This document shows, piece after piece, positions 1 through 64,000 of a stretch of DNA of 64,000 nucleotides (position 1 is the first letter of the stretch; every line of letters starts with the position of its first letter). The DNA comes from Chamaelirium japonicum. Its lineage: Eukaryota > Streptophyta > Magnoliopsida > Liliales > Melanthiaceae. Below the pieces are notes generated by a model, which did no database searches, was not told the origin of the DNA, and worked only from the letters and a program-made list of their open reading frames with translations. Location of the stretch: positions 70,665,463-70,729,462 of the forward strand of contig OX393553.1 of the NCBI GenBank assembly GCA_947650365.1, read 5' to 3'. Position numbers and translations under genes: made by a program.

Positions 1-492
1 GAAGACCAAGTGACCGTCTGAGGCTCATTTTCGAAATGAGTCGGATTTGCCCAAAGGTAGGCGGCTCATGGAGATTGTGGGTAGTCGGATTGGAGGGCTT
101 CCACCAGGGTCACTAGGCATTCTATTGTACTAGGGTTTGATTCTGCCCAAAGGTGTTTCAGACTACTGAGTGCAGTAGAATGAGCAGAATAGTAGCTTGT
201 GATTGGGGAAGATAGGATAACCCTTCTACCCAAAGGTATTGGATAGTGTCCGACTCAACCCTATTACAGCTGACTAGGTCTGTGCACGTTTCTATACGTA
301 ACTTAGGAAACTAAAGCACATCAAGGGATCTGGCCAAAGCTGAGTCTTGATGGTGTGAGGGAGTTGTCCTAGAAGAGAACTTAGCACATGAAGTTCTCTT
401 CAGTTGATTTGAATTATAACCCCTAATTCATGTCAACATATATGTGTGAATAGTATCAAACTATCACTAAATTTGTAATTCTCTTTTCAGAG

Positions 493-1330
493 ATGAATTT
501 GTTAGCTATTTCGAAGAATCTAGCTGGTATTGAGCCCCTGAATGGCTCTAATTATTCATCTTGGAAGATGAATATTGAGATCTTGTTTGGTTGTATAGAT
601 TATGACTTTGTGCTTACGAAGCCAAAGCCGGCAGAGCTTACAGACTCTTCTTCTGAGGCCCAGAAGACCCACTTTGCTAAGTGGGAGAAAACGAACCGTA
701 TTTCTATGATGATGATCAGGGCCACCATTAGCGAGGAGCTTCGAGGTGGCATTGCCAAGACTGAGACTGCAGCAGAGTTGATAGCATTACTGAAAAGCCA
801 GTTCATAGGTACCAAGAAGTCCCTGTTGTATAACAATATGCTTCAGATCATGAATCTGAAGTATGATGGTAATGGCAGCATTCGTGAGCATATTCTTAAG
901 CTCTCGAAGCTGGTCATAGGAATCAGAGAGTAGGGTCTTTAGTTTGAGGAGGAGCTTCTAGTCTATATTGCAGTGATCTCTCTACCTAAGTCTTTCGACA
1001 CCTTCAAGGTGAACTTCAATGCTCAGGAGATCAAGTGGGATCTCAATCAGTTTATCACCCTATGTGTAACTGAGGAAGAGAGACTGAAGGGAGGAAAGAA
1101 GGAGTCTGCTAATTTAGGCTTTGGTGGTTCTGGGAATAAACCATTTAAGCCGAAACTTTAGCAGCAGAAGCAGACCTTCAAACCGAAAGGGAAGTTCCAG
1201 AAGCAATTTCAGGCCAAGGGCAAGCAGATGGTCAAAGGCAAGAAGTCACAGACCTCTGGATGTTGGCACTGTGGGAAGGCAGGGCATTTGATGAAAGACT
1301 GCAGAGTCAAGCAGAATGATGAGGCACAGT
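493..1330 (+). pseudogene. copia gag with CCHC zinc knuckle (broken)
   Basis: Capsid protein of the copia element, which in an intact element packages the RNA. The first segment (493-933) begins with a Met shortly after the leader and has the copia gag signature of 'NYSSW' near residue 20 and a UBN2-like region. Reading is interrupted by TAG at 931-933 and 940-942, resumes in the same frame to about 1161 (TAG 1159-1161), then passes through a Lys/Gln-rich stretch into a CCHC knuckle (C-x2-C-x4-H-x4-C, 1261-1302). All pieces share one frame, so stops rather than indels inactivate this part. Confidence 0.9.
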
Positions 1331-2723
1331 CTTCTAGAGGTACGACTTTAGTCTGTTGTGAGTCTAATGTTGTAGATATACCGTCAGATTCTTTGTGGGT
1401 CGATTCAGGAGCTTCTGTTCATGTGTCCCACACTTTATAAGGGCTCAGGAGCAGAAGAAGACCCAGGCCGGAGGATAGGCTTTTCCTCGGCAACGATGAC
1501 TCGATGAGGGTGGAGGCGGTTTGCAGCTACGGCTTGGTGCTGGATTCGGGTCACATTCTGGTGTTAGAGGACACTTTCTGCATTTCCGACCTTCAGGCGG
1601 AATTTGCTTTTTATTAGTAGATTATCAGACTCTGGATATGTGTTTGCTTTTAGTCAGAACGGTCTAGTTATTTCTCTGAATGGTATGATTGTTGGCAGTG
1701 ATTTTCTAGTGGATGGTTTATTCAGATTATCTTTATGTTCTACTTCTGTCTCTTGTTTATCTGAGCCACTAGATGCTATTATATCCGGGTCGAAGCGTTC
1801 CTTTCTAGCAGAGGATTCTGCTGTACTTTGGCACAAGAGATTAGGCTAAATCTCTAGGCAGAGAGTAGAGGCCTTAGTGAAAAATGAGATTCTACCTAGT
1901 CTGGATTTTCAGACTTTGGTACTTGTGTGGACTGCCTCAGAGGGACGATGTCTAAGCAGAGAAAACTCACAGCTACTAGAGCTTCAGAGCTCTTAGCGTT
2001 GATCCACACGGACATTTGTGGTCAATTCTCAGTCAAAGCTCGTGGTGGCCATAGTTATTTCATCACGTTCATTGACGACTTCTCTAGATATACCTACGTG
2101 TATCTTCTCCACCACAAGTCAGAGACTTTGGAGGTCTTCCAGACATACCAGTTGGAGGTGGAGAAATAACTTGATAAGAAAATCAAGGTAGTTCGCTCAA
2201 ATCGTGGAGGAGAATATTTTGGAAGGATGAACCAGGATGGTGTGAATCATGGCCCTTTCTCTGAGTATCTGAGGTAGCAGGGAATTGTTCCCCACTATAC
2301 CACACCTGGTACTCCTGAGCAGAACGGTGTGGCAGAGAGAAAGAATAGGACTTATTAGGAGGCTGTTCGTAGCATGATGAGTCACTCTTCTCTTCCAGAG
2401 AAGTTTTGGGGAGAAGCTTTAAAGACAGCGGTTTATATTCTGAATCGTGTGCCTTGCAAAGATGCCCCAGAAACCCCTTACAAGAGATGGAAAGGTTCAG
2501 CTCCTAACCTCCATATTTGCATGTTTGGGGTTGCCCGGCAAAGGCTAAGCTCTATAATCCAGAAATAAAGAAACGTGATTTCCACACAGTTCGATGTTTC
2601 TTTATTGGCTATCCTGAGAGTTCGAAGGGTTTTCTGTTCTACTGTCCTTCCAGACCATTGGAGATAGTGGAGACCAATAGGGCTGTATTATTGGAGGATG
2701 CAGAATTCAGTAGGAGCCAATAA
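1331..2723 (+). pseudogene. copia protease-integrase region (broken)
   Basis: The aspartic protease active-site motif DSGAS is at about 1402-1416. TAA 1438-1440 and a frameshift follow. The pre-integrase segment (1604-1849) ends in the conserved 'LWHKRLG'. The integrase core follows from 1927, with 'HTDICG', 'FIDDFSRYTYVYLL' and 'NGVAERKNRT' representing the DDE-type catalytic surroundings. Interruptions include TAA 2167-2169, TAG 2275-2277 and TAG 2356-2358, and a frameshift near 2517, after which the integrase C-terminal part ('[10 protein letters not shown]', 'FIGYP') is read in another frame to 2723. No functional polyprotein is possible. Confidence 0.88.
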
Positions 2724-2765
2724 CCATTTGATACTCTTTTCAGAGAGAACTCTTCGGAAGGTGTT

Positions 2766-4578
2766 GTGCCAGCACCATTTTTTCCAATTATTCAATCAGA
2801 CATTATAGCAGATACGACTCCAGCACCTGCTGAGACTGTGGCTGAGGTTGACCCACTACCAGTTCAGGCTATACCAGTTCTAGATACTCCAGTGGAGCCA
2901 ATCCAGCCGAGGAGGTCAGATCGACAGCGTAGGTCAGCCATCCCAGACTATTATGAGGTCCCCATTTTCAAGAGATTCAGAGTGAGGGATCTGATATTAC
3001 TGACCCTATTTCCTTCCGTGAAGCCATGGGTTGCAATGAAGCTTGACAGTGGCTGGAGGCTATGAGAGAGGAGTTGCAATCTATGGAGAAGAATCATGTT
3101 TGGGATCTTGTTGTGATACCAGAAAACCGAAAGGCGATGGAATACAAGTGGATCTTTAAGACCAAGAGAGATGATGATGGAAAGATCGAGAGATTCAAGG
3201 CCATATTGGTGGCTAAAGGTTTCAGGTAGAAGGAGGGTATTGAATTTGGCGAGACTTACTCTCCGGTTTCCACTAAGGACTCCTTGAGAGTGATTATTGC
3301 CATTGTAGCCCATCACAACCTGGAATTGCACCAGATGGATGTTAAACAGCATTTCTGAATGGTGATCTGACAGAGGATATTTATATGTCACAGCCAGAGG
3401 GCTTTGCAGTCAGTGGGAGCAAACAGCTGGTTTGCCAATTGAGGAAGTCAATTTATGGGCTGAAGCAAGCTTCTAGGTAGTGGTACCTGAAGTTTGATCA
3501 GGTTGCTATAGAGTATGGTTTCCAAGAGAATATGGCTGACAGATGCATATATCTGAAATCCAGTGGGAGCAGGTTTGTCGTACTCGTCCTCTTTGTTGAT
3601 GATATTCTCTTGGCGAGTAATGATATTCACATGCTCTATGATGCTAAGCACTTCTTATCGAAGAAATTCGATATGAAGGACATGGGTCAAGCAGACTATG
3701 TGCTTGGGATCAAGATTCATAGAGACAGAGCAGCAGGAATTCTGAGACTCTCGTAGGCAGCTTATGTTGAGAATGTCTTAAAGAGGTTCGGGATGGATAG
3801 GTGTGCTCCGGGAAAGGCACCAGTACTGAAGGGAGATGTATTTTCCCAGTATTAGTGTCCCAAGAATCAGGCTGAGAGGAGTCAAGTGGATACAGATGAG
3901 TACGCTTCAATTGTGGGGAGCGTCATGTATGTTATGACTTGTATTCGACCAGACATCAGTTATGCTGTTGGGATGTTGGGTCGTTATGTGCAAAATCCGG
4001 GTGTAGCTCATATGCGTGCAGCTAAAAAAGTTCTGAGGTATCTTCAGCGTACCAAAGAGTTCATGCTTACCTACAGGCAGGGCAGTGAGCTTCAGGTGAT
4101 TGGCTACACCGACTCAGACTTTGCTGGCTGTAAAGACACCCTGAAATCCACTTCGGGTTATGTTTTCCTGATGGCGGGAGGAGCAATTTCATGGAAAAGC
4201 TCCAAACAATCAATTGTGACTGACTCCACTATGCATGCAGAGTATGTTGCTTGCTATGAGGCTACAAAGCATGCTCTTTGGTTGAAGAACTTCGTTGGAG
4301 GCTTAGGCATTGTGGATTCGATCCAAAAGCCTTTGTCAATTTTCTGTGACAATGAGGCTGTTTGTCAGCATGTCAAGAATGAGAAGATTACCAGACGCAA
4401 CAAGCACTTAGATATCAAGTATATACTTGTCTGCAAGAAAGTCAAAGGGGAAGTGGTGGAGATCCCGCATGTTCGCACAGAGTTGATGGTAGCAGACCAT
4501 CTCACCAAGGGACTTGCACTAAAGGTTTTTCAGAGCCATGTAACCCGTATGGGCTTGATGGAGTCCTTGTATCAGTAG
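2766..4578 (+). pseudogene. copia reverse transcriptase-RNase H (broken)
   Basis: Pol C-terminal half. An acidic/proline linker (2766-2950) leads into the reverse transcriptase, which is frameshifted near 2970 and 3345 and carries TAG stops at 3227-3229, 3478-3480, 3754-3756 and 3853-3855. The catalytic FVDD box is intact at 3592-3603. The RNase H part is the best-preserved piece, an uninterrupted 230-codon stretch (3886-4578) with 'GYTDSDFAGC', 'STSGYVF', 'ISWKSSKQ' and 'DNEAVCQ', ending at a natural TAG. At three or more of the premature TAGs the family normally has glutamine, which points to CAG-to-TAG changes. Confidence 0.92.
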
Positions 4579-5313
4579 TTGAGTCCCTTTGCTTTGCGTT
4601 TAATCACTGATGTTTCGACTTTAGATGAATAAAGCTCGATGTCATTTCCTTATTTGACTTATGTCAAATGTAAGCAAGATCATTGCTTGGAGTACACAGT
4701 ACTCAAGTGACATTGAGACTAAGCATGCTTAGGCAACATGTTAGATAGTCCAATGTGCCTAGAGTAAGATGACTTACTCAAGATACTGAGACTAGACATG
4801 CTTTGGCAACATGTCGGAACGTCCAATAAGCCTGGAGTACATGGTACTCAAGAGAGACCTGGGCTAGGCGTGGGTGGGCACCACGTCGAAACGCCTTTAT
4901 TATGTTTGTAGTTGATTAGATATCAACATGGGCATTAGAATGACATGCTTGAACAAGCATAAGGTTGGACATCATGGGTCTGGGCATAAGACCAAGTGAT
5001 AATATGCTCAGATAACCCATAAACACATGAGAAAACCACCAGAGTTGTTTGTTGGAGTTCTTTGTGGGTCTGATAGGTTGACCATGAATATGAACCACCA
5101 TAGGATATGCTGGAACAATCATGATCTCCTATCAGGGTCATTTTGAACAATGACATGAATGGTTCCTTAGTATTTTTTCTTTTAAAATCGATTCGGATCG
5201 TGTTTTTCAAAACTGAGTGACTCTCCAAATGTTTCAAAAAATATATATATTTTCATCACAAAATTATATATGTATATTTTGAAACAAGTCCCACACTTGT
5301 ATTGTGTAAAGGG
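4579..5313 (+). repeat. copia 3' non-coding region with three ~72-bp tandem units
   Basis: This untranslated region between the pol stop and the polypurine tract contains three imperfect tandem units starting near 4689, 4761 and 4834. Each opens with a small palindrome of the type GAGTACA-N-GTACTC (GAGTAAG/CTTACTC in the second) and continues with GAGACTA, GCATGCTT-like, GGCAACATG and GTCCAAT-like words. The rest (4910-5313) has no recognised coding content. The role of the repeats is unknown. Confidence 0.7.
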
Positions 5314-5326
5314 CAAAGTGGGAGAT
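5314..5326 (+). promoter_or_regulatory. copia polypurine tract (plus-strand primer site)
   Basis: Purine-rich CAAAGTGGGAGAT lies immediately before the 3' LTR's TGTTGG start, the usual place and composition of a copia polypurine tract. Confidence 0.8.
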
Positions 5327-5750
5327 TGTTGGTTTTTTGATGGCCCTTTACGGGAGTTACTAAACTAGGTGGACCGGGTTGGTTGTCGCGGTCCTGGTCA
5401 GACCGGACGACTCAACCAAGAGGCTTGACAGGGTTGGTGGTGAACCTAGCCTCATTCTCATGTGCACCCAATAACCGGTAGATGCCCTGATAGGTTGCGT
5501 CTACCAGTTGGACACATCTATTATAAATAGATGTGCAGGGGTGAAGTCCCCATACGCACGTCTTCAGAGCGTCGTTGTGAATCCAGAGGGATTCAAAAAG
5601 ACCCATCGAATCCGCGGGAGACGGCAGCGTGTGGAAGATCTTCACCCGGTATTATGAACGATCTCTCTCGTCACACGAAGGTATGTTCTTCGTCCAAGAC
5701 GACGATCTCGGTCTGTCGATCGGGGTTGTTCTCGTATAGAAAACCCAACA
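5327..5750 (+). repeat. copia 3' LTR (424 bp)
   Basis: Starts TGTTGG and ends CCAACA, giving the short inverted TG...CA termini of an LTR, directly after the polypurine tract. It contains a TATAAAT-like box (5522-5528, in 'ctattataaatag') about 200 bases in, as expected for the LTR promoter. The matching 5' LTR is outside the window, so age cannot be estimated. Confidence 0.85.
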
Positions 5751-5751
5751 A

Positions 5752-5931
5752 TTGATGCTTGGGTTGGGACGTTGTGGGTTCATTTTCCTCTCCCCCCTCA
5801 AGTTACCCATGATGCTTAGGCAAGCTTCCAAGAGGTCAGTGTGCATGTCGGTAGAGATTAGTCCGAGCCCGAAGTGGGTCATTTGCCTGAAAGGCTTTGG
5901 AACACCCTCCAATCTAGAAAAAAACAATACT
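5752..5931 (+). mobile_element. SINE fragment (tRNA-derived family 1)
   Basis: Diverged plus-strand copy of the SINE seen complete at 49006-49214: shared words include 'gttgtgggttca' (Pol III B-box region), 'attagtccgagcc', 'gaagtgggtcatt' and a terminal 'aatctagaaaaaaa' tail. Its 5' head has been cut off by the copia insertion ending at 5750. Confidence 0.7.
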
Positions 5932-5961
5932 ATCAATTGAATTGCTTGCTTTCTATTCAGA
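5927..5961. repeat. Duplicated 3' flank of TBL genes, copy 1
   Basis: About 34 bases starting TACTATCAATTGAATTGC occur again without visible mismatch at 28617-28650, in the same position downstream of TBL gene 2. This marks the duplicated block as extending beyond the stop codons. In this copy the block is separated from the gene by a 1.6-kb insertion. Confidence 0.75.
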
Positions 5962-6633
5962 ACGAAAAAACAAGAAAAATAAAGAGTGTTTCTTGGTTGT
6001 GTGTTTTAAAAACCACACAAAATCCCCAATACTTTAGTCCCATACCGCCCAAGCTGGGAAAGGGGCCAGTATGGGTATATATCCAATCCCCTCTCCTTCC
6101 TCACTAGTCAAAAGACTAGAGGCAGGAATGCTCCAGCTCACACACGCGTGTGTCTACCGAGCTGTGTTGGGAATGGGCTTGGGCTTGGGCTTGGCTGGGC
6201 ATGTGTGTTCACCCCTACGTGGACCCGACCACGATAGCCACTCCGAAATAGGCTGGCCCATATCTACCTTATTTTTATCTTTTGTTTCTTTCCCGTAGCC
6301 ATATTTATTTTTTTCCATTTATTTTAATAGCCATTTCTAAACATTATCACTGTGATTAAGGGATGCAATAATCTCTTGTCCGTCGTTACTACATGGAGAA
6401 CGTTGCAATAATATCTTGTCTGCCGTTACTACATGGGGAATCTGGCTAGAATGCAATAAGAGGTTTTTTCAGAACAAATCACAGACGCCGTAGCAGCTGA
6501 TTGGCGATATCAAATCGATGATTCTTCTTTGGGCCTCCCATCTTATTCCTAGGTTAAAAATTGTTCTTCTGAGATTGTTCTCTTAGTTCTTTTTCTTCTA
6601 CCGTAGTAAAGTCTACTACAGAGGACACTTGTT

Positions 6634-6720
6634 TTTGTAAATACTTTTTTTTTAATGCACTGGTAGGGGTCTAGGCCGACCCCCCCCCCCCCCCTTCACC
6701 GAGAGGGATTTCTCAAAAAA
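6634..6720. repeat. Short dispersed repeat with internal poly-C, copy 1
   Basis: Contains 'ggggtctagg', a run of 15 C (6680-6694) and 'gggatttctcaaa' with an A-rich end; a second copy is at 39311-39403 with the C-run (18 C) in the same place. This looks like the 3' part of a retroposon. It is nested in the LTR remnant. Confidence 0.55.
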
Positions 6721-6818
6721 AAATAAAAAATTAAGGCCTGCAGCTGGGTATCTATGCCTATAAATAGAGCCCAGCAAGGAGAGGTTTGGCACACTGGAAT
6801 ATACATTCTGAACCACTG

Positions 6819-6819
<1 letters not shown>

Positions 6820-6880
<61 letters not shown>

Positions 6881-6881
6881 C
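6820..6881. repeat. (CT)n then (CTAT)n microsatellite
   Basis: About 30 bases of CT dinucleotides followed by about 7 CTAT tetranucleotides, just downstream of the LTR TATA box. Confidence 0.9.
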
Positions 6882-7204
6882 CTATTGTCATAATCAAGTT
6901 ATTTTTCTTTTTGAGCCTTGTTGGGTTTCTGAAAGTCGTTCGAGAGTTCGCCAAGGCCTTCGTGACCCTCGTGGCAACGAGTATCACCAGACCGGGATCA
7001 TCGTATCGCCAAGATCCATTGCCATGAACCCTGCACTAGAGGGAGCAATAGGGATTATTGGGACAATGCTCAACAACCATCATGAGAAAGTTTTGACTCT
7101 CTTCTTTTGCTCTAAGTTAACCTATATAAACCGATTTGCATCTAATATTATATTCAAAATAGTTTTAAATAATAAATTAGTCTATAATACTAGAATGCTC
7201 TGAA

Positions 7205-7445
7205 TTTTTATGAGGATAATCAACTTACCTTAGATAAAAAAAGTCCACAAAAAATAACCGCATTCTAAAACTTGTTGGAGCATCAAATGCTAGAAGCTTT
7301 ATCAGCCATCCATTGTAATTGTTAAATAATTAAAAAGCATATTTGATACCCTAGAAGATTTAGAATGTGTCGGTATTTTTTGGGAGTCCTATCTATATCT
7401 AAGATGGAGTGATCATCCTCATAAAAAATCAATACATTCTAAATG
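7205..7445. repeat. Palindromic MITE-like unit
   Basis: Begins and ends with inverted 'tttttatgagga' / 'tcctcataaaa' words and contains 'tagaagctttatcagccatcca', also found in the 8860-9640 cluster. Confidence 0.5.
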
Positions 7446-7570
7446 TTATAGTGTTATTAATTCACCTTATGTTATAGGGTACCCTATATAGACAGAGAGA
7501 TGATAAAATACGGTGTTCGGTGCGTGCGGTGCGATATCGCAGCTGTCTGATGCACCCACTGCGTGCACAA

Positions 7571-10500
7571 TCAAATCGATGAATCCTTCTCGAGAATGGC
7601 CAACAGTTGATCACTCCACATATCGATAGCCCCCGGCAAGCACCAATGCAGGCAATCACTACCACCCATGCCCCAAGGCCAGTGTGATCCGGGGTGCCCA
7701 TCAGCCCTCATCTCCATAGCCTTGGTCACATCCAACACCCCATACCTCCTCTTCCCTCTTCTCTTCACTCTCTCCATCTCTTCTACCTGGATCTGTCTAA
7801 GCTCCCATGTAATCCCACCCTTGCCCAAATCAGTGCCACTCCAGGGTTGGGTTCTGTTGCAGTACCCCCCATCAAACCAATGGTGATGGTCGAAATGCGA
7901 CGGTCCGTAGGTCCTCAACAAGGTGACCAGCCCTTCGCAGTCCTCGCACGCACCGATGAACTCGAGGGCCGTTCTGAAGGCCCTTCGGACCGCGAATCCA
8001 AGACCGAGGTCCGTTACGCCGGTGCCCCCCTCACAAGAGACGCAGCCTATGAGCTGGCCGCCCTCGTAGATGTAGCTCTTCTTGAAGAACCAGTTGCCAC
8101 CGGAGATGATGACATAGTGTAGCCCAGGTAGTTTGTCGGCCCAGTCTCGGTCGATCCTGTCGAGGTGTACGTCGAATCCGGAAGCTTTACCGTTTACGAT
8201 TCTCGGGGTTTGAGCCACGAGGAACTCTGTCCACATGACCATGAGGGTAAAGTTATGGGATGGGAAGTGCCATGTCCTGAACTTGTCATTAGCATCCTTG
8301 TAGGTGTCTATGGGAGCCTCTGCCTGCAATCAAATTTCAGTAACTATGTGAGCCAATAGGCTTTGGAGAGGTAATCAATTGTGTTGTCAGATTATATATA
8401 AACCACAATATTGAGAATTAAATATATCCGAATATCACATCTATAAATCTTAGCCACTCTTTATATATATAAAATTAGAGGATATTATATCCCTTATTTC
8501 AATTAAACTTTGGATGACATGAAGTCCTGAACATCTAAAATGTAGATGCAGATGCAACTTAAGAAACCATGAAATGAAGCAACAACGTAGTGAGTAATCC
8601 AAGTTAATAATGGGTTTTTTATTTTTTTATGCCTATAGTTATTAGAAACCAAATATCATGGAACTTTCGTCATTTAAAATCTATCTACATAGATGCAGGA
8701 ATTCATGCCAAGTATAGATCTTGAAATTTGTACAATCCAAAGGAAAGACATCAGAAAATGAGTTGTGAGCTATAAGAGGGGGGAGGGGGGGTGTTATAGT
8801 GAGCTATGAGCGATAAGAGGAGAAAATGAGTTGCGATCGAAAATGTCACTCTATAAGTTTAAGAATTTGTTAAAATTTGGTGGGTGTTTTGTCTATGTTA
8901 AGATGATCTTCCTCACCAATATTTAACAAATTCCAAAACTTCTAGGTCCATCTAATGGTAGAAGCTTTATCGACCATCCATAGTAACCGTTAATTTTTGT
9001 TAGCACGTTTGATGACCCTGGAAGTTTTGAAATTTTTAAAAAATTAGTGAGGATGATCGTCTTACCCTAGACAACACACCCATCCAATTTCAAGAAATTT
9101 CGAAAGTAATAGGGTTGCATTTTGATCACATCTCATTTTCAATCCAAAATGGAAGATAAATTTACAACCCATTGACAACCCGCTCCAATCGTTGGATAAA
9201 GATTTCATAATTTGTTGATTTTTTGTGAGAAGAATTAATCACTTTGACAAGTTGATCATCCTCACAAAAATTTAAAAAAAAATATGAAAACTCCAAGGGT
9301 CTCAAATGTGTTATTTAAATTAACGGTTCAAATGGACAGTTAAAAAAGCTTCAACATTTGACGTCCTTAGAGGTTTTGGAATTTACTGATTTTTTGTGAG
9401 AATAATCAATTTGCCATAGTTATAGGTCATCCTAAAAAAAAATCAACAAATTATAAAACCTTTATCCCATAAAACAAATTAACTGTTCATATGGACGATT
9501 AAGAAAACTTCTAACATTTGACACCCTTAGATATTTTAAAATTTACTGATTTTTTGTGAGGGATGATCAACTTGTCATAGTAATCATCCTCACAAAAAAT
9601 CAGCACATTTTAAAACCTTTATCAAGCGATTGCAGCGGGTTGTCAATTTACCTCCTATTTTGGGTTGTCAATAGATCCAAAGCAAAATAAACTAAAACAC
9701 CATTACAGAGGAGTTTTTTTTTTCTTCCAAATTAGCATTATTAAAAGTTTAATTTCCCAAACACCATTACTTCGAAACTAATTGCCAAAGTTCTATTCCT
9801 TTGGGCTGAACCTAGGACTGTCAATTGTTTAGGGCTAGCCCGATGCCTAATCGTTCGATCCGCATGCATACGAGCTGGGTTTATTTGAAATTGGACTATG
9901 CTTAACATGGACACAATTTTAAATCCGAACTTGAATTTGGGCTGAGCTCGGGCCATATTAAGCTCGGTCTTCATTTTAGCCGAACTCGAATAAATTAGAA
10001 CATATGTTGGGCCTCCTGGAATTTCGAACCGTGGTACCGAGAGACTTCAGTCTTTTAACCAAAGGATAACACTAATAAGTAGGGCTGGCAATTTTGGACC
10101 CGACACGGCAGACCCGACACGACCCAACACGAAGTTAGCGGGTCTGGGTCAGAGCTAAACGGGTTCGGGTCGTAAACGGGTCGACACGATAGACCCGTTT
10201 AATAAACGGGTCGGGTCCGGGTTTAGGGTCTGGACACGATAGACCCGGGAAGACCCGTTTAGTATTCAACGGGTCGTGTCGGGTCGGGTCTACCCGCAAT
10301 CCGATACTATACTATATAATACCAGCGGGTCTTTCGGGTCAGGTCGGGTCGAGTCGGATTGGGTCAACTGAATAGTCCTGGGTGATAAACGGGTCTTACC
10401 GGGTCTTATTGGGTCTACCCGTTTATTAGCGGGTCGGGTACGGGTTTAGGATCTAGACACGATTAGTTAAACGGGTTGGGTCTGGGTCTGGGGTTTTTTG

Positions 10501-13500
10501 ACACGAACCCGACTAGACACGACACGACCCGACCCATTGCCACCCCTACTAATAAGGGTGTATTTGACTTTTTAAGCCATGTACAAATGGACATTTCAAG
10601 AGGTACATCAAGAAATAGTGTGTAGACTTAACGATGCTATGATCTGTTTGTAGGTATTTGATCATCATAGTAGATTGAAATTCAAAAAAAAAATTCAGGC
10701 TGACCTTTTTTTTTTGGGTTGAACATGGGGGCAAAACTTCGGACCACGCTTGGACGTGAAAAAACCATATAGAGTTTAAGCCAGATTGAGGAGTCACAAC
10801 CGGACCTCCGGGATGCGCCACATGCCGGTGCTACATAGGAAAACTACCTTCAGGTGGGGAAGACAATCGCCGCCCGACAAAATACAGACAGAAGTGCCAC
10901 TACTGGCACACCTACAGAGACCGCCACTAGACGATGGAACATAAATCACGGCAAAGGAGGAGGACGCCACAACCGGTGCTACATACATCACGGTCCATCG
11001 ACCAAAACCCAAGAGACACGGGCTAAAAATAACAACAAAAAAGAAACAAACAAAAATTGGCGACCCATCGCCATCTCCAGCAGATCGGCACCTTCAGATC
11101 GGAGTCGCAACCATCGCCACTCCATCATCGACCGTCACCATCCGCCAGGAGACCGCCCGTCGAGCCGATGAGGTTCCTTGAAAAACCACTGGTGGAGAAC
11201 CTCACGCCGGCTCATAATCCGACCATCTCGCAGCCCTCGACGGGAAATCGGACCTCGGCGCCGAGTGAGGGACGGCAGTCGACCGCAGTGAGAAAGCCAC
11301 GACTCCGGCTCGACAAACACAAAATCGCCCGACCGTCGGAGTAGCCCCTATTCATGACAGGGGAAAAGAAAAGGGGCCATATCCTACCCCTAGACTGTGT
11401 AGATCCATCTCCCGACCTCCCCGGAACCACCGGCGATGGCCGAGGAGGCCGAGAGCAAGCCCAAAAGAAAACCCTAACCCTAGGGGAAAGTGGAGGAGAA
11501 GTCGACTCCCTCTCTAAAGACGGTTCAAAACTTGATTTAGACTGACCTTGACCGACTCAGCCCGACCATATTGACAGGACTAGTTGAAGCCCTATGTTGT
11601 CGGTGTTACCCTTGAGAAAGGGAAACTTTATTCATACCCCAAAAATCTGTAATTAGCCCCCGTATCCCTAGCGTTTCTCAATAACTTACTCAACAATCCT
11701 CTAATACCAACAATGCCCTTTTTTTTATACCCCAAACCCCAAAGCCCCTGCTCAGCGTCTTTTGTACCCCAACCCAACCCAATGTTCGTTTAAACCTTAG
11801 CCCACGCCCAACCCGTCGGGTTGTGCGGGGTGGATTCGGGTTAACCCGCCCAAAGTTGGGTTGGGTTCGGGTTGGCCCGCCCAAGTTGCAGCTAGGGGTG
11901 GCAATGAGTCGTGTCGTGTCGGGTTCGTGTCGTGTCTAGTTTCGTGTCGTGTCCAAAACCCCTAGACCCGGACCCGACCCGTTTAACTAATCGTGTCTAG
12001 ATCCTAAACCCGTACCCGACTCGCTAATAAACAGGTAGACACGATAAGACCCGATAAGACCCGTTTACCACCCAGATCTATTCAGTTGACCCGATCCGAC
12101 CCAATCCGACTTGACCCGAAAGACCCACTGGTTTTATATATTATAGTATCGGATTGTTGGTAGACCCGACCCGACCTGACCTATTGAATGCTAAACGGGT
12201 CTTCCTGGGTCTACCGTGTCCAGACCCTAAACCCGGACCCGACCGTTTAATAAACAGGTCTATCGTGTCGACCCGTTTACGACCCGAACCCGTTTAGCCT
12301 TGACCCAGACCCGCTAACTTCGTGTCGGGTCCTGTCGGGTCGAGGAGAAATGATTCGGGTTGGGCTCGGATTAGCCCGCCCAAATTCGGGTTGGGTTCGA
12401 GTTGGGTTCAGGTTGGCCCGCCCAAGTTGCAGCTCTACTTGTGCCTTCAAGTATCAGCCAACTGCATGGGGTTTATTTAAGAGTGGGGTGTATTCAAGAG
12501 TGCATATAATTGGGGTATATTTAAGGGGGTATGTGTTTGATTGGGGTATAATCAAGTTGGGGCGGGCCATTTAACTGGGGTGTATTGAAGGTGGGGTGTA
12601 AGGGGGAAGGGTATTTTTGGGATAGGAGTGAGGTATGAAAAAAAAAACTGGGGTGTATTCAAGTTTCTTGGAAATGGGGGCTAATTACAGATTTATGGGG
12701 TATGAATAATATTTCCCTTGAGAAACCATTCCATCCTAGTGTCGACAACAAGGAAAAATTGTACTTTAGCCCCTCAAAGTTTGACCCAGAATCACTTAAC
12801 CCTTGTTTTTTTGTGCCAAATCGGCCACTAAGAGGGTGTTTGGTATCACTCCGAAACCGCCGGTTTCTCTGTATTTTAAAAATAACGGATAGATTTTGTG
12901 CCACTGAAATGAAAACTCGGGAACGATCATTTATTGTTTTGTCTGTTTCTTTCCCAATCGAAACACTAAAACCTCAAACTATACTAAAAATAGTAATTGA
13001 CAGAAATACCCCATGCCTAAAGTGAACAGAAAAATAATCACATATGGGGTTTAATAAAAAAAAAATTATAGAAGTTCCCATATGTTATTGGTTTAGTTGA
13101 TTTTACCCGTCATAGCTAGTCAATTAGTGACCTAGAAATCCTAAAATTAAGGGTAGTTTAGAAAGTAAAATTAATTTAATTAATAATACAAAAATTTATG
13201 ATGGGTATTAATGTAATTTTACTTTTATGCTACTTTTGTTAAATACAAGCGGAACGAAAGGGGGGCAAATTGGGGGTGTTTGGCATACGAAACTGCGCCT
13301 GTTTCACCTATATCTCAACCAGAAGAGGGCATTCCTGTTAAATATCATTTCTAGTGTAAACGATGATTTCGCATTACGATTGGCATAGGAATCCACAGAA
13401 CGTTATAAAATCTTTCCCAATTCTCGGTACCTATGAAACAAAACTATCCGTTATTTTAAAAATAACGAATAGTAGGATAGAAACGGGCGGTTGCGGATTG

Positions 13501-14689
13501 ATGCAAACACCCCCTAAGCAAACTATGGGTCCAACTTAGGTCGGGTGAACCAAGCCAATCCAACTTAAATGGGTCATATTGATTTGGGTATTTTGACCAA
13601 ATATGTTGGTTCGGTTATAATTAAGTTTTGTGAACCTGACTAAAAACGGATCAGTTCTGGGTTGGAGGATGGCTACATAAATCCAACCAAATCCGAGAAT
13701 ATAATTTATATATATTAGTCCACTGATATCTAATAGTATAATACTAAACTGGAGTTCTCTCTTCCGTGTTGCGACAGTGGACCACTTTGGAAGAGCCAAA
13801 ATCATTCTCCCGAGTGTGAACACAGTTCTCTCTCATATATCCTATTAAAAACCTACAGTAAAGATGATAAATATCCATTCAATAGCATTTAGTAATCATT
13901 TGATGTTAATTAGAAAAATCATTAGTACTATCTATCTTTCTCTCTCTAACAAGCTATAAGTGAATCACACTCGAACAAGAATGTCAATCACTCCGTATTG
14001 CACACTTCTTCGGACAATTGTGATGTCATCTGTGCTAAGTGGCACGCATCAAGTTCATCCGAACATCATAAAATCTAAAGCCTAATGTGTAAATAGCCAT
14101 AATTATTGTTTTTCAGAGTCACCGAACCGGAATCGAGTTGATCCGATCCAATCCGGATTGGTTTGGGTTTCAGCATGGAACTTGGGGGGTGGGGGGGGGG
14201 GGGGGGGGGGGAGTTGAGCATCACCTGAGACAAGAGGCACAGCATGGACTCGAAGTGGTTCCGAGCGAGCGAGTCCCCGACGAGGGCCATCTTCTTACCA
14301 CGAACGATGCTCAAGAACGTCCGCGGCTCGAACCTCGGCAGCTCGCACCCGCCGGCGGGCTTCCACCTCCACTGCAGATGGCCCTCCCCCTTCCCGTACT
14401 TCCCGCAGTTCCTCACGTCCGGCAGCGTCGGGCACGTCACGTTCGTATAGGCCGCGGGCGCTCCCGGCTCCCACACCCACTGGCCGGCGAACAGATCACA
14501 CTCCTCTTCGCCGGTGGTCGGCGGGGCTTGTAGCAATATTGGGTCAGTCATGCTGAGGTGAGGGAAGGGAGGGCTATGGTTGAGGGCTTTCTGCATGGAG
14601 TGTAAGGTTAATAGGAGGAGGAGGATGGAGAGGGAGAGGAGGCACAGCAAGGAGGAGCCTATGCTGTGGTGCACCACCTTGGACTCCAT
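7571..14689 (-). CDS. TBL gene 1: TRICHOME BIREFRINGENCE-LIKE O-acetyltransferase, join(7571..8323, 14225..14689)
   Basis: A Golgi type II membrane protein, predicted to move acetyl groups onto a wall polysaccharide, most likely xyloglucan given its TBL19-22-like sequence. Exon 1 (155 codons, ATG at 14689-14687, MESKV) has a hydrophobic anchor at residues ~12-30, the PMR5N domain starting at CDLFAGQWVWEPG, and the GDS block (VGDSLARN). It ends CAG|GTGATG (donor 14224-14223). Exon 2 starts after TTTGATTGCAG (acceptor 8325-8324), phase 0, and carries the PC-esterase part, 'LLRTYGPSHF', 'YCNRTQPW', 'RADGHPG' and DxxH in DCLHWCLPG, with stop at 7571-7573. Total 405 aa, normal for the family. The usual family 'HWFF' is NWFF here. 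The 5.9-kb intron is packed with transposons. The splice model is mirrored exactly in TBL gene 2. TBL number and substrate are inferred. Confidence 0.88.
8860..9645. repeat. Cluster of palindromic MITE-like units in TBL1 intron
   Basis: At least three related units in a row, each bounded by 'gtgaggatgat' / 'atcatcctcac' words facing inward and containing 'tagaagcttta', 'ccatccatag' or 'ttaactgttcatatggac' variants and a 'cctagaag'/'cccttagag' word. Similar to the unit at 7205-7445. Probably overlapping insertions of one MITE family. Confidence 0.5.
10080..10548 (-). mobile_element. hAT-like MITE (CGGGTC-rich family) with perfect 8-bp TSD
   Basis: Starts TAGGGCTGGCAA and ends TTGCCACCCCTA, imperfect terminal inverted repeats, flanked by the exact 8-bp duplication CTAATAAG (10072-10079 and 10549-10556), the hAT hallmark. 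The interior is an unusual array of cgggtc / gacccg words on both strands with no coding capacity. It lies in the TBL1 intron. Orientation is arbitrary. Confidence 0.9.
10690..11560 (-). other. GC-rich segment, possible gene or LINE 5' fragment
   Basis: GC-rich, Ser/Arg/Pro-coding in all frames, with an 'accctaaccctaggg' word near 11476 and short open frames on both strands (the longest about 100 codons), none of which I recognise. Placed between a MITE and a transposon in the TBL1 intron. On the minus strand it reads like a plant 5' leader followed by low-complexity coding sequence, but no domain is visible. Confidence 0.3.
11620..12717. mobile_element. Non-autonomous TIR transposon, copy 1 (1098 bp), nested
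   Basis: Terminal inverted repeats of about 45 bp: GGGAAACTTTATTCATACCC at the left, and its mirror ending TATGAATAATATTTCCC at the right, both continuing into TCTGTAATTAGCCCCC. Flanked by an exact 8-bp duplication TTGAGAAA (11612-11619, 12718-12725). The interior holds a hAT-like MITE (11893-12341) between two copies of a 'ggcccgcccaagttgcagct' segment. There is no transposase. A second copy of the entire nested structure is at 17052-18190. Superfamily uncertain (hAT or Mutator, given 8-bp TSD). Confidence 0.85.
11893..12341 (+). mobile_element. hAT-like MITE (CGGGTC family) nested in TIR element, 3' end altered
   Basis: Starts TAGGGGTGGCAATGAGTCG, the reverse complement of the end of the 10080-10548 copy, and is collinear with it to about 12330. 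The far inverted repeat is missing: it stops in 'gtcctgtcgggtcgagg' instead of reaching a TTGCCA-type end. Confidence 0.75.
12752..12828. repeat. Half of an inverted-repeat MITE (same family as 59653-59892)
   Basis: Words 'ttgtactttagcccctcaaa', 'cacttaaccc' and 'gtgccaaat' match the left arm of 59653-59892. The copy is cut off where the Harbinger-like element begins. Confidence 0.5.
12832..13514. mobile_element. Harbinger-like MITE (683 bp), TAA TSD
   Basis: Ends GAGGGTGTTTGG...AAACACCCCC with TAA on each side (12829-12831, 13515-13517), as in PIF/Harbinger MITEs. An internal 'gggggtgtttggcatac' at about 13274 suggests a second end nested inside or an internal duplication. No transposase. 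Confidence 0.75.
14191..14211 (+). repeat. Run of 21 G beside the TBL1 exon 1 donor
   Basis: Uninterrupted G homopolymer beginning 12 bases inside the intron from the splice donor, on the minus strand a C-run. Absent at the same place in TBL gene 2. Could be an assembly or sequencing length artefact. Confidence 0.9.
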
Positions 14690-14910
14690 GTTTGTGTAGA
14701 GAGGCCTGACTGGTGGGGGGCGGGGAGGGGGGGGGGGGCGGGGGGTGAAGGAGAGGGTTTTTCAGGTTGGTTGAGTAGAGATGGGGTGCTCTTAGCTTGT
14801 TAGTAGGGGGGGAATATGGAATGCCCTCATTTTGAGGACCCAACAGCTGATGTGGCTATCCGTGATTGGAGCATAAGAGAAAAAAATTTAAGTCAAAGGC
14901 TTTTTTTTTT

Positions 14911-15170
14911 AGGGTTTTTTTGACTTTGCCCCCGAAATTTCTCTTGAATTAGACTTTACCCCCATATTTCATTAATTAGACTTTAACCCCCAAAACTAAC
15001 TGTTCCGTCAGCTCACCATATAAGAGAAAGGGTGAGCTGACAGAAAATAAATAAAGTTTTGGGGGTGAGCTGACGGAACAGTTAGTTATGGGGGCTAAAG
15101 TCTAATTAATGAAATATGGAGGGTAAAGTCTAATTCAACGAAAGTTTGGGGGGCAAAGTCAAAATAATCC
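14911..15170. mobile_element. Foldback MITE (family F1) upstream of TBL gene 1
   Basis: Nearly the whole 260 bp is an inverted repeat: 'gactttgcccccgaaatttc', 'tctaattaatgaaatat'/'atatttcattaattaga' and 'ctgttccgtcagctcacc'/'ggtgagctgacggaacag' arms around a short centre. A second copy is at 42347-42597, upstream of TBL gene 3. Confidence 0.85.
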
Positions 15171-15365
15171 TTTTTATAATTAATAAAACAGCTGTAGTGT
15201 TTGACCTGCCCGATCTTTATTTGGAATTGGTTTTTAGTATTAACTAGTACTAATACCGTGCAAAGCACGATGGTTGCAAGGCAACTCGAACGGATCACAC
15301 ATCCGGCATCGAATCCAACAACCCATAGTTTTTTTTAGAACTATTTATAAATTTAATAGCGCCCT

Positions 15366-15583
15366 AAACAAGCGTGGATCCAAAAATTGAATCTTGGGGG
15401 GACGTATGTTAGAAAAATCTTTGGAAGGGCGGAGTCTTAAATTTTGTTAAAAATTCAGGTGGGTGAACTTATATAATTTTAAAATAATCTTAGTTAATAT
15501 TGCTATAATTAAGGGTTCGCTTTCGAATCTAGGGAGGTGATCGCCCCCACACATCCCCCTGGATCCATCCCTGACCCTGAACA
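15366..15583. repeat. Possible short inverted-repeat element
   Basis: Left 'gtggatccaaaaattgaatc' and right 'cccctggatccatccctg' are partly inverted; a similar 'agggacggaaccaggattt' word followed by a G-run is at 59520. Weak evidence. Confidence 0.3.
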
Positions 15584-15624
15584 AATTATATGAAACCGGT
15601 GTTCGAGTCAGCGTCTTTACAAGA

Positions 15625-15930
15625 AACTACTATTACTAATAGTGGCTCCATCGCGATGCCCAGATATTGATGATCGGTATCCTACTTATGACCTCAAGTT
15701 AGCGGGGCTAGTTTTTGCTTTAAAACCCTGGCGCCGTTATCTTTGGTGAACAGTTCGAACTCTATTCATATCATAAAAGTTTGCAGTACATCAGTACTTA
15801 AAAACATTACAATCTTCGACAAAGAAAGGTGGGTAGAGTTGTTGACGGATTACGATTATAACTCTGTCTACCACTTGGGGAAGGCAAATGTCATAGCAGA
15901 TGCACTCAGTTGGAAGATGCTCGACTTGAT
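15625..15930 (+). pseudogene. Ty3/gypsy RNase H fragment
   Basis: Conceptual translation in shifting frames gives the gypsy RNase H landmarks: 'YDLKLAGLVFALK', 'RYLW', 'YKSLQYI', 'WVELLTDYD' and 'GKANVIADALS'. The fragment is isolated, with no LTR or other gypsy domain adjacent, and carries at least two frameshifts. Confidence 0.75.
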
Positions 15931-15979
15931 CGTCCAAAGATGCTCGTGTTGGGTTGGGCAGCCCATGAGTTTGGCCTGA

Positions 15980-17045
15980 CTCGTTTCAGCCCATTAGGGT
16001 TACTTGACATAGAAGCAAAGGAGAGGAGTTGTCCTTGCTGTTGCTTGGGAGAAATGCAACCCATCTCTATATATAGGGGGCAACACCTCTATAGGTTGAG
16101 AGGCGGTGGACCCAGATCTTGTGGCGGCGCCCTACTAACCGAAGGAGAGAAGGGGGATCGGGAGAATCGCATAGGTCCCGGGGGGAAGCCGTGGTATAGT
16201 GCCCACCTCCCCCCCTAGGTGGTTTAGGTCATCGGAGGAGAGCTTGAGGAGGAGGCTACACTACAGTCCCCTTTCCCTTAGGCGGTTCGAGGCACCGAAG
16301 GTAAGGCCGAAAGGAGAGTGCAACTGAGTCGCCTCCTCCTTGGCGTGGAAGACCGACAGAGCACGAAGGCCAAGGATTCGGTCCTGAAGCCGATTAGGAT
16401 GATCAGCACCAGGCCAAATCGAACTGGACAAGGACCACTTGTCAGTCGCGAGCGATGCCCGGGAGAAATTGATGGGTGCCCGAGCACCCACTTTCGGCCA
16501 GTAGAAAGTCGAGCTCTTTTTGGCCAATGGCGAGTGCTTAAGCGATGACGATGGTCACTCCCCACCAGGATGTGTGGCGAGGGCATTAGAAAACTGAGGA
16601 GGTGGTCGTGAGAGTGGATCATGGCGGAGAGACACAATGCCACGGGCACGTGCATGTGCCGGATCAATGGGGAGCATCTTGATGGCAAGGAGACACATCG
16701 GATCATATTGTGTAGTCGCCAACGGGTAACTATTCCAGCCGCTGATGAGCGGGCTATTCTGATGGGCACCAGTGCAAGTCTTCGACGGACGACGAGGCAA
16801 AGACGGTTGCGAAGGCGGCGAGCACAACCACATGCATGCCTACAATGCAGCAAGGTGTTAGACTATCGACAGACAATGAACAAATACATCGACCGTTGAA
16901 CACAATAGACCACCGGGCCTACTGCAACCCTTACCGATTTTCTGAATCAAAATGGGAAAACATTACCACCGTCTCATTTAAAGGCACACCGAGTCCTCCA
17001 CAAAAGACACTAAAGGGATTGAACTATGGAGAGAGGGAGCTCTTT
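15980..17045. other. GC-rich intergenic segment, unassigned
   Basis: No recognisable coding region. Open frames occur in several frames on both strands, as expected from low stop frequency at high GC, and none shows a known domain. A TATATATA (16068-16075) precedes GC-rich sequence and could be a leftover LTR or gene promoter. Confidence 0.4.
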
Positions 17046-17051
17046 TTTTTT

Positions 17052-18190
17052 GGGGAATTTTATTCATACCCCAAAAATCTGTACTTAGCCCCCGTATCCC
17101 TAGCGTTTCTCAATAACTTACTCAACAATCCTTTAATACCAACAATGCCCTTTTTTTTTGTACCCCAGACCCCAAACCCCCTGCTCAGCGTCTTTTGTAC
17201 CCCAACCCAACCCAATGTTTGTTTAAACTTAGCCCAAGCCCAACCCGTCGGGTTGGCCGGGTTGTGCGGGGTGGGTTCGGGTTAACCCGACCAAAGTCGG
17301 GTTGGGTTCGGGTTGGCCCGCCCAAGTTGCAGCTAGGGGTGGCAACGAGTCGTGTCGTGCCGGGTTCGTGTCGTGTCTAGTTTCGTGTCGTGTCCAAAAC
17401 CCCTAGACCCGGACCCGACCCGTTTAACTAATCGTGTCAATATCCTAAACCCGTACCCGACTCGCTAATAAATAGGTAGACACGATAAGACCCGGTAAGA
17501 CCTGTTTACCACCCGGATCTATTCGGTCGACCCGATTCGACCCAATCCGACTTGACCCGACCTGACCCGAAAGACCCATTGGTATTAAATATTATAGTAT
17601 TGGACTGCTGGTAGACCCGACCTGACCCGACACGACACGACCAGTTGAATACTAAACGGGTCTTCCCGGGTCTACCGTGTCCAGACCCTAAACCCGGACC
17701 CGACCCGTTTATTAAACGGGTCTATCGTGCCGACCCGTTTACGACCCAAACCCGTTTAGCTTTGTCCCAGACCCGCTAATTTCGTGTCGGGTCCTGTCGG
17801 GTCGAGGAGAAATAATTCGGGTTGGGCTCGGATTAGCCCGCCCAAATTCGGGTTGGGTTTAGGTTGGACTCGGGTTGGGTTCAGGTTGGCCCGCCCAAGT
17901 TGCAGCTCGACTTGTGCCTTCAAGTGTCAGCCAACTGCATGGGGTTTATTTAAGAGTGGGGTGTATTCAAGAGTGTATTTAATTGGGGTATATTTAAGGG
18001 GGTATGTGTTTGATTGGAGTATAATCAAGTTGGGGCGGGCCATTTAACTGGGTGTATTGAAGGTGGGGTGTAAGAGGGAAGGGTATTTTTGGGATAGGAA
18101 TGGGGTATGAAAAAAAAATTTTGAGGTGTGATCAAGTTTGTTGGAAATGGAGGCTAATTACAGATTTATGGGGTATGAATAAAATTTCCC
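17052..18190. mobile_element. Non-autonomous TIR transposon, copy 2 (1139 bp), nested
   Basis: Second copy of the element at 11620-12717, with the same ends (GGGGAATTTTATTCATACCC ... GTATGAATAAAATTTCCC) and the same internal order, including the nested MITE. Flanked by TTTTTTTT on both sides, compatible with an 8-bp duplication in a T-run, and abutting another MITE on the right. Confidence 0.85.
17334..17808 (+). mobile_element. hAT-like MITE (CGGGTC family) nested in TIR element copy 2
   Basis: Starts TAGGGGTGGCAACGAGTCG, collinear with 11893-12341, and has the same altered 3' end, so the nested MITE was present before the host element duplicated. Confidence 0.75.
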
Positions 18191-18198
18191 TTTTTTTT

Positions 18199-18698
18199 AA
18201 GGGTTTTTTACAAATCAACCCCTATAATCTTTATTTTTATATAAACCCCTATAAATTAATTTTTATATATAAACCCCTTGTATCATCCAATATTTATATA
18301 TCAACCCCTACAATTAGTTAGCATCCAAAATAAAGAAATATTTTGAAACATTCTTTTTCATTAATCTAAAGGGATAATAACTTATTTACCCATATTTTTA
18401 ATTACCTAAATTGATCTATCTTTATTGTACATGGACTTAACCCAAAATAAACACAGACATAACCCGCATCTAACTAAGACCTAATCCGAAGAATTCTGAC
18501 ATTAGAAGGGTATTTACTTAGTTTAGATAAAATATTAAAGATGAAATCGAAAATATTCTCTCGTTTTGGATGTCAGCTAACTAAAGGGCTCAATGTGTAA
18601 TATTTGAATGAATTGAAGGGTTTATATATAAATATCAACTTTATAGTGGTTTATATATAAATAGAGAAGATTATAAGGGTTGATTTGTAAAAAACCTT
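18199..18698. mobile_element. MITE family M2, copy 1 (about 500 bp)
   Basis: Inverted ends AAGGGTTTTTTACAAATCAA / TTGATTTGTAAAAAACCTT followed by repeated 'ataaacccct' words and 'gacatccaaaa'-type centre. Related copies are at 53635-54121 and 60626-61313. Confidence 0.75.
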
Positions 18699-18829
18699 TT
18701 TTTATTAATATTTGTAACGTCTTGATGGATGGGTTTTAATTGCTTGAGGATTTTACAAGTTATCTTTTGGATTTCAATTAATGCCACGGTTTGAGTATCG
18801 ATGGTATTCCATTTAACAATTGCTGTTTT

Positions 18830-18965
18830 TTTAATATACATTATTTTTTTAATCAAATTAATTTTATCACCACAAGCATCACATGGGTTCCGTACACACC
18901 CATACACGTGGCTAAGACTACCGGCGTAACAATCCAAGTCCCCATAATTACTGTCTTCTTCAATT
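18830..18965. repeat. Short dispersed repeat, possibly SINE-derived, copy 1
   Basis: Shares 'gcatcacatgggttc', 'cacccat', 'gtaacaatccaagtcc' with 35215-35385. The 'gggttcgattcct' in the other copy resembles a Pol III B box. Weak. Confidence 0.35.
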
Positions 18966-19249
18966 AAGCTCTTTAACCAAGATGGTAAAGACCCCAACCT
19001 GTGGATTAAAAAGCAGAACTTACAAGAAACCGATCAAGCGATCGAAAAGGAAACAAAAACAAGAAAAAAAAGAACAAAGAATGCCAAAGAGGCACCGGCA
19101 CCTGAAGAGTAGCCACCTCCCACACGGCAAAGAAGGGCGCCCCACACACATGACATCTAGGTCATACCAAATGGAAAAATCCCCGATTTCTCCAATTCTA
19201 ACATCTGAAGTACAATGGAATCCAAGTCTTCCCCTTTGGTAGAATAGCA

Positions 19250-21583
19250 TGTTGCCTTAGCAATAGTAAAAAAGACATCAATCTCCTGCTGGATGAGTGG
19301 TGTATCGTCATCCTCGTCAAGGCATAACCTTATAGCCTGATGGTCCGGCTTGAGGTGGTCCAGTCTCCCATGGCTCGGTTGTGTAGATCCCTCGACGGAA
19401 GTCGAGGAGGATCGAGTGGCCAGAGCGGCTCTGCACGGCGAGCCCGGGCGAGGAGGGCGGTGGTGCGAGTCGGATTCAAGGGTTCTTGATTTGGCTCGAA
19501 GCGAAGCCCTGGCTTCAATCGAGACCGGCCCTCGATCAGCAAGTCTAGGGCTGTGACGCAAACTCGAAGGGTGAGCTACCTCAGCATCCTGAGCACCGAC
19601 ACCGACATCTCCAGCATCAACTCGCGTAACACCAGTTACAGCAGCCACTACAACATCACCACCAACAGCACCGACATCCCTACTAGCACTATCCGCATGG
19701 GCTTTAGTCGCATCACCGACTTAAAGTTCCGCAACTCCAGTCCCGGCCTGAGCCAAAACAGCGGTCACAACAACCCTATCCTCCTCTACACCACTATTGA
19801 GTGCTTCAGCACCTTGAAGTTCAGCAACCTCAGTCCCGGCCTGAGCCAAAACAGCAGCCACAAAAGCACTGTGTAGAGTATCTTGTTGCTGTTGCACTGG
19901 CACCTCCTTGTCTGCCTCAAGAATTGCATCAGTTGATACAATTTGTTGTTGCGCTAGCGCCTCTTCACGTAACACTGGAATAGGTTCTGCACCAGTCTCA
20001 CGAAACACTGGACTAGAAGCAGCAACCGCCTCATGTACCACTAGACTGGGTGTAGTTACAGCCTCGCGTAACACTGGACTGGCTGCAAAAACAGTCTCAT
20101 CAATAGCAACTGTTGAGACTGATCCACCTCTTGCACCACACAGCCTTCACAAAAGAATCAGGTGGCCTAAGATAAGCCTCCCCGTGAGCGTTACAATCTG
20201 CCTCTGAAGCTGATGACGCAATAACTTCAGCAACATCCCTATCATCAACAGCTATCATGCTCACTGCAAGTTGCTTAAGTGGAGCATCCACATGAGCACT
20301 ACAATCCATCGCTAGATGACCAAACACGCCACAGACATTGCAACATGGAGGAATCCATTCATAAACCACATGTTGCAAGAATCCAGTTATCTCATTCTCT
20401 CGAAACGCAGGCACTGACGTGGGAAGGTCATCATCCACTGAGATCTCGATACAGCATCTCGCAAATCCCTCCTTCTTAAGCATAGAAAAGTCCAAACTCA
20501 AAGGGTCGCCAATCATACTTGCCATCCTGCTGATAGAACCCCACCATGGCACAGTGAAATGAGGTAACTTTACCCATATTGGCATTTTAGCAAATATCTC
20601 GCGCTCCATCATTGCTTCATGCGTCCAACGCCTGAGCACCACCAATCTCCCATCAAACTGCCATGGACCACCATTAATGACCTTAGCACAGTCCAATTCC
20701 TCACCAAATTGGAAGAGGAAAAACCCCTTCACCCGAGTGAAGAACTCCACCAATCCTAGGGGCTTCCAAGACCTCAACATTGCAATTTTGAAGTGGGGAT
20801 AGTAAGGCCTCTTACCCACAACATAGCCCACCAAGGTGTTATGTCAAGCCATCAGGTTTTCCTTTTCTTCCTCTAAGGGAATCACTGCACATTTAAGACC
20901 ATCTCTAACTTCTGGAGCCACAAACTGAGCCTTAGACATAGTAGCGGCGCCACCGCAAATAGAGCTCCACGACCCCTTAGAACCCAAGGAAGGGTGGTCA
21001 CCAACCCTACCAACCTCCTTCTCTCTAAGGGACATTCCATCGAACACGTTGTCTGCAGGTAGGGTTGCTGTAGTCCGAACTTGGGAACATGGAGCCTTGC
21101 TCTTGCCACCAACCACCAAAGGAGGGAAGGAAGAAAGACCAAGGTCCACACCACCACTTGATCCCTTCTCGAGTGGGGCCTGGACACCACCCCGAGATCT
21201 CCATCTCCCTTGAGCAGCTGCACCACGACCAGGTCTACCTCCTGCTCTCCTTGAATCACGACCCCTTGGTGCTGACTGGACACAAGCATAGCCTCTACGT
21301 TCATCTCGCCCTCGAACTGCTGCTCCACCTAGCACACGAAAACCTGATCTGATCCCACCATCACCAGATTTGAAGCCACGACCACCACCTCGTCCCCAAA
21401 GTCCAGAACAAGATTGGGGAGGAAGATTAGGTGTGTCTGCTGCTGCAGCTCCGAGACCTTTTGCATGAGAGACTCAAAAACCATGTTATTATTGAAGAGG
21501 TTCAGAGAGGTGAGAGAAAGAGAGAGAGAAGGGACTCGATTGAGTAGAGCGTCACTCTTAGGGGATGGAGCCCTGCTCCGCAT
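19250..21583 (-). pseudogene. LINE ORF1-like protein: DUF4283 + CCHC (broken)
   Basis: Nucleic-acid-binding ORF1 type found in plant LINEs. An Arg/Gly-rich N-terminal part (21335-20844) is in the same frame as a DUF4283-type domain (20834-20430; 'KRPYYPHFKIAMLRSWKP', 'GGPWQFDGRLVVLRRW', 'MPIWVKLPH', 'SMIGDPLSLD') followed by a CCHC knuckle (C-NVCGVFGH-C, about 20350-20300). A single TGA near 20843 separates the two; CGA to TGA would explain it. The C-terminal side (20074-19560) is low-complexity Ala/Val/Glu sequence with an internal repeat around 'AVLAQAGTxVAEL'. No reverse transcriptase follows, so this is a truncated relic. Confidence 0.75.
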
Positions 21584-21639
21584 CCTCCTAATAGTAACAC
21601 CCTAACAGGAGCACGCGCCAGGCCATGTAGGTGGCAATC

Positions 21640-24600
21640 TCACATCCCTAGTCTGGCCCAGAGGCCCCACACTCAGGGTTACTTGTTTATTATGTAAGAG
21701 GCAATTGATATCAACTTCAATTCCATTTCATTTCCACTAATGGTATCAATTTATAGGTACATCAACACTAACTCTCTCTTTTACATGTATCACATTTTAC
21801 TACAGAAGGCTTCCACGTAATAGTACTATCGTCACCTCGAGTCCTCGATCTGCACACTCCACGATCGCTCCAAGCCTTGACATGACACCGCTCATATGCA
21901 ATCAACATCTCGAGCTCCAGCTACCGGAACCTAAGTTTTGGCCGGTAAAAGACATACATAAAACCCTGAATCACTTAGAAGGGCTAAGTGACTCAGTGAG
22001 AGCCACTACCACTATGCGTTACTTTAATTACTGATTTATCATATATCATCCAAAGATTCACTGCATACGAACCATCCAGATTTACTGTCATTGAGTCATC
22101 CATAGTTTACTATATTCAATCATATCAAGATTTACTGTCTTCAAAATACCCATATCTACTGTATTCGAAACAAACTGACTATGTCTACAGTACTAACACA
22201 TCTATCAAGGTTGGTTGTAATAAACATCAACCGGGGTCTATCATATCATCACGCTTACTCAGGGTTGGTTGTACTAAAAAGCCAACGAAGATCCACTATA
22301 TTATTGTACTTGTCAAGGTTGGCTGCACTAACACGCCAACCGAGAATTAATAGTAATAAACAATTATAGTCCACACAACCAAGGTCTACTAAAACAGATA
22401 ATTATTAGTAGTGAAACCTTGTCCAGGTTTACTACACTGAACATCTAGGGTAAAGGATGGTCATACCATGTCCCGTACGCGATGGTCATATCGTATCCTG
22501 CATGCATGGATTGATCATTCCTCATAGCATCGGGCCTAACCAACCTACTACGAGCGTAGTCTGATTAACCCTGCAATTATCAAGACATCATTGTTATCAT
22601 CCAATTAGCTTTCTAATTCTCATGGTATTATCATAATCCACTACTTGGTTCTCTAATTGTCCAGACATCATCACAATCGTTTACTTAGTTCTTCATTTAT
22701 CATACGGTCAACCATTCTCTACTTACCACATGATTAATATTTTGATAATAATCATAATATCGATTATCTAATTACTAAAAAAATTTGATTCTCCTAAGCT
22801 ACCCGCTTGACAGTGCATCACCCTTAGTAAGCAGGTGACGTATCCCCCCAACCAAACAAGGACAGAAAATACGCCTCCTAGCCACACGACAAGTGGTACA
22901 ATAGTCACACAAGGTGTTCACTATTCTACCTAGACGATCTAATTAACCTAGATTATTCACGTGACAGTGCATCACCCTCGGTGAGCAGGTGATACGTCCC
23001 CCCATCTAAACGCCTTCTACCCCTTCGACAAGTGATGTGATAACCATACTAGTCTTTAACTCTAGCTATCATTTGACTTCATCTCTCTTATCACTATAGG
23101 ATTAACAACTATTACGTCTTCATCGGATCACGAGTCTTCTAAATGTCATAGAATTTATCAACTATCTAACCTAGTATGGTACATTAATTTATTATTTTCA
23201 TCTAACTAATCTAGCAAATCAATTTACCCTAATCCAATCATGACATTATCCAAACCGTAACTCGATGGTGGAAAGTCCCCTAACCTTAATTTAATAATTA
23301 CCACTCTAAATCCTAATTTAAAATAATATGATTCCTAATTCTATGTGACGTGGTTATAACCCCAATTCATTCAGTAATGATTTCGAACCCTAACTTAAGA
23401 TTGCATGTGTCAACCCCAGTCTAAAGATTGCACGGTTAAATCCTTACTTATCATAGCACAAATTTCAAACCCTAATCTACGAGTCATGATTTTGAATCCA
23501 AATATAACATAACATGAATCTCAAACCTTAATCTACGTGGCATGAACAAAAATCTCAACAACATAGCCTAAGTTTTACCCATTTAACATAGCATAACTTT
23601 AATCCCATCTAAACCTAGTATGGATTTTAACCCCATTTATTATAGCAAGAATTACAATCTTGCTCAACATAATTTAAATTTCACCCCGGTTAACACAGCA
23701 TACATTCCTATAATTTAGCAATATGATATCAAGTGAATATTTAGACTTACAAGTATGGTATTTCAAATTTCAACTAAGCATGCTATCACAAATTTCAATA
23801 TATACATGGCCTCAAACCTAATTCCACCCTAACTAACATAGCATGAAGCCTAAATCATGACATCAATTAATCCAATCAAGCATGCATCACACCCTCAATT
23901 TCAACCTCAACTTAAACCCTAATTTTGAGCTTGGCATCTTATCCTTAATCTACACATCATCACAACCCTAAAAGAGCATGTGTTAAAATAATCCTAATTC
24001 GACATTGCACTACCCACACCCAACTTCAAACATGGCATTTCAATAATCCAAATCCGAGATGGCATTCCCCAAGCCAGAATTCGAACATGGCATCCCCCAG
24101 ATTTTAGGATTTAACTTATCACTACATGAAGCCTAATATGCATGGCTAATCAATACCCTATTAAATCAAGGCTCATCAAAACCTAGTTTAGTATGACATC
24201 TTCAAACCCTACAAGCATATCGTCATTTCCTCCCAAATCTACACGGTATATTAATCCCTACAAGTATAGAAATAATTTCCCCAAATTCACATGGTATATA
24301 AGTCCCTAACATCATAGCATCATTTCTCCCAATTTAATTCATAAACCAAAATTAAAATTGGCATAAATCAAATCTGAAAATTTACGGTCTAAATCCAAAC
24401 CCTAAACAATTGTAGCATTCAATCAATTCTCAAATCACATAAGCCTAATCAAAACCCTATATAATTATGGCATTTAATCAAATTCGAAATTTCATAGGCC
24501 TAAATCATCCCAGAACAAATGTGGCCTTCAATCAAATCCAAATTTACATAGGCCTAAATCAAAATCAAGTAGTAGTAAAGGGCTTACCTTGAATTCAGAA

Positions 24601-24660
24601 GGATCTACCCGGAAATCAGGCTTCCCTTTCTTCCTCTCTTCTTTTTCTTCTCCTTCTCCT
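21640..24660 (-). mobile_element. Long A/T-rich LTR-like tract (possibly gypsy type), no ORFs
   Basis: About 3 kb lacking open frames, with strong strand asymmetry (many 'aaccctaat' and 'catagcat' words). Blocks such as 'ggccggtaaaagacatac', 'gtgactcagtgagagcc' and 'actaccactatgcgttac' are of a kind I associate with long gypsy LTRs read in antisense; that association is from memory and is not proven. Two direct repeats about 160 bp apart (about 22807-22855 and 22968-23015) share 'acagtgcatcaccct' and 'agcaggtga'. Boundaries are not defined. Confidence 0.45.
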
Positions 24661-24954
24661 TCTTTGTTAACCGAAATCACCATCCCCCCTTAGCCCTGCA
24701 TCTTTGGCTGAAATGGGGTGGTGGAGGAGGTGAAATAGAGGAGGAGATGGTGGAGGGTGGTGTTGTGTCCGGATTTGGAGGAGGGTGGTCGAATGGGTAG
24801 GGAGATGGTGGGGTATGGTGGCCGATTTGGAGGAAATGTGAAGAAAGGAGGGGAGGGTGGTGATGGTGGTGTCCGGCCTCATCTCCTCTCCCTCTCTTCT
24901 CTTTGGTTGGTTCAGTGGGAGAAGAGCACAAAGTCCCCCCCTTTAAATCATCTA

Positions 24955-26226
24955 GGGGGTGTTAGTCAATTAGGATTTGGTGAAGAGTTCCTTGTATTTA
25001 GGATTACATCAGTAGTGGTTCTGAACTTCTTTGTGGTATTGTAGATTTAAGCGTTAGTGGTTGCGGAGTCCACAATGTGAACTCCTAATCCAAGCGTTAG
25101 TCAATATTTTATATGACCTTGGACTCCTAAGTTAGGCGTTAGTCAATAATCATGGTACAAGTCCATGATTTCATAACAAAAGGGATTTAAAAACCCAAGT
25201 ATATATACTTTTTGCCCATCAAAAGTTCCACCTCAAAGGTGGAATTTTAAATCCCCTACGTAAGACTTTCTCTTTGAAAGGTATCATCGGCATCTCCCGG
25301 AACCCTAGTACCCGTGCTCGTGACCGTGGAAGCCAATGTCGGATCCCCAGCAACCCTCATTCTCCTCTTCCAGGTATCTCTCTATCTCACTCCTTCCTCT
25401 TCTTTGGGTATACCCAACCCCTCTCGACCGCCCTCTCCCTTCACCCCCCCTCCCCCCCCCCCCCCCCCCCGATCGGAACAAAATACAGTAGAGAGAGAGA
25501 GAGACCCTCTGGATCTGTCCGGTTTCGATCACGATGCCTGTCCGGCTCCAATCGTAATGCACGTCCGGTGCCGATCGCGACGCCCATCAGGCTTCATCGT
25601 GACGCCTGCCTCCTCAATCATATATTGGACTCATTATTTTAATTAGTATATGCTACTTCCAATTTGTATGTTATTTATGGAAATGACCTCCTTGGTTAAT
25701 TGTATGTTAAAGTCTTTTGGCATGATACAATTGATAATCTTGTTTGAAATATGATCTTATTTATAAAAAAAATTATCAATTTTTATATGTAAAATTACTA
25801 AAATATTTGATATTAACTTTTTTTACCATTTGACTTATGTAAAAATTGATCAAACTATTTATCCAACGTGGTGAGGCAATCTTGGATGGCAGAGACAATG
25901 TTGGTTAAATCGAGCTTAATTTTGATTCATTGTTCTTGTACATTTTTTTAATGAACATATTAATACTTTTCATATTAGGCCTTCAAAATTCATCAAAATT
26001 GTTCTTCAAATATGTTAGTCAAATGGGATTTTATGTCCAAGTCCACAACAAGAATCCCACGTGAACTCCTAAAAAAGGGATTTATGAGACCGTGGACTTC
26101 TCAAAAAAGTCTCCATACTCCTAAAAAAACCCAGAGATTCTTAAAAAAAAGTCCGCGGACTCTCAAAGACCGCAAGTCCACGAACTCCTGAATAATGATT
26201 TTAAAATCCCAATTGACTAACACCCC
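24955..26226. mobile_element. TIR element (1272 bp) with subterminal repeats and GC-rich gene-like interior
   Basis: Inverted ends GGGGGTGTTAGTCAATT / AATTGACTAACACCCC, flanked by CTA and TAA (2-3 bp duplication at best). Many subterminal 'gtccacg-aactcctaa' and 'aggcgttagtcaata' words occur near both ends, typical of class II elements. The middle (25285-25620) is GC-rich and unlike the AT-rich arms. It contains an ATG frame (25338) reading MSDPQQPSFSSS, followed by a GTATCT donor-like site, a run of 19 C and a GA repeat. No transposase, so non-autonomous and possibly carrying a captured gene 5' end. Confidence 0.7.
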
Positions 26227-26229
26227 TAA

Positions 26230-26830
26230 AGTCCACCCTCTTTAAACCCACCCCGTATTTTATCCCTTCACTCTCCCTCCACTAGAGCCTTCTAGCACCC
26301 TATAGAACATCCCATAGTTGGGCTTTTAGATGGGTTCTAGTTGGGCTTGGGTTGCGATTGGACCTTGTTAATCTTCATTTTAGGGCTTATAGTTTTTGAT
26401 TAAGATGAACATAGGCCTAATCTAGGTTTAGTATTGGGTTTCAAATTAGTTTTAGGTTAGGGTCTTAGTTTAGGAATTTAGTATTAGGTCCTAATCTAGG
26501 GTTTTAGACTTGGCTTTAATTAGGACTTGAGCTTCGTTTAGGGATTTTGTTTAGGTTTTGTTCGTGATTTAGTTTAGGCTTTAATCTAAGCTTTAGGCTT
26601 AGGAATTTAATTAGGGCTTAGGTTTTGTATTCAAATTAAAATTTGAGACTTTAATGTAAGGCTTAATCTTAGGCCTTCATTTGGGCTTAATCTTAGACTT
26701 AAGTTTAAGTTTAATCTTAGGTTAGGTTGAAGCTTAGATTAGACTTAAGATTTAAGTCAGGCTTAAGCTTAGAATTAAGCTAAACTCAGGATACAAGTGG
26801 GCTCCCCTATCAGAAGTCCACATAGTCTAT
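26230..26830. other. G/T-skewed low-complexity tract, no ORFs
   Basis: Repeated 'ttaggcttaat', 'ttaggtttag' and 'gggcttaggttt' words, the opposite strand bias from 23200-24600. Possibly a second LTR-like piece in inverse orientation. Nothing coding seen. Confidence 0.35.
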
Positions 26831-26849
26831 AGGGGATCACCCTGTCCAC

Positions 26850-27370
26850 ATGTACAAGCTCTCAATTTCTAGTTCATTTTTTAATAGATGGGGAATTATG
26901 GTTCTTACACAAACGGACGGGGAACCCGCCCGAGCGGTTGCAACCATCTGCAGGACGGATTGGTATCCGATGGCCTGTGAATCATTGCATCTATCGGTTA
27001 CCAAAGGGTGCCTCAAGCCCTATATTACAAGACCCATTTCAGCCCTATCCGTGATGCAATTCCGAACTTTGAATCCACTTCTATTTCTTCTTTATTATTT
27101 ATTCTCTGCTAGAGAAATCTGTGTCGCAGATTCCTGATAGTGAGTTCTTCACCATTGCTGGGTGTAGTCTCAGAAAGGCTGACGTAGCCTGTGAGCGATT
27201 TGCGAGAAACCCGACAGCAACAAGTGGGCACAAATAATACTTTAAGGAAAGCGGATTTACATGCTTCAGTCTTTGATTCATATTGATTTCTTTGTCTCCA
27301 TGATCCCGGTCCACAAGTTGTCCAACACACTCTCCATTGGGAGGGATGCCACATGACACCATTTTATAAT
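26850..27370. other. Unidentified segment with short open frames on both strands
   Basis: A 95-codon frame on plus (26850-27137) and 81-87 codon frames on minus (27099-27362) overlap at their ends. I recognise no domain in either, and neither has clear splice or promoter context. Moderate composition, not simple repeat. Confidence 0.3.
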
Positions 27371-27717
27371 TCAGCTGAGGCTCATCTCAATCTATATAAC
27401 ATGCTACAACGGTTCACGTTAATAACACCTTTACCATCCTAAAAAAAATACTCCGAGATAAAATCAGTAAGATAAATCTGGTCGTCCCTTTCCCTTCCCA
27501 TGTGTGTGCAACACAGAAGAAACAAGATTAGCAAAAAGGAACGAAAAAAATCGTACTGTCCATTTTAATCTGCCCGGAATTAAAAGCTCAGAAAATAAAA
27601 TCAGTTAATACTGCTCATATTTTCCTAATGTAACAGAAAAGGAAACCAATACTCACAATGTAACAGGAAAGGAAACCGATCCAATCAAACAGCGCTAAGA
27701 GATAGAGAGAATAATGA

Positions 27718-27922
27718 AAGGGGAGAGGAGAGAGAGAGAGAGATTAATGGGAGAGGAGAGAGAGAGATCATGGGGAAGAGAGAGAGACACTAAGAGAGAG
27801 AGAGATTAATGGGAGAGGAGAGAGAGAGATCATGGGGAAGAGAGAGAGACACTAAGAGATCGAGAGAGATAAAGAGAATAACGAGAGAGGAGAGAGAAAG
27901 ATCGTGAGCGAGTGAAAGAGAG

Positions 27923-27971
<49 letters not shown>

Positions 27972-28066
27972 CTTCATGCGATGAATGTGGTTTTTCCCTC
28001 TCGCTTGTGTTTGCCCCTGATCCAATCGCACGGATTCTAAAAGACCCTGATCCAATTGCACTGCTC

Positions 28067-28126
<60 letters not shown>
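27718..28126. repeat. (GA)n microsatellites with a 62-bp tandem duplication
   Basis: Interrupted GA repeats. Units beginning 'attaatgggagaggaga' at 27743 and 27805 are a 62-bp tandem pair. Longer pure GA tracts are at about 27918-27970 and 28071-28124. Frames coding SLSLSL here are artefacts. Confidence 0.9.
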
Positions 28127-28615
28127 GTGAGGCTTCATGCACTCTCTCCCTCTCGGCTAGCATTCAACGAGATTTAACGAGATAGTGCCAGATGAGCATG
28201 CAAGTAGAGAGACAATGATGAAATGAGATACTAACATCGAGCATGCGATGGATGACTGCGCGACAAGTCGATCGGTGGCGGTCTGTCTTGCTATCAAAGA
28301 CGCCCTTGCATGCCGATCGGCACGGGCTTCCGCTAGTTCTTAGACATATCATAGCAATAATCGAAAAAATATCCAAAAAAGGAGTTTAGCGAGGTGTAAA
28401 TTTGCACTTAAATAAAGACATGTACAATCATAAATCTATAGATTCTACAAATAAAATTCATCAAGAATCGCCGGTGATCGACAACACCCAAAGTTCAAAA
28501 CAAATTGACAAAGATGCAACCAATCACAAATCAGGGACCAAATCCCCTTGAATCTAACTACACAAGCTCAAGACAATTTTTGAGAACATCCATCCATCCA
28601 TCATTGTAAGGGATT
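28127..28615. other. Intergenic, nothing recognised
   Basis: Unique-looking mixed sequence downstream of TBL gene 2; no ORF, repeat or RNA gene that I can support. Confidence 0.5.
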
Positions 28616-28616
28616 A

Positions 28617-28650
28617 CTATCAATTGAATTGCTTGCTTTCTATTCAGAAA
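28617..28650. repeat. Duplicated 3' flank of TBL genes, copy 2
   Basis: Identical to 5927-5961 over about 34 bases. Here it lies only ~95 bases beyond the TBL2 stop, showing the pre-insertion arrangement. Confidence 0.75.
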
Positions 28651-28744
28651 AATAAAAATATAAGAAGGGGATGTATGTAACATTCCTACCTACATTTGTT
28701 GCATCTGAGCTTGAGATTGTCCAAAGGATGAATTGCAAGTACAA

Positions 28745-31700
28745 TCAAACCAATGGACCCTTCTCGAGAACGGCCAACAGTTGGTCGCTCCACATATCGA
28801 TTGCCCCCGGCAAGCACCAATGCAAGCAGTCATTACCACTCCTGCCCCAAGTCCAGTGTGATCCAGGGTGCCCATCAGCCCTCATCACCATAGCCTTGGT
28901 CACATCCAACACCCCATACCTCCTCTCCCCCCCTCTCTTCACCCTCTCCATCTCTTCTACTTGGATCTTCCTAAGCTCCCAAGTAATCTCACCCAAGCCC
29001 AATTCAGTGCCACTCCAGGGTTGGGTCCTATTGCAGTACCCCCCATCAAACCAATACCCATGCTCGAAATGCGACGGCGTGTAGGTCCTCAACAAGGTGA
29101 CCAGCCCTTCGCACTCCTTGCACGCACCGATGAACTCGAATGCCGTCCTGAACACCCTCCTGACCGCGAATCCAACACCAAGGTCCGTTACGTTACCGTC
29201 CCCCTTGCAAGAGACGCAGCCTATGAGCTCGCCACCCTCGTAGACGTAGTTCTTTCTGAAGAACCAGTTGCCACCGGAGATGATGATGTAGTGTAGCTCA
29301 GGTAGTTTGTCGGCCCAATCTCTGTCGATCCTGTCGAGGTGCACGTCGAATCCGGAAGCTTTACCGTTTACGATTCTCGGGGTTCGAGCCACGAGGAACT
29401 CTGTCCACATGATCATGAGGGTAAAGTTATGGGATGGGAAGTGCCATGTCCAGAACTTGTCATCAGCATCCTTGTAGGTGTTTATTGGAGCCTCTGCCTG
29501 CAATCAAATTTCAGTAACTATGTGAGCTAATAGATTTTGAAAAGGTGGCCACATTGTACACTATATATGCACTTGACATTAATAGCCATACTCATATGAG
29601 CTTCGAAAACCATACAAACTAGATTCACCTAATTTACTTCTCTGAAATTTTCAGAGGGAAATTGTCAGTCAGATACTATTAATAAATATTGATAGGTAAT
29701 CAATTATGTTGTCAAAACATAAATCACAACTATGTTGTCAAAACCTAAATAGGTAGAGTTGCTAAATCTATCCGAATATCATTGTGCATTAGAAAATGTA
29801 AATTGCTTTTATTTTATAATTAAGATCAAGAAATGTTGTCCGAACGAACAGCTAAGTGTGTCCTTTTGGGGATCAGTGTCGAGTACAAGGGGTATCGTTG
29901 CTATAACCACTTGACTCGTTGTCTTGTATCTTTCCCTACATCTTCTTTGTCAAGGATATCCTTGCTACTCCTATATATGTGGTTCAGGACCTTACCTTTC
30001 TGGAGACTCCTCACACTTCGTCTTCGACCTTTGAGAACCTTCTCCCTCTTCTGTTCGTCCTAACTACTCCACCTGCACTGCTTTATCATCATCGTCATCG
30101 TTACCCACCTTTATCACTTCCCACAGGGAGAAGTGTCATCCCCTCCTCGTTGGGTTATAAGCACCTTTTCTCAAGGCTACACTCGTCAGCAAAATCCTGG
30201 CTCTTCAATCCCCATCCTCTCCTCAAATGAAGGTTACTTCCACTAGGACTCTTAGTGTTCTTGATACTTTTGGTACTACGCCTACTTGCCCAATCAATCT
30301 TCGCCTATTAAGGATCTGCTCCCGTCGTATTATTACCCTCAACGTGACCACCACCCACTTGTCTTTTTAGGTTTGTCTATGTGCCATTTTACTGTTTTGG
30401 CTTTGTCTCTGTCACCTCCTACTTGACCTAGTTCATTGCCTTTATAGATATCCTTCACTCAGACCAGGCCTTCAAGCTGTGACGACCAAGATCCAATAGG
30501 CCAATAGCCAAGAGCCAAGACTCCTGAGGCGGGAATGCCAAGATGGATGAGGTGAGGTGAGGTGTACAAGGCCATGAGTTAGCCCCACATTGCCTGGAGA
30601 GAAGGAGATCCTGAGCTACTTATATAATTTCCCCTCCTAAACATAGAAGACGCGTTTTAAAAACCGTGCGCTACTACGGAATTCGTAAGAACTCCGTAGT
30701 TAAGCGTGCTCGAGCGAGAGTAGTACCAGGATGGGTGACCACCCTGGGAAGTTCTCGTGCGGGCACGGGCAAAGCGGACAAAATCTTATATGTTTGGGGC
30801 GGATGTTACAAAATGGTATCAGAGCCGGTTCTCCTCGCTATGGGGGGTCTAACCCTACACGAGGACGTGTAGCCCTAAGGGGGGTGGATTGTGACGACCA
30901 AGATCCAATAGGCCAATAGCCAAGAGCCAAGACTCCTGAGGCGGGAATGCCAAGATGGATGAGGTGAGGTGAGGTGAGGTGAGGTGTACAAGGCCATGAG
31001 TTAGCCCCACATCGCCTGGAGAAAAGGAGATCATGAGCTACTTATATAATTTCCCCTCCTAAACATAGAAGACGCGTTTTAAAAACCGTGCGCTACTACG
31101 GAATTCGTAAGAACTCCGTAGTTAAGCGTGCTCGAGCGAGAGTAGTACCAGGATGGGTGACCACCCTGGGAAGTTCTCGTGCGGGCACGGGCAAAGCGGA
31201 CAAAATCTTATATGTTTGGGGCGGATGTTACACAAGCAAACTCAGACTTTGGACGTCGTCCCACTCTCAACTAGTGTTGAGCCCGTTAGCTGCAAATGGA
31301 CTTACAAGATCATGACCCTTATGGATTTATTGAGTAGCACAAGGCTCGGTTGGTGGCACATGTTTTTACTCAGGAGTACGGTATATACTAAGAAGAGACT
31401 ATTCTACCCAAAGCTAATTAGATGACCATGGTCCGTGTCCTCCTGACGATTGCAGTTGTTCACCATTGGCTACTTCGCTAGATGGACGTGAAGAATGACT
31501 TTCTTTACGGACTTTTTTCAGAGGTTTTCTACATGAGTCTCCTCCTAACCTGCTCACTCATCCTTAGCATGTATGTCGTCTTTGTCGGGTCATTTATGGG
31601 CTCAAGAATACCTCTCGTGTCTAGTTTGAATGCTTAAGGAGGGCAATCATTAAGATCATTTTTTAAGAGCTCGCAGGACCAGTCTTTCTTTGTATGGTTC

Positions 31701-34097
31701 TCACCTTAGGAATGGGTGATTCTCCTGTTGTACATTGATGATATGGTCATCATAGATGACTCTGCTTTTATTTACTCTTTTCTGTGATGACCAAGATCCA
31801 ATAGCCAATAGCCAAGACTCATGAGGCTGTGATGCAAAGATAGATGAGGTGAGGTGAGGTATCCAAGGCCATGAGTTAGTCCCACATCGCCTAGAGAGAA
31901 GGAGATCATAAACTACTTATATAATTTTTTCTCCCAAACATAGAAGACACGTTTTAAAATCGTGCGCCGCTACGGATTCTGTAAGGACTCCGTAATTAAG
32001 CATGCTCGGGCGAGAGTAATATAGGATGGGTGACCTCATAGGAAGTCCTCGTGCGGGCACTGGCAAAGCGGACAATATCTTGTTCGTTGGGACGGATGTT
32101 ACATCTTCAGCAGTACTTACGGTGCTAGTTCAAGATAGACTTATGTCCTCTTTGATACTTCCTCAGGTTTAAGATAGCCCATAGTAAGTGAGTGATTCTG
32201 CTATCCGAGCAGAAGTAAACTGCCAGCATCCTTAGTCGAGATACTATTTTCATTGTTCTGACACTCCACTCAAGTTTCATGTGAAGCTCCAACCTACAGA
32301 TGATGAGCCTCTCTCAGAGCTTACTCGGTACAGATATATTATTTCACATATATATCTCATGGGTTTGGACTTACTGGCTACATCGATCAACTAGCACATG
32401 AATAACTATTTGTTGTTTGCTAACGTTGACCCAACTTATATCAAAAGAACCCAACATGTGGCTAAAGCCTAATATGGGCATCTAGCTTGCTAGTAAATAG
32501 CTAACAATCATTGTTTTTTAGGGACATAGTGTTAGGTCCATGACAACATATTCGTATGGTGAAAAAGACAAACAAGAGATAGTTTTTCACCAGATTCCTC
32601 CCGAAAAGATACATTTATAGCAAGTCCCTTCGTTAACTTTTCTCCCATATATATTAAAACCTACAATTGTTACTCTTTAGTTATAGTGCTTTACAGATTA
32701 TTACTACTACAGTAAAATACGATTTCAAAAAAAAAATTGTTACTATTTTTTGCCGAATTGTTACGCTTCTATGTATTTCCTTGTACAAGGTAAAATGAAC
32801 ATTTTCCAAACTAAAGGACCTAACGTGTGCTTATTTTGTTAAATACGAGTTATTCGAAGGACCAAACACGGTACCAATTTCACCTTGTTTTTCATACCTA
32901 CTACTGACCCGAAAACCGATATAGATCCAACCTTAGTGAGGGTCGGGTTGGTTCATGTATATACCCAATTCAGATTGATTCAGGTTCCGATATGGTAGAA
33001 CCGAACTAGTTCAATCGGGTTCCGGGTTGGCTCAAACCTAAACCAACCCGACCCGATTTGCACCCTGAGGGAAAACTATTGTGATATCTGGTGGAACAAG
33101 GGTGGTTGGGGGAGGGGGAGGGGGGGGGTGTCTAGTGTCGTGGCAATGGGTCGGGTCGTGTCGTGTCTAGTGTCGTGTCGTGTCCAAAACCCCTAGACGT
33201 GGACCCGACCCGTTTAACTAATCGTGTCTAGATCCTAAACCCGTACCTGACCCGCGAATAAACGGGTAGACCCGATAAGACCCGGTAAGCCCCGTTTACC
33301 ACCCGGGTCTATACAGCTGACCCGATCCGACCCAATCCGACTCGACCCGACCTAACCCGAAAGACCCGCTGGTATTATATATTATAGTATCAGATTGCGG
33401 GTAGACCTGACCCGACCCGACCCGTTGAATACTAAACGGGTCTTCCCGGGTCTACCGTGTCCAGACCCTAAACCCGTACCCGACCCGTTTATTAAACGGG
33501 TCTATCGTGTCGACCCGTTTAAGACCCGAACCCGTTTAGCCCTGACCCAGACCCGCTAACTCCGTGTCGGGTCCCAAATTGCCAGCCCTAGGGGTGCGCT
33601 TGGAGCATCACCTGAGACAAGAGGCACAGCAGGGATTCTGCGTGGTTCCGAGCGAGTGAGTCCCCGACTAAGGCCATCTTCTTGCCACGTACGATGCTCA
33701 AGAACGTCCGCGGCTCAAACCTCGGCAGCTCGCACCCGCCGGCCGGCTTCCATCTCCACTGCAGATGGCCCTGCCCCTTCCCGTACTTCCCGCAGTTCCT
33801 CGCGTCCGGCAGCGTCGGGCACGTCACGTTCGTATAGGCCGCGGGCACTCCCGGCTCCCACACCCACCGACCGGCGAACAAATCGCACTCCTTTTCGCCG
33901 GCGGTCGGCGGGGGGTGTGGTATTGGATCAGTCATGTTCAGATGGGGGAGGGGAGGGCCGTGGTTGAGGGTTTTCTTCATGGAAGTGATGGTGAAAGGAT
34001 TGGAGGGGTGTAAGGTTAATAGGAGGAGGAGGATGGAGACGGAGAGGAGGCATAGCAAGGTGGAGCCTATGTTGTGGTGCAGCACCTTGGACTCCAT
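28745..34097 (-). CDS. TBL gene 2: TRICHOME BIREFRINGENCE-LIKE O-acetyltransferase, join(28745..29497, 33612..34097)
   Basis: Close paralogue of TBL gene 1, with the same predicted Golgi polysaccharide acetyl-transfer role. Exon 1 (162 codons) starts at MESKV (ATG 34097-34095), chosen over an in-frame upstream ATG at 34367 because gene 1 starts at the same place and the extension is Lys-rich, non-conserved leader. It has a hydrophobic anchor (residues ~12-31), the PMR5N start CDLFAGRWVWEPG and VGDSLARN, and ends CAG|GTGATG (donor 33611-33610). Exon 2 begins after TTTGATTGCAG (29499-29498), is exactly 753 bp as in gene 1, and carries 'LLRTYTPSHF', 'YCNRTQPW', 'RADGHPG' and DCLHWCLPG. Total 412 aa, no internal stops. 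The intron of 4.1 kb contains a copia relic, Cassandra sequences and a MITE that ends 22 bases from exon 1. The acceptor substrate is inferred. Confidence 0.9.
30478..30810 (+). repeat. Cassandra 5' LTR
   Basis: 333 bp, TGTGACGACC...GATGTTACA, with three GAGGT units near 30550. Immediately followed by AAA and the primer-binding site. Confidence 0.95.
30666..30768 (+). other. 5S rRNA-like region inside Cassandra 5' LTR
   Basis: Carries the conserved internal-promoter half of plant 5S rRNA: 'gaactccgtagttaagcgtg', 'cgagagtagtacc', 'aggatgggtgacc', 'gggaagttctcgtg'. The 5S 5' third is altered (gcgctactacgg), so it is not a functional 5S rRNA gene but may still bind Pol III factors, as proposed for this family. 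Confidence 0.9.
30814..30826 (+). promoter_or_regulatory. Cassandra primer-binding site
   Basis: TGGTATCAGAGCC, the standard complement to the 3' end of plant initiator methionine tRNA, three bases after the 5' LTR. Confidence 0.9.
30877..30889 (+). promoter_or_regulatory. Cassandra polypurine tract
   Basis: AAGGGGGGTGGAT directly before the TGTGACGACC start of the 3' LTR. Confidence 0.85.
30890..31232 (+). repeat. Cassandra 3' LTR
   Basis: 343 bp, nearly identical to the 5' LTR. The length difference is two additional GAGGT units. Its 5S-like block is at 31088-31190. Confidence 0.95.
31783..32103 (+). mobile_element. Solo Cassandra LTR (older)
   Basis: 321 bp, TGTGATGACC...GATGTTACA, about 85-90% like the neighbouring LTRs by eye, with a 5S-like block at 31962-32063. 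No internal domain or second LTR. Flanks TTTTC / TCTTC agree at 4 of 5 positions with a decayed target duplication. The copia reverse transcriptase reading continues on both sides, confirming a simple insertion followed by LTR-LTR recombination. Confidence 0.9.
33133..33590 (+). mobile_element. hAT-like MITE (CGGGTC family) next to TBL2 exon 1
   Basis: Starts TAGTGTCGTGGCAATGGG and ends AATTGCCAGCCCTA, collinear with the 10080-10548 copy in reverse orientation. Flanks GGGGTGTC / GGGGTGCG match at 6 of 8. Its right end is 22 bases from the exon 1 boundary, inside the intron just past the donor. Confidence 0.85.
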
Positions 34098-34399
34098 GGT
34101 TGTGTAGAGGAATGATAGGAGGTGGTGAAGGCCGGAGATCGAGGGGTGAAGGTTGGTGGAGAAGAGATGGGGTGCTCTTAGCTTTTTAGTAGGAGGGGGA
34201 AGATGGAACCACTTCATTCTGAGGGACCTTTTGGAGGGTTTTTTCCATGTTCTGACCACCGGACTCACCTGCTCCTCTAGATCTTCAAAATGGAGTCTTT
34301 TTCTTCTTTTCTTATTAAGGAGGGGACTTTTTTTTTTTTTGGGAGGAACCAGGGGGGTTCTATTCATGGAGCTCTTGTCCGACCAATAGAAAACCCATT

Positions 34400-35065
34400 A
34401 CAATTATTAATCTTCTCTAAGTCTGCATAGTAAGCTATTAAAATACAATCAGGAACAGCAATGGAAGAGAAAGAGGCTATTTCCGAGAGGGACTTCTTGG
34501 CCAATAAATCGGCGCAGCCGTTAAGATCTCTATGGATGTGACAAAACCGATACTCTTCGAAGAGATTAATTGATAATCATCCTGCAGTCGGATACATAAC
34601 TCTGTACCTGCTATGGAGGAGGGAGATCTCCATCCGACAAGATGTGAATAAGGGTCTGGTTATCTCCCTCAACTACCACTCGGGTTGCTGCCAAGGAGAG
34701 TAACGCCTTTAACCCATGAACCAAAGCTATGACTTCAATAACAATAGGTTCACAAGCACCATGCATGGAGTTCTCCCGCAGAGAGAATGTGTGTTCCAGT
34801 ACTATCCCTGATGATAGTACCGGTTGCTGCCTCCATATCATTTAAAAGACCATCTGTATTCACCTTACAAAACTCATTACCAGGGGGGAGCCAGTGTGAT
34901 GGATGGGAATCCAATTGTATCATGTACCGATTGTTGAAATTGTTAAACAGCGCATTAGAAGCAATAATAGTGGATAGAGGATTAGGCTTAGTACGATCGA
35001 AAATCCATCGATTTCTTGCTTTCCAAATGTTTCACATAATAATTCAGAGATCAAATTGTTCAAAA
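34400..35065 (-). pseudogene. LINE C-terminal RNase H (RVT_3-type) fragment
   Basis: Minus-strand reading from about 35060 shows the plant LINE RNase H order: 'VNTDG', 'ATGTIIRD', then the 76-codon open piece 34841-34611 with 'EVIALVHGLKALLSLAATRV' and 'VEGDNQTLIHIL', then 'RDL'-like decayed sequence to 34400. Stops and frameshifts interrupt it. It lies in the upstream flank of TBL gene 2; no LINE reverse transcriptase is attached. Confidence 0.75.
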
Positions 35066-35214
35066 AAAAAAATTGGAGGGACCAATATGAAATGAGGTGT
35101 ATAGTTTAGGAGAGGTTCTTGTAATTTATCTTTTTTAAAAAATAAAGGTTGACATTATGTATGGGTGACAGCCTTGCCAATACATAGTAGGTGGACCAAT
35201 AGTTTTTTCCTATT

Positions 35215-35385
35215 TTTAATATAAATTATCTTTTTAATTATATTAATTTATCTCCCCATGCATCACATGGGTTCGATTCCTACTATACTCACCCATGAGG
35301 CCATGACCTGGCTTAACAATCGAAGTCCTTCCCTACACACCCATGAGGCCATGACCCGACTTAACAATCAAAGTCTCTCTTAATT
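35215..35385. repeat. Dispersed repeat copy 2 with a 45-bp internal duplication
   Basis: Matches 18830-18965. Contains a GGGTTCGATTCC B-box-like word. 'cacccatgaggccatgac' occurs twice about 48 bp apart. Possible SINE derivative. Confidence 0.4.
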
Positions 35386-35479
35386 ATTAGGGGTAATGTG
35401 CCTAAGGTCCCTAAAAACAAATCGGTATATATAGTGATAAGGATAGACAGAGATATTTTAGGGATAGATCCTTTCGTTT

Positions 35480-36060
35480 AGAAAATATCCAATTTACTCC
35501 TACACCCTTTGAAAAATATCCATTGTACCCCTACACGTAGCTGTACAGTAAAATCACATGAATAGTAACATTTCAAAAATAAAGAATAACATTTGCTATA
35601 GTACGTGATTTTATTGTATCAATTTTTTATAGGAAATGAGATTTTTTTTAAAAAAAATGCTACGGTAATTTTACTATAGCTAATGTTACTCTTTGTAAAG
35701 AGTAACATTTCAGTAATAAGGAGTAACATTTACTCTAGTGATTTCATTATAGCATTTTTTTAAAAACAAGATTTTTTATAAAAAAATTGAGCTATTTCAT
35801 TGTAGCAAATGTTACTCTTTATTAAACAAATGTTACTCTTTACAAAAAAATAACATTTCAGTAATAAAGAGTAACATTTGCTACAGTGCTTTCACTGTAG
35901 AAAAAATATAAAAATTTTAAAACGAGGCCTCCAAAACAAAAATTGCTACAGTACTTCACTATATCAAAGAGTAAAAGGTTATAAAGAGTAACATTTGCTA
36001 CGGTGCATATGGATAACATTTGTGATTTTAATATTAAGGACAATTTTGTCATTTAAACGG
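35480..36060. repeat. A/T-rich cluster of direct and inverted 'gagtaacatttgctacagt' words
   Basis: The word 'gtaacattt' and its complement 'aaatgttac' recur roughly ten times in both orientations, along with 'gctacagt' / 'actgtagc'. This would form many hairpins. Probably decayed foldback or MITE sequence; no ORF. Confidence 0.6.
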
Positions 36061-36099
36061 AGAGAAATGTCAACAAAGGGACAGGAGCACCACAAAAAG

Positions 36100-36178
36100 C
36101 AAGGATCAAGTATCGAACCCGGGTTAGTACCCACAAAGAGCAAAACCACTACCAACTACCCAAAGCTGCCATGACAAT
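36100..36178 (-). mobile_element. SINE head, tRNA-like family 2 (minus)
   Basis: On the minus strand the A-box-like 'gggtagttggtagtggt' and B-box-like 'gggttcgatac' are spaced as in a tRNA. Other copies: 36265-36400 (+) and 59108-59190 (-). Confidence 0.6.
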
Positions 36179-36264
36179 CTTTTAAACATGACTTTTATAT
36201 ATAGTATAATAAATTCATTTCATGTACTATGAAAAAAAAAACTCATTTCATGTAAAATAATAGA

Positions 36265-36400
36265 GCAATTGGTAGTGGTACCGCTCCTTGTGGGCATTCA
36301 CTAGGGTTCGATACCCGCTCCCCAGCCCCTGATCATGGTGGCACTCCCACTCGCTAGTGTGGTGACTTCCTGTGAGCCAGGTGGGCCCTTCTACTAGGCC
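36265..36400 (+). mobile_element. SINE, tRNA-like family 2 (plus)
   Basis: 'gcaattggtagtggtac' (A-box region) and 'gggttcgatacccgc' (B box) are separated by about 30 bases, followed by a GC-rich body. No clear A-tail or target duplication. Confidence 0.6.
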
Positions 36401-36689
36401 GTTTCGACTAAAGTTATCTCAAGTGTTTAATTAACCCTGATCTAGTTGACCAAAACATAACCATATCCCATGAATGACAACCTCCACCCTTCTCACCACC
36501 CTTCTACGGCGCTCCCCTCCTCTCCTAACTTCTCACCTATAATGATTTCTAAAAATTGATGGGAATGGTAAGGATGATGAGGAACAAATAGGGGGGATCC
36601 TAATAATAGTGTCACATACGACAAACAGTGATCGATGGGAATGATGGAAAATCGAAGTGCAATTGCAAAGGCAATGCTAAGCTGACAAA

Positions 36690-37279
36690 AAGATGTTGAA
36701 GAATGGCTTGTTATTTCTCTGTATATCCATACAGGAGTTTGCCCGAGTGACTACAGGCTCGCTCGGGTGAATTGCATCCTAACCCAGCTCTCAGAAACTC
36801 GGCCGAAGTTGTTCGGGTGTCTGTCAGCCTCGCCCAGGCGAAATGGCTGCCTAGATGGCTCACATAACCTACAACAAATTCGCTCGAGCGAGTTTGGCTC
36901 CATGTCTCTGGGACAGAACATATGAAGATATCGCCCAGGCGAGCTGTTCAAGACACCCAGCTGAAATCGATCATGGATGTGCAATCAGGTTGATTCTTGA
37001 CGTGTTTTGGACTATGATACTATTGGATCAGTCTTTTTGGTGGAGATCTATTGTAAACCTATTCCCCCATATATAAGGGAGCTCTAGAGTTTTATTTCGA
37101 GAGATGAAACATTGCTTTCTATAGATGGTGGCTTGGTGAGGTTTCTTGTGGGGGAAGAAGCTCTAGGCAAAATGAGTTCCTCGTTGAAGTTGAGCACGGC
37201 TTGTAACTTCTTGGTTCTCCATTATATTGGATCGTCTGATTGTCTTCACCCGTGGTTTTCTCCTGCAAGGTTTCCACGT

Positions 37280-37372
<93 letters not shown>

Positions 37373-37515
37373 TGCTTTGTGGTTTGCTACGTTCATTGCT
37401 TTCTCTATCTGTAATTGGTTTTGTTCCGCATTAGAATCTTAAGGGATTGTTTGTGATTTGATCTTCGTTGACCCAACGTGGTCGGACGAGACTAGTATAA
37501 GATTATATTGACATG
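36690..37515 (+). mobile_element. LTR remnant, probably copia, with long CT microsatellite
   Basis: Contains several 'cgcccaggcga' / 'cgctcgagcgag' palindromic words, a TATA element (CATATATAAGG, about 37068-37078) followed by leader-like sequence, and at 37512-37540 a decayed 'catggtacttaagagg' that could be a primer-binding site. No gag or pol follows. The type is inferred from layout only. Confidence 0.5.
37281..37370. repeat. (CT)n microsatellite, about 45 units
   Basis: Essentially uninterrupted CT from 37281 to 37369 within the LTR remnant. Confidence 0.95.
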
Positions 37516-37820
37516 GTACTTAAGAGGATCCGCAACATAAGTTGGTGATAATTGTGCTGTGAGAATGGTGACATCTAAGAGCACCCGCAGCAGATCGCCA
37601 TCCCGTTATCTTTCACTACTGTAGCTAGCGGGAACGAAAAACAAGCACTCCAGTAGCTTGCTTTTGCCGCTCGCGACATGCAGTGTTCGCCATCCAGCTT
37701 GCTACATGTTGCAAGAGGCGACATCTTGCTATCGAGAGCTTGGCATAATTTGAAGAAAATGAAATCGTTGTACTTGGTTAGGGGCTGGGCGTGATGGTTT
37801 CTTCATATACCCTTTGTGGA

Positions 37821-38140
37821 TAGGGATGGCAACGGTGCGGTTTAAAACCGAGAACCGCAGAAAACCGCACCGCATGATGCGGTTTTGGTTTACCAAAATC
37901 TAAAACCGTCGCGGTGCGGTGCGGTTTCGGTGTTGCGGTGTGGTTTCGGTTTTGCCCAAAACCGCAAAAAACCGAACCGTTTAGACTATTACAATGTTAA
38001 ACCGCGGTGCACCGCACCGCATGGTGCAGTTTCGGTTTTACATATGATACACCGTCGCGGTGCAATACGGTTTCGGTGTTGCGGTTCAGTATTACGGTGC
38101 GATTTCGGTTTTACCCGAAACCGCACCGTTGCCATCCCTA
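37821..38140. mobile_element. hAT-like MITE (GGTGCGGTTT family), perfect 8-bp TSD
   Basis: Inverted ends TAGGGATGGCAACGGTGCGG / CCGCACCGTTGCCATCCCTA are perfect over 20 bp. The exact duplication TTTGTGGA is at 37813-37820 and 38141-38148. The interior is an array of 'gcggtttcggtttt'-type words. Its termini (TAGGGATGGCAA) resemble those of the CGGGTC family, but the body differs. Confidence 0.95.
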
Positions 38141-38299
38141 TTTGTGGACCTCCCCTTACGATCGGAGTTTTGGCACCAGGGTATCCAACATTTTGCGTGG
38201 GTGTTCCAGATGATTCTCACTTGCTCCTCTCTCATGTGAACAGACCTCTGATTGTCTACAAGTTACGTTGTTTTGTAATATGTTATACTCTCTGCCGGT

Positions 38300-38779
38300 T
38301 AGGGGTGGCAATCCTTGACCCGACCCGACCCGACCCGAACCCAACCCGCCAACCCGACCCAAAGTTAGCGGGCTTGGGTTTGGCCTAAACGGGTTCGGGT
38401 CATAAACGGGTTGACCCGATTGATCCGTTTATTTAATGGGTCGGGTTCAGGTTTTTACTTATAACCCGATTGACCCGAATTGACCCGTTTACCAAATGGG
38501 TCGTGTCAACCCGACCCAACCTGAACCAACCCGACCCAACCCGGTCCAATCCGACCCATCTTGACCCAACCCGACAGGTTTTCATGGGTTATGTTGACCC
38601 AACCTGAGCCGACCCGACCTATTTAGTAAACGGGTTTAACAGGTCGGGCCGGGTCAACTCGTTTATTAGGCGGGTCGGGTTTGGGTTTAAGTTTTCGACC
38701 CGGTTTATTAAACAGGTTTGGTGTTTTGCCCTTAATCCTATGTCCCGACCCGACCCGACCCGACCCGACCCATTGCCAC
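38300..38779 (-). mobile_element. hAT-like MITE (CGGGTC family)
   Basis: TAGGGGTGGCAATCC ... CCATTGCCACCCCTA, interior dominated by gacccg / cgggtc words without the 'gtcgtg' variation of other copies. Flanks CTGCCGGT / CTGTCTGT match at 6 of 8. Confidence 0.88.
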
Positions 38780-39310
38780 CCCTACTGTCTGTGTGGCAAT
38801 TCAAGCCCTTGAATCCTCCTTCCAACATGTCTAGGCACGGGTAAAGGCTTGCCTAAACCCTACCTTATTAGGCCAAACCTCCTATAAAATAAAAAGAAGA
38901 AAATTCTAAGGTATGGATTGCCGTGTGAATTTTGTATCAAGCCATTGTCATTTACATAATTTGAATAGCTTTGTCATAACAAAGGGAAATCCCACCAATC
39001 GATAAGTTGACACTGCTTCCCATAAATACAGGTCGGAACACACCCAACTTTCTTGGTTACGCTATGGAAAAGACTCATTACATCGATAATTAGGGGAGGT
39101 TGCGATATCACTTCGATTGCCATCTGTTGAGGCCTATGACTGAAACATAATAGAAGAATCTTCCATAACATATTCCTCCAGATGGAGAGAGTGACTACAT
39201 GATCAAGTCGTTTATTCATCTTTGGGTGACGCACCTGATCCCAAGGTCGAGGAATATTCTCCTTCACCTTATTTCCTGATTGTACTATCGCTCTCTCCCC
39301 TCTATCTCTC

Positions 39311-39403
39311 TTTGTAAATATTATTTATTTTAATATACTTATAGGGATCTAGGTTGAACCCCCCCCCCCCCCCCCCTCATTCAATGAAGGGGATTTCTCA
39401 AAG
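39311..39403. repeat. Short dispersed repeat with internal poly-C, copy 2
   Basis: Same order as 6634-6720: 'ttgtaaata', 'agggatctagg', 18 C (39359-39376), 'ggggatttctcaaa'. Confidence 0.55.
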
Positions 39404-39441
39404 AAGACTAATTCCCATAAAAAGTAATTTCAATGATTTAT

Positions 39442-39654
39442 GAGAAAAAATTTGATGATTAGTAACCACAATCGGTCAGTGGCAATGCGCCACAGACTCC
39501 GCATAAGAGTAAGGAGGTAATTTGAAGAGGCTAAAGAGGTAATATTTATTGGGGCTCAAATTACCTCCTTACACTTATGTGACGTATGTGGTGCAATGCC
39601 ACTGGTCGGTAGTAGTTATCGGTCGTCAAAATCAGTCGTCAAATTTTTTTTCTC
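39442..39654. mobile_element. Foldback element (213 bp)
   Basis: Arms of about 85 bp: left 'ggtcagtggcaatgcgccac' and 'gagtaaggaggtaatttga' are mirrored by 'tcaaattacctccttacac' and 'gtggtgcaatgccactggtc' on the right, extending out to GAGAAAAAATTTGA / TCAAATTTTTTTTCTC. Confidence 0.8.
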
Positions 39655-39692
39655 CGGATTCATACATACCCTAGAAGTTATTTGTGTTGTCC

Positions 39693-39700
39693 TATAAATA
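39693..39700 (+). promoter_or_regulatory. TATA-like box, owner unknown
   Basis: TATAAATA is followed by 'ttccctcttcaataaacccc' and, at about 39789, an AG|GTGAGA donor-like site after 'cttccattc'. Could be a gene or LTR promoter; no coding region on the plus strand supports it. Confidence 0.3.
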
Positions 39701-40676
39701 TTCCCTCTTCAATAAACCCCATTATCTTCTCCCTAGTATCTCATCTTCGGCCTTCGGTGTACATCTACCACGGCCATCTTCCATTCAGGTGAGAATTTCC
39801 TCTCCTTTGTCTGCTTGCTCGATGTTGGTACGTATTCTTGTATCTTGAAATTTCTCATTCCCTGCCTTCCTCCCCTTCCCTATTTCCCTCCTCATCATCA
39901 AAGCCACTGTCAGTTTCCTTTCCCTTTCTCCTCCACTCCTCCTCCTTCCCCATCTCCACTCTCCTTCCACTGCCTCTTCGTCGTCTCCGTATTATAGGAA
40001 CGAACATTCAAAGCATGATTCAACATGATTCTTATTCTTCAATGTGCTCGGTAGGATTCTTCCGAATATTTTTGACTCTGTTCGAAAGAAGATTGCCGAA
40101 CAACATGATCACAACTAATGGTTTTCTCTATGCTCGGTCATGTATCATCGAATAGTAGCTAGCTCGATTAAGGCACATGCGATGGAGGAGGGGGAATGGG
40201 AGGTGGCGAAGGTTCCGACAATGAACACAAATGAGGAGGTAGAGAGGCAACGGAAGCTCCAACGATAGAAAAACAAAAGAGAAATTAAGGAATATATGAA
40301 TTTCTGGTGTGGGGTATGAATAAAATTTATATTTATAAATGAGTAAGATTACAAGGATTGTAATGCAAAAACAAAAACAAAAAATAAAATAAAATAAAAA
40401 ATAAAAAATCTCTTGCCACTCGAATCCAGTGGCTACCAAACTCTGGACCAACGTCCTTCAGCCCATGGGCATCATCCAGCTGTCCCACCGCCAACCATGG
40501 ACCACACCATGACGCAGCTGGAACTCCACGTGGCACCACCGGAATCTCGTCCACCCGATATCCTCCATACGCATCCGCCCGTCAGGAAATAGATAGAAAG
40601 ATGGGAAACACAATTCCCAGCCCGAAACCAAACTCCCATCAATGAGTGGAATCGGAACTCCCTCGCCACCGATCGA

Positions 40677-41945
40677 TCACCACCGCCCATCATCCCGCCA
40701 TCCCTTCATCATCTCCAGCAATATCTCGTTCCACGTATCGATCGGGCCCGGCAAGCACCAATGCACGCAGTCGTTCTGCACCCGCTCCTTGGGCCCACCC
40801 GCGAACGGGTCCGGGTACATGTACGGCCCCGGGTGCCCGTCCGGCCGCAACAGCGCCAGTCCGGTCACGTCCAGCGGCTGGATCCTCAGCCCCCCTCCTC
40901 CTCTCTCCGCCGCCACCTTTACGGCCGCCACCTCCTCCACCTCGATCCTCCTCATCTCCGCGTCCATGTACTCCATCGCCTTCTCCCCTACCCTGTACGG
41001 CTCCTTCCTCGGGCACGCCCCGGCCTTATCCCACTCCCCCTCGAAATGGGCCGGCGAGAAGGTGGTGACCACCACGTGCCTACCGGCGGGCGGCGCGGGC
41101 CGGCGGGCGACCGCGCCGAGCGTCGTTCGGAATGCCCGGCGGAAGACGTCGAAGAATCCGATCTCGGTGTGGTTGTGGCCCGGGCAGTGGTGGCACCCGA
41201 GGACTGCGTCGCCGTCGTAGTAGATCGCCGGGTGGAGGAACCAGTGGCCCACCGAGAAGACCAGTACGTCGATCCCATCCAACTCCGACGCCCACCTCTC
41301 GTCCGGCGAGTCGAGGTGCAGCTCGTTGTGATCGAGCCCCGACGCCGGCGACTTCTCGACGCCGCTCACGAGGAACGGGGACCAGAAGACGGAGACGGTG
41401 GCGTTGAAGGCGGGGAACGCCCACCGGCGGAACCTGTTGTCGTCGCCGTCGCGGTAGGTGAGCTCCGGGGGGGACGCGGTGGCGAGGAGGCAGAGGAGGG
41501 ACTCCAGCTGGTTGCGGGCCATGGAGTCGCCGACGAAGGCCAGGTGCTTGTGCCGGATCAAGCGGAGGAAGGCGGCGGGGTCGAAGGGGCGGAGCTTGCA
41601 CCGCTTTGGCCGCCACCGCCAGTGGAGGTACCCGGCGTCGGGGCGGCCGTGGGTCATGCAGTTCTGGCCGTCCTTGATGGTGCCGCAGCTGGTGCCGTTG
41701 TAGCGGGGGCCCGCGGAGTCGGGCACCCAGCGGCCGTCGGAGAAGTCGCAGCTGGGCTTTCTCGGGCTTTGCGGGCTGATGGTCGAGTTTTGGGTTGGTG
41801 GAGGAGAGGGAGTTGGGTTGAAGGAGAGGGGGAAGAGATAGAAATGGAGGAGAGCCAGAGGAAAGAGAGCATAGATTGCCCTTGTGATCAGCTTCTTGAT
41901 GAACAAATGGGATGGGGGGTGCTGGTGGTGGTGGCTTGTACCCAT
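40677..41945 (-). CDS. TBL gene 3: AXY4/TBL27-like xyloglucan O-acetyltransferase, single exon
   Basis: Golgi-localised acetyltransferase predicted to O-acetylate xyloglucan side chains; the sequence resembles Arabidopsis AXY4 (TBL27). Start chosen at MGTSHHHQ (41945-41943) because the 23 upstream in-frame codons are a GAGA microsatellite (EREREREERGERR), which is leader. Landmarks in the 422-aa product: anchor near residues 17-38, a Pro/Ser stretch, CDFSDGRWVPD, 'CGTIKDGQNCMTHGRPDAGY', the GDS block VGDSMARNQLESLLCLL, 'GHWFLHPA', 'TTFSPAHFEG', 'RPDGHPGPYMY' and DxxH in NDCVHWCLPGP, with stop at 40677-40679. GC-rich third positions, unlike its surroundings. It lacks the intron found after CLLSQ in genes 1 and 2. 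Two foldback elements lie upstream. Long open frames on the other strand and frames are shadows. Confidence 0.95.
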   Translation of the reverse strand: MGTSHHHQHPPSHLFIKKLITRAIYALFPLALLHFYLFPLSFNPTPSPPPTQNSTISPQSPRKPSCDFSDGRWVPDSAGPRYNGTSCGTIKDGQNCMTHGRPDAGYLHWRWRPKRCKLRPFDPAAFLRLIRHKHLAFVGDSMARNQLESLLCLLATASPPELTYRDGDDNRFRRWAFPAFNATVSVFWSPFLVSGVEKSPASGLDHNELHLDSPDERWASELDGIDVLVFSVGHWFLHPAIYYDGDAVLGCHHCPGHNHTEIGFFDVFRRAFRTTLGAVARRPAPPAGRHVVVTTFSPAHFEGEWDKAGACPRKEPYRVGEKAMEYMDAEMRRIEVEEVAAVKVAAERGGGGLRIQPLDVTGLALLRPDGHPGPYMYPDPFAGGPKERVQNDCVHWCLPGPIDTWNEILLEMMKGWRDDGRW

Positions 41946-42128
41946 ACCCTCTGCTCCTTTCTCTCTCCTCTCTCCTCTCTCCTCTCTCTCTCTCTCTCTC
42001 TCTTCTGTGTTCAATGGAGGTTAACAGAGACGAAGAATAGAAGGGAAAGGGTAGAGGAGTGGGGAAGGTGATGATTGAGTCAACAGAGACGATGAATAGA
42101 AGGGTAGTCCCTCGGCTCAGAATAGAAC

Positions 42129-42264
42129 TATTTGAACAACATCTGTCGACATAAAGATCGACAAACCAGACCAATGAAGTGGTGGCGGGGCCCAGGGGTC
42201 AAGTGACATCTGGGTTCCGCCACCACTACATGGGCCTGGTTTGTCGATGGAGGTTGTTCGAATA
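42129..42264. mobile_element. Foldback MITE F2 upstream of TBL gene 3
   Basis: Left arm 'tatttgaacaacatctgtcg', 'gacaaaccag' and 'agtggtggcgg' are mirrored by 'ccgccaccact', 'ctggtttgtcgatggagg' and 'ttgttcgaata' at the right, leaving a short loop. It begins about 185 bases upstream of the TBL3 ATG. Confidence 0.8.
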
Positions 42265-42346
42265 GCAATACTTACGCCCCAGCTAGTTGCACTTGCATTG
42301 GTTGGTGGGGTTTCTTTTTTTTTTTTGGTGGGGGGAGGGGGGGGGG

Positions 42347-42597
42347 GGGTTTATTTTGACTTCAGCCCCCAAATTTTGCCTTGAATTAGACTTTACCCCC
42401 TACATTTATATTAATTAGACTTTACCCCAAAAACTACCTGTTCCGTCAGGTCACCATCTAAGAGAAAGGGTGAGCTGACGGAAAAGAAATAAACTGAGTT
42501 GACGGAACAGTTAATTTTGGGGGGTAAAGTCTAATTAATAAATAATGGGGGGTAGGCTAATTCAAGAAAAATTTGTGGCCAAAGTCAAAATAACCCT
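42347..42597. mobile_element. Foldback MITE (family F1) upstream of TBL gene 3
   Basis: Second copy of 14911-15170, with the same arms ('gaattagactttacccc' / 'ggggtaaagtctaattaa') and the same centre ('agagaaagggtgagctgacg'). It lies about 400 bp upstream of the TBL3 ATG. Confidence 0.85.
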
Positions 42598-42599
42598 TT

Positions 42600-42975
42600 G
42601 TATTATTTTTATGTGTGTGTGTAAACTAATTGGTGGGTGTTCTTTCGCTGTCCCTGGCGGGCACATGTTCTCCATTTTTCGTTCTTTCTGTCTCTGTCTG
42701 ACCCTGAGTGGGGTATCGGTAGTGGGTTTGACGTGCCCTTAGAAGTTTTACCCAAAATGGCCCCAACTGCCACGTATTCCCTAAATAGGTCGTAGTCATC
42801 TTTTGCATTACTTTTATGACCTTCTTCACGTTCTAAATTATCGTTTCTGTTTAGAAAAACCTTACCCATCTATGATGGTTATTCATATATATAGATAGAA
42901 AAACAACGATCTGATTGGACAGGATAAGGCTCATATCCAATGGAGGTAGTTATCCAGATATTGATGAATCGTTTC
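42600..42975 (-). repeat. Probable 3' LTR remnant of the minus-strand copia
   Basis: The LTR start (TGTTATGAAAC read on minus) is at 42981 and proceeds leftward. About 375 bases are available before unrelated sequence, but I cannot define the far end. Confidence 0.45.
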
Positions 42976-43576
42976 ATAACACTCCCCTTTGGATAACCAT
43001 CATTCATTATGGGTTGCCTTATTAAAACCTAAAAAAAAAAAAACATATGGAAAAAATCATATCAAAAGAAAAAGAGTACAATCTCAGTTCTTCAAGAACT
43101 ATGGTAGGTGCGCATAATGCTGCCTCGTTAAAACCTTTGTTGGAAAAACTCAATGGAAAAAACACTATAAAAAAAAAGTACAACGCGCATAAATTGCATT
43201 TTCAGTATGCCCTCCCCCTAATAATTACTTCACAATTATTACATCTCTTTTCCTGATTATATCAATTTGTTGATGATTGAGCCGTCGTAGTCCAATATCG
43301 TACACTATCTTCTGGAAAGTTGACTCGAGCAAAGCTTTAGTAAAAAGTCCACAAGATCGTTGCTTTATCGGACTTGTTTAACTTCAATCTACTTTTTTCT
43401 TATGAAGGTCGTGTGTGCAGAAGAACTTTGCTGATGTGCTTGGTCCGATCTCCCTTGATAAAGTCAGCTTGAATTTGAGCAATACATACTGCATTGTCTT
43501 CATGAATAGCCGTCGGCTATTTAGTAACTGATTCCACCTAGCAACTGTTTCTGATGTGCTGCAAAAGTGACCTCAA

Positions 43577-44710
43577 TCATACACATTCTCTACTTGCTTT
43601 ATACAGGGCTAAGATTTCAGCATTGTTTGATAATGTAGACACATGTATCTGTTTGGTCGAACTCCAATAAATACATGTATTGTTATTCAAAAATACATAC
43701 TCTGCTTGAGATCGACCCTTATGGGGGTCACAGAGAAAATCTGAATCTGGATAACCAATCAAATAAGGAGTATCACAAGAATAAAATAATCATATCTCAG
43801 TGGTTCTATGTAGGTATCTAAATATTGTTTTATTTTATTCCAATGCTTAAGAGTGGGTTCTGAACTGTGTCTTGCCAATAGATTAACAGAAAAAAGATAT
43901 ATATGGTCTAGTACATTGAGCTAAATATAATAAAACACTAATAGCACTTAAATAAAGTTTATCAGAACCAAGAATTTTTTCATGTTCCTCTTTAAGCCTA
44001 AATGGATCTTTATGAATATCAAGAGGTCTCAATATCATTGGAGTGCTTAGTGGGTGATATTTATTCATATTAATTTTTTTTAATATATTTTCAGTATATC
44101 AAGATTGATGTACTAAAATCCCACTAAAGCTATGCTCGATCTGTAGGCCGAGGCAAAACTTGGTATCACCAAGATGTTTCATTTGAAACTCCCTTTTGAA
44201 ATAATCAAAAGTTTTCTTGAGCTCTTTAAGAGTCCCAATCAAGTTTATGTCATCCGCATAAACTGCAATTATTGTAAATCTATTTTTATATTTTTTTATA
44301 AAAACGCATGGGTATATGGGATCATTCTTATAATATTTTCTAGATAAATATTCACTAAGGCAATTGTAACACATTCTTCCGGATTGCTGTATGTCGTACA
44401 ATGCTTATTTTAGTTTTATGGAGTGTGTATTCTTTGATGTTGCATTAGGCAACTTGAATCCATCTAGGACCTTCATATAAATATATGCGTCTAGGTTCTT
44501 GTATAGGTATGTCGTTACGACATCCATTAGCCTCATCTCTAGTTTTTCAAAAATTATAAGCATAATATGATATCTAAATGCAACTATATTCATAACAAGA
44601 GAATAGGTCTCTTCATAATCTATTATAGGTTTCTGCAAGAATCCCTGGGCTACAAGCCTTGCCTTATATCTAGCGATTTTATTCTTTTTGTTTTTTTTCC
44701 TTTCAAACAT
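43577..44710 (-). pseudogene. copia RT-RNase H (broken)
   Basis: RT pieces at 44710-44405 ('RYKARLVAQGF', 'YEETYS', 'MLI') and 44401-44099, the latter with the catalytic box in 'VYADDINLIG' (44263-44234) followed by 'KHLGDTKFCLGLQIEH'. 44068-43883 carries 'HPLSTPM' and 'YLSAISVLLYLAQCTRPYI'. The RNase H piece 43762-43577 has 'GYPDSDFLCDPHKGRSQ', 'WSSTKQ' and 'NNAEILALYKASREC'. Short gaps and stops separate them. Confidence 0.88.
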
Positions 44711-44746
44711 CTATTTGAAACCTACTGGATTTACGTTATTCGGTGT

Positions 44747-46900
44747 TTATACAATAGGTCCAAATATTCCATATTTTTTTAGATATTTAAGTTCAGCTTG
44801 AATAGCCTCTCTCCATTTTGACCAATCAGTTCTATATAAATATTCATATATATTACGTGATTCAGTATCTTCATCATTGTTCTTTGATATTTCAGCAGCT
44901 ACTTTATATGCAAATATATCATCGATGACTATTTCCATTCGGTCCCAAATTTCACCCCTCATATGGAATATTGAGCTCTCATTATTTGGTATCGGTACCT
45001 TGTCCATAATCTCTGCAGATACTTCTTTAAGAGTTTAATAAAAATTTGGCCATTGGAAAATATTTTCTTTTGAAATAATATAGTTAATAATCTCTTTAAG
45101 AGCATTATGACCATTTCCTTCTAGAACCTCAACTTCTTCAGGAGTTTGAGGGCATGATTTCGTATTCAGCTTCTTCTTTTGGGGAATTGAATCTTTAGAA
45201 GTTATAGGTATGCCACGTTTCTAACGTACAATATTTTTAATTATAGGAGGTTGAATATAAATTCATGCAGGTATATTTGTGGCTAGAACAAATGATTTAG
45301 TTATATTAGTTACATCATTGAAGGCATCAGATAATTGGTTTGCGATATCTTGCAAGTGTAAGATCATTTTCATTTTTACCTCGTATTAGAGAGATCTGGG
45401 ATCTAAATAAGACATAGTAGAAGTATTTCATGATGATTCACGTAGTTTTTCGAGAATATGTCGTTGTCTAGAAACTTCCTTATCTCCCTTTAACAGTGAG
45501 AAGATTATCTTATCAAACTGACAATCTACAAATCTTGTAGTAAAAAGATCACCAGTTAAGGATTCTAAAAATCTTATGATTGAAGGTGAGTCAAAACTGA
45601 TATAAATCCCCAATCTACATTGGGGATCTATCGTAGTTCTAATATGAGGGAGAATAGAGACCTACACAGTACATCCAAACTTTCTAAGTTAAGATATATT
45701 TGGCCGGATACCTGACACAAGTTATACAAAAAAAAAAAATGGTTTGAAGTAGGTCTAAGTCTAACAAGACTAGCTGCATGCAATATAGCATGTCCCCACA
45801 CGGACATGGAGAGTTTGGATTGTAAGAGTAATGGTCTGGCAATTAACTGTAAGCACTTAATAAAAACTTCAGATGACCATTCTAGGTATGAATATGGAGG
45901 ACTAAATATTCAACCTCAATTCCTATGGTTTTAGAAGAGAATTCAACCGTATTATCCAATCGAATAGATTTGATTGGGTTATCTGAAAAATTAGCTCTGA
46001 GTTTAATTATTTGTGATATTAATCTAGCAAATACTAAACTTCTAATGGAAAAGAGACTCACGTAAGACTATATAGTACTAGATGCATCTATTAAGACCAT
46101 AAATTAACCAAAGGGACTTCTATGAGGATGAAAATGACCACAGATATCATCCTAAACCCTTTATAGGAAGGTAAATGATTATGTCTCTATTTTCATAAAA
46201 GATCGGGTGATAAACTTTCCTTGGGAACAAGAGCCACATAAGTGGTTGTTAGGGAAAGTTAGATTTCGATAGTTAAGGGAATGACCATAAGAATTATAAA
46301 TGATCTTTCTAAACATATCAGACCATGGGTGACCTAATCTATCATGCCAAAAAATCAAATCTAAAGAATATGGACTTCTAGTTCAAGTGAGTGGTATAGG
46401 ATTTTATAACCCCAATGTGGGTAAAATAAAACCCTAATGATAAAGTTGAAAACTTTTCTAGTATAGATTTTTGCTCTTCATTCTTAGATGTGATGTAGAG
46501 GTATTCTTGATTGACTCATTCATAGTTTATAAATGATATCCTTTAGCTTGAATATCTTTGAAACTCAGTAAATTTCTTCTGAAATTTTCTAATTATAGAT
46601 CTTCATTGATTAGCAAGTGAGTACCATTAGATAAAAGTATGTAGGATCTTTCGGACCCTGTAACTATGTCAGTAGGGCCAACCACTTTAGTAACCATATA
46701 TGAATTATATTTAATATTCATAAAGAATTTTTCTATGTTTTAGTGTAATATGTGTTATTACACTATCTATCAAACATATTTCTTTGCAGTTGATCATGTT
46801 CCTAAACGACAAGTTATATTAATTAATAAATACCAAAATAAAAATAATCAATAATAAAGCTACTAACACAATATCAAACTAGATAAAATAGAATGATAAT
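44747..46900 (-). pseudogene. copia integrase and linker (heavily decayed)
   Basis: The integrase C-terminal region is clear at 45613-45428 ('GIYISFDSPSIIRFLESLTG', 'LFTTRF'), and the linker before RT at 45007-44747 ends in 'WREAIQAELKYLKKYGIFGP'. Between 45700 and 46900 only scattered integrase and protease-like words can be followed, in changing frames. Confidence 0.7.
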
Positions 46901-46999
46901 ATAAAGCGACTAAAATAATATCCAACTAAATAAAACATAATATAAAACTACTAAATTAATGTCTAACAAAATATAAAACTACTAAGTAATATCCGACAT

Positions 47000-48125
47000 A
47001 ATATAAAACTACAAAAGCAATGTCCAACTAAAAAACTAAAATATTCAGGGATCGAATGTTCCATCATCTAACTCATCAAAGTAGTCTAAACTCTTCAAGT
47101 ATAACATCTTCAGGTTATCAGTCTTCTTCTAGTATTCTTTATTTTCATGCCACTCATTATCCTCTTCATTTAAATTTGCCTCTGTAGGTATCCCTGTGCT
47201 TTTATATGTATTCCTCTCGTGTTTAATGACACGATAGGTTCTGAACCAGTATCCTTCATTTCCACATTCAAAGCACACATCCCTCTTACTTCAGGTATAT
47301 AGGGATTTTTCTTTCCTTGATTCGGAGGAATAAATCATTTGTTTTTAAAGTGAGTGTTCTTCCTAGGACCATAATAATCACTTCTTCCATGATGATTTTG
47401 ATATCCACCTCTACGAGGGTGGTTTCTATCTCTTCTATGATAGTTATTGTGTCCTCCTCTACCGCGTCTTCTACTTCTCCTTCCTATGCTTCTATACCTA
47501 TCTCGGTAAAAAGTAATAGTATTTGCTTCTATCAGTGCCAACGATCCAATGGATCTAGTATTATGGTTCTTTACAAGTAGGTTATTATATCCTTCAGCAA
47601 TCATGAGAACTTCTATGAGTTATGAGTACTTCTGGTGCTTCATCCTCCTGTATTACTGTTATAGAATGATGTTATTAGTGTGTAAGGTGGAGAGGGTTTT
47701 ATCAATCATTTGAGCATCATCTATGTTCTCTTTATATAGCTTCAGCTTACTAACGATATTGAGCAACTTCAAGTTGAACTCCGCTACTGTCTTGAAGTCC
47801 TAAAATCTAAGAATTATTCATTCGCTCTTTGTTACAAGGAAAGTGGTCATCTTCTGGTGATTGTAGCGTTCTTTAAGTGCCTTCCAAAGATCTGTAGGAT
47901 CTACAACATTCATGTACTCATTTTTCAGACCTTCGTGGATGTGATACCTAAGAAAGATTAGAGTCTTTGCTTTCTTATCCGGCTTTGGTTCATTCTTCTC
48001 TTCTAGAGCTTTTTCTAAGTTCTTTACTTATAGATGTAACTTGCTATCCACTCACCAATTCAGATAATTGCTTTTATTAATGTTTAATGCATAGAAGTCT
48101 AATTTTATAATATTTAACATTTGAG
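47000..48125 (-). pseudogene. copia gag with basic region and zinc knuckle (broken)
   Basis: Begins on minus near 48120 with 'FYALNINKSNYLNW', matching the copia gag start. An Arg/His/Gly-rich nucleic-acid-binding segment is open at 47604-47335. A degraded CCHC ('CFECGNEGYWF') follows at about 47280-47240. Frames change several times between 48000 and 47600. Confidence 0.75.
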
Positions 48126-48130
48126 GGTTT

Positions 48131-48965
48131 AATAAATACTAATACTAATCATTATCATTACCATATTTATTACATAGGCATATAAAGATATATTATAGGA
48201 AGCATTATGGCATATAATGGACAAGGCATATTAATACTAGGTATTAATAGAATCCTTTTAGAAGCCACTTGCCAAGATAGAGCGAGTTCTAGGAAACCAC
48301 CATACGCCTTGCTAATCTTTTCTAAAAGATGCTTAATAACCTAAGATACATATCAAAATAAAGAATATGACATATCAACGCATTAAAATGATAAAAAAAC
48401 ATAAGCTATATATATAATATAAGGTGTGTTACAATTAAGAACAGGAATGTCCTTATCTGCAAAAATAGATTTTCTATATTGATCTAAGGGACTAAAAAGA
48501 AAAATATATAAATAACGTGTATAAATCAGTAAAATTTAACTGTACCGATGCGTCCGTAACAATCTGGATACCCAAGATCCATATATGGATCAATCGGATT
48601 AATCCTAAATCGAGCCTAAAATCATAGAATTTAAAACAGGTGGTGCAGATTAATCAAACATCAAATAACAACAGATATATGTAAACTCGGTGGGGTTGGG
48701 TCTGGACAATAATGTCGGGTCAAGTCTGGAGCCATCAAATCGGATCTGAATAAGTGATCTGGTTTTAATATCCAAACCAATCCAATATGTATAACATAGT
48801 CAGGTCGGGTTCGGAAGGGCATTGTGTTTGACTAATAAAGAGTAGTATTCATTTGGGTGTATATGTGCATCCACACCACAACTACCTCATACTCTCTATA
48901 ACAGCAACTACAAGGATTTAGTGGGGCACTAATTATGGGCCAATCCCCACTAAACCAACACATTA
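48131..48965. other. A/T-rich intergenic, nothing defined
   Basis: Would hold the 5' LTR and leader of the minus-strand copia if they survive, but no terminal TG/CA pair or primer-binding site could be picked out. Confidence 0.4.
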
Positions 48966-50600
48966 TTGGCTATGTGTTTACAAACTACACAAAATCAGAG
49001 ACTTTTTTTTTTTTTTGAGATCAGCAGGTGTCCCGAAACCTTTCGGGCAATGGCCCACTTCAGGCTCGGACTAATCCCTCCGGGAGTGAAGCCCGACCCA
49101 CTCGGCAATTCCCACTTCACTCCTGGGTAAATCGAGGGGAGGAAGAGTTGAACCCACAACCTCATCACCAAAGCATCAGTTGCTTTGCCAACTCTCCTTT
49201 CCCCTGGTGGGTTCAAAATCAGAGACTTTAGTCCCATATCGGTAAGGGGAACACCCCCTTACCCATTTAAAAGGGATACCCTCCTTTCCCCTCCTAGTTG
49301 AGCATAGAAGTGGGGCTGCACTACATCAAACACGCGTGTGCGTGCCGAGCCAGGCTTGGGCTTGGGCATGGGCATAAGCGGCACGTGTGTGTGCGCCCGC
49401 AGACTCGGACACGATAGCCACTCCAAAATGGGTTGGCCTGTACTTGCCTTATTTTTGTTTTTATTTCTTTCCTTCTTAAATTTTTTTATTATTTTTTATA
49501 TTGGCTACTAGCCGTTGTTGCATGCTAGTCGTTACACGAGAGCGTCACTGCATGCTAGCCGTTACGAGTAAGCTCTCTGCGAATTGTAACGTGCGGAGGT
49601 AATGAGCTTGATTGCAGCCCATAAACCACTCCCCTCTTTCATCCTCCTATTAACTATCCGATGCCTATATAAGGCCTGGTGCAGCCATGGAGAAGATACA
49701 CTCCGAATTTTAGAGTTGCTCTTTGTCTTTCTCCCTCCCTCTTTCTCGGATCAACCTCGTACTGCGGTGCTACCTCCTTGCTCCGAGTGGTTCTTCCTCT
49801 TACTTTCAAGTCGCTAGGTGTCTAAAAGCTATTTGAAGTTCACATATTCTTCATAAAGCTGTGCAAACAGGAAGGAAGTCACCTGACTGGGATCGTCGTA
49901 TCTCCCATATTAATTATCATGAGACCTGAACGAAATGGGGCAATAAGATTCTTGGTACAGCGCCTAGCGCGATACAACTATCAGGCCAGAGTTTCTAACT
50001 TTATTCTCTTGTTCCTACTAGATCTATAGAAATCGACTTGCACTAATACTAAATCCTAAATAAGTAAACCTAATTTATTTATGATTTCTCTCTTCTAGAA
50101 AAGTTCGGCAAGGTGCATGATGGTTCCATAGAACCCACACTGCCTTGGCAAACCATTTCTAATAGAAACGTGTGACTTGTCTTTGCATACTAAATAGTCT
50201 TTTGCTTAATCAAAACATTTGATTTAAATAACCCTTCACTATTAAAAATTTGATTAAGTCCAAATATTGCTAGCTTAGAACGATTAAGATTTTCAACAAT
50301 CCAATAATCTTATTTCTATTATTATTTAATCGTTCATAAACCTTCAAACTAGTGAAAATGATTAATCATCATTTTCTATTGTGCTCTCTACTTGCTTATT
50401 AGCATTTTTAGATATATAATCATAGATTTATAAGCTTGCTTGTTATGCATTAAAAATTGCATGATAGCTACTAGTCATAAAATTATTTTCTACAAAGTTA
50501 ATTAAAAGCATACATTTTAGAACAGACTAAAAGTCGTCCCCAGAACGTTCCACTGCCTACGGTGTCTAGAAAGGCTTGACAAACCAGTATTAAATTATCT
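48966..50600 (+). repeat. 5' LTR of copia element (long, about 1.6 kb)
   Basis: Collinear with the LTR remnant at 5985-7200 in its first ~1.1 kb. Contains TATATAAGG (about 49669) then leader-like sequence, and is followed at 50610-50621 by TGGTATTTGAGC, a decayed primer-binding site. Interrupted by a SINE (49006-49214). The left end is approximate. Confidence 0.65.
49006..49214 (-). mobile_element. Complete SINE (tRNA-derived family 1) with 15-bp TSD
   Basis: On the minus strand: tRNA-like head with A box in 'gttggcaaagcaactgatg' and B box in 'gttgtgggttcaactc', a body ending 'gggacacctgctgatctc' and an A-tail (T-run 49006-49016 on plus). Exact target duplication AAAATCAGAGACTTT at 48991-49005 and 49215-49229. 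The related LTR at 5985-7200 lacks the insertion. Confidence 0.92.
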
Positions 50601-50609
50601 AAGGTAACT

Positions 50610-50621
50610 TGGTATTTGAGC
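50610..50621 (+). promoter_or_regulatory. Decayed copia primer-binding site
   Basis: TGGTATTTGAGC compared with the usual TGGTATCAGAGC, just past the presumed LTR end. Confidence 0.5.
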
Positions 50622-50779
50622 GAGCCTAGTGCTCTACCTCTTACCTAAAGCCCATCTAGCTGTTAGGATTTAAAAATTTTATTTGGACTTCTAAAAGTCA
50701 AATCTATTCAAATATGTTTTAATTTAAAATTAATAAAACTTACTTTTCAATTCACAGATTTCTACTCCTTACTGTTGTC

Positions 50780-53041
50780 TGAAATGACCCACCAAACCGT
50801 GAAACCCTTAATGCCAAACCCAAGAAATATGACAGGTCTAACTTCAAGATGTGGTAAAATTAGATACGATTCTGGTTAACTACACTTGGGTTACTGTCTG
50901 CCATAGGTGAAACTACATCAAGAGTTACCAGTGGATCAAGTTAAATTCATCATACCTGAGTCTCCACTTCTCAACCTGACCTCGAACCAACTTATAGCAT
51001 TCCCACTAGGACCCCAGAAAAAATCAACTACCATGGCCTTAATAGGATCCTAGGGGCCCTATTTAATAGACTCTATGACATCTATTATACTATCCAAAAC
51101 CCTAGACCTATGGGATACCCAATAGTGTAAATATAACCTAGATGATGCTGGAGTAAAATGCTTCAAAGCGTCAGACTTCAATAAGTTCAAAATGTTGACT
51201 CCAAACCCATGAATGATCAGATTCATGAGTTTGAGAATCTAGTCCAATACCAAAAGACTAATGGTTCTAATCTTGATAAAACATTCGAATAGCTTGCCTT
51301 ATAGATAACTACTTGCTTCTTGGTCCGAGTTTTCCAAATACCTTAGTCATACCCAAGGTGACCTTACCCTAGCTTAAGTTCTAAACTCTATTAGAATTGA
51401 GGAGCAACACAGGCTCATGGAAAAAGGATCCTCTGAAACGAAACCTAATATGAACAACATAAAGAGTCAACCATCCAAGTCATTCTAGAAACCCAAGTAT
51501 AAGTTCTAGAAGAAACCCTTCCACCCTAAGCCTAAATCCAACACCAAGAAGCCTTATAATAGCAACTTCAAGTCAAACCATCCCAAGGACTATAAGAAGG
51601 AAGGAGTGCGTTGTTACTACGTTTGCAGACGGACTAATCATATGGCCAACCAATGCTTTTATAACAAGACAACATCACCTCTAAATCCAAGAAGAAATGG
51701 CCTAATACTGAACAGATCGAACCTAAAGTCAAATTAGAATATAAAAACCAAACTGAACCTGTAACCCAAACCGAACCTAGAAAAAGTAAATGTGCATGTA
51801 TAGAAAAAGTCTTTGATGACTTCTATGCACTTCTGGTAGAGGACTCTCCCTCTAGCTATACAGATGCAATGAAGTCTATAGACTCACATTTTAGAAGGAA
51901 TCCATAGATAATGAGATCCAATCTATAGTTCAAAACCATACATAGGAACTCACTGATTTACCGTCTAGTTACAAGACCAAAGGATGTAAATAGATATTTA
52001 CGAAAAAACTTAGACCCGACGGCACCATAAATAAATTTAAGGCATGACTTGTAGCCAAATGCTTTACTCAAAAATCTAAGGTAGACTACTTAAATGTCTA
52101 CTCACCTATCGCTAGGATAACCACTATTAGGATGCTCATCGTCTTAGGTCCAATCTACAAGCTAGTCATACATCAAATGGATGTTAAGATTGATTTTTTA
52201 AATGGCAACCTAAACAAGAAAATCTATATGGACCAACTAGAGGGATTCATTGCACCTAGATAAGAGGAAAAGGTGTGTAAACTAATCTGACCCCTTTATG
52301 GCCTTATACAAGCCCCAAAATAATGACACATGAAATTCGATGAAGTTATCTTATTTTATGGATTTAATATCAATACCATGAATGAATTTGTCTATCATAA
52401 AGTAGATGGTAACAATATTGTCATCTTATGTCTGTATATTGACGATATCTTTATATTTGGATCAAAAATACAAATCATAAATAATATCAAACACTTTCTA
52501 TTCTAAAACTTCGACATGAAAGATCTAGGACAAGCCAACGTTATCTTGAACACAAAAATCTTTAGAAAAGATAATAGATTAGTTTTATCCCAATCCTACT
52601 ATGTCAAAAAAAAATTAAAAAAATTCTACGACTTTGACTGTCAACCGGTATCCACACCATATGATTCAAACACTCATTTGACGAAGAACCTAGGACTTCC
52701 TACACTACAGAGCAAGTATACTCAAATCATAGGATCACTAGGATTTCTAGCAAACTATACTCGACCCGACATTGCCTACACAGTAAACAGACTTGATTGT
52801 TATATATTTAACCTAAATAAGATCCATTGGAATACGTTAAAAAAAAATTTTAGAAACCTTAAGGGAACTATATCCTATGGACTCCACGATAGTGGATATC
52901 CAGCTGTATTTGAGGGATACTATGATACCAACTGAATTAGTGATTTAATATATATAAAATCCACAACCAGGTTTGTATTCCTATTAGAAGGTGGAGCCAT
53001 ATCTTGAAATTCCACGAAATAGATTGTTATTGCTAGGATTT
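50780..53041 (+). pseudogene. copia gag-RT-RNase H relic lacking protease and integrase
   Basis: The gag begins near 50780 ('SNFKMW', 'TTLGLLSAIGETTS') and runs to a knuckle 'CYYVCRRTNHMANQC' (about 51611-51655). Only ~250 bases later the RT linker appears ('AMKSIDSHF'), then RT to RNase H: 'CKxIFTKKLRPDGTI', 'HQMDVKIDFLNG', a catalytic YIDD at 52435-52446, 'MKDLGQANVILNTKI', 'TRPDIAYTVNRL', 'GYPAVFEGYYDTN'. Protease and integrase are absent, so this derives from a deletion derivative. Many stops. RNase H ends abruptly near 53041, and no 3' LTR is present. Confidence 0.8.
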
Positions 53042-53634
53042 CTAGAAACATACTTGTTTCTTGATGCAAGTTTCTTGTGTCGACGTAAAAAACTTGCATT
53101 TCATTTTTGAATGATTTTTCGCTACATGTACACCATCGAAAATAGACTTTTGATGACATCCAGCACACCAGAACAGTATAGGTCGCCAGGGATTTGTTTG
53201 CCCTATTACTTTGCCTATAGTCGTTGGAAAAGACACCGCATATGTTAATATGTATGTTGGGACCCTCGTCGGAGATCACTGGGATTTTGGTTTTCTCTAT
53301 TGCTTTGACGAACATCGTCGAAATCTCACGTTGCTTTCTTTTTGCATAGAACAGTTTATCGGGGGTCTCTAGTAGTTTTCTTTTCTTATTGCTTATATGA
53401 TCGTCGTCAGAGACCCCCCCCCCCCCCCCCCCCCCCCACCACCACCACCACCATTTGTAGTTTTCATTGTCATTGAACCCTTGTCTAATATCACAAGAGG
53501 TAATCAAAGATTTACTTTCCCTGTTATACAGGTAGAATTCATCCAAAAATAGAACGCAAGTCAATACAAGTTCAAGAAGAGTTAGAGTATTTTTGTTCCA
53601 AAAAAACCAAAGTGGTTGGGAAGTAATGAAAAAA
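53042..53634. other. Unassigned segment with C24 run and (CCA)n
   Basis: Follows the truncation of the copia relic. Contains an uninterrupted run of 24 C (53414-53437) followed by seven CCA-type units. The 214-codon minus frame crossing it translates the runs as W/G repeats and is not convincing as a gene. Confidence 0.5.
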
Positions 53635-54121
53635 AGGATTTTTTACAAATCAACCCCTATAATCTTCTCTATTTATATATAAATTTTTATAAAAGTGATA
53701 TTTATATATAAACCCCTTAATCCATTCAAACATTGCATATTGACCCCTACAATTAACAGACATCCAAAACAAGAGAATATTTTTGATTTCATCCTTGATA
53801 TTTTACCTAAACTTTGTAAATACCCCACCAATGTGAGAATTCTTTGGATTAGGTCCAAGTTAGATTTAGATTATGTCTATGTTTGTTTTGGATTAAGTCC
53901 ATGTTTAATAAAGATATATCATTTTAAGTAATTAAAACCATATGTAAATCGGTTATTTTCTCTTTAGATTAATAAAATACAGCCAAATGAGGGAATCTTG
54001 TAGAAATTTCATTCATTTCAGAAATATTGGATGATTTAAGAGATTTATATGTAAATATTGACTATACAGGGATTTATATGTAAATAAAGAAGATGACAGG
54101 GGTTGATTTGTCAAAAACCCA
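53635..54121. mobile_element. MITE family M2, copy 2
   Basis: AAGGATTTTTTACAAATCAA ... TTGATTTGTCAAAAACCC with the same interior as 18199-18698 ('ataaacccctt', 'cagacatccaaaac', 'tagattaataaaata'). Confidence 0.75.
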
Positions 54122-54968
54122 TGACAAAAAAGGCAAATAAGAGGAGTTGGAGGTCATTTTGGGGGAAACTCTCATGTCCATCATGGGGAACAATTCGTAT
54201 GGCCGATACCTACGGCTCCAAGAACGAACAGATCCTACATAATTTAAGAGCTCCGCTAATTCTTTAAAGAGACCCAAACCCACACCCCTACTCTGGAATT
54301 CGCGGGTACGGAAGGTGGAGACGCGACTTTTCTCGGTCGGGAGCCACTCAACGTGCCTTCCACTTGTTAGATTCCCTCGACTGTCGTGAGGGTCAGACTC
54401 CGATGTCTAGATCTGGGTGTCGCACATGTGGCCCGCCTAGTACCAGTGTTGGATCCGGGTATGTACGTCCGTGTCTGTGCCCCGAACAAAGCGGACCAGC
54501 CTATCTGGCACGTGCCATTGTTCGAGGCATAACCATATCGAGTGGGCTAGCCTTTGCTCCATAAACCCATAAGTAGCCTTGACATGGGGCAGGGTTGGGG
54601 TCAAATCGGGCCCGGTTCTTTGTTAAATGGTCTGATCTGGCTCTGAAAAATGTCCGATCCTAGTCTGCATTAGAGGACCAGGGCCAAGTAAGGACCAGAT
54701 TGATATCGTTAAGATAAAGATTATTTAAAACATGAATTAAATACTTTTTTTTCCTATATTCTCGTGTGGCGCTAGTGTCCATAGCTTTTGTTAGTCAATT
54801 CAATCGATTCTTTCTGCATTCGAGTTTGAGACCGACAATACAACTTACAAGTATTACGAGTCTTATTAGAATTATATAATGCCTTTAACATTGATATATT
54901 CAGACTTGAGAACTTCAATTCCCACGGGGCCACAAAGTGATCGATTAATGACTAAATGGTCGCACTTA
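54122..54968. other. Intergenic, nothing recognised
   Basis: Mixed composition with a moderately GC-rich part (54290-54560); no domain, repeat or RNA gene supported. Confidence 0.5.
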
Positions 54969-55213
54969 GGGGGTGTTTGGCATCATTCCAGAACAATCTG
55001 TTTTCATTCCGAATTCCATGATTTGAAAATAACAGCTAGTGATTGTTTCCGGTGGAATGAAGGACTTGGGAACTAAAAAATATCACTCCGGCTATTTCTA
55101 TGCCAACCGGAACGCTGGACCATCAAATTGCATTAGAAATAGTAATTTGACGGTAATAACCTTTTCTGGAAGAGGATTAAGGGAAACAATTGTTCAACAT
55201 ACAAAACACCCCC
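54969..55213. mobile_element. Harbinger-like MITE (245 bp), TTA TSD
   Basis: GGGGGTGTTTGGCATC ... ACAAAACACCCCC with TTA on both sides (54966-54968, 55214-55216). Ends match the 12832-13514 element. Confidence 0.88.
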
Positions 55214-55599
55214 TTAGCCGTTGATTTGGTCCCCAACTAAGTATTATATATAATAAAGATGTTATATAAATTTAGAGGGAAAGGCCTTGAAGGGCTCGGT
55301 CGTAGGTTTCCCTCGCCCGACCCTCATCACGACTTATGAAAATAGGGTATGGCCCAGCCCTCATGCCCTTGGAAGGCTTTAATTTGGAGGGCCGAACTTG
55401 ATCGAGGTCATACCGAGGGACCAAGTAATCACTCAGACATCTAAAAGATTTTGGGTTGGAAAGTTTACAAACGGGATCATAGAGTTCCCTTGGTCTTTAT
55501 ATTATTTTAGATCATAGAGGCCCCTTGGTCTTTATATAAAAAGGATATTGTGCCTTCGGAAGAGTTCAACACCATTTATCCTTCTGCGGTTTTTTTATA

Positions 55600-55761
55600 T
55601 ATTGAGATATTCGTATGTACGTGTGTAGGTGTGTAGAGAGATAGGTGTATAGAGGAGAAATAGATGGTGCGTTTATTCTGTAGACGGCTAAGCATTTCGT
55701 ACCTTATTTATACAGGCTTTGAGAGCTCTGATAATATATATCAATTCGTCCAAAGTTAACA
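55600..55761 (+). repeat. 5' LTR of deleted copia
   Basis: 162 bp, degenerate start TATTGAGATATTC (TGTTAAGATATTC in the 3' copy), ends AAAGTTAACA. Confidence 0.85.
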
Positions 55762-55789
55762 TGGTATCAGAGTTAGACTCAAAAACCCT

Positions 55790-56230
55790 AGACGGTTTTT
55801 TCCTCCCTCGCATCCGCGTGCAGGACACTGGGCCTCCTCCCACACGCGTGCAGGCCCTCCCCTCCTACGCAGGCTCACGGCACAACCTCATCTCCTGCGC
55901 AGGCCCACGACACAACCTCCCCTCCTACGTACAGCATGTTCCCTGCTCGACCCTTCCCTCAGACGCGTTCCCCTGCCAGGCACTCCCTTCCGACACGATC
56001 CCCTGCCCGCAGCCAACAACCCTCGCTTGTGCAGCCCTTTCCTACGGCACGTTACCCTGCCAGGCCCTCCCCTCCAGCGCAATCCCCTGCCTCCCTCGCC
56101 AGTGCACGTTCCAGAATCAACCGACCTCTCCTTCCTCCCCAACAACCGCCCTCCCCTTTGCCCTCTGCGCAAACCTAACAGACCGACCTCCCCTCTGCCC
56201 TCTACGCAAACCATGGTCGGACGACCTCCC
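55790..56230 (+). repeat. Pro/Ser/Cys-coding short-period repeat within deleted copia
   Basis: C-rich array of 'ctcccctcctacgcaggc'-like and 'ccctgccaggc' words. It stays open for 179 codons (55719-56258) but gives only low-complexity PSYA/PCQALPS-type sequence, so it is probably not a real protein. Confidence 0.6.
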
Positions 56231-56782
56231 CTCTACGCGACCCCACAGCTGGTCTTAATTCCCTACATGATCCTGCAGCAGGCCGCCCTCTTCTCCTTCC
56301 CATTTTTGTTTCGCTCCTGATCCACTATGAAGCACCCCACGAGCCTGATTCGCTGCGCCAAATCAATGCTTTCTCCAGATCGACTGCCTCGGGATTCAGT
56401 GTGCTGATCCGCTACGAATCACCCCACATGCCCGATCTGATGCGCTAGGATCCGGTGCGAGTCACCCCACGAGTTCAATCACCGATTTTCTTCTTCAGGC
56501 TCCCTTGTTTTTAGTCCGTCCAATCGCTTCCTCTGATGGCTTCGTTCAACAAAGGTCATCTTGCCCACAATCTCCCCTCCTCACCTCGCGATCCCGACCA
56601 ACCACCCTCTCGGTTGCTCCCGACCGGCAACCCTCTCATTGAAGACCACCCTACACCGATCACCTGCATGCCCTTCGTCGCCTCTTCGGACCTCCCCTTG
56701 CTCATGTTGTTAATATTGTCATGCTATAAGCATTGTCAGATAGTTTGCTTAGGCACCTCACTCTGTCCACTATACAACCCTC

Positions 56783-57295
56783 TTGAGGATTCTTCAGTAT
56801 CTGTGGGGCACTGTTACAATTTCTCTTCTTATGCCCACGGAATCTCATATGATTCTTCGAGCATTCTCTGAAATTGACTGGGCCGGTGATCCTACCACAC
56901 GCCGCTCTAACACTAACTTCTGCCTATACTTGGGAGATTCTCTTATTTCCTGGCGCAACAAAAAATAGAGTGTTGTCTCTCTCTCCAACACTAAATCCAA
57001 ATATCAAGCTATGGCTTCAACCACCAAAGAGATCATACATGTCAGACGACTTCTTCCAGACTTTGGGTTGAAGTATCTACACTGACTGCTTTCTATTGTG
57101 ACAACCGTAGTGCCATTTAGATTGCATGTAATCCGATTTTTTATGAGAAAACAAAGCATATCGAGATTGACTACCACTTCACTCGAGAACACTATGAGGC
57201 TGGGACCATCTCTCTATCACATATCTCCTCTACTAAGCAGATTGTTGACCTCTTCACAAAGTCTCACCCTACTCATCATTTTCAGTTCTTGATAA
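56783..57295 (+). pseudogene. copia RNase H (broken)
   Basis: Frames switch, but the order is clear: 'RILQYL', 'WAGDPTTRRS', 'FCLYLGDSLISW', a 'SLSxTKSKYQAMASTTKEI' segment, 'HFTREHYEAGTI', and 'KQIVDLFTKS', close to the pol C-terminus and just upstream of the polypurine tract. Confidence 0.85.
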
Positions 57296-57342
57296 ACAAA
57301 CTCACTCTGTTTGACCCACCGTGATGAGTTTGAGGGGGGGGG

Positions 57343-57529
57343 TGTTAAGATATTCATGTGTGTGTGTGTGTGTGCGTGTGTGTGTGTATGTGTGTGTAGA
57401 GAGACATATGTATAAAGGTGAAAATAGAGGGTGTGTTTATTCTGTAGACGGCTAGGCGTTTTGTATGTACCTTGTTTATACAGGCCTTGAGAGCGCTAAT
57501 AATACATACCAATTCTCCCAAAGTTAATA
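57343..57529 (+). repeat. 3' LTR of deleted copia
   Basis: 187 bp, TGTTAAGATATTC...AAAGTTAATA. Longer than the 5' copy because of a TG dinucleotide run (about 57357-57398). Confidence 0.9.
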
Positions 57530-57549
57530 TTATAAAATGATAATACGCT

Positions 57550-57640
57550 CTTGGCCTGGTAATACTTCCTCTTTTCTATGTTGGAGAGGTTCCATGTTCG
57601 ACTCCTAGTATGGACACCTGGAGCGAATTTTTCCTCAAGA
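57550..57640 (+). mobile_element. Possible SINE head (tRNA-like)
   Basis: 'ttggcctggtaatacttcc' (A-box-like) and 'atgttcgactcctag' (B-box) are spaced about 30 bases apart. No tail or duplication seen. Confidence 0.4.
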
Positions 57641-58394
57641 CCATTGAGCCTTTTTTGCACGTGTGAATCATAGTTGTTGATGTTATGTCCACGGGATTAT
57701 GGAATTACTAAATAGCAGCCTCCCCCCGTTTCGATCTCCGAACCACTTTAAGACCTTACTCGAGTGTCATGTTCGACCGCCTGGCCAGTCGAAGACTTTG
57801 ACCAACCGATCGGATGGAAAAATTATTATTTTATTTTTATTTAGATCTCTCTCCTCAAACAAATGATTTTTTGAAACCAACTCTAATCAGGTCATCACTC
57901 AGCATCCGACCGATCTGGAATTCACAAAGTCTGTAGGTTTGTGATTCTTATAGTTGCTGAGCCTATATATAGACTTGTATATCAGCTCAAATTAACGATG
58001 CAACCTATTGAGCTTTAAGATTTCATCTTGTTGAGATTTATTAGAATTTTTACTGTATCCTTCTAGTTTGATCTTTTTGATTATTCATCCATCTTGTTCT
58101 TAGTGAAAAGATAGATCGAACTTAAGGTTAGTTCTTCCTCCTATTTTCATATCATATTGGATGCCTAGATGCCCTTATCCAATTGCATATGAGATTATAT
58201 TACATCAATTCTCTTCACGAATTGTTTTGAAGTCATGTGTGGACTTCAAGGTAATACTTTCGAGTGAATACCGAAGACCTCTCCTTAAGAGAAGAAGGTC
58301 ATCGTGTGTCCACATATTGTGAACAAGGATCAAGGATGCGAACCGACTGCATTTCATGTATGGATTGAAAGTTGAAGATATTATATGCATCAAC
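57641..58394. other. Intergenic, nothing recognised
   Basis: A/T-rich mixed sequence with no domain or clear element ends; LTR-like words but no support. Confidence 0.45.
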
Positions 58395-58752
58395 AGAGGC
58401 AGGGACAATTAGACCGAATCGTGTGATAGTATAGTGTCTAACTTGTACCTTATTATCCTGGTTTAGTCCATAGACTCGGATATTGTCCCGTGGATGTAAG
58501 AACCTACAGTATGGATTATTGTCAATAATATCGTGTGTTATCTCTGAGATTTGTATTTTACCCCCCCAGAGGCAGGGACAATTAGACTGAATCGTGTGAT
58601 AGTATAGTGTCTAACTTGTACCTTATTATCTTGGTTTAGTCCATAGACTCAGATATTGTCCCGTGGATGTAAGAACCTACAGTATGGATTATTGTCAATA
58701 ATATCATGTGTTATCTCTGAGATTTGTATTTTACCCCCCCCCCCCCCCCCCC
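58395..58752. repeat. 173-bp tandem duplication, each unit ending in a C-run
   Basis: Units start 'agaggcagggacaattaga' at 58395 and 58568 and differ by only about four bases. Unit 1 ends in 7 C and unit 2 in 19 C (58734-58752). Confidence 0.93.
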
Positions 58753-59107
58753 AAAGCTTGTTTATGTGCGAGGGGGGTTAGATAATGTTCCTGAACACAC
58801 AAGTCTCTTGCATTGGTTTTGGATTGATCAGACTAACTTTATTTCTCATCGAAAATAATAAAGTTACATTTGTCGCCATGAAGTTGAAAGGCACCACCTT
58901 GGTACAGTATAAAAGGCCACTACTTGGACGAAGATGCGAAGTTGAGGGGGAAGTATCTGCTTTCTGATTATCGGTCCCTTCTATACCAAAGATCGCTCAG
59001 TTTGCGCCACACAACAAATCAGTACAGGAGTACACCGAGGAGTTTGATCTGCCCTCCTGGCCCACTAGAATTTACTACACCATCGAACGATAGCGCCACA
59101 AAGAGAG

Positions 59108-59190
59108 GTGAGCGGGTATCAAATTCGGGTTAGCGCCCACGATGAGCAGTACCACTCCCAACCACCCAAAGCAGCCTTGCATTCCTATAT
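59108..59190 (-). mobile_element. SINE head, tRNA-like family 2 (minus)
   Basis: On minus 'gggtggttgggagtggtac' and 'gctaacccgaatttgatac' match the copies near 36100 and 36265. Confidence 0.55.
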
Positions 59191-59652
59191 TTGTGGATGC
59201 AAGGTCGCGTTCAGAGTTAACATGGAAGAAGACCGGTGGGGTGGTGAATCGCACTCAGTTTCCGACTTGTGGGCGAAGGGATGGCTGTGATCACGTGCCA
59301 CATCAGGATGTAAATAGATGGATGGAAAAAAGTATGGTTGAATAACATCCATCCTGTCATGAGATTTGTAGAGTTCTCGACAATGGGTTCACCCAACAAA
59401 GAAGATGGCATACTATGTTGAATGCCTTTAGCTCTAGCTCTAATCCTAACACCAGTCGCTCCTCCATCTCCTGTGTCAGTGGTGGTATGGAGGGAATAGG
59501 AGGAAAAGAAGCACGAGAGCAGGGACGGAACCAGGATTTCATCTTTGGGGGGGGGGGGCAAAGCATGAACCATATTTTTTTTCACCAATTCAATGGAAAA
59601 AAAATTCATCTTGGGAGGGGGGCGATGAGAGAGAGCGCTAAATCCAAAAGAT

Positions 59653-59892
59653 AAATTACACTTTGCCCCTTCAAGTTTTGCTTAAAAACACTTAACCCGT
59701 CTGTAGTTTATTTTGTTCCAAATTGCACCCTAAAGTTTGAAATGTTAGCACATTACCTCCCCTTTTGTCAACTACTTATTTCCTTATTTGATAATTTTTA
59801 TCTAATTAAAACTGAATTGAAGGGGGTAAATTTTAGTTTTTAAACTATAGAGGGGTTAAATGTTTTTGGGCGAAACTTAAGTGGGTCAAATT
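59653..59892. mobile_element. Inverted-repeat MITE
   Basis: Left 'acactttgccccttcaagtt' and 'cacttaacccgtctgtagtt' are mirrored by right 'aactatagaggggttaaatg' and 'cttaagtgggtcaaatt'. The left half recurs at 12752-12828. Confidence 0.7.
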
Positions 59893-60625
59893 TTCAAAAA
59901 CTATTAGGACCGGTTCAGTTTCTGGTTCATCCAAGAATCGGATCAAATCGAATCGTGCGCACCCCTAATCATGAGGACGGTGACGCTTACCCTCTTTCAA
60001 GGACAGTGAACAAAATCATTCTCCACCTCCCCTCGTCACGAGGCCTCGCATCCTCCACCCATTAATGTGCGTGCCCCTTCACTTTCCAGTAGTAGGGACC
60101 GATGCACATCACATGAACCAAACATGTGAAACCAACACCAAAGTTGTTCAGTCCATTGGCTGAATGTTGCTTACCCGTGATGGAGAGACCCGTTAAGGGA
60201 GAGAGGACGAAAATGTCCCTCGTCGTGCTTCAAATTTTTATCTTAATACCACTACTTTCTAAACTAAGCTGAATCCTAAACCTAAGATCTATAGGCCATG
60301 GGATGAACCCTAGATCTAATCCGAACCGAACATAACCCTGTTTGCCGCCCCCGCCTCTAGTCTCCACTGCTCGATGCGTATAGACGGAGACGGCGAGCAG
60401 CAACGATACCAAAGTCGTCACGGGCATTGAGGATGGTGGAGTGGAGGAGGGCATTTTTAGATTTATAAAATAATTTTGGAACCTCCCCTTAAAAATATCT
60501 TACGAGTGCCGTCAAACCGATTTGTTATCTGGGACCTAACACCCATGCCCCGTTCAACAATTAGGGTTTTTCTCATGAGAAACAAATCCAGCATCCACTG
60601 ATGCCGCTGATACTCTTTAAAAAAT
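59893..60625. other. Intergenic, nothing recognised
   Basis: A 74-codon minus frame (60230-60454) has a hydrophobic start but no homology I recognise; treated as chance. Confidence 0.45.
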
Positions 60626-61313
60626 AAGATTTTTTTGCAAATCAGCCCCTATAATATTCTCTATTTACTTATAAACCTCTTAAAGTTAATATTTATATAT
60701 AAACCCCTTAAATCATCAAATATTTACATATCGACCCCTATAGTTAGTTGACATCCAAAATGAATGAAAATTTTTGAAATATTCATTCATTCATTCAGCT
60801 GTTATTTTATTAATCTAAAGAAGAAATAACCAATTTATCGATTATTTTAATTACTTAAATTGATATATCTTTATTGAACAGAATTGGATTCAAAACAAAC
60901 AGACATAACCCAAATCTAACTTGGACCTAATCCAAAGAATTCTCACATTGAAGGGGTATTTACAGAGGAGCAATCCTATTCATCCCGAATGTTTTTCTGA
61001 TTCCGCTCAGCCCGATTGACTTGGCAGCGTGCGACTGGTGGTGTAAAAGACTTAAATGTCGCTAGTGAGTTTCAGCCACCAATTGCAAGCTACCATGTCA
61101 ATCGGGCCGGCAAAATCGGGAAAACCTTCGGGCTGAATAGCATCTCTTTACAGCGTTTAGATAAAATATTAAGGATGAAATCGAAAACATTCTCTAACTG
61201 CAGGGTTCAATAAGTAATGTTTGAATGAAGTAAAGGGTTTATATATAAATCACTTTTGTAGGAGTTTATATGTAAATAGATAAGATTGTAGGGGTTGAAT
61301 TGTAAAAAACCCT
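60626..61313. mobile_element. MITE family M2, copy 3, split by a nested MITE
   Basis: AAGATTTTTTTGCAAATCAG ... TTGAATTGTAAAAAACCCT, same interior as the other M2 copies, interrupted between 'gtattta' and 'tttagataaaatatta' by 182 bp. Confidence 0.75.
60965..61146. mobile_element. Nested inverted-repeat MITE (182 bp)
   Basis: Ends GAGGAGCAATCCTATTCATC and GCTGAATAGCATCTC plus inner 'cccgattgacttggcagc' / 'gctaccatgtcaatcggg' are mutually inverted. TTTACA flanks both sides (60959-60964, 61147-61152). Coordinates are good to a few bases. Confidence 0.8.
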
Positions 61314-61423
61314 AAAAATAATGGATATACTGTTGATGCGCAAAATTATCTATTCCCATTAGATTCCCCCGGATGCAAGAATTAGTGAACACAAAATTTT
61401 CACAATCATGGACATCGAATCAA

Positions 61424-61906
61424 TTCTTTTCTTGAGATCAGCGGGTGCCCCGAAGCCCTTCGCGCAATGGCATACTTAGGGCTCATTTAAAGTCCGACCC
61501 ACACCGCACTCCCAGGTAAATGAACTAGTGAATGCCCGTGCATGTCGGCACTACAGCGGGACACCTTCGGCGGCAACACAGTCCTTGGGAATCGCCACCC
61601 CCCCAACCCCCGAACCCAAATCCTCTGCCCCATCGTCTGGCCCCTAAGTCATAGCCGTCCGATGCATTGTACCCGACCGGTGCATGGGGAGTCAGCGAAC
61701 ACAAAACGTCCACGCCTAATCATCAGTTGCTTGCCAACTCTCCTCCCGTGTGGATGAGATGGGCGGGTGTCCAAGGACGGACAAATCCCTCTATGAGTGA
61801 AGCTTGGCCCACTCAGCAACTCCCACTTCATTCCTGGGTAAATTGAGAGTAGGCGGGGTCGATCCCACAACCTCCTCACCCAAGCATCGGTTGCTTGCCA
61901 ACTTCC
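61424..61906 (-). mobile_element. Two SINE family 1 copies, first one interrupted
   Basis: First copy on minus: 3' end 'gagatcagcgggtgccccga' (61434-61453) and body to about 61520, then ~195 bp of other sequence, then the head 'catcagttgcttgccaactc' (61722-61741). Second copy: 61759-61906, from 'gcgggtgtccaaggac' to 'catcggttgcttgccaac'. Both are diverged from 49006-49214. Confidence 0.65.
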
Positions 61907-62167
61907 AGATCCCAAGGTAACCGCCCTTACGACTAGCGGTTTAGTCTTCTAAAGGATAAACCGCTGTATCGGAAAGCGGCTTCTGCATGGCCTATAGAAG
62001 TAGGCTACTTCTAGAATCAATTTCTGATGAGTAGTTAGATGAGATGCCGAGGGATTCTCAAAAAAAAAATCAGATGAGGTTTTATATGGAAACTAAATTT
62101 TTTTTCATTTTTATCCGGAAAAAGATTCCACCGCAAAAGGCAAGAAGATGTAACCACCATATCATAC

Positions 62168-62250
62168 ACTAAAGATTCCGAGCCTGAAGTGGGCCATTGC
62201 CCGAAAGGTTTCGGGACACCCGCCGATCTCAAAAAAAAAAAAAAAAAAAA
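62168..62250 (+). mobile_element. SINE family 1, 3' end with A-tail
   Basis: 'gattccgagcctgaagtggg', 'gcccgaaaggtttcgggaca' and 'ccgatctc' followed by about 20 A. The head is missing. Confidence 0.75.
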
Positions 62251-63535
62251 GTGCCTATACAGCAAAACAAGAAATATAGCAAGACTTCAATTTTTCTTTC
62301 TTTTTTTTTTGTTGCATTGAATGAGAGATCACAACAGACCTCAGAAGGCACCACAGCCTGCAAGCAACAGAGTCGCCACTTCAGCGAAAAAGAAAATGGC
62401 ACATCTCGGTGGAGACACCCACAGCCTATAGCCGACACATACATCGCCACACCGGTGAACAACCACAAGAACACCAGCCCCAAAAACCACCACATGCTAC
62501 CCAACATCAGGGACAACAGACTTTTATCTTTACTTTACTTGACAAAAAGAGGAGCTGCTGAAACTTTACCTCACGCCTTCCCATCAATCTTCATATCAAT
62601 TAAAACAGTGAGAGGAGGTAAAAGATGAACTCGTCCACCAAATGTATGCAGAATGCCTCACAGATCTTTAAAATATCACCCAAATGTATTGTACTTTACT
62701 ACTCAAAACTATAAAATAAGCAACATCTGACCCCCATTGTGCAGTCATTCTCAATTCTTGATTGAGGGTTTTTTTTCCAAAATGAGCATTAACTTTCACA
62801 TAATATCCAAAAACTATTACATTAATCCCCATAAGCTGTTATTTTTATGATCACCCATATATGCAAAATTTAACTGTTTGTGTGCTTAAAGCTTTTCTTG
62901 GACCATTATACCCTCAAACTGGTAAAACGTATCTGGAAGGGTAATCGATTGCGGTAATGTCTGTGGTTGCTCCTACGGTTTGTGATAACTCCTGCAGGTG
63001 ATGTGGACTACATTTTGTACGTCGATTTCGATCGTCGGTCATCGTCGAGAGCTATTCGGAGTTTAGCAGAGTTGGACGAACAATCTTTTTGTGGTTGGGA
63101 GAAAGTTCTATGGTGGCCATTCTTTTTGTGGTTGGACGAACAGATCCCGTTGATCGCAATTCTATAGTGGCCACAAAGTTCAACTCTACTGTGATCTCGT
63201 AGGCCTGAGATCGTCGGGAGGTCACCGATCTTGTGCAAACTCTCTCTGGAGTTTACACTAATGTGCCGCAAGATAATTAAGAATTCCTAAAATCTGTAAA
63301 AAAAAATTCTTCAAAATCTAAATCCTGAAGATCGAGAAGCAAACCAACAAAATAAAACCTTAAACGATAGAGAATTTATCATTTTAGAAGATAGAAGAAC
63401 CTCAATTTGTCATCTTATTAACGATTTTCAAAGAATCAAAACTTGTGATCATCGTCACACCATCTTGCAAAATCCTGCAATAATCACAAATATTCCCAAA
63501 CTTCGGCATATAAGAGATTATTCTGCCATCACAGC
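62251..63535. other. Intergenic, nothing recognised
   Basis: Short open frames on both strands without known domains. The region is likely repeat-derived at 62330-62560 (mixed, moderately GC-rich). Confidence 0.45.
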
Positions 63536-63547
63536 AAGGCAATTATA

Positions 63548-63655
63548 TTCACCGCAAACTAGTGGCGGTCAGCGTAATTATTACCAGGGATAACATATAT
63601 GAGGTATGATATTGCGCTCACCGCAAACTAGTTGCGGTCAGCATAAATAATACTT
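63548..63655. repeat. Direct repeat of a hairpin word
   Basis: 'caccgcaaactagtggcggt' and 'caccgcaaactagttgcggt' occur about 68 bp apart. Each is nearly palindromic and followed by 'cagc(g/a)taa'. Confidence 0.7.
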
Positions 63656-63883
63656 CTGTGTTAGGTCTGTCCAGACTTCTGTGTTAGAATTTATGAATTG
63701 TTTAAGTTTACTTAAAAATCCAACTGATTGCCTGCTGTCTTTATTCATGTTTTTCGTGTGTGTAGATGGAACGACATAAAGCACCATCGAATAGCGGACA
63801 AAGTCCCCTTCCTCCAGGCCCCCATCCTGCAAAAATAGATGTGCTAAGGCTGCTGAAGTAATTAAGAGTAGCAGAAGTTTTCC

Positions 63884-63890
63884 TATAAAA
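63884..63890 (+). promoter_or_regulatory. TATA box upstream of candidate gene
   Basis: TATAAAA, about 60 bases before the candidate ATG. A (GA)n leader (about 63907-63941) begins roughly 20-30 bases downstream, where plant transcripts often start. Confidence 0.5.
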
Positions 63891-63904
63891 GAGGAAGAGA
63901 AAAT

Positions 63905-63943
<39 letters not shown>

Positions 63944-63944
63944 G

Positions 63945-64000
63945 ATGAGGTTGCCAATGTTGAAATGGAGTCGAAGAGATCTAAGAATAGAGGAGGTAAG
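63945..64000 (+). CDS. Candidate first exon of a gene leaving the window (partial)
   Basis: ATG at 63945-63947, directly after a GA microsatellite leader, opens a 17-codon frame (MRLPMLKWSRRDLRIEE) that ends at a strong donor GAG|GTAAG (63996-64000), phase 0. The TATA box at 63884 supports transcription in this direction. No domain can be recognised in 17 residues, so the identity is unknown. Alternatives are a chance ATG in a repeat-rich flank, or the out-of-frame ATG at 63966. Confidence 0.35.
   Translation, partial: MRLPMLKWSRRDLRIEEV

Follow-up and report, generated by a model that had tools for sequence, protein, structure and literature searches.

Cassandra, the closest described relative of the element studied here, is recognised by hallmarks that include a methionine primer-binding site (PBS) and a length of 563-968 bp, and was retrieved from 15 of 22 Asteraceae genomes (PMC10853983, as excerpted here). 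Its transcription is described as beginning in the 5S region of the 5′ LTR and ending in the 5S region of the 3′ LTR, with 18-bp duplications (PMC10886601, citing Kalendar 2008); the part of PMC3095306 drawn on here reports no terminator after the Cassandra 5S and an RNA that continues for >400 nt. Direct tandem Cassandra arrays with one target-site duplication (TSD) are described in an excerpt of PMC11899658. A published query for the lineage (PMC7215508) looks for box A and box C separated by 15-25 nt and, at a distance of 5-200 nt from box C, the PBS.

A complete Cassandra element in the window

The stretch of DNA analysed here (the window, 64 kb) corresponds to C5:70665463-70729462 of the 1.519-Gb assembly of Chamaelirium japonicum. 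The published Cassandra query was met once in the window, at 30698-30825, within an element composed of the following features (window coordinates).

30473-30477, no strand: target-site duplication CAAGC, left copy
30478-30810, plus strand: 5′ LTR, 333 bp, TG...CA
30548-30562, plus strand: TGAGG microsatellite of the 5′ LTR, 3 units (3′ LTR counterpart 5 units, 30960-30984)
30621-30626, plus strand: TATATA, 28 nt 5′ of the inferred 5S +1 (30649)
30650-30769, plus strand: 5S rRNA-like region of the 5′ LTR (RF00001, 47.1 bits)
30655-30658, plus strand: T4 run just past the inferred start
30698-30709, plus strand: box A (motif from PMC7215508)
30728-30740, plus strand: box C (motif from PMC7215508)
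30811-30889, plus strand: interior, 79 bp, non-coding
30814-30825, plus strand: PBS TGGTATCAGAGC, methionine tRNA type
30877-30889, plus strand: polypurine tract AAGGGGGGTGGAT
30890-31232, plus strand: 3′ LTR, 343 bp
31072-31191, plus strand: 5S rRNA-like region of the 3′ LTR (RF00001, 47.1 bits)
31077-31080, plus strand: T4 run in the 3′ LTR, putative RNA polymerase III terminator
31233-31237, no strand: target-site duplication CAAGC, right copy

The two direct LTRs of 333 and 343 bp described in the first-pass annotation were reproduced to the base, as were its 79-bp interior with PBS and polypurine tract (PPT) and its exact 5-bp TSD. Both LTRs share the termini TGTGACGA...ATGTTACA, and thus the TG..CA ends (TGTGAC..TGTTACA) that, with a short TSD, a TRIM requires. 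The three substitutions and one 10-bp length change that had been counted between them were also recovered: global alignment gave 3 mismatches in 333 columns and a single 10-bp gap, so that 330 of 333 aligned columns are identical, compared with the at least 74% LTR-LTR identity used to define the family. Two of the substitutions are transitions and one is a transversion (K2P 0.0091), and the gap equals two TGAGG units. The overall length of 755 bp lies inside the published range of 563-968 bp, and no ORF of at least 110 aa overlaps the element, which was the measure for lack of coding capacity.

The box A motif RGTTAAGYRHGY and the box C motif RRRATRGGTRACY are present in both LTRs with a spacer of exactly 18 nt; box A-box C pairs arose in 0 of 200 mononucleotide shuffles of the window. 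The PBS, internal to the 5′ LTR, starts 73 nt past box C (5-200 nt being allowed), and the PPT directly adjoins the 3′ LTR. As the LTR pair, PBS, PPT, TSD and published query all agree, the earlier assignment to an intact Cassandra TRIM stands, and membership of the lineage is firm on these sequence features. The element is very probably a complete, non-autonomous TRIM of the Cassandra lineage, including the RNA polymerase III transcription model discussed below.

Origin of the 5S-like sequence

An Infernal cmscan search of the 64-kb window at the Rfam gathering threshold produced only two matches, both to RF00001 and one per LTR (47.1 bits each, cut-off 38, E 1.2e-06), which bears out the 5S sequence that had been noticed in each LTR from promoter words. 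The 5S homology proper covers 83 columns at LTR positions 200-282 (60-85% of the LTR, away from the termini), as measured against a 5S reference sequence, with the remaining Rfam match outside these 83 nt. Box A (AGTTAAGCGTGC) and box C (AGGATGGGTGACC) of the element are identical to the reference host 5S copy (in L011); in other host 5S copies, box A varies at positions 53, 58 and 59, or box C at 83.

Since the Rfam match spans the whole model, the region might be read as a true or pseudo 5S rRNA gene and not a retrotransposon at all. This is extremely improbable. The score of 47.1 bits compares with 103.7-114.7 for the 47 host 5S matches scored, the initial portion of the model aligns with sequence that has no local 5S homology, and the 120-nt region is predicted at minimum energy to form a series of hairpins, by eye unlike the three-way fold of 5S. 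In addition, LTRs, PBS, PPT and TSD surround the 5S-like region, whereas the scored host 5S genes sit in tandem arrays elsewhere. A 5S-derived LTR region of a Cassandra element therefore remains the reading adopted here.

The host arrays consist of units of about 1.32 kb on C12, C173 and C214 (L009-L020, 47 matches scored). In the C173 stretch (L012-L020), two 5S gene variants alternate, one with changes at 58 and 104 and the other at 83.

Nested insertion in a TBL intron

The surroundings of the element comprise a two-exon gene on the minus strand and two older insertions.

28745-29497, minus strand: TBL exon 2 (remainder of PC-Esterase)
29498-33611, minus strand: TBL intron, GT..AG, 4114 bp
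33612-34397, minus strand: TBL exon 1 (PMR5N, PC-Esterase start; 34397 is the open frame's end)
31233-31782, plus strand: decayed Ty1/copia pol, direct target of Cassandra (RVT_2, E 5.1e-09)
31783-32103, plus strand: solo LTR of an older Cassandra (83% identity; 5S region scoring 21.3 bits, under the cut-off)

The exons encode PMR5N and PC-Esterase domains on the minus strand and meet the intron at GT..AG junctions, in agreement with the antisense placement in a TBL intron proposed earlier. The intron contains the Cassandra element, a copia relic and the solo LTR, the last of which was absent from the first-pass annotation. The plus-strand translation of 31233-31782 is copia reverse transcriptase with stops, and the relic extends both ways, by eye to about 30320-30477 and from 32104 to about 32450. 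Among five relic pieces searched with Pfam, one gave RVT_2 above cut-off (5.1e-09), one a weak RVT_2 match (0.21), one a chance-level match to another family (0.26), and two no match. Judged from the translation and the Pfam match, the direct target of Cassandra is a dead Ty1/copia reverse-transcriptase relic inside the TBL intron.

The solo LTR lies 550 bp downstream of the intact element (K2P 0.147-0.150 to its two LTRs), and its flanks, TTTTC and TCTTC, represent a TSD with one change. It would be a separate, earlier insertion, probably shrunk by LTR-LTR recombination. At E up to 1, the only other matches in the window were 12-28 bp long, and there was no additional Cassandra copy. When the flanks were joined across the Cassandra site, they read as a copia-like frame with stops, DQAFKQTQTLDVVPL, and the same was true across the solo LTR, DMVIIDDSAFIYSFQQYLRC (likeness by eye in both cases). 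As the joined short flanks give one continuous copia-like frame at either insertion, both TSDs are supported, and the empty sites are easy to test.

The third LTR 550 bp away, together with the frequency of arrays among the sampled loci of the same genome, raises the question of whether the LTR pair is a local duplication, or two separate LTRs, with no single insertion behind it. We regard this as very improbable given that the TSD is exact, that PBS and PPT are in place, and that the copia-like frame is unbroken across the joined flanks.

Further repeats and TBL-like sequences were noted in the window. An apparent second two-exon TBL gene occupies 7571-8329 and 14075-14761 (minus strand), its exons being about 90% and 83% similar to the host gene exons. 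At 40677-42020 (minus strand), a single frame encodes a TBL-like protein of 447 aa. A 1.1-kb direct repeat (11620-12719 and 17052-18192, 90.8% identical) ends in GGG..ATTCATACCCC / GGGGTATGAATA..CCC, resembling a DNA transposon with inverted ends, and holds a GACCC-rich family found also at 10111-10548 (minus strand) and 33125-33574. A 173-bp unit is present in two tandem copies, 97% alike, at 58394-58740.

Copies in the same genome and age of the insertion

A search of the assembly with an LTR-plus-interior unit gave 3899 first-look candidates, and a search with the interior only gave 1494; 40 of each were scored. The first sample (20 loci) was picked by likeness to the window copy and the second (35 loci) by the interior alone. 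In the first sample, 47 of 47 full LTRs had TG..CA ends and 46 had box A-18 nt-box C. Sequence patterns searched in viral_contigs and genome_contigs gave no match.

A systematic asymmetry with a short 5′ and a long 3′ LTR, which if true would have argued against ordinary reverse transcription, was seen in the first 20 loci and was dropped because it was absent from the second sample, in which the TSD-flanked pairs of whole LTRs had 4/5, 3/3, 4/4, 5/5, 3/1, 3/4 and 2/2 TGAGG units (5′/3′). Other variable columns mostly agree between the LTRs within elements. The apparent asymmetry was likely caused by ascertainment through a query with 3 units.

If rates of 1.3e-8, 7e-9 and 2.5e-9 substitutions per site and year are assumed, the K2P distance of 0.0091 translates into insertion ages of 0.35, 0.65 and 1.81 My, respectively, with Poisson limits of 0.07 to 5.27 My overall. 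Thirteen TSD-flanked single copies with whole LTRs (from 6 of the 20 loci of the first sample and 7 of the 35 of the second) showed 0, 0, 1, 3, 4, 5, 6, 6, 9, 15, 15, 23 and 29 LTR mismatches; array loci, truncated copies and copies without a matching TSD were left out of this list, among them L023, L028, L030 and L063, with 0, 2, 5 and 12 mismatches, respectively. Three of the 13 sister copies have fewer differences than the three of the window copy. The recent insertion claimed in the first-pass annotation thus holds in relative terms, sampled sister copies spanning 0 to 29 mismatches: from its LTR differences, the window copy is on the young side among the sampled copies and is not the youngest.

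All three substitutions fall inside a stretch of 21 columns, an arrangement with a probability of about 0.011 if the sites were random. LTR1 has the rare base at the first of them, the alternative being present in 46 of 47 and 54 of 57 LTRs of the first and second samples, respectively; at the second, the rare base is in LTR2, with G in 47/47 and 55/57. The third site is polymorphic in the family: 41/47 and 48/57 LTRs have C, the LTR1 base, and the solo LTR shares A with LTR2. Polarising by the solo LTR alone, which would place two changes in LTR1 and one in LTR2, was abandoned since the LTR1 base at the third site is the commoner one in the samples. The window Cassandra is a clean, roughly datable marker.

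Promoter conservation and a transcription model

Conservation was measured in the second sample, in which 29 of the 35 loci yielded 57 full LTRs. Mean pairwise identity was 0.978 for box A and 0.979 for box C, compared with 0.900 for the spacer, 0.906 just past box C, 0.955 for the first 143 bp and 0.943 for the whole LTR. The box A motif was fitted by 54 LTRs, the box C motif by 52, and both at 18 nt by 50. TATATA was present in 57/57 LTRs (exact-retention rank 0.006 among LTR 6-mers), T4 in 57/57 (0.055 among 4-mers), the box A core in 55/57 (0.034) and box C in 49/57 (0.056). Restricting the comparison to a single LTR from each of the 29 loci weakened the ranks of TATATA and T4 to 0.043 and 0.124 and gave 0.083 for the box A core and 0.034 for box C; as the sampled copies are related, these ranks are not probabilities.

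The host gene has box A at 5S position 50, and the same numbering applied to the element places its start at 30649. Relative to a start placed from box A in this way, 55/57 LTRs show a T4 at +7 to +9, and 6/57 carry another T4 farther downstream. TATATA is at -28 in the window element and at -27 in most sampled copies, which are one base shorter. Most sampled Cassandra LTRs, the two of the window copy among them, are without the 5′ half of 5S, with TATATA near -28 and a T4 near +7 to +9. The external 5S promoter of Arabidopsis, as given in an excerpt of PMC9043955, has TATATA at -28, GC at -13 (-12 being typical) and C at -1; the window element has neither a GC at -12 nor a C at -1. For the host 5S genes examined, all 36 occurrences at 12 loci (neighbours overlap, and some are counted twice) carry C at -1, and none has TATATA within 40 nt upstream. 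As these genes lack it, TATATA seems unnecessary for 5S transcription in this plant.

In the model considered here, the RNA polymerase III machinery would be recruited via box A and box C, perhaps with TATATA at -28, and would start at about 30649 in LTR1. The transcript would pass the PBS, interior and PPT and end at the only downstream T4 (31077-31080) in LTR2; this run and 30655-30658 are the only runs of at least four T on the sense strand of the element. The resulting RNA (30649-31080, 432 nt) would carry short end repeats for strand transfer, methionine tRNA would prime it, and reverse transcriptase and integrase would be supplied by an autonomous element. The predicted transcript repeats 10 nt, GACGCGTTTT, at both ends, so that the T4-to-start repeat is 10 nt here versus the 18 reported. 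Its predicted fold is more stable than that of every one of 100 shuffles (z -4.96), a stability to be expected of a TRIM with palindromic parts.

By analogy with the published RNA polymerase III model, the kept boxes, TATATA and T4 fit that model without proving it. T4 is a short terminator, and it counts against the model that the polymerase would have to pass over the one at +7 in LTR1 as it sets out. TATATA could serve RNA polymerase II just as well, and the mobile RNA of the same Cassandra element might come from RNA polymerase II, with the 5S part as a passenger or in another role. Such an origin would suit a TATATA that is among the best-kept LTR 6-mers (57/57, 0.006) and lies 28 nt before the inferred start, the tandem multi-unit Cassandra transcripts and ESTs in the part of PMC7215508 used here, and the TATA boxes of Cassandra-like TRIMs without 5S (PMC10853983, in excerpt). 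It is possible but rather unlikely, in that boxes A and C show higher conservation than the adjoining 5S-derived sequence, a difference of which a passenger would have no need. Transcription by RNA polymerase III is accordingly the version retained.

Variant copies and head-to-head composites

Two rare LTRs with full-length 5S, L043:739-857 and L079:1599-1717 (minus strand; TSD CGTAC), scored 80.0 and 75.3 bits, between the 36-48 bits of the other nine 5S matches in the same Rfam run and the 103.7-114.7 bits of the 47 scored host matches. In both, TATATA sits at -83, and the stretch between 200 upstream and 250 downstream is free of T4. A 112-bp insert is present in the other LTR of L079 and L043, and an insert of 112-113 bp occurs also in L041, L042, L044, L046 and L071. 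ARAGORN found no tRNA-like gene in this insert (0 tRNAs in 8 loci), nor did Rfam match a tRNA in 4 loci.

Head-to-head Cassandra composites were observed at L076:592-2535 (C8:35.03 Mb), L077:897-2408 (C12:61.64 Mb) and L078:677-1983 (C12:29.95 Mb), each within one exact 5-bp TSD (CTTTC, TTTCC and TTGCC, respectively). In L076 both inner ends are whole and joined by the linker ATAT; in L077 one arm is short by 9 bases, with the linker TCT; and in L078, 3 and 187 bases are lost and there is no linker. These three represent the composites of the first sample (3/20 loci), and 6 of the 35 loci of the second have pieces on both strands, one of them ambiguous. In L047 (C10:5978500-5985800), a 7-kb cluster comprises 18 LTR pieces and 9 interiors of Cassandra that face both ways. 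The parts of PMC11899658 and PMC7215508 drawn on here do not name an inverted Cassandra form, and none was evident in one literature search.

The structure of the composites suggests that cDNAs may be end-joined before integration. In a wider proposal, TATATA near -28 and T4 near +7 to +9, a layout shared neither by the host 5S genes examined (no TATATA) nor by the full-length-5S LTRs, would mean that the element may have built its own promoter-terminator arrangement and does not just copy the host 5S gene, and the composites would reflect such end-joined cDNAs; this is speculative and, in our estimate, unlikely. The genome is well suited to studying the divergence of the Cassandra promoter from the host 5S gene and the formation of arrays.

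Comparison with known systems

Helenus and Ajax (TRIMp3), as described in part of PMC10886601, are likewise TRIMs whose LTR contains an RNA polymerase III promoter; compared by this description, the promoter of Helenus is tRNA-like, and Ajax comes from nemerteans. Cassandra-like TRIMs without 5S from Asteraceae, in the excerpt of PMC10853983, resemble the window copy as small LTR elements with PBS/PPT and a TATA box, but lack the 5S promoter that the window copy has. With published Cassandra, the window copy has in common the size range, LTR 5S boxes 18 nt apart, methionine PBS, PPT, absence of a long ORF and 5-bp TSD; it differs in that its 5S likeness is cut to about the 3′ two thirds (83 nt) and its LTRs carry a TGAGG microsatellite. 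None of the differences excludes membership of the lineage, and the window copy is an ordinary member of a known one.
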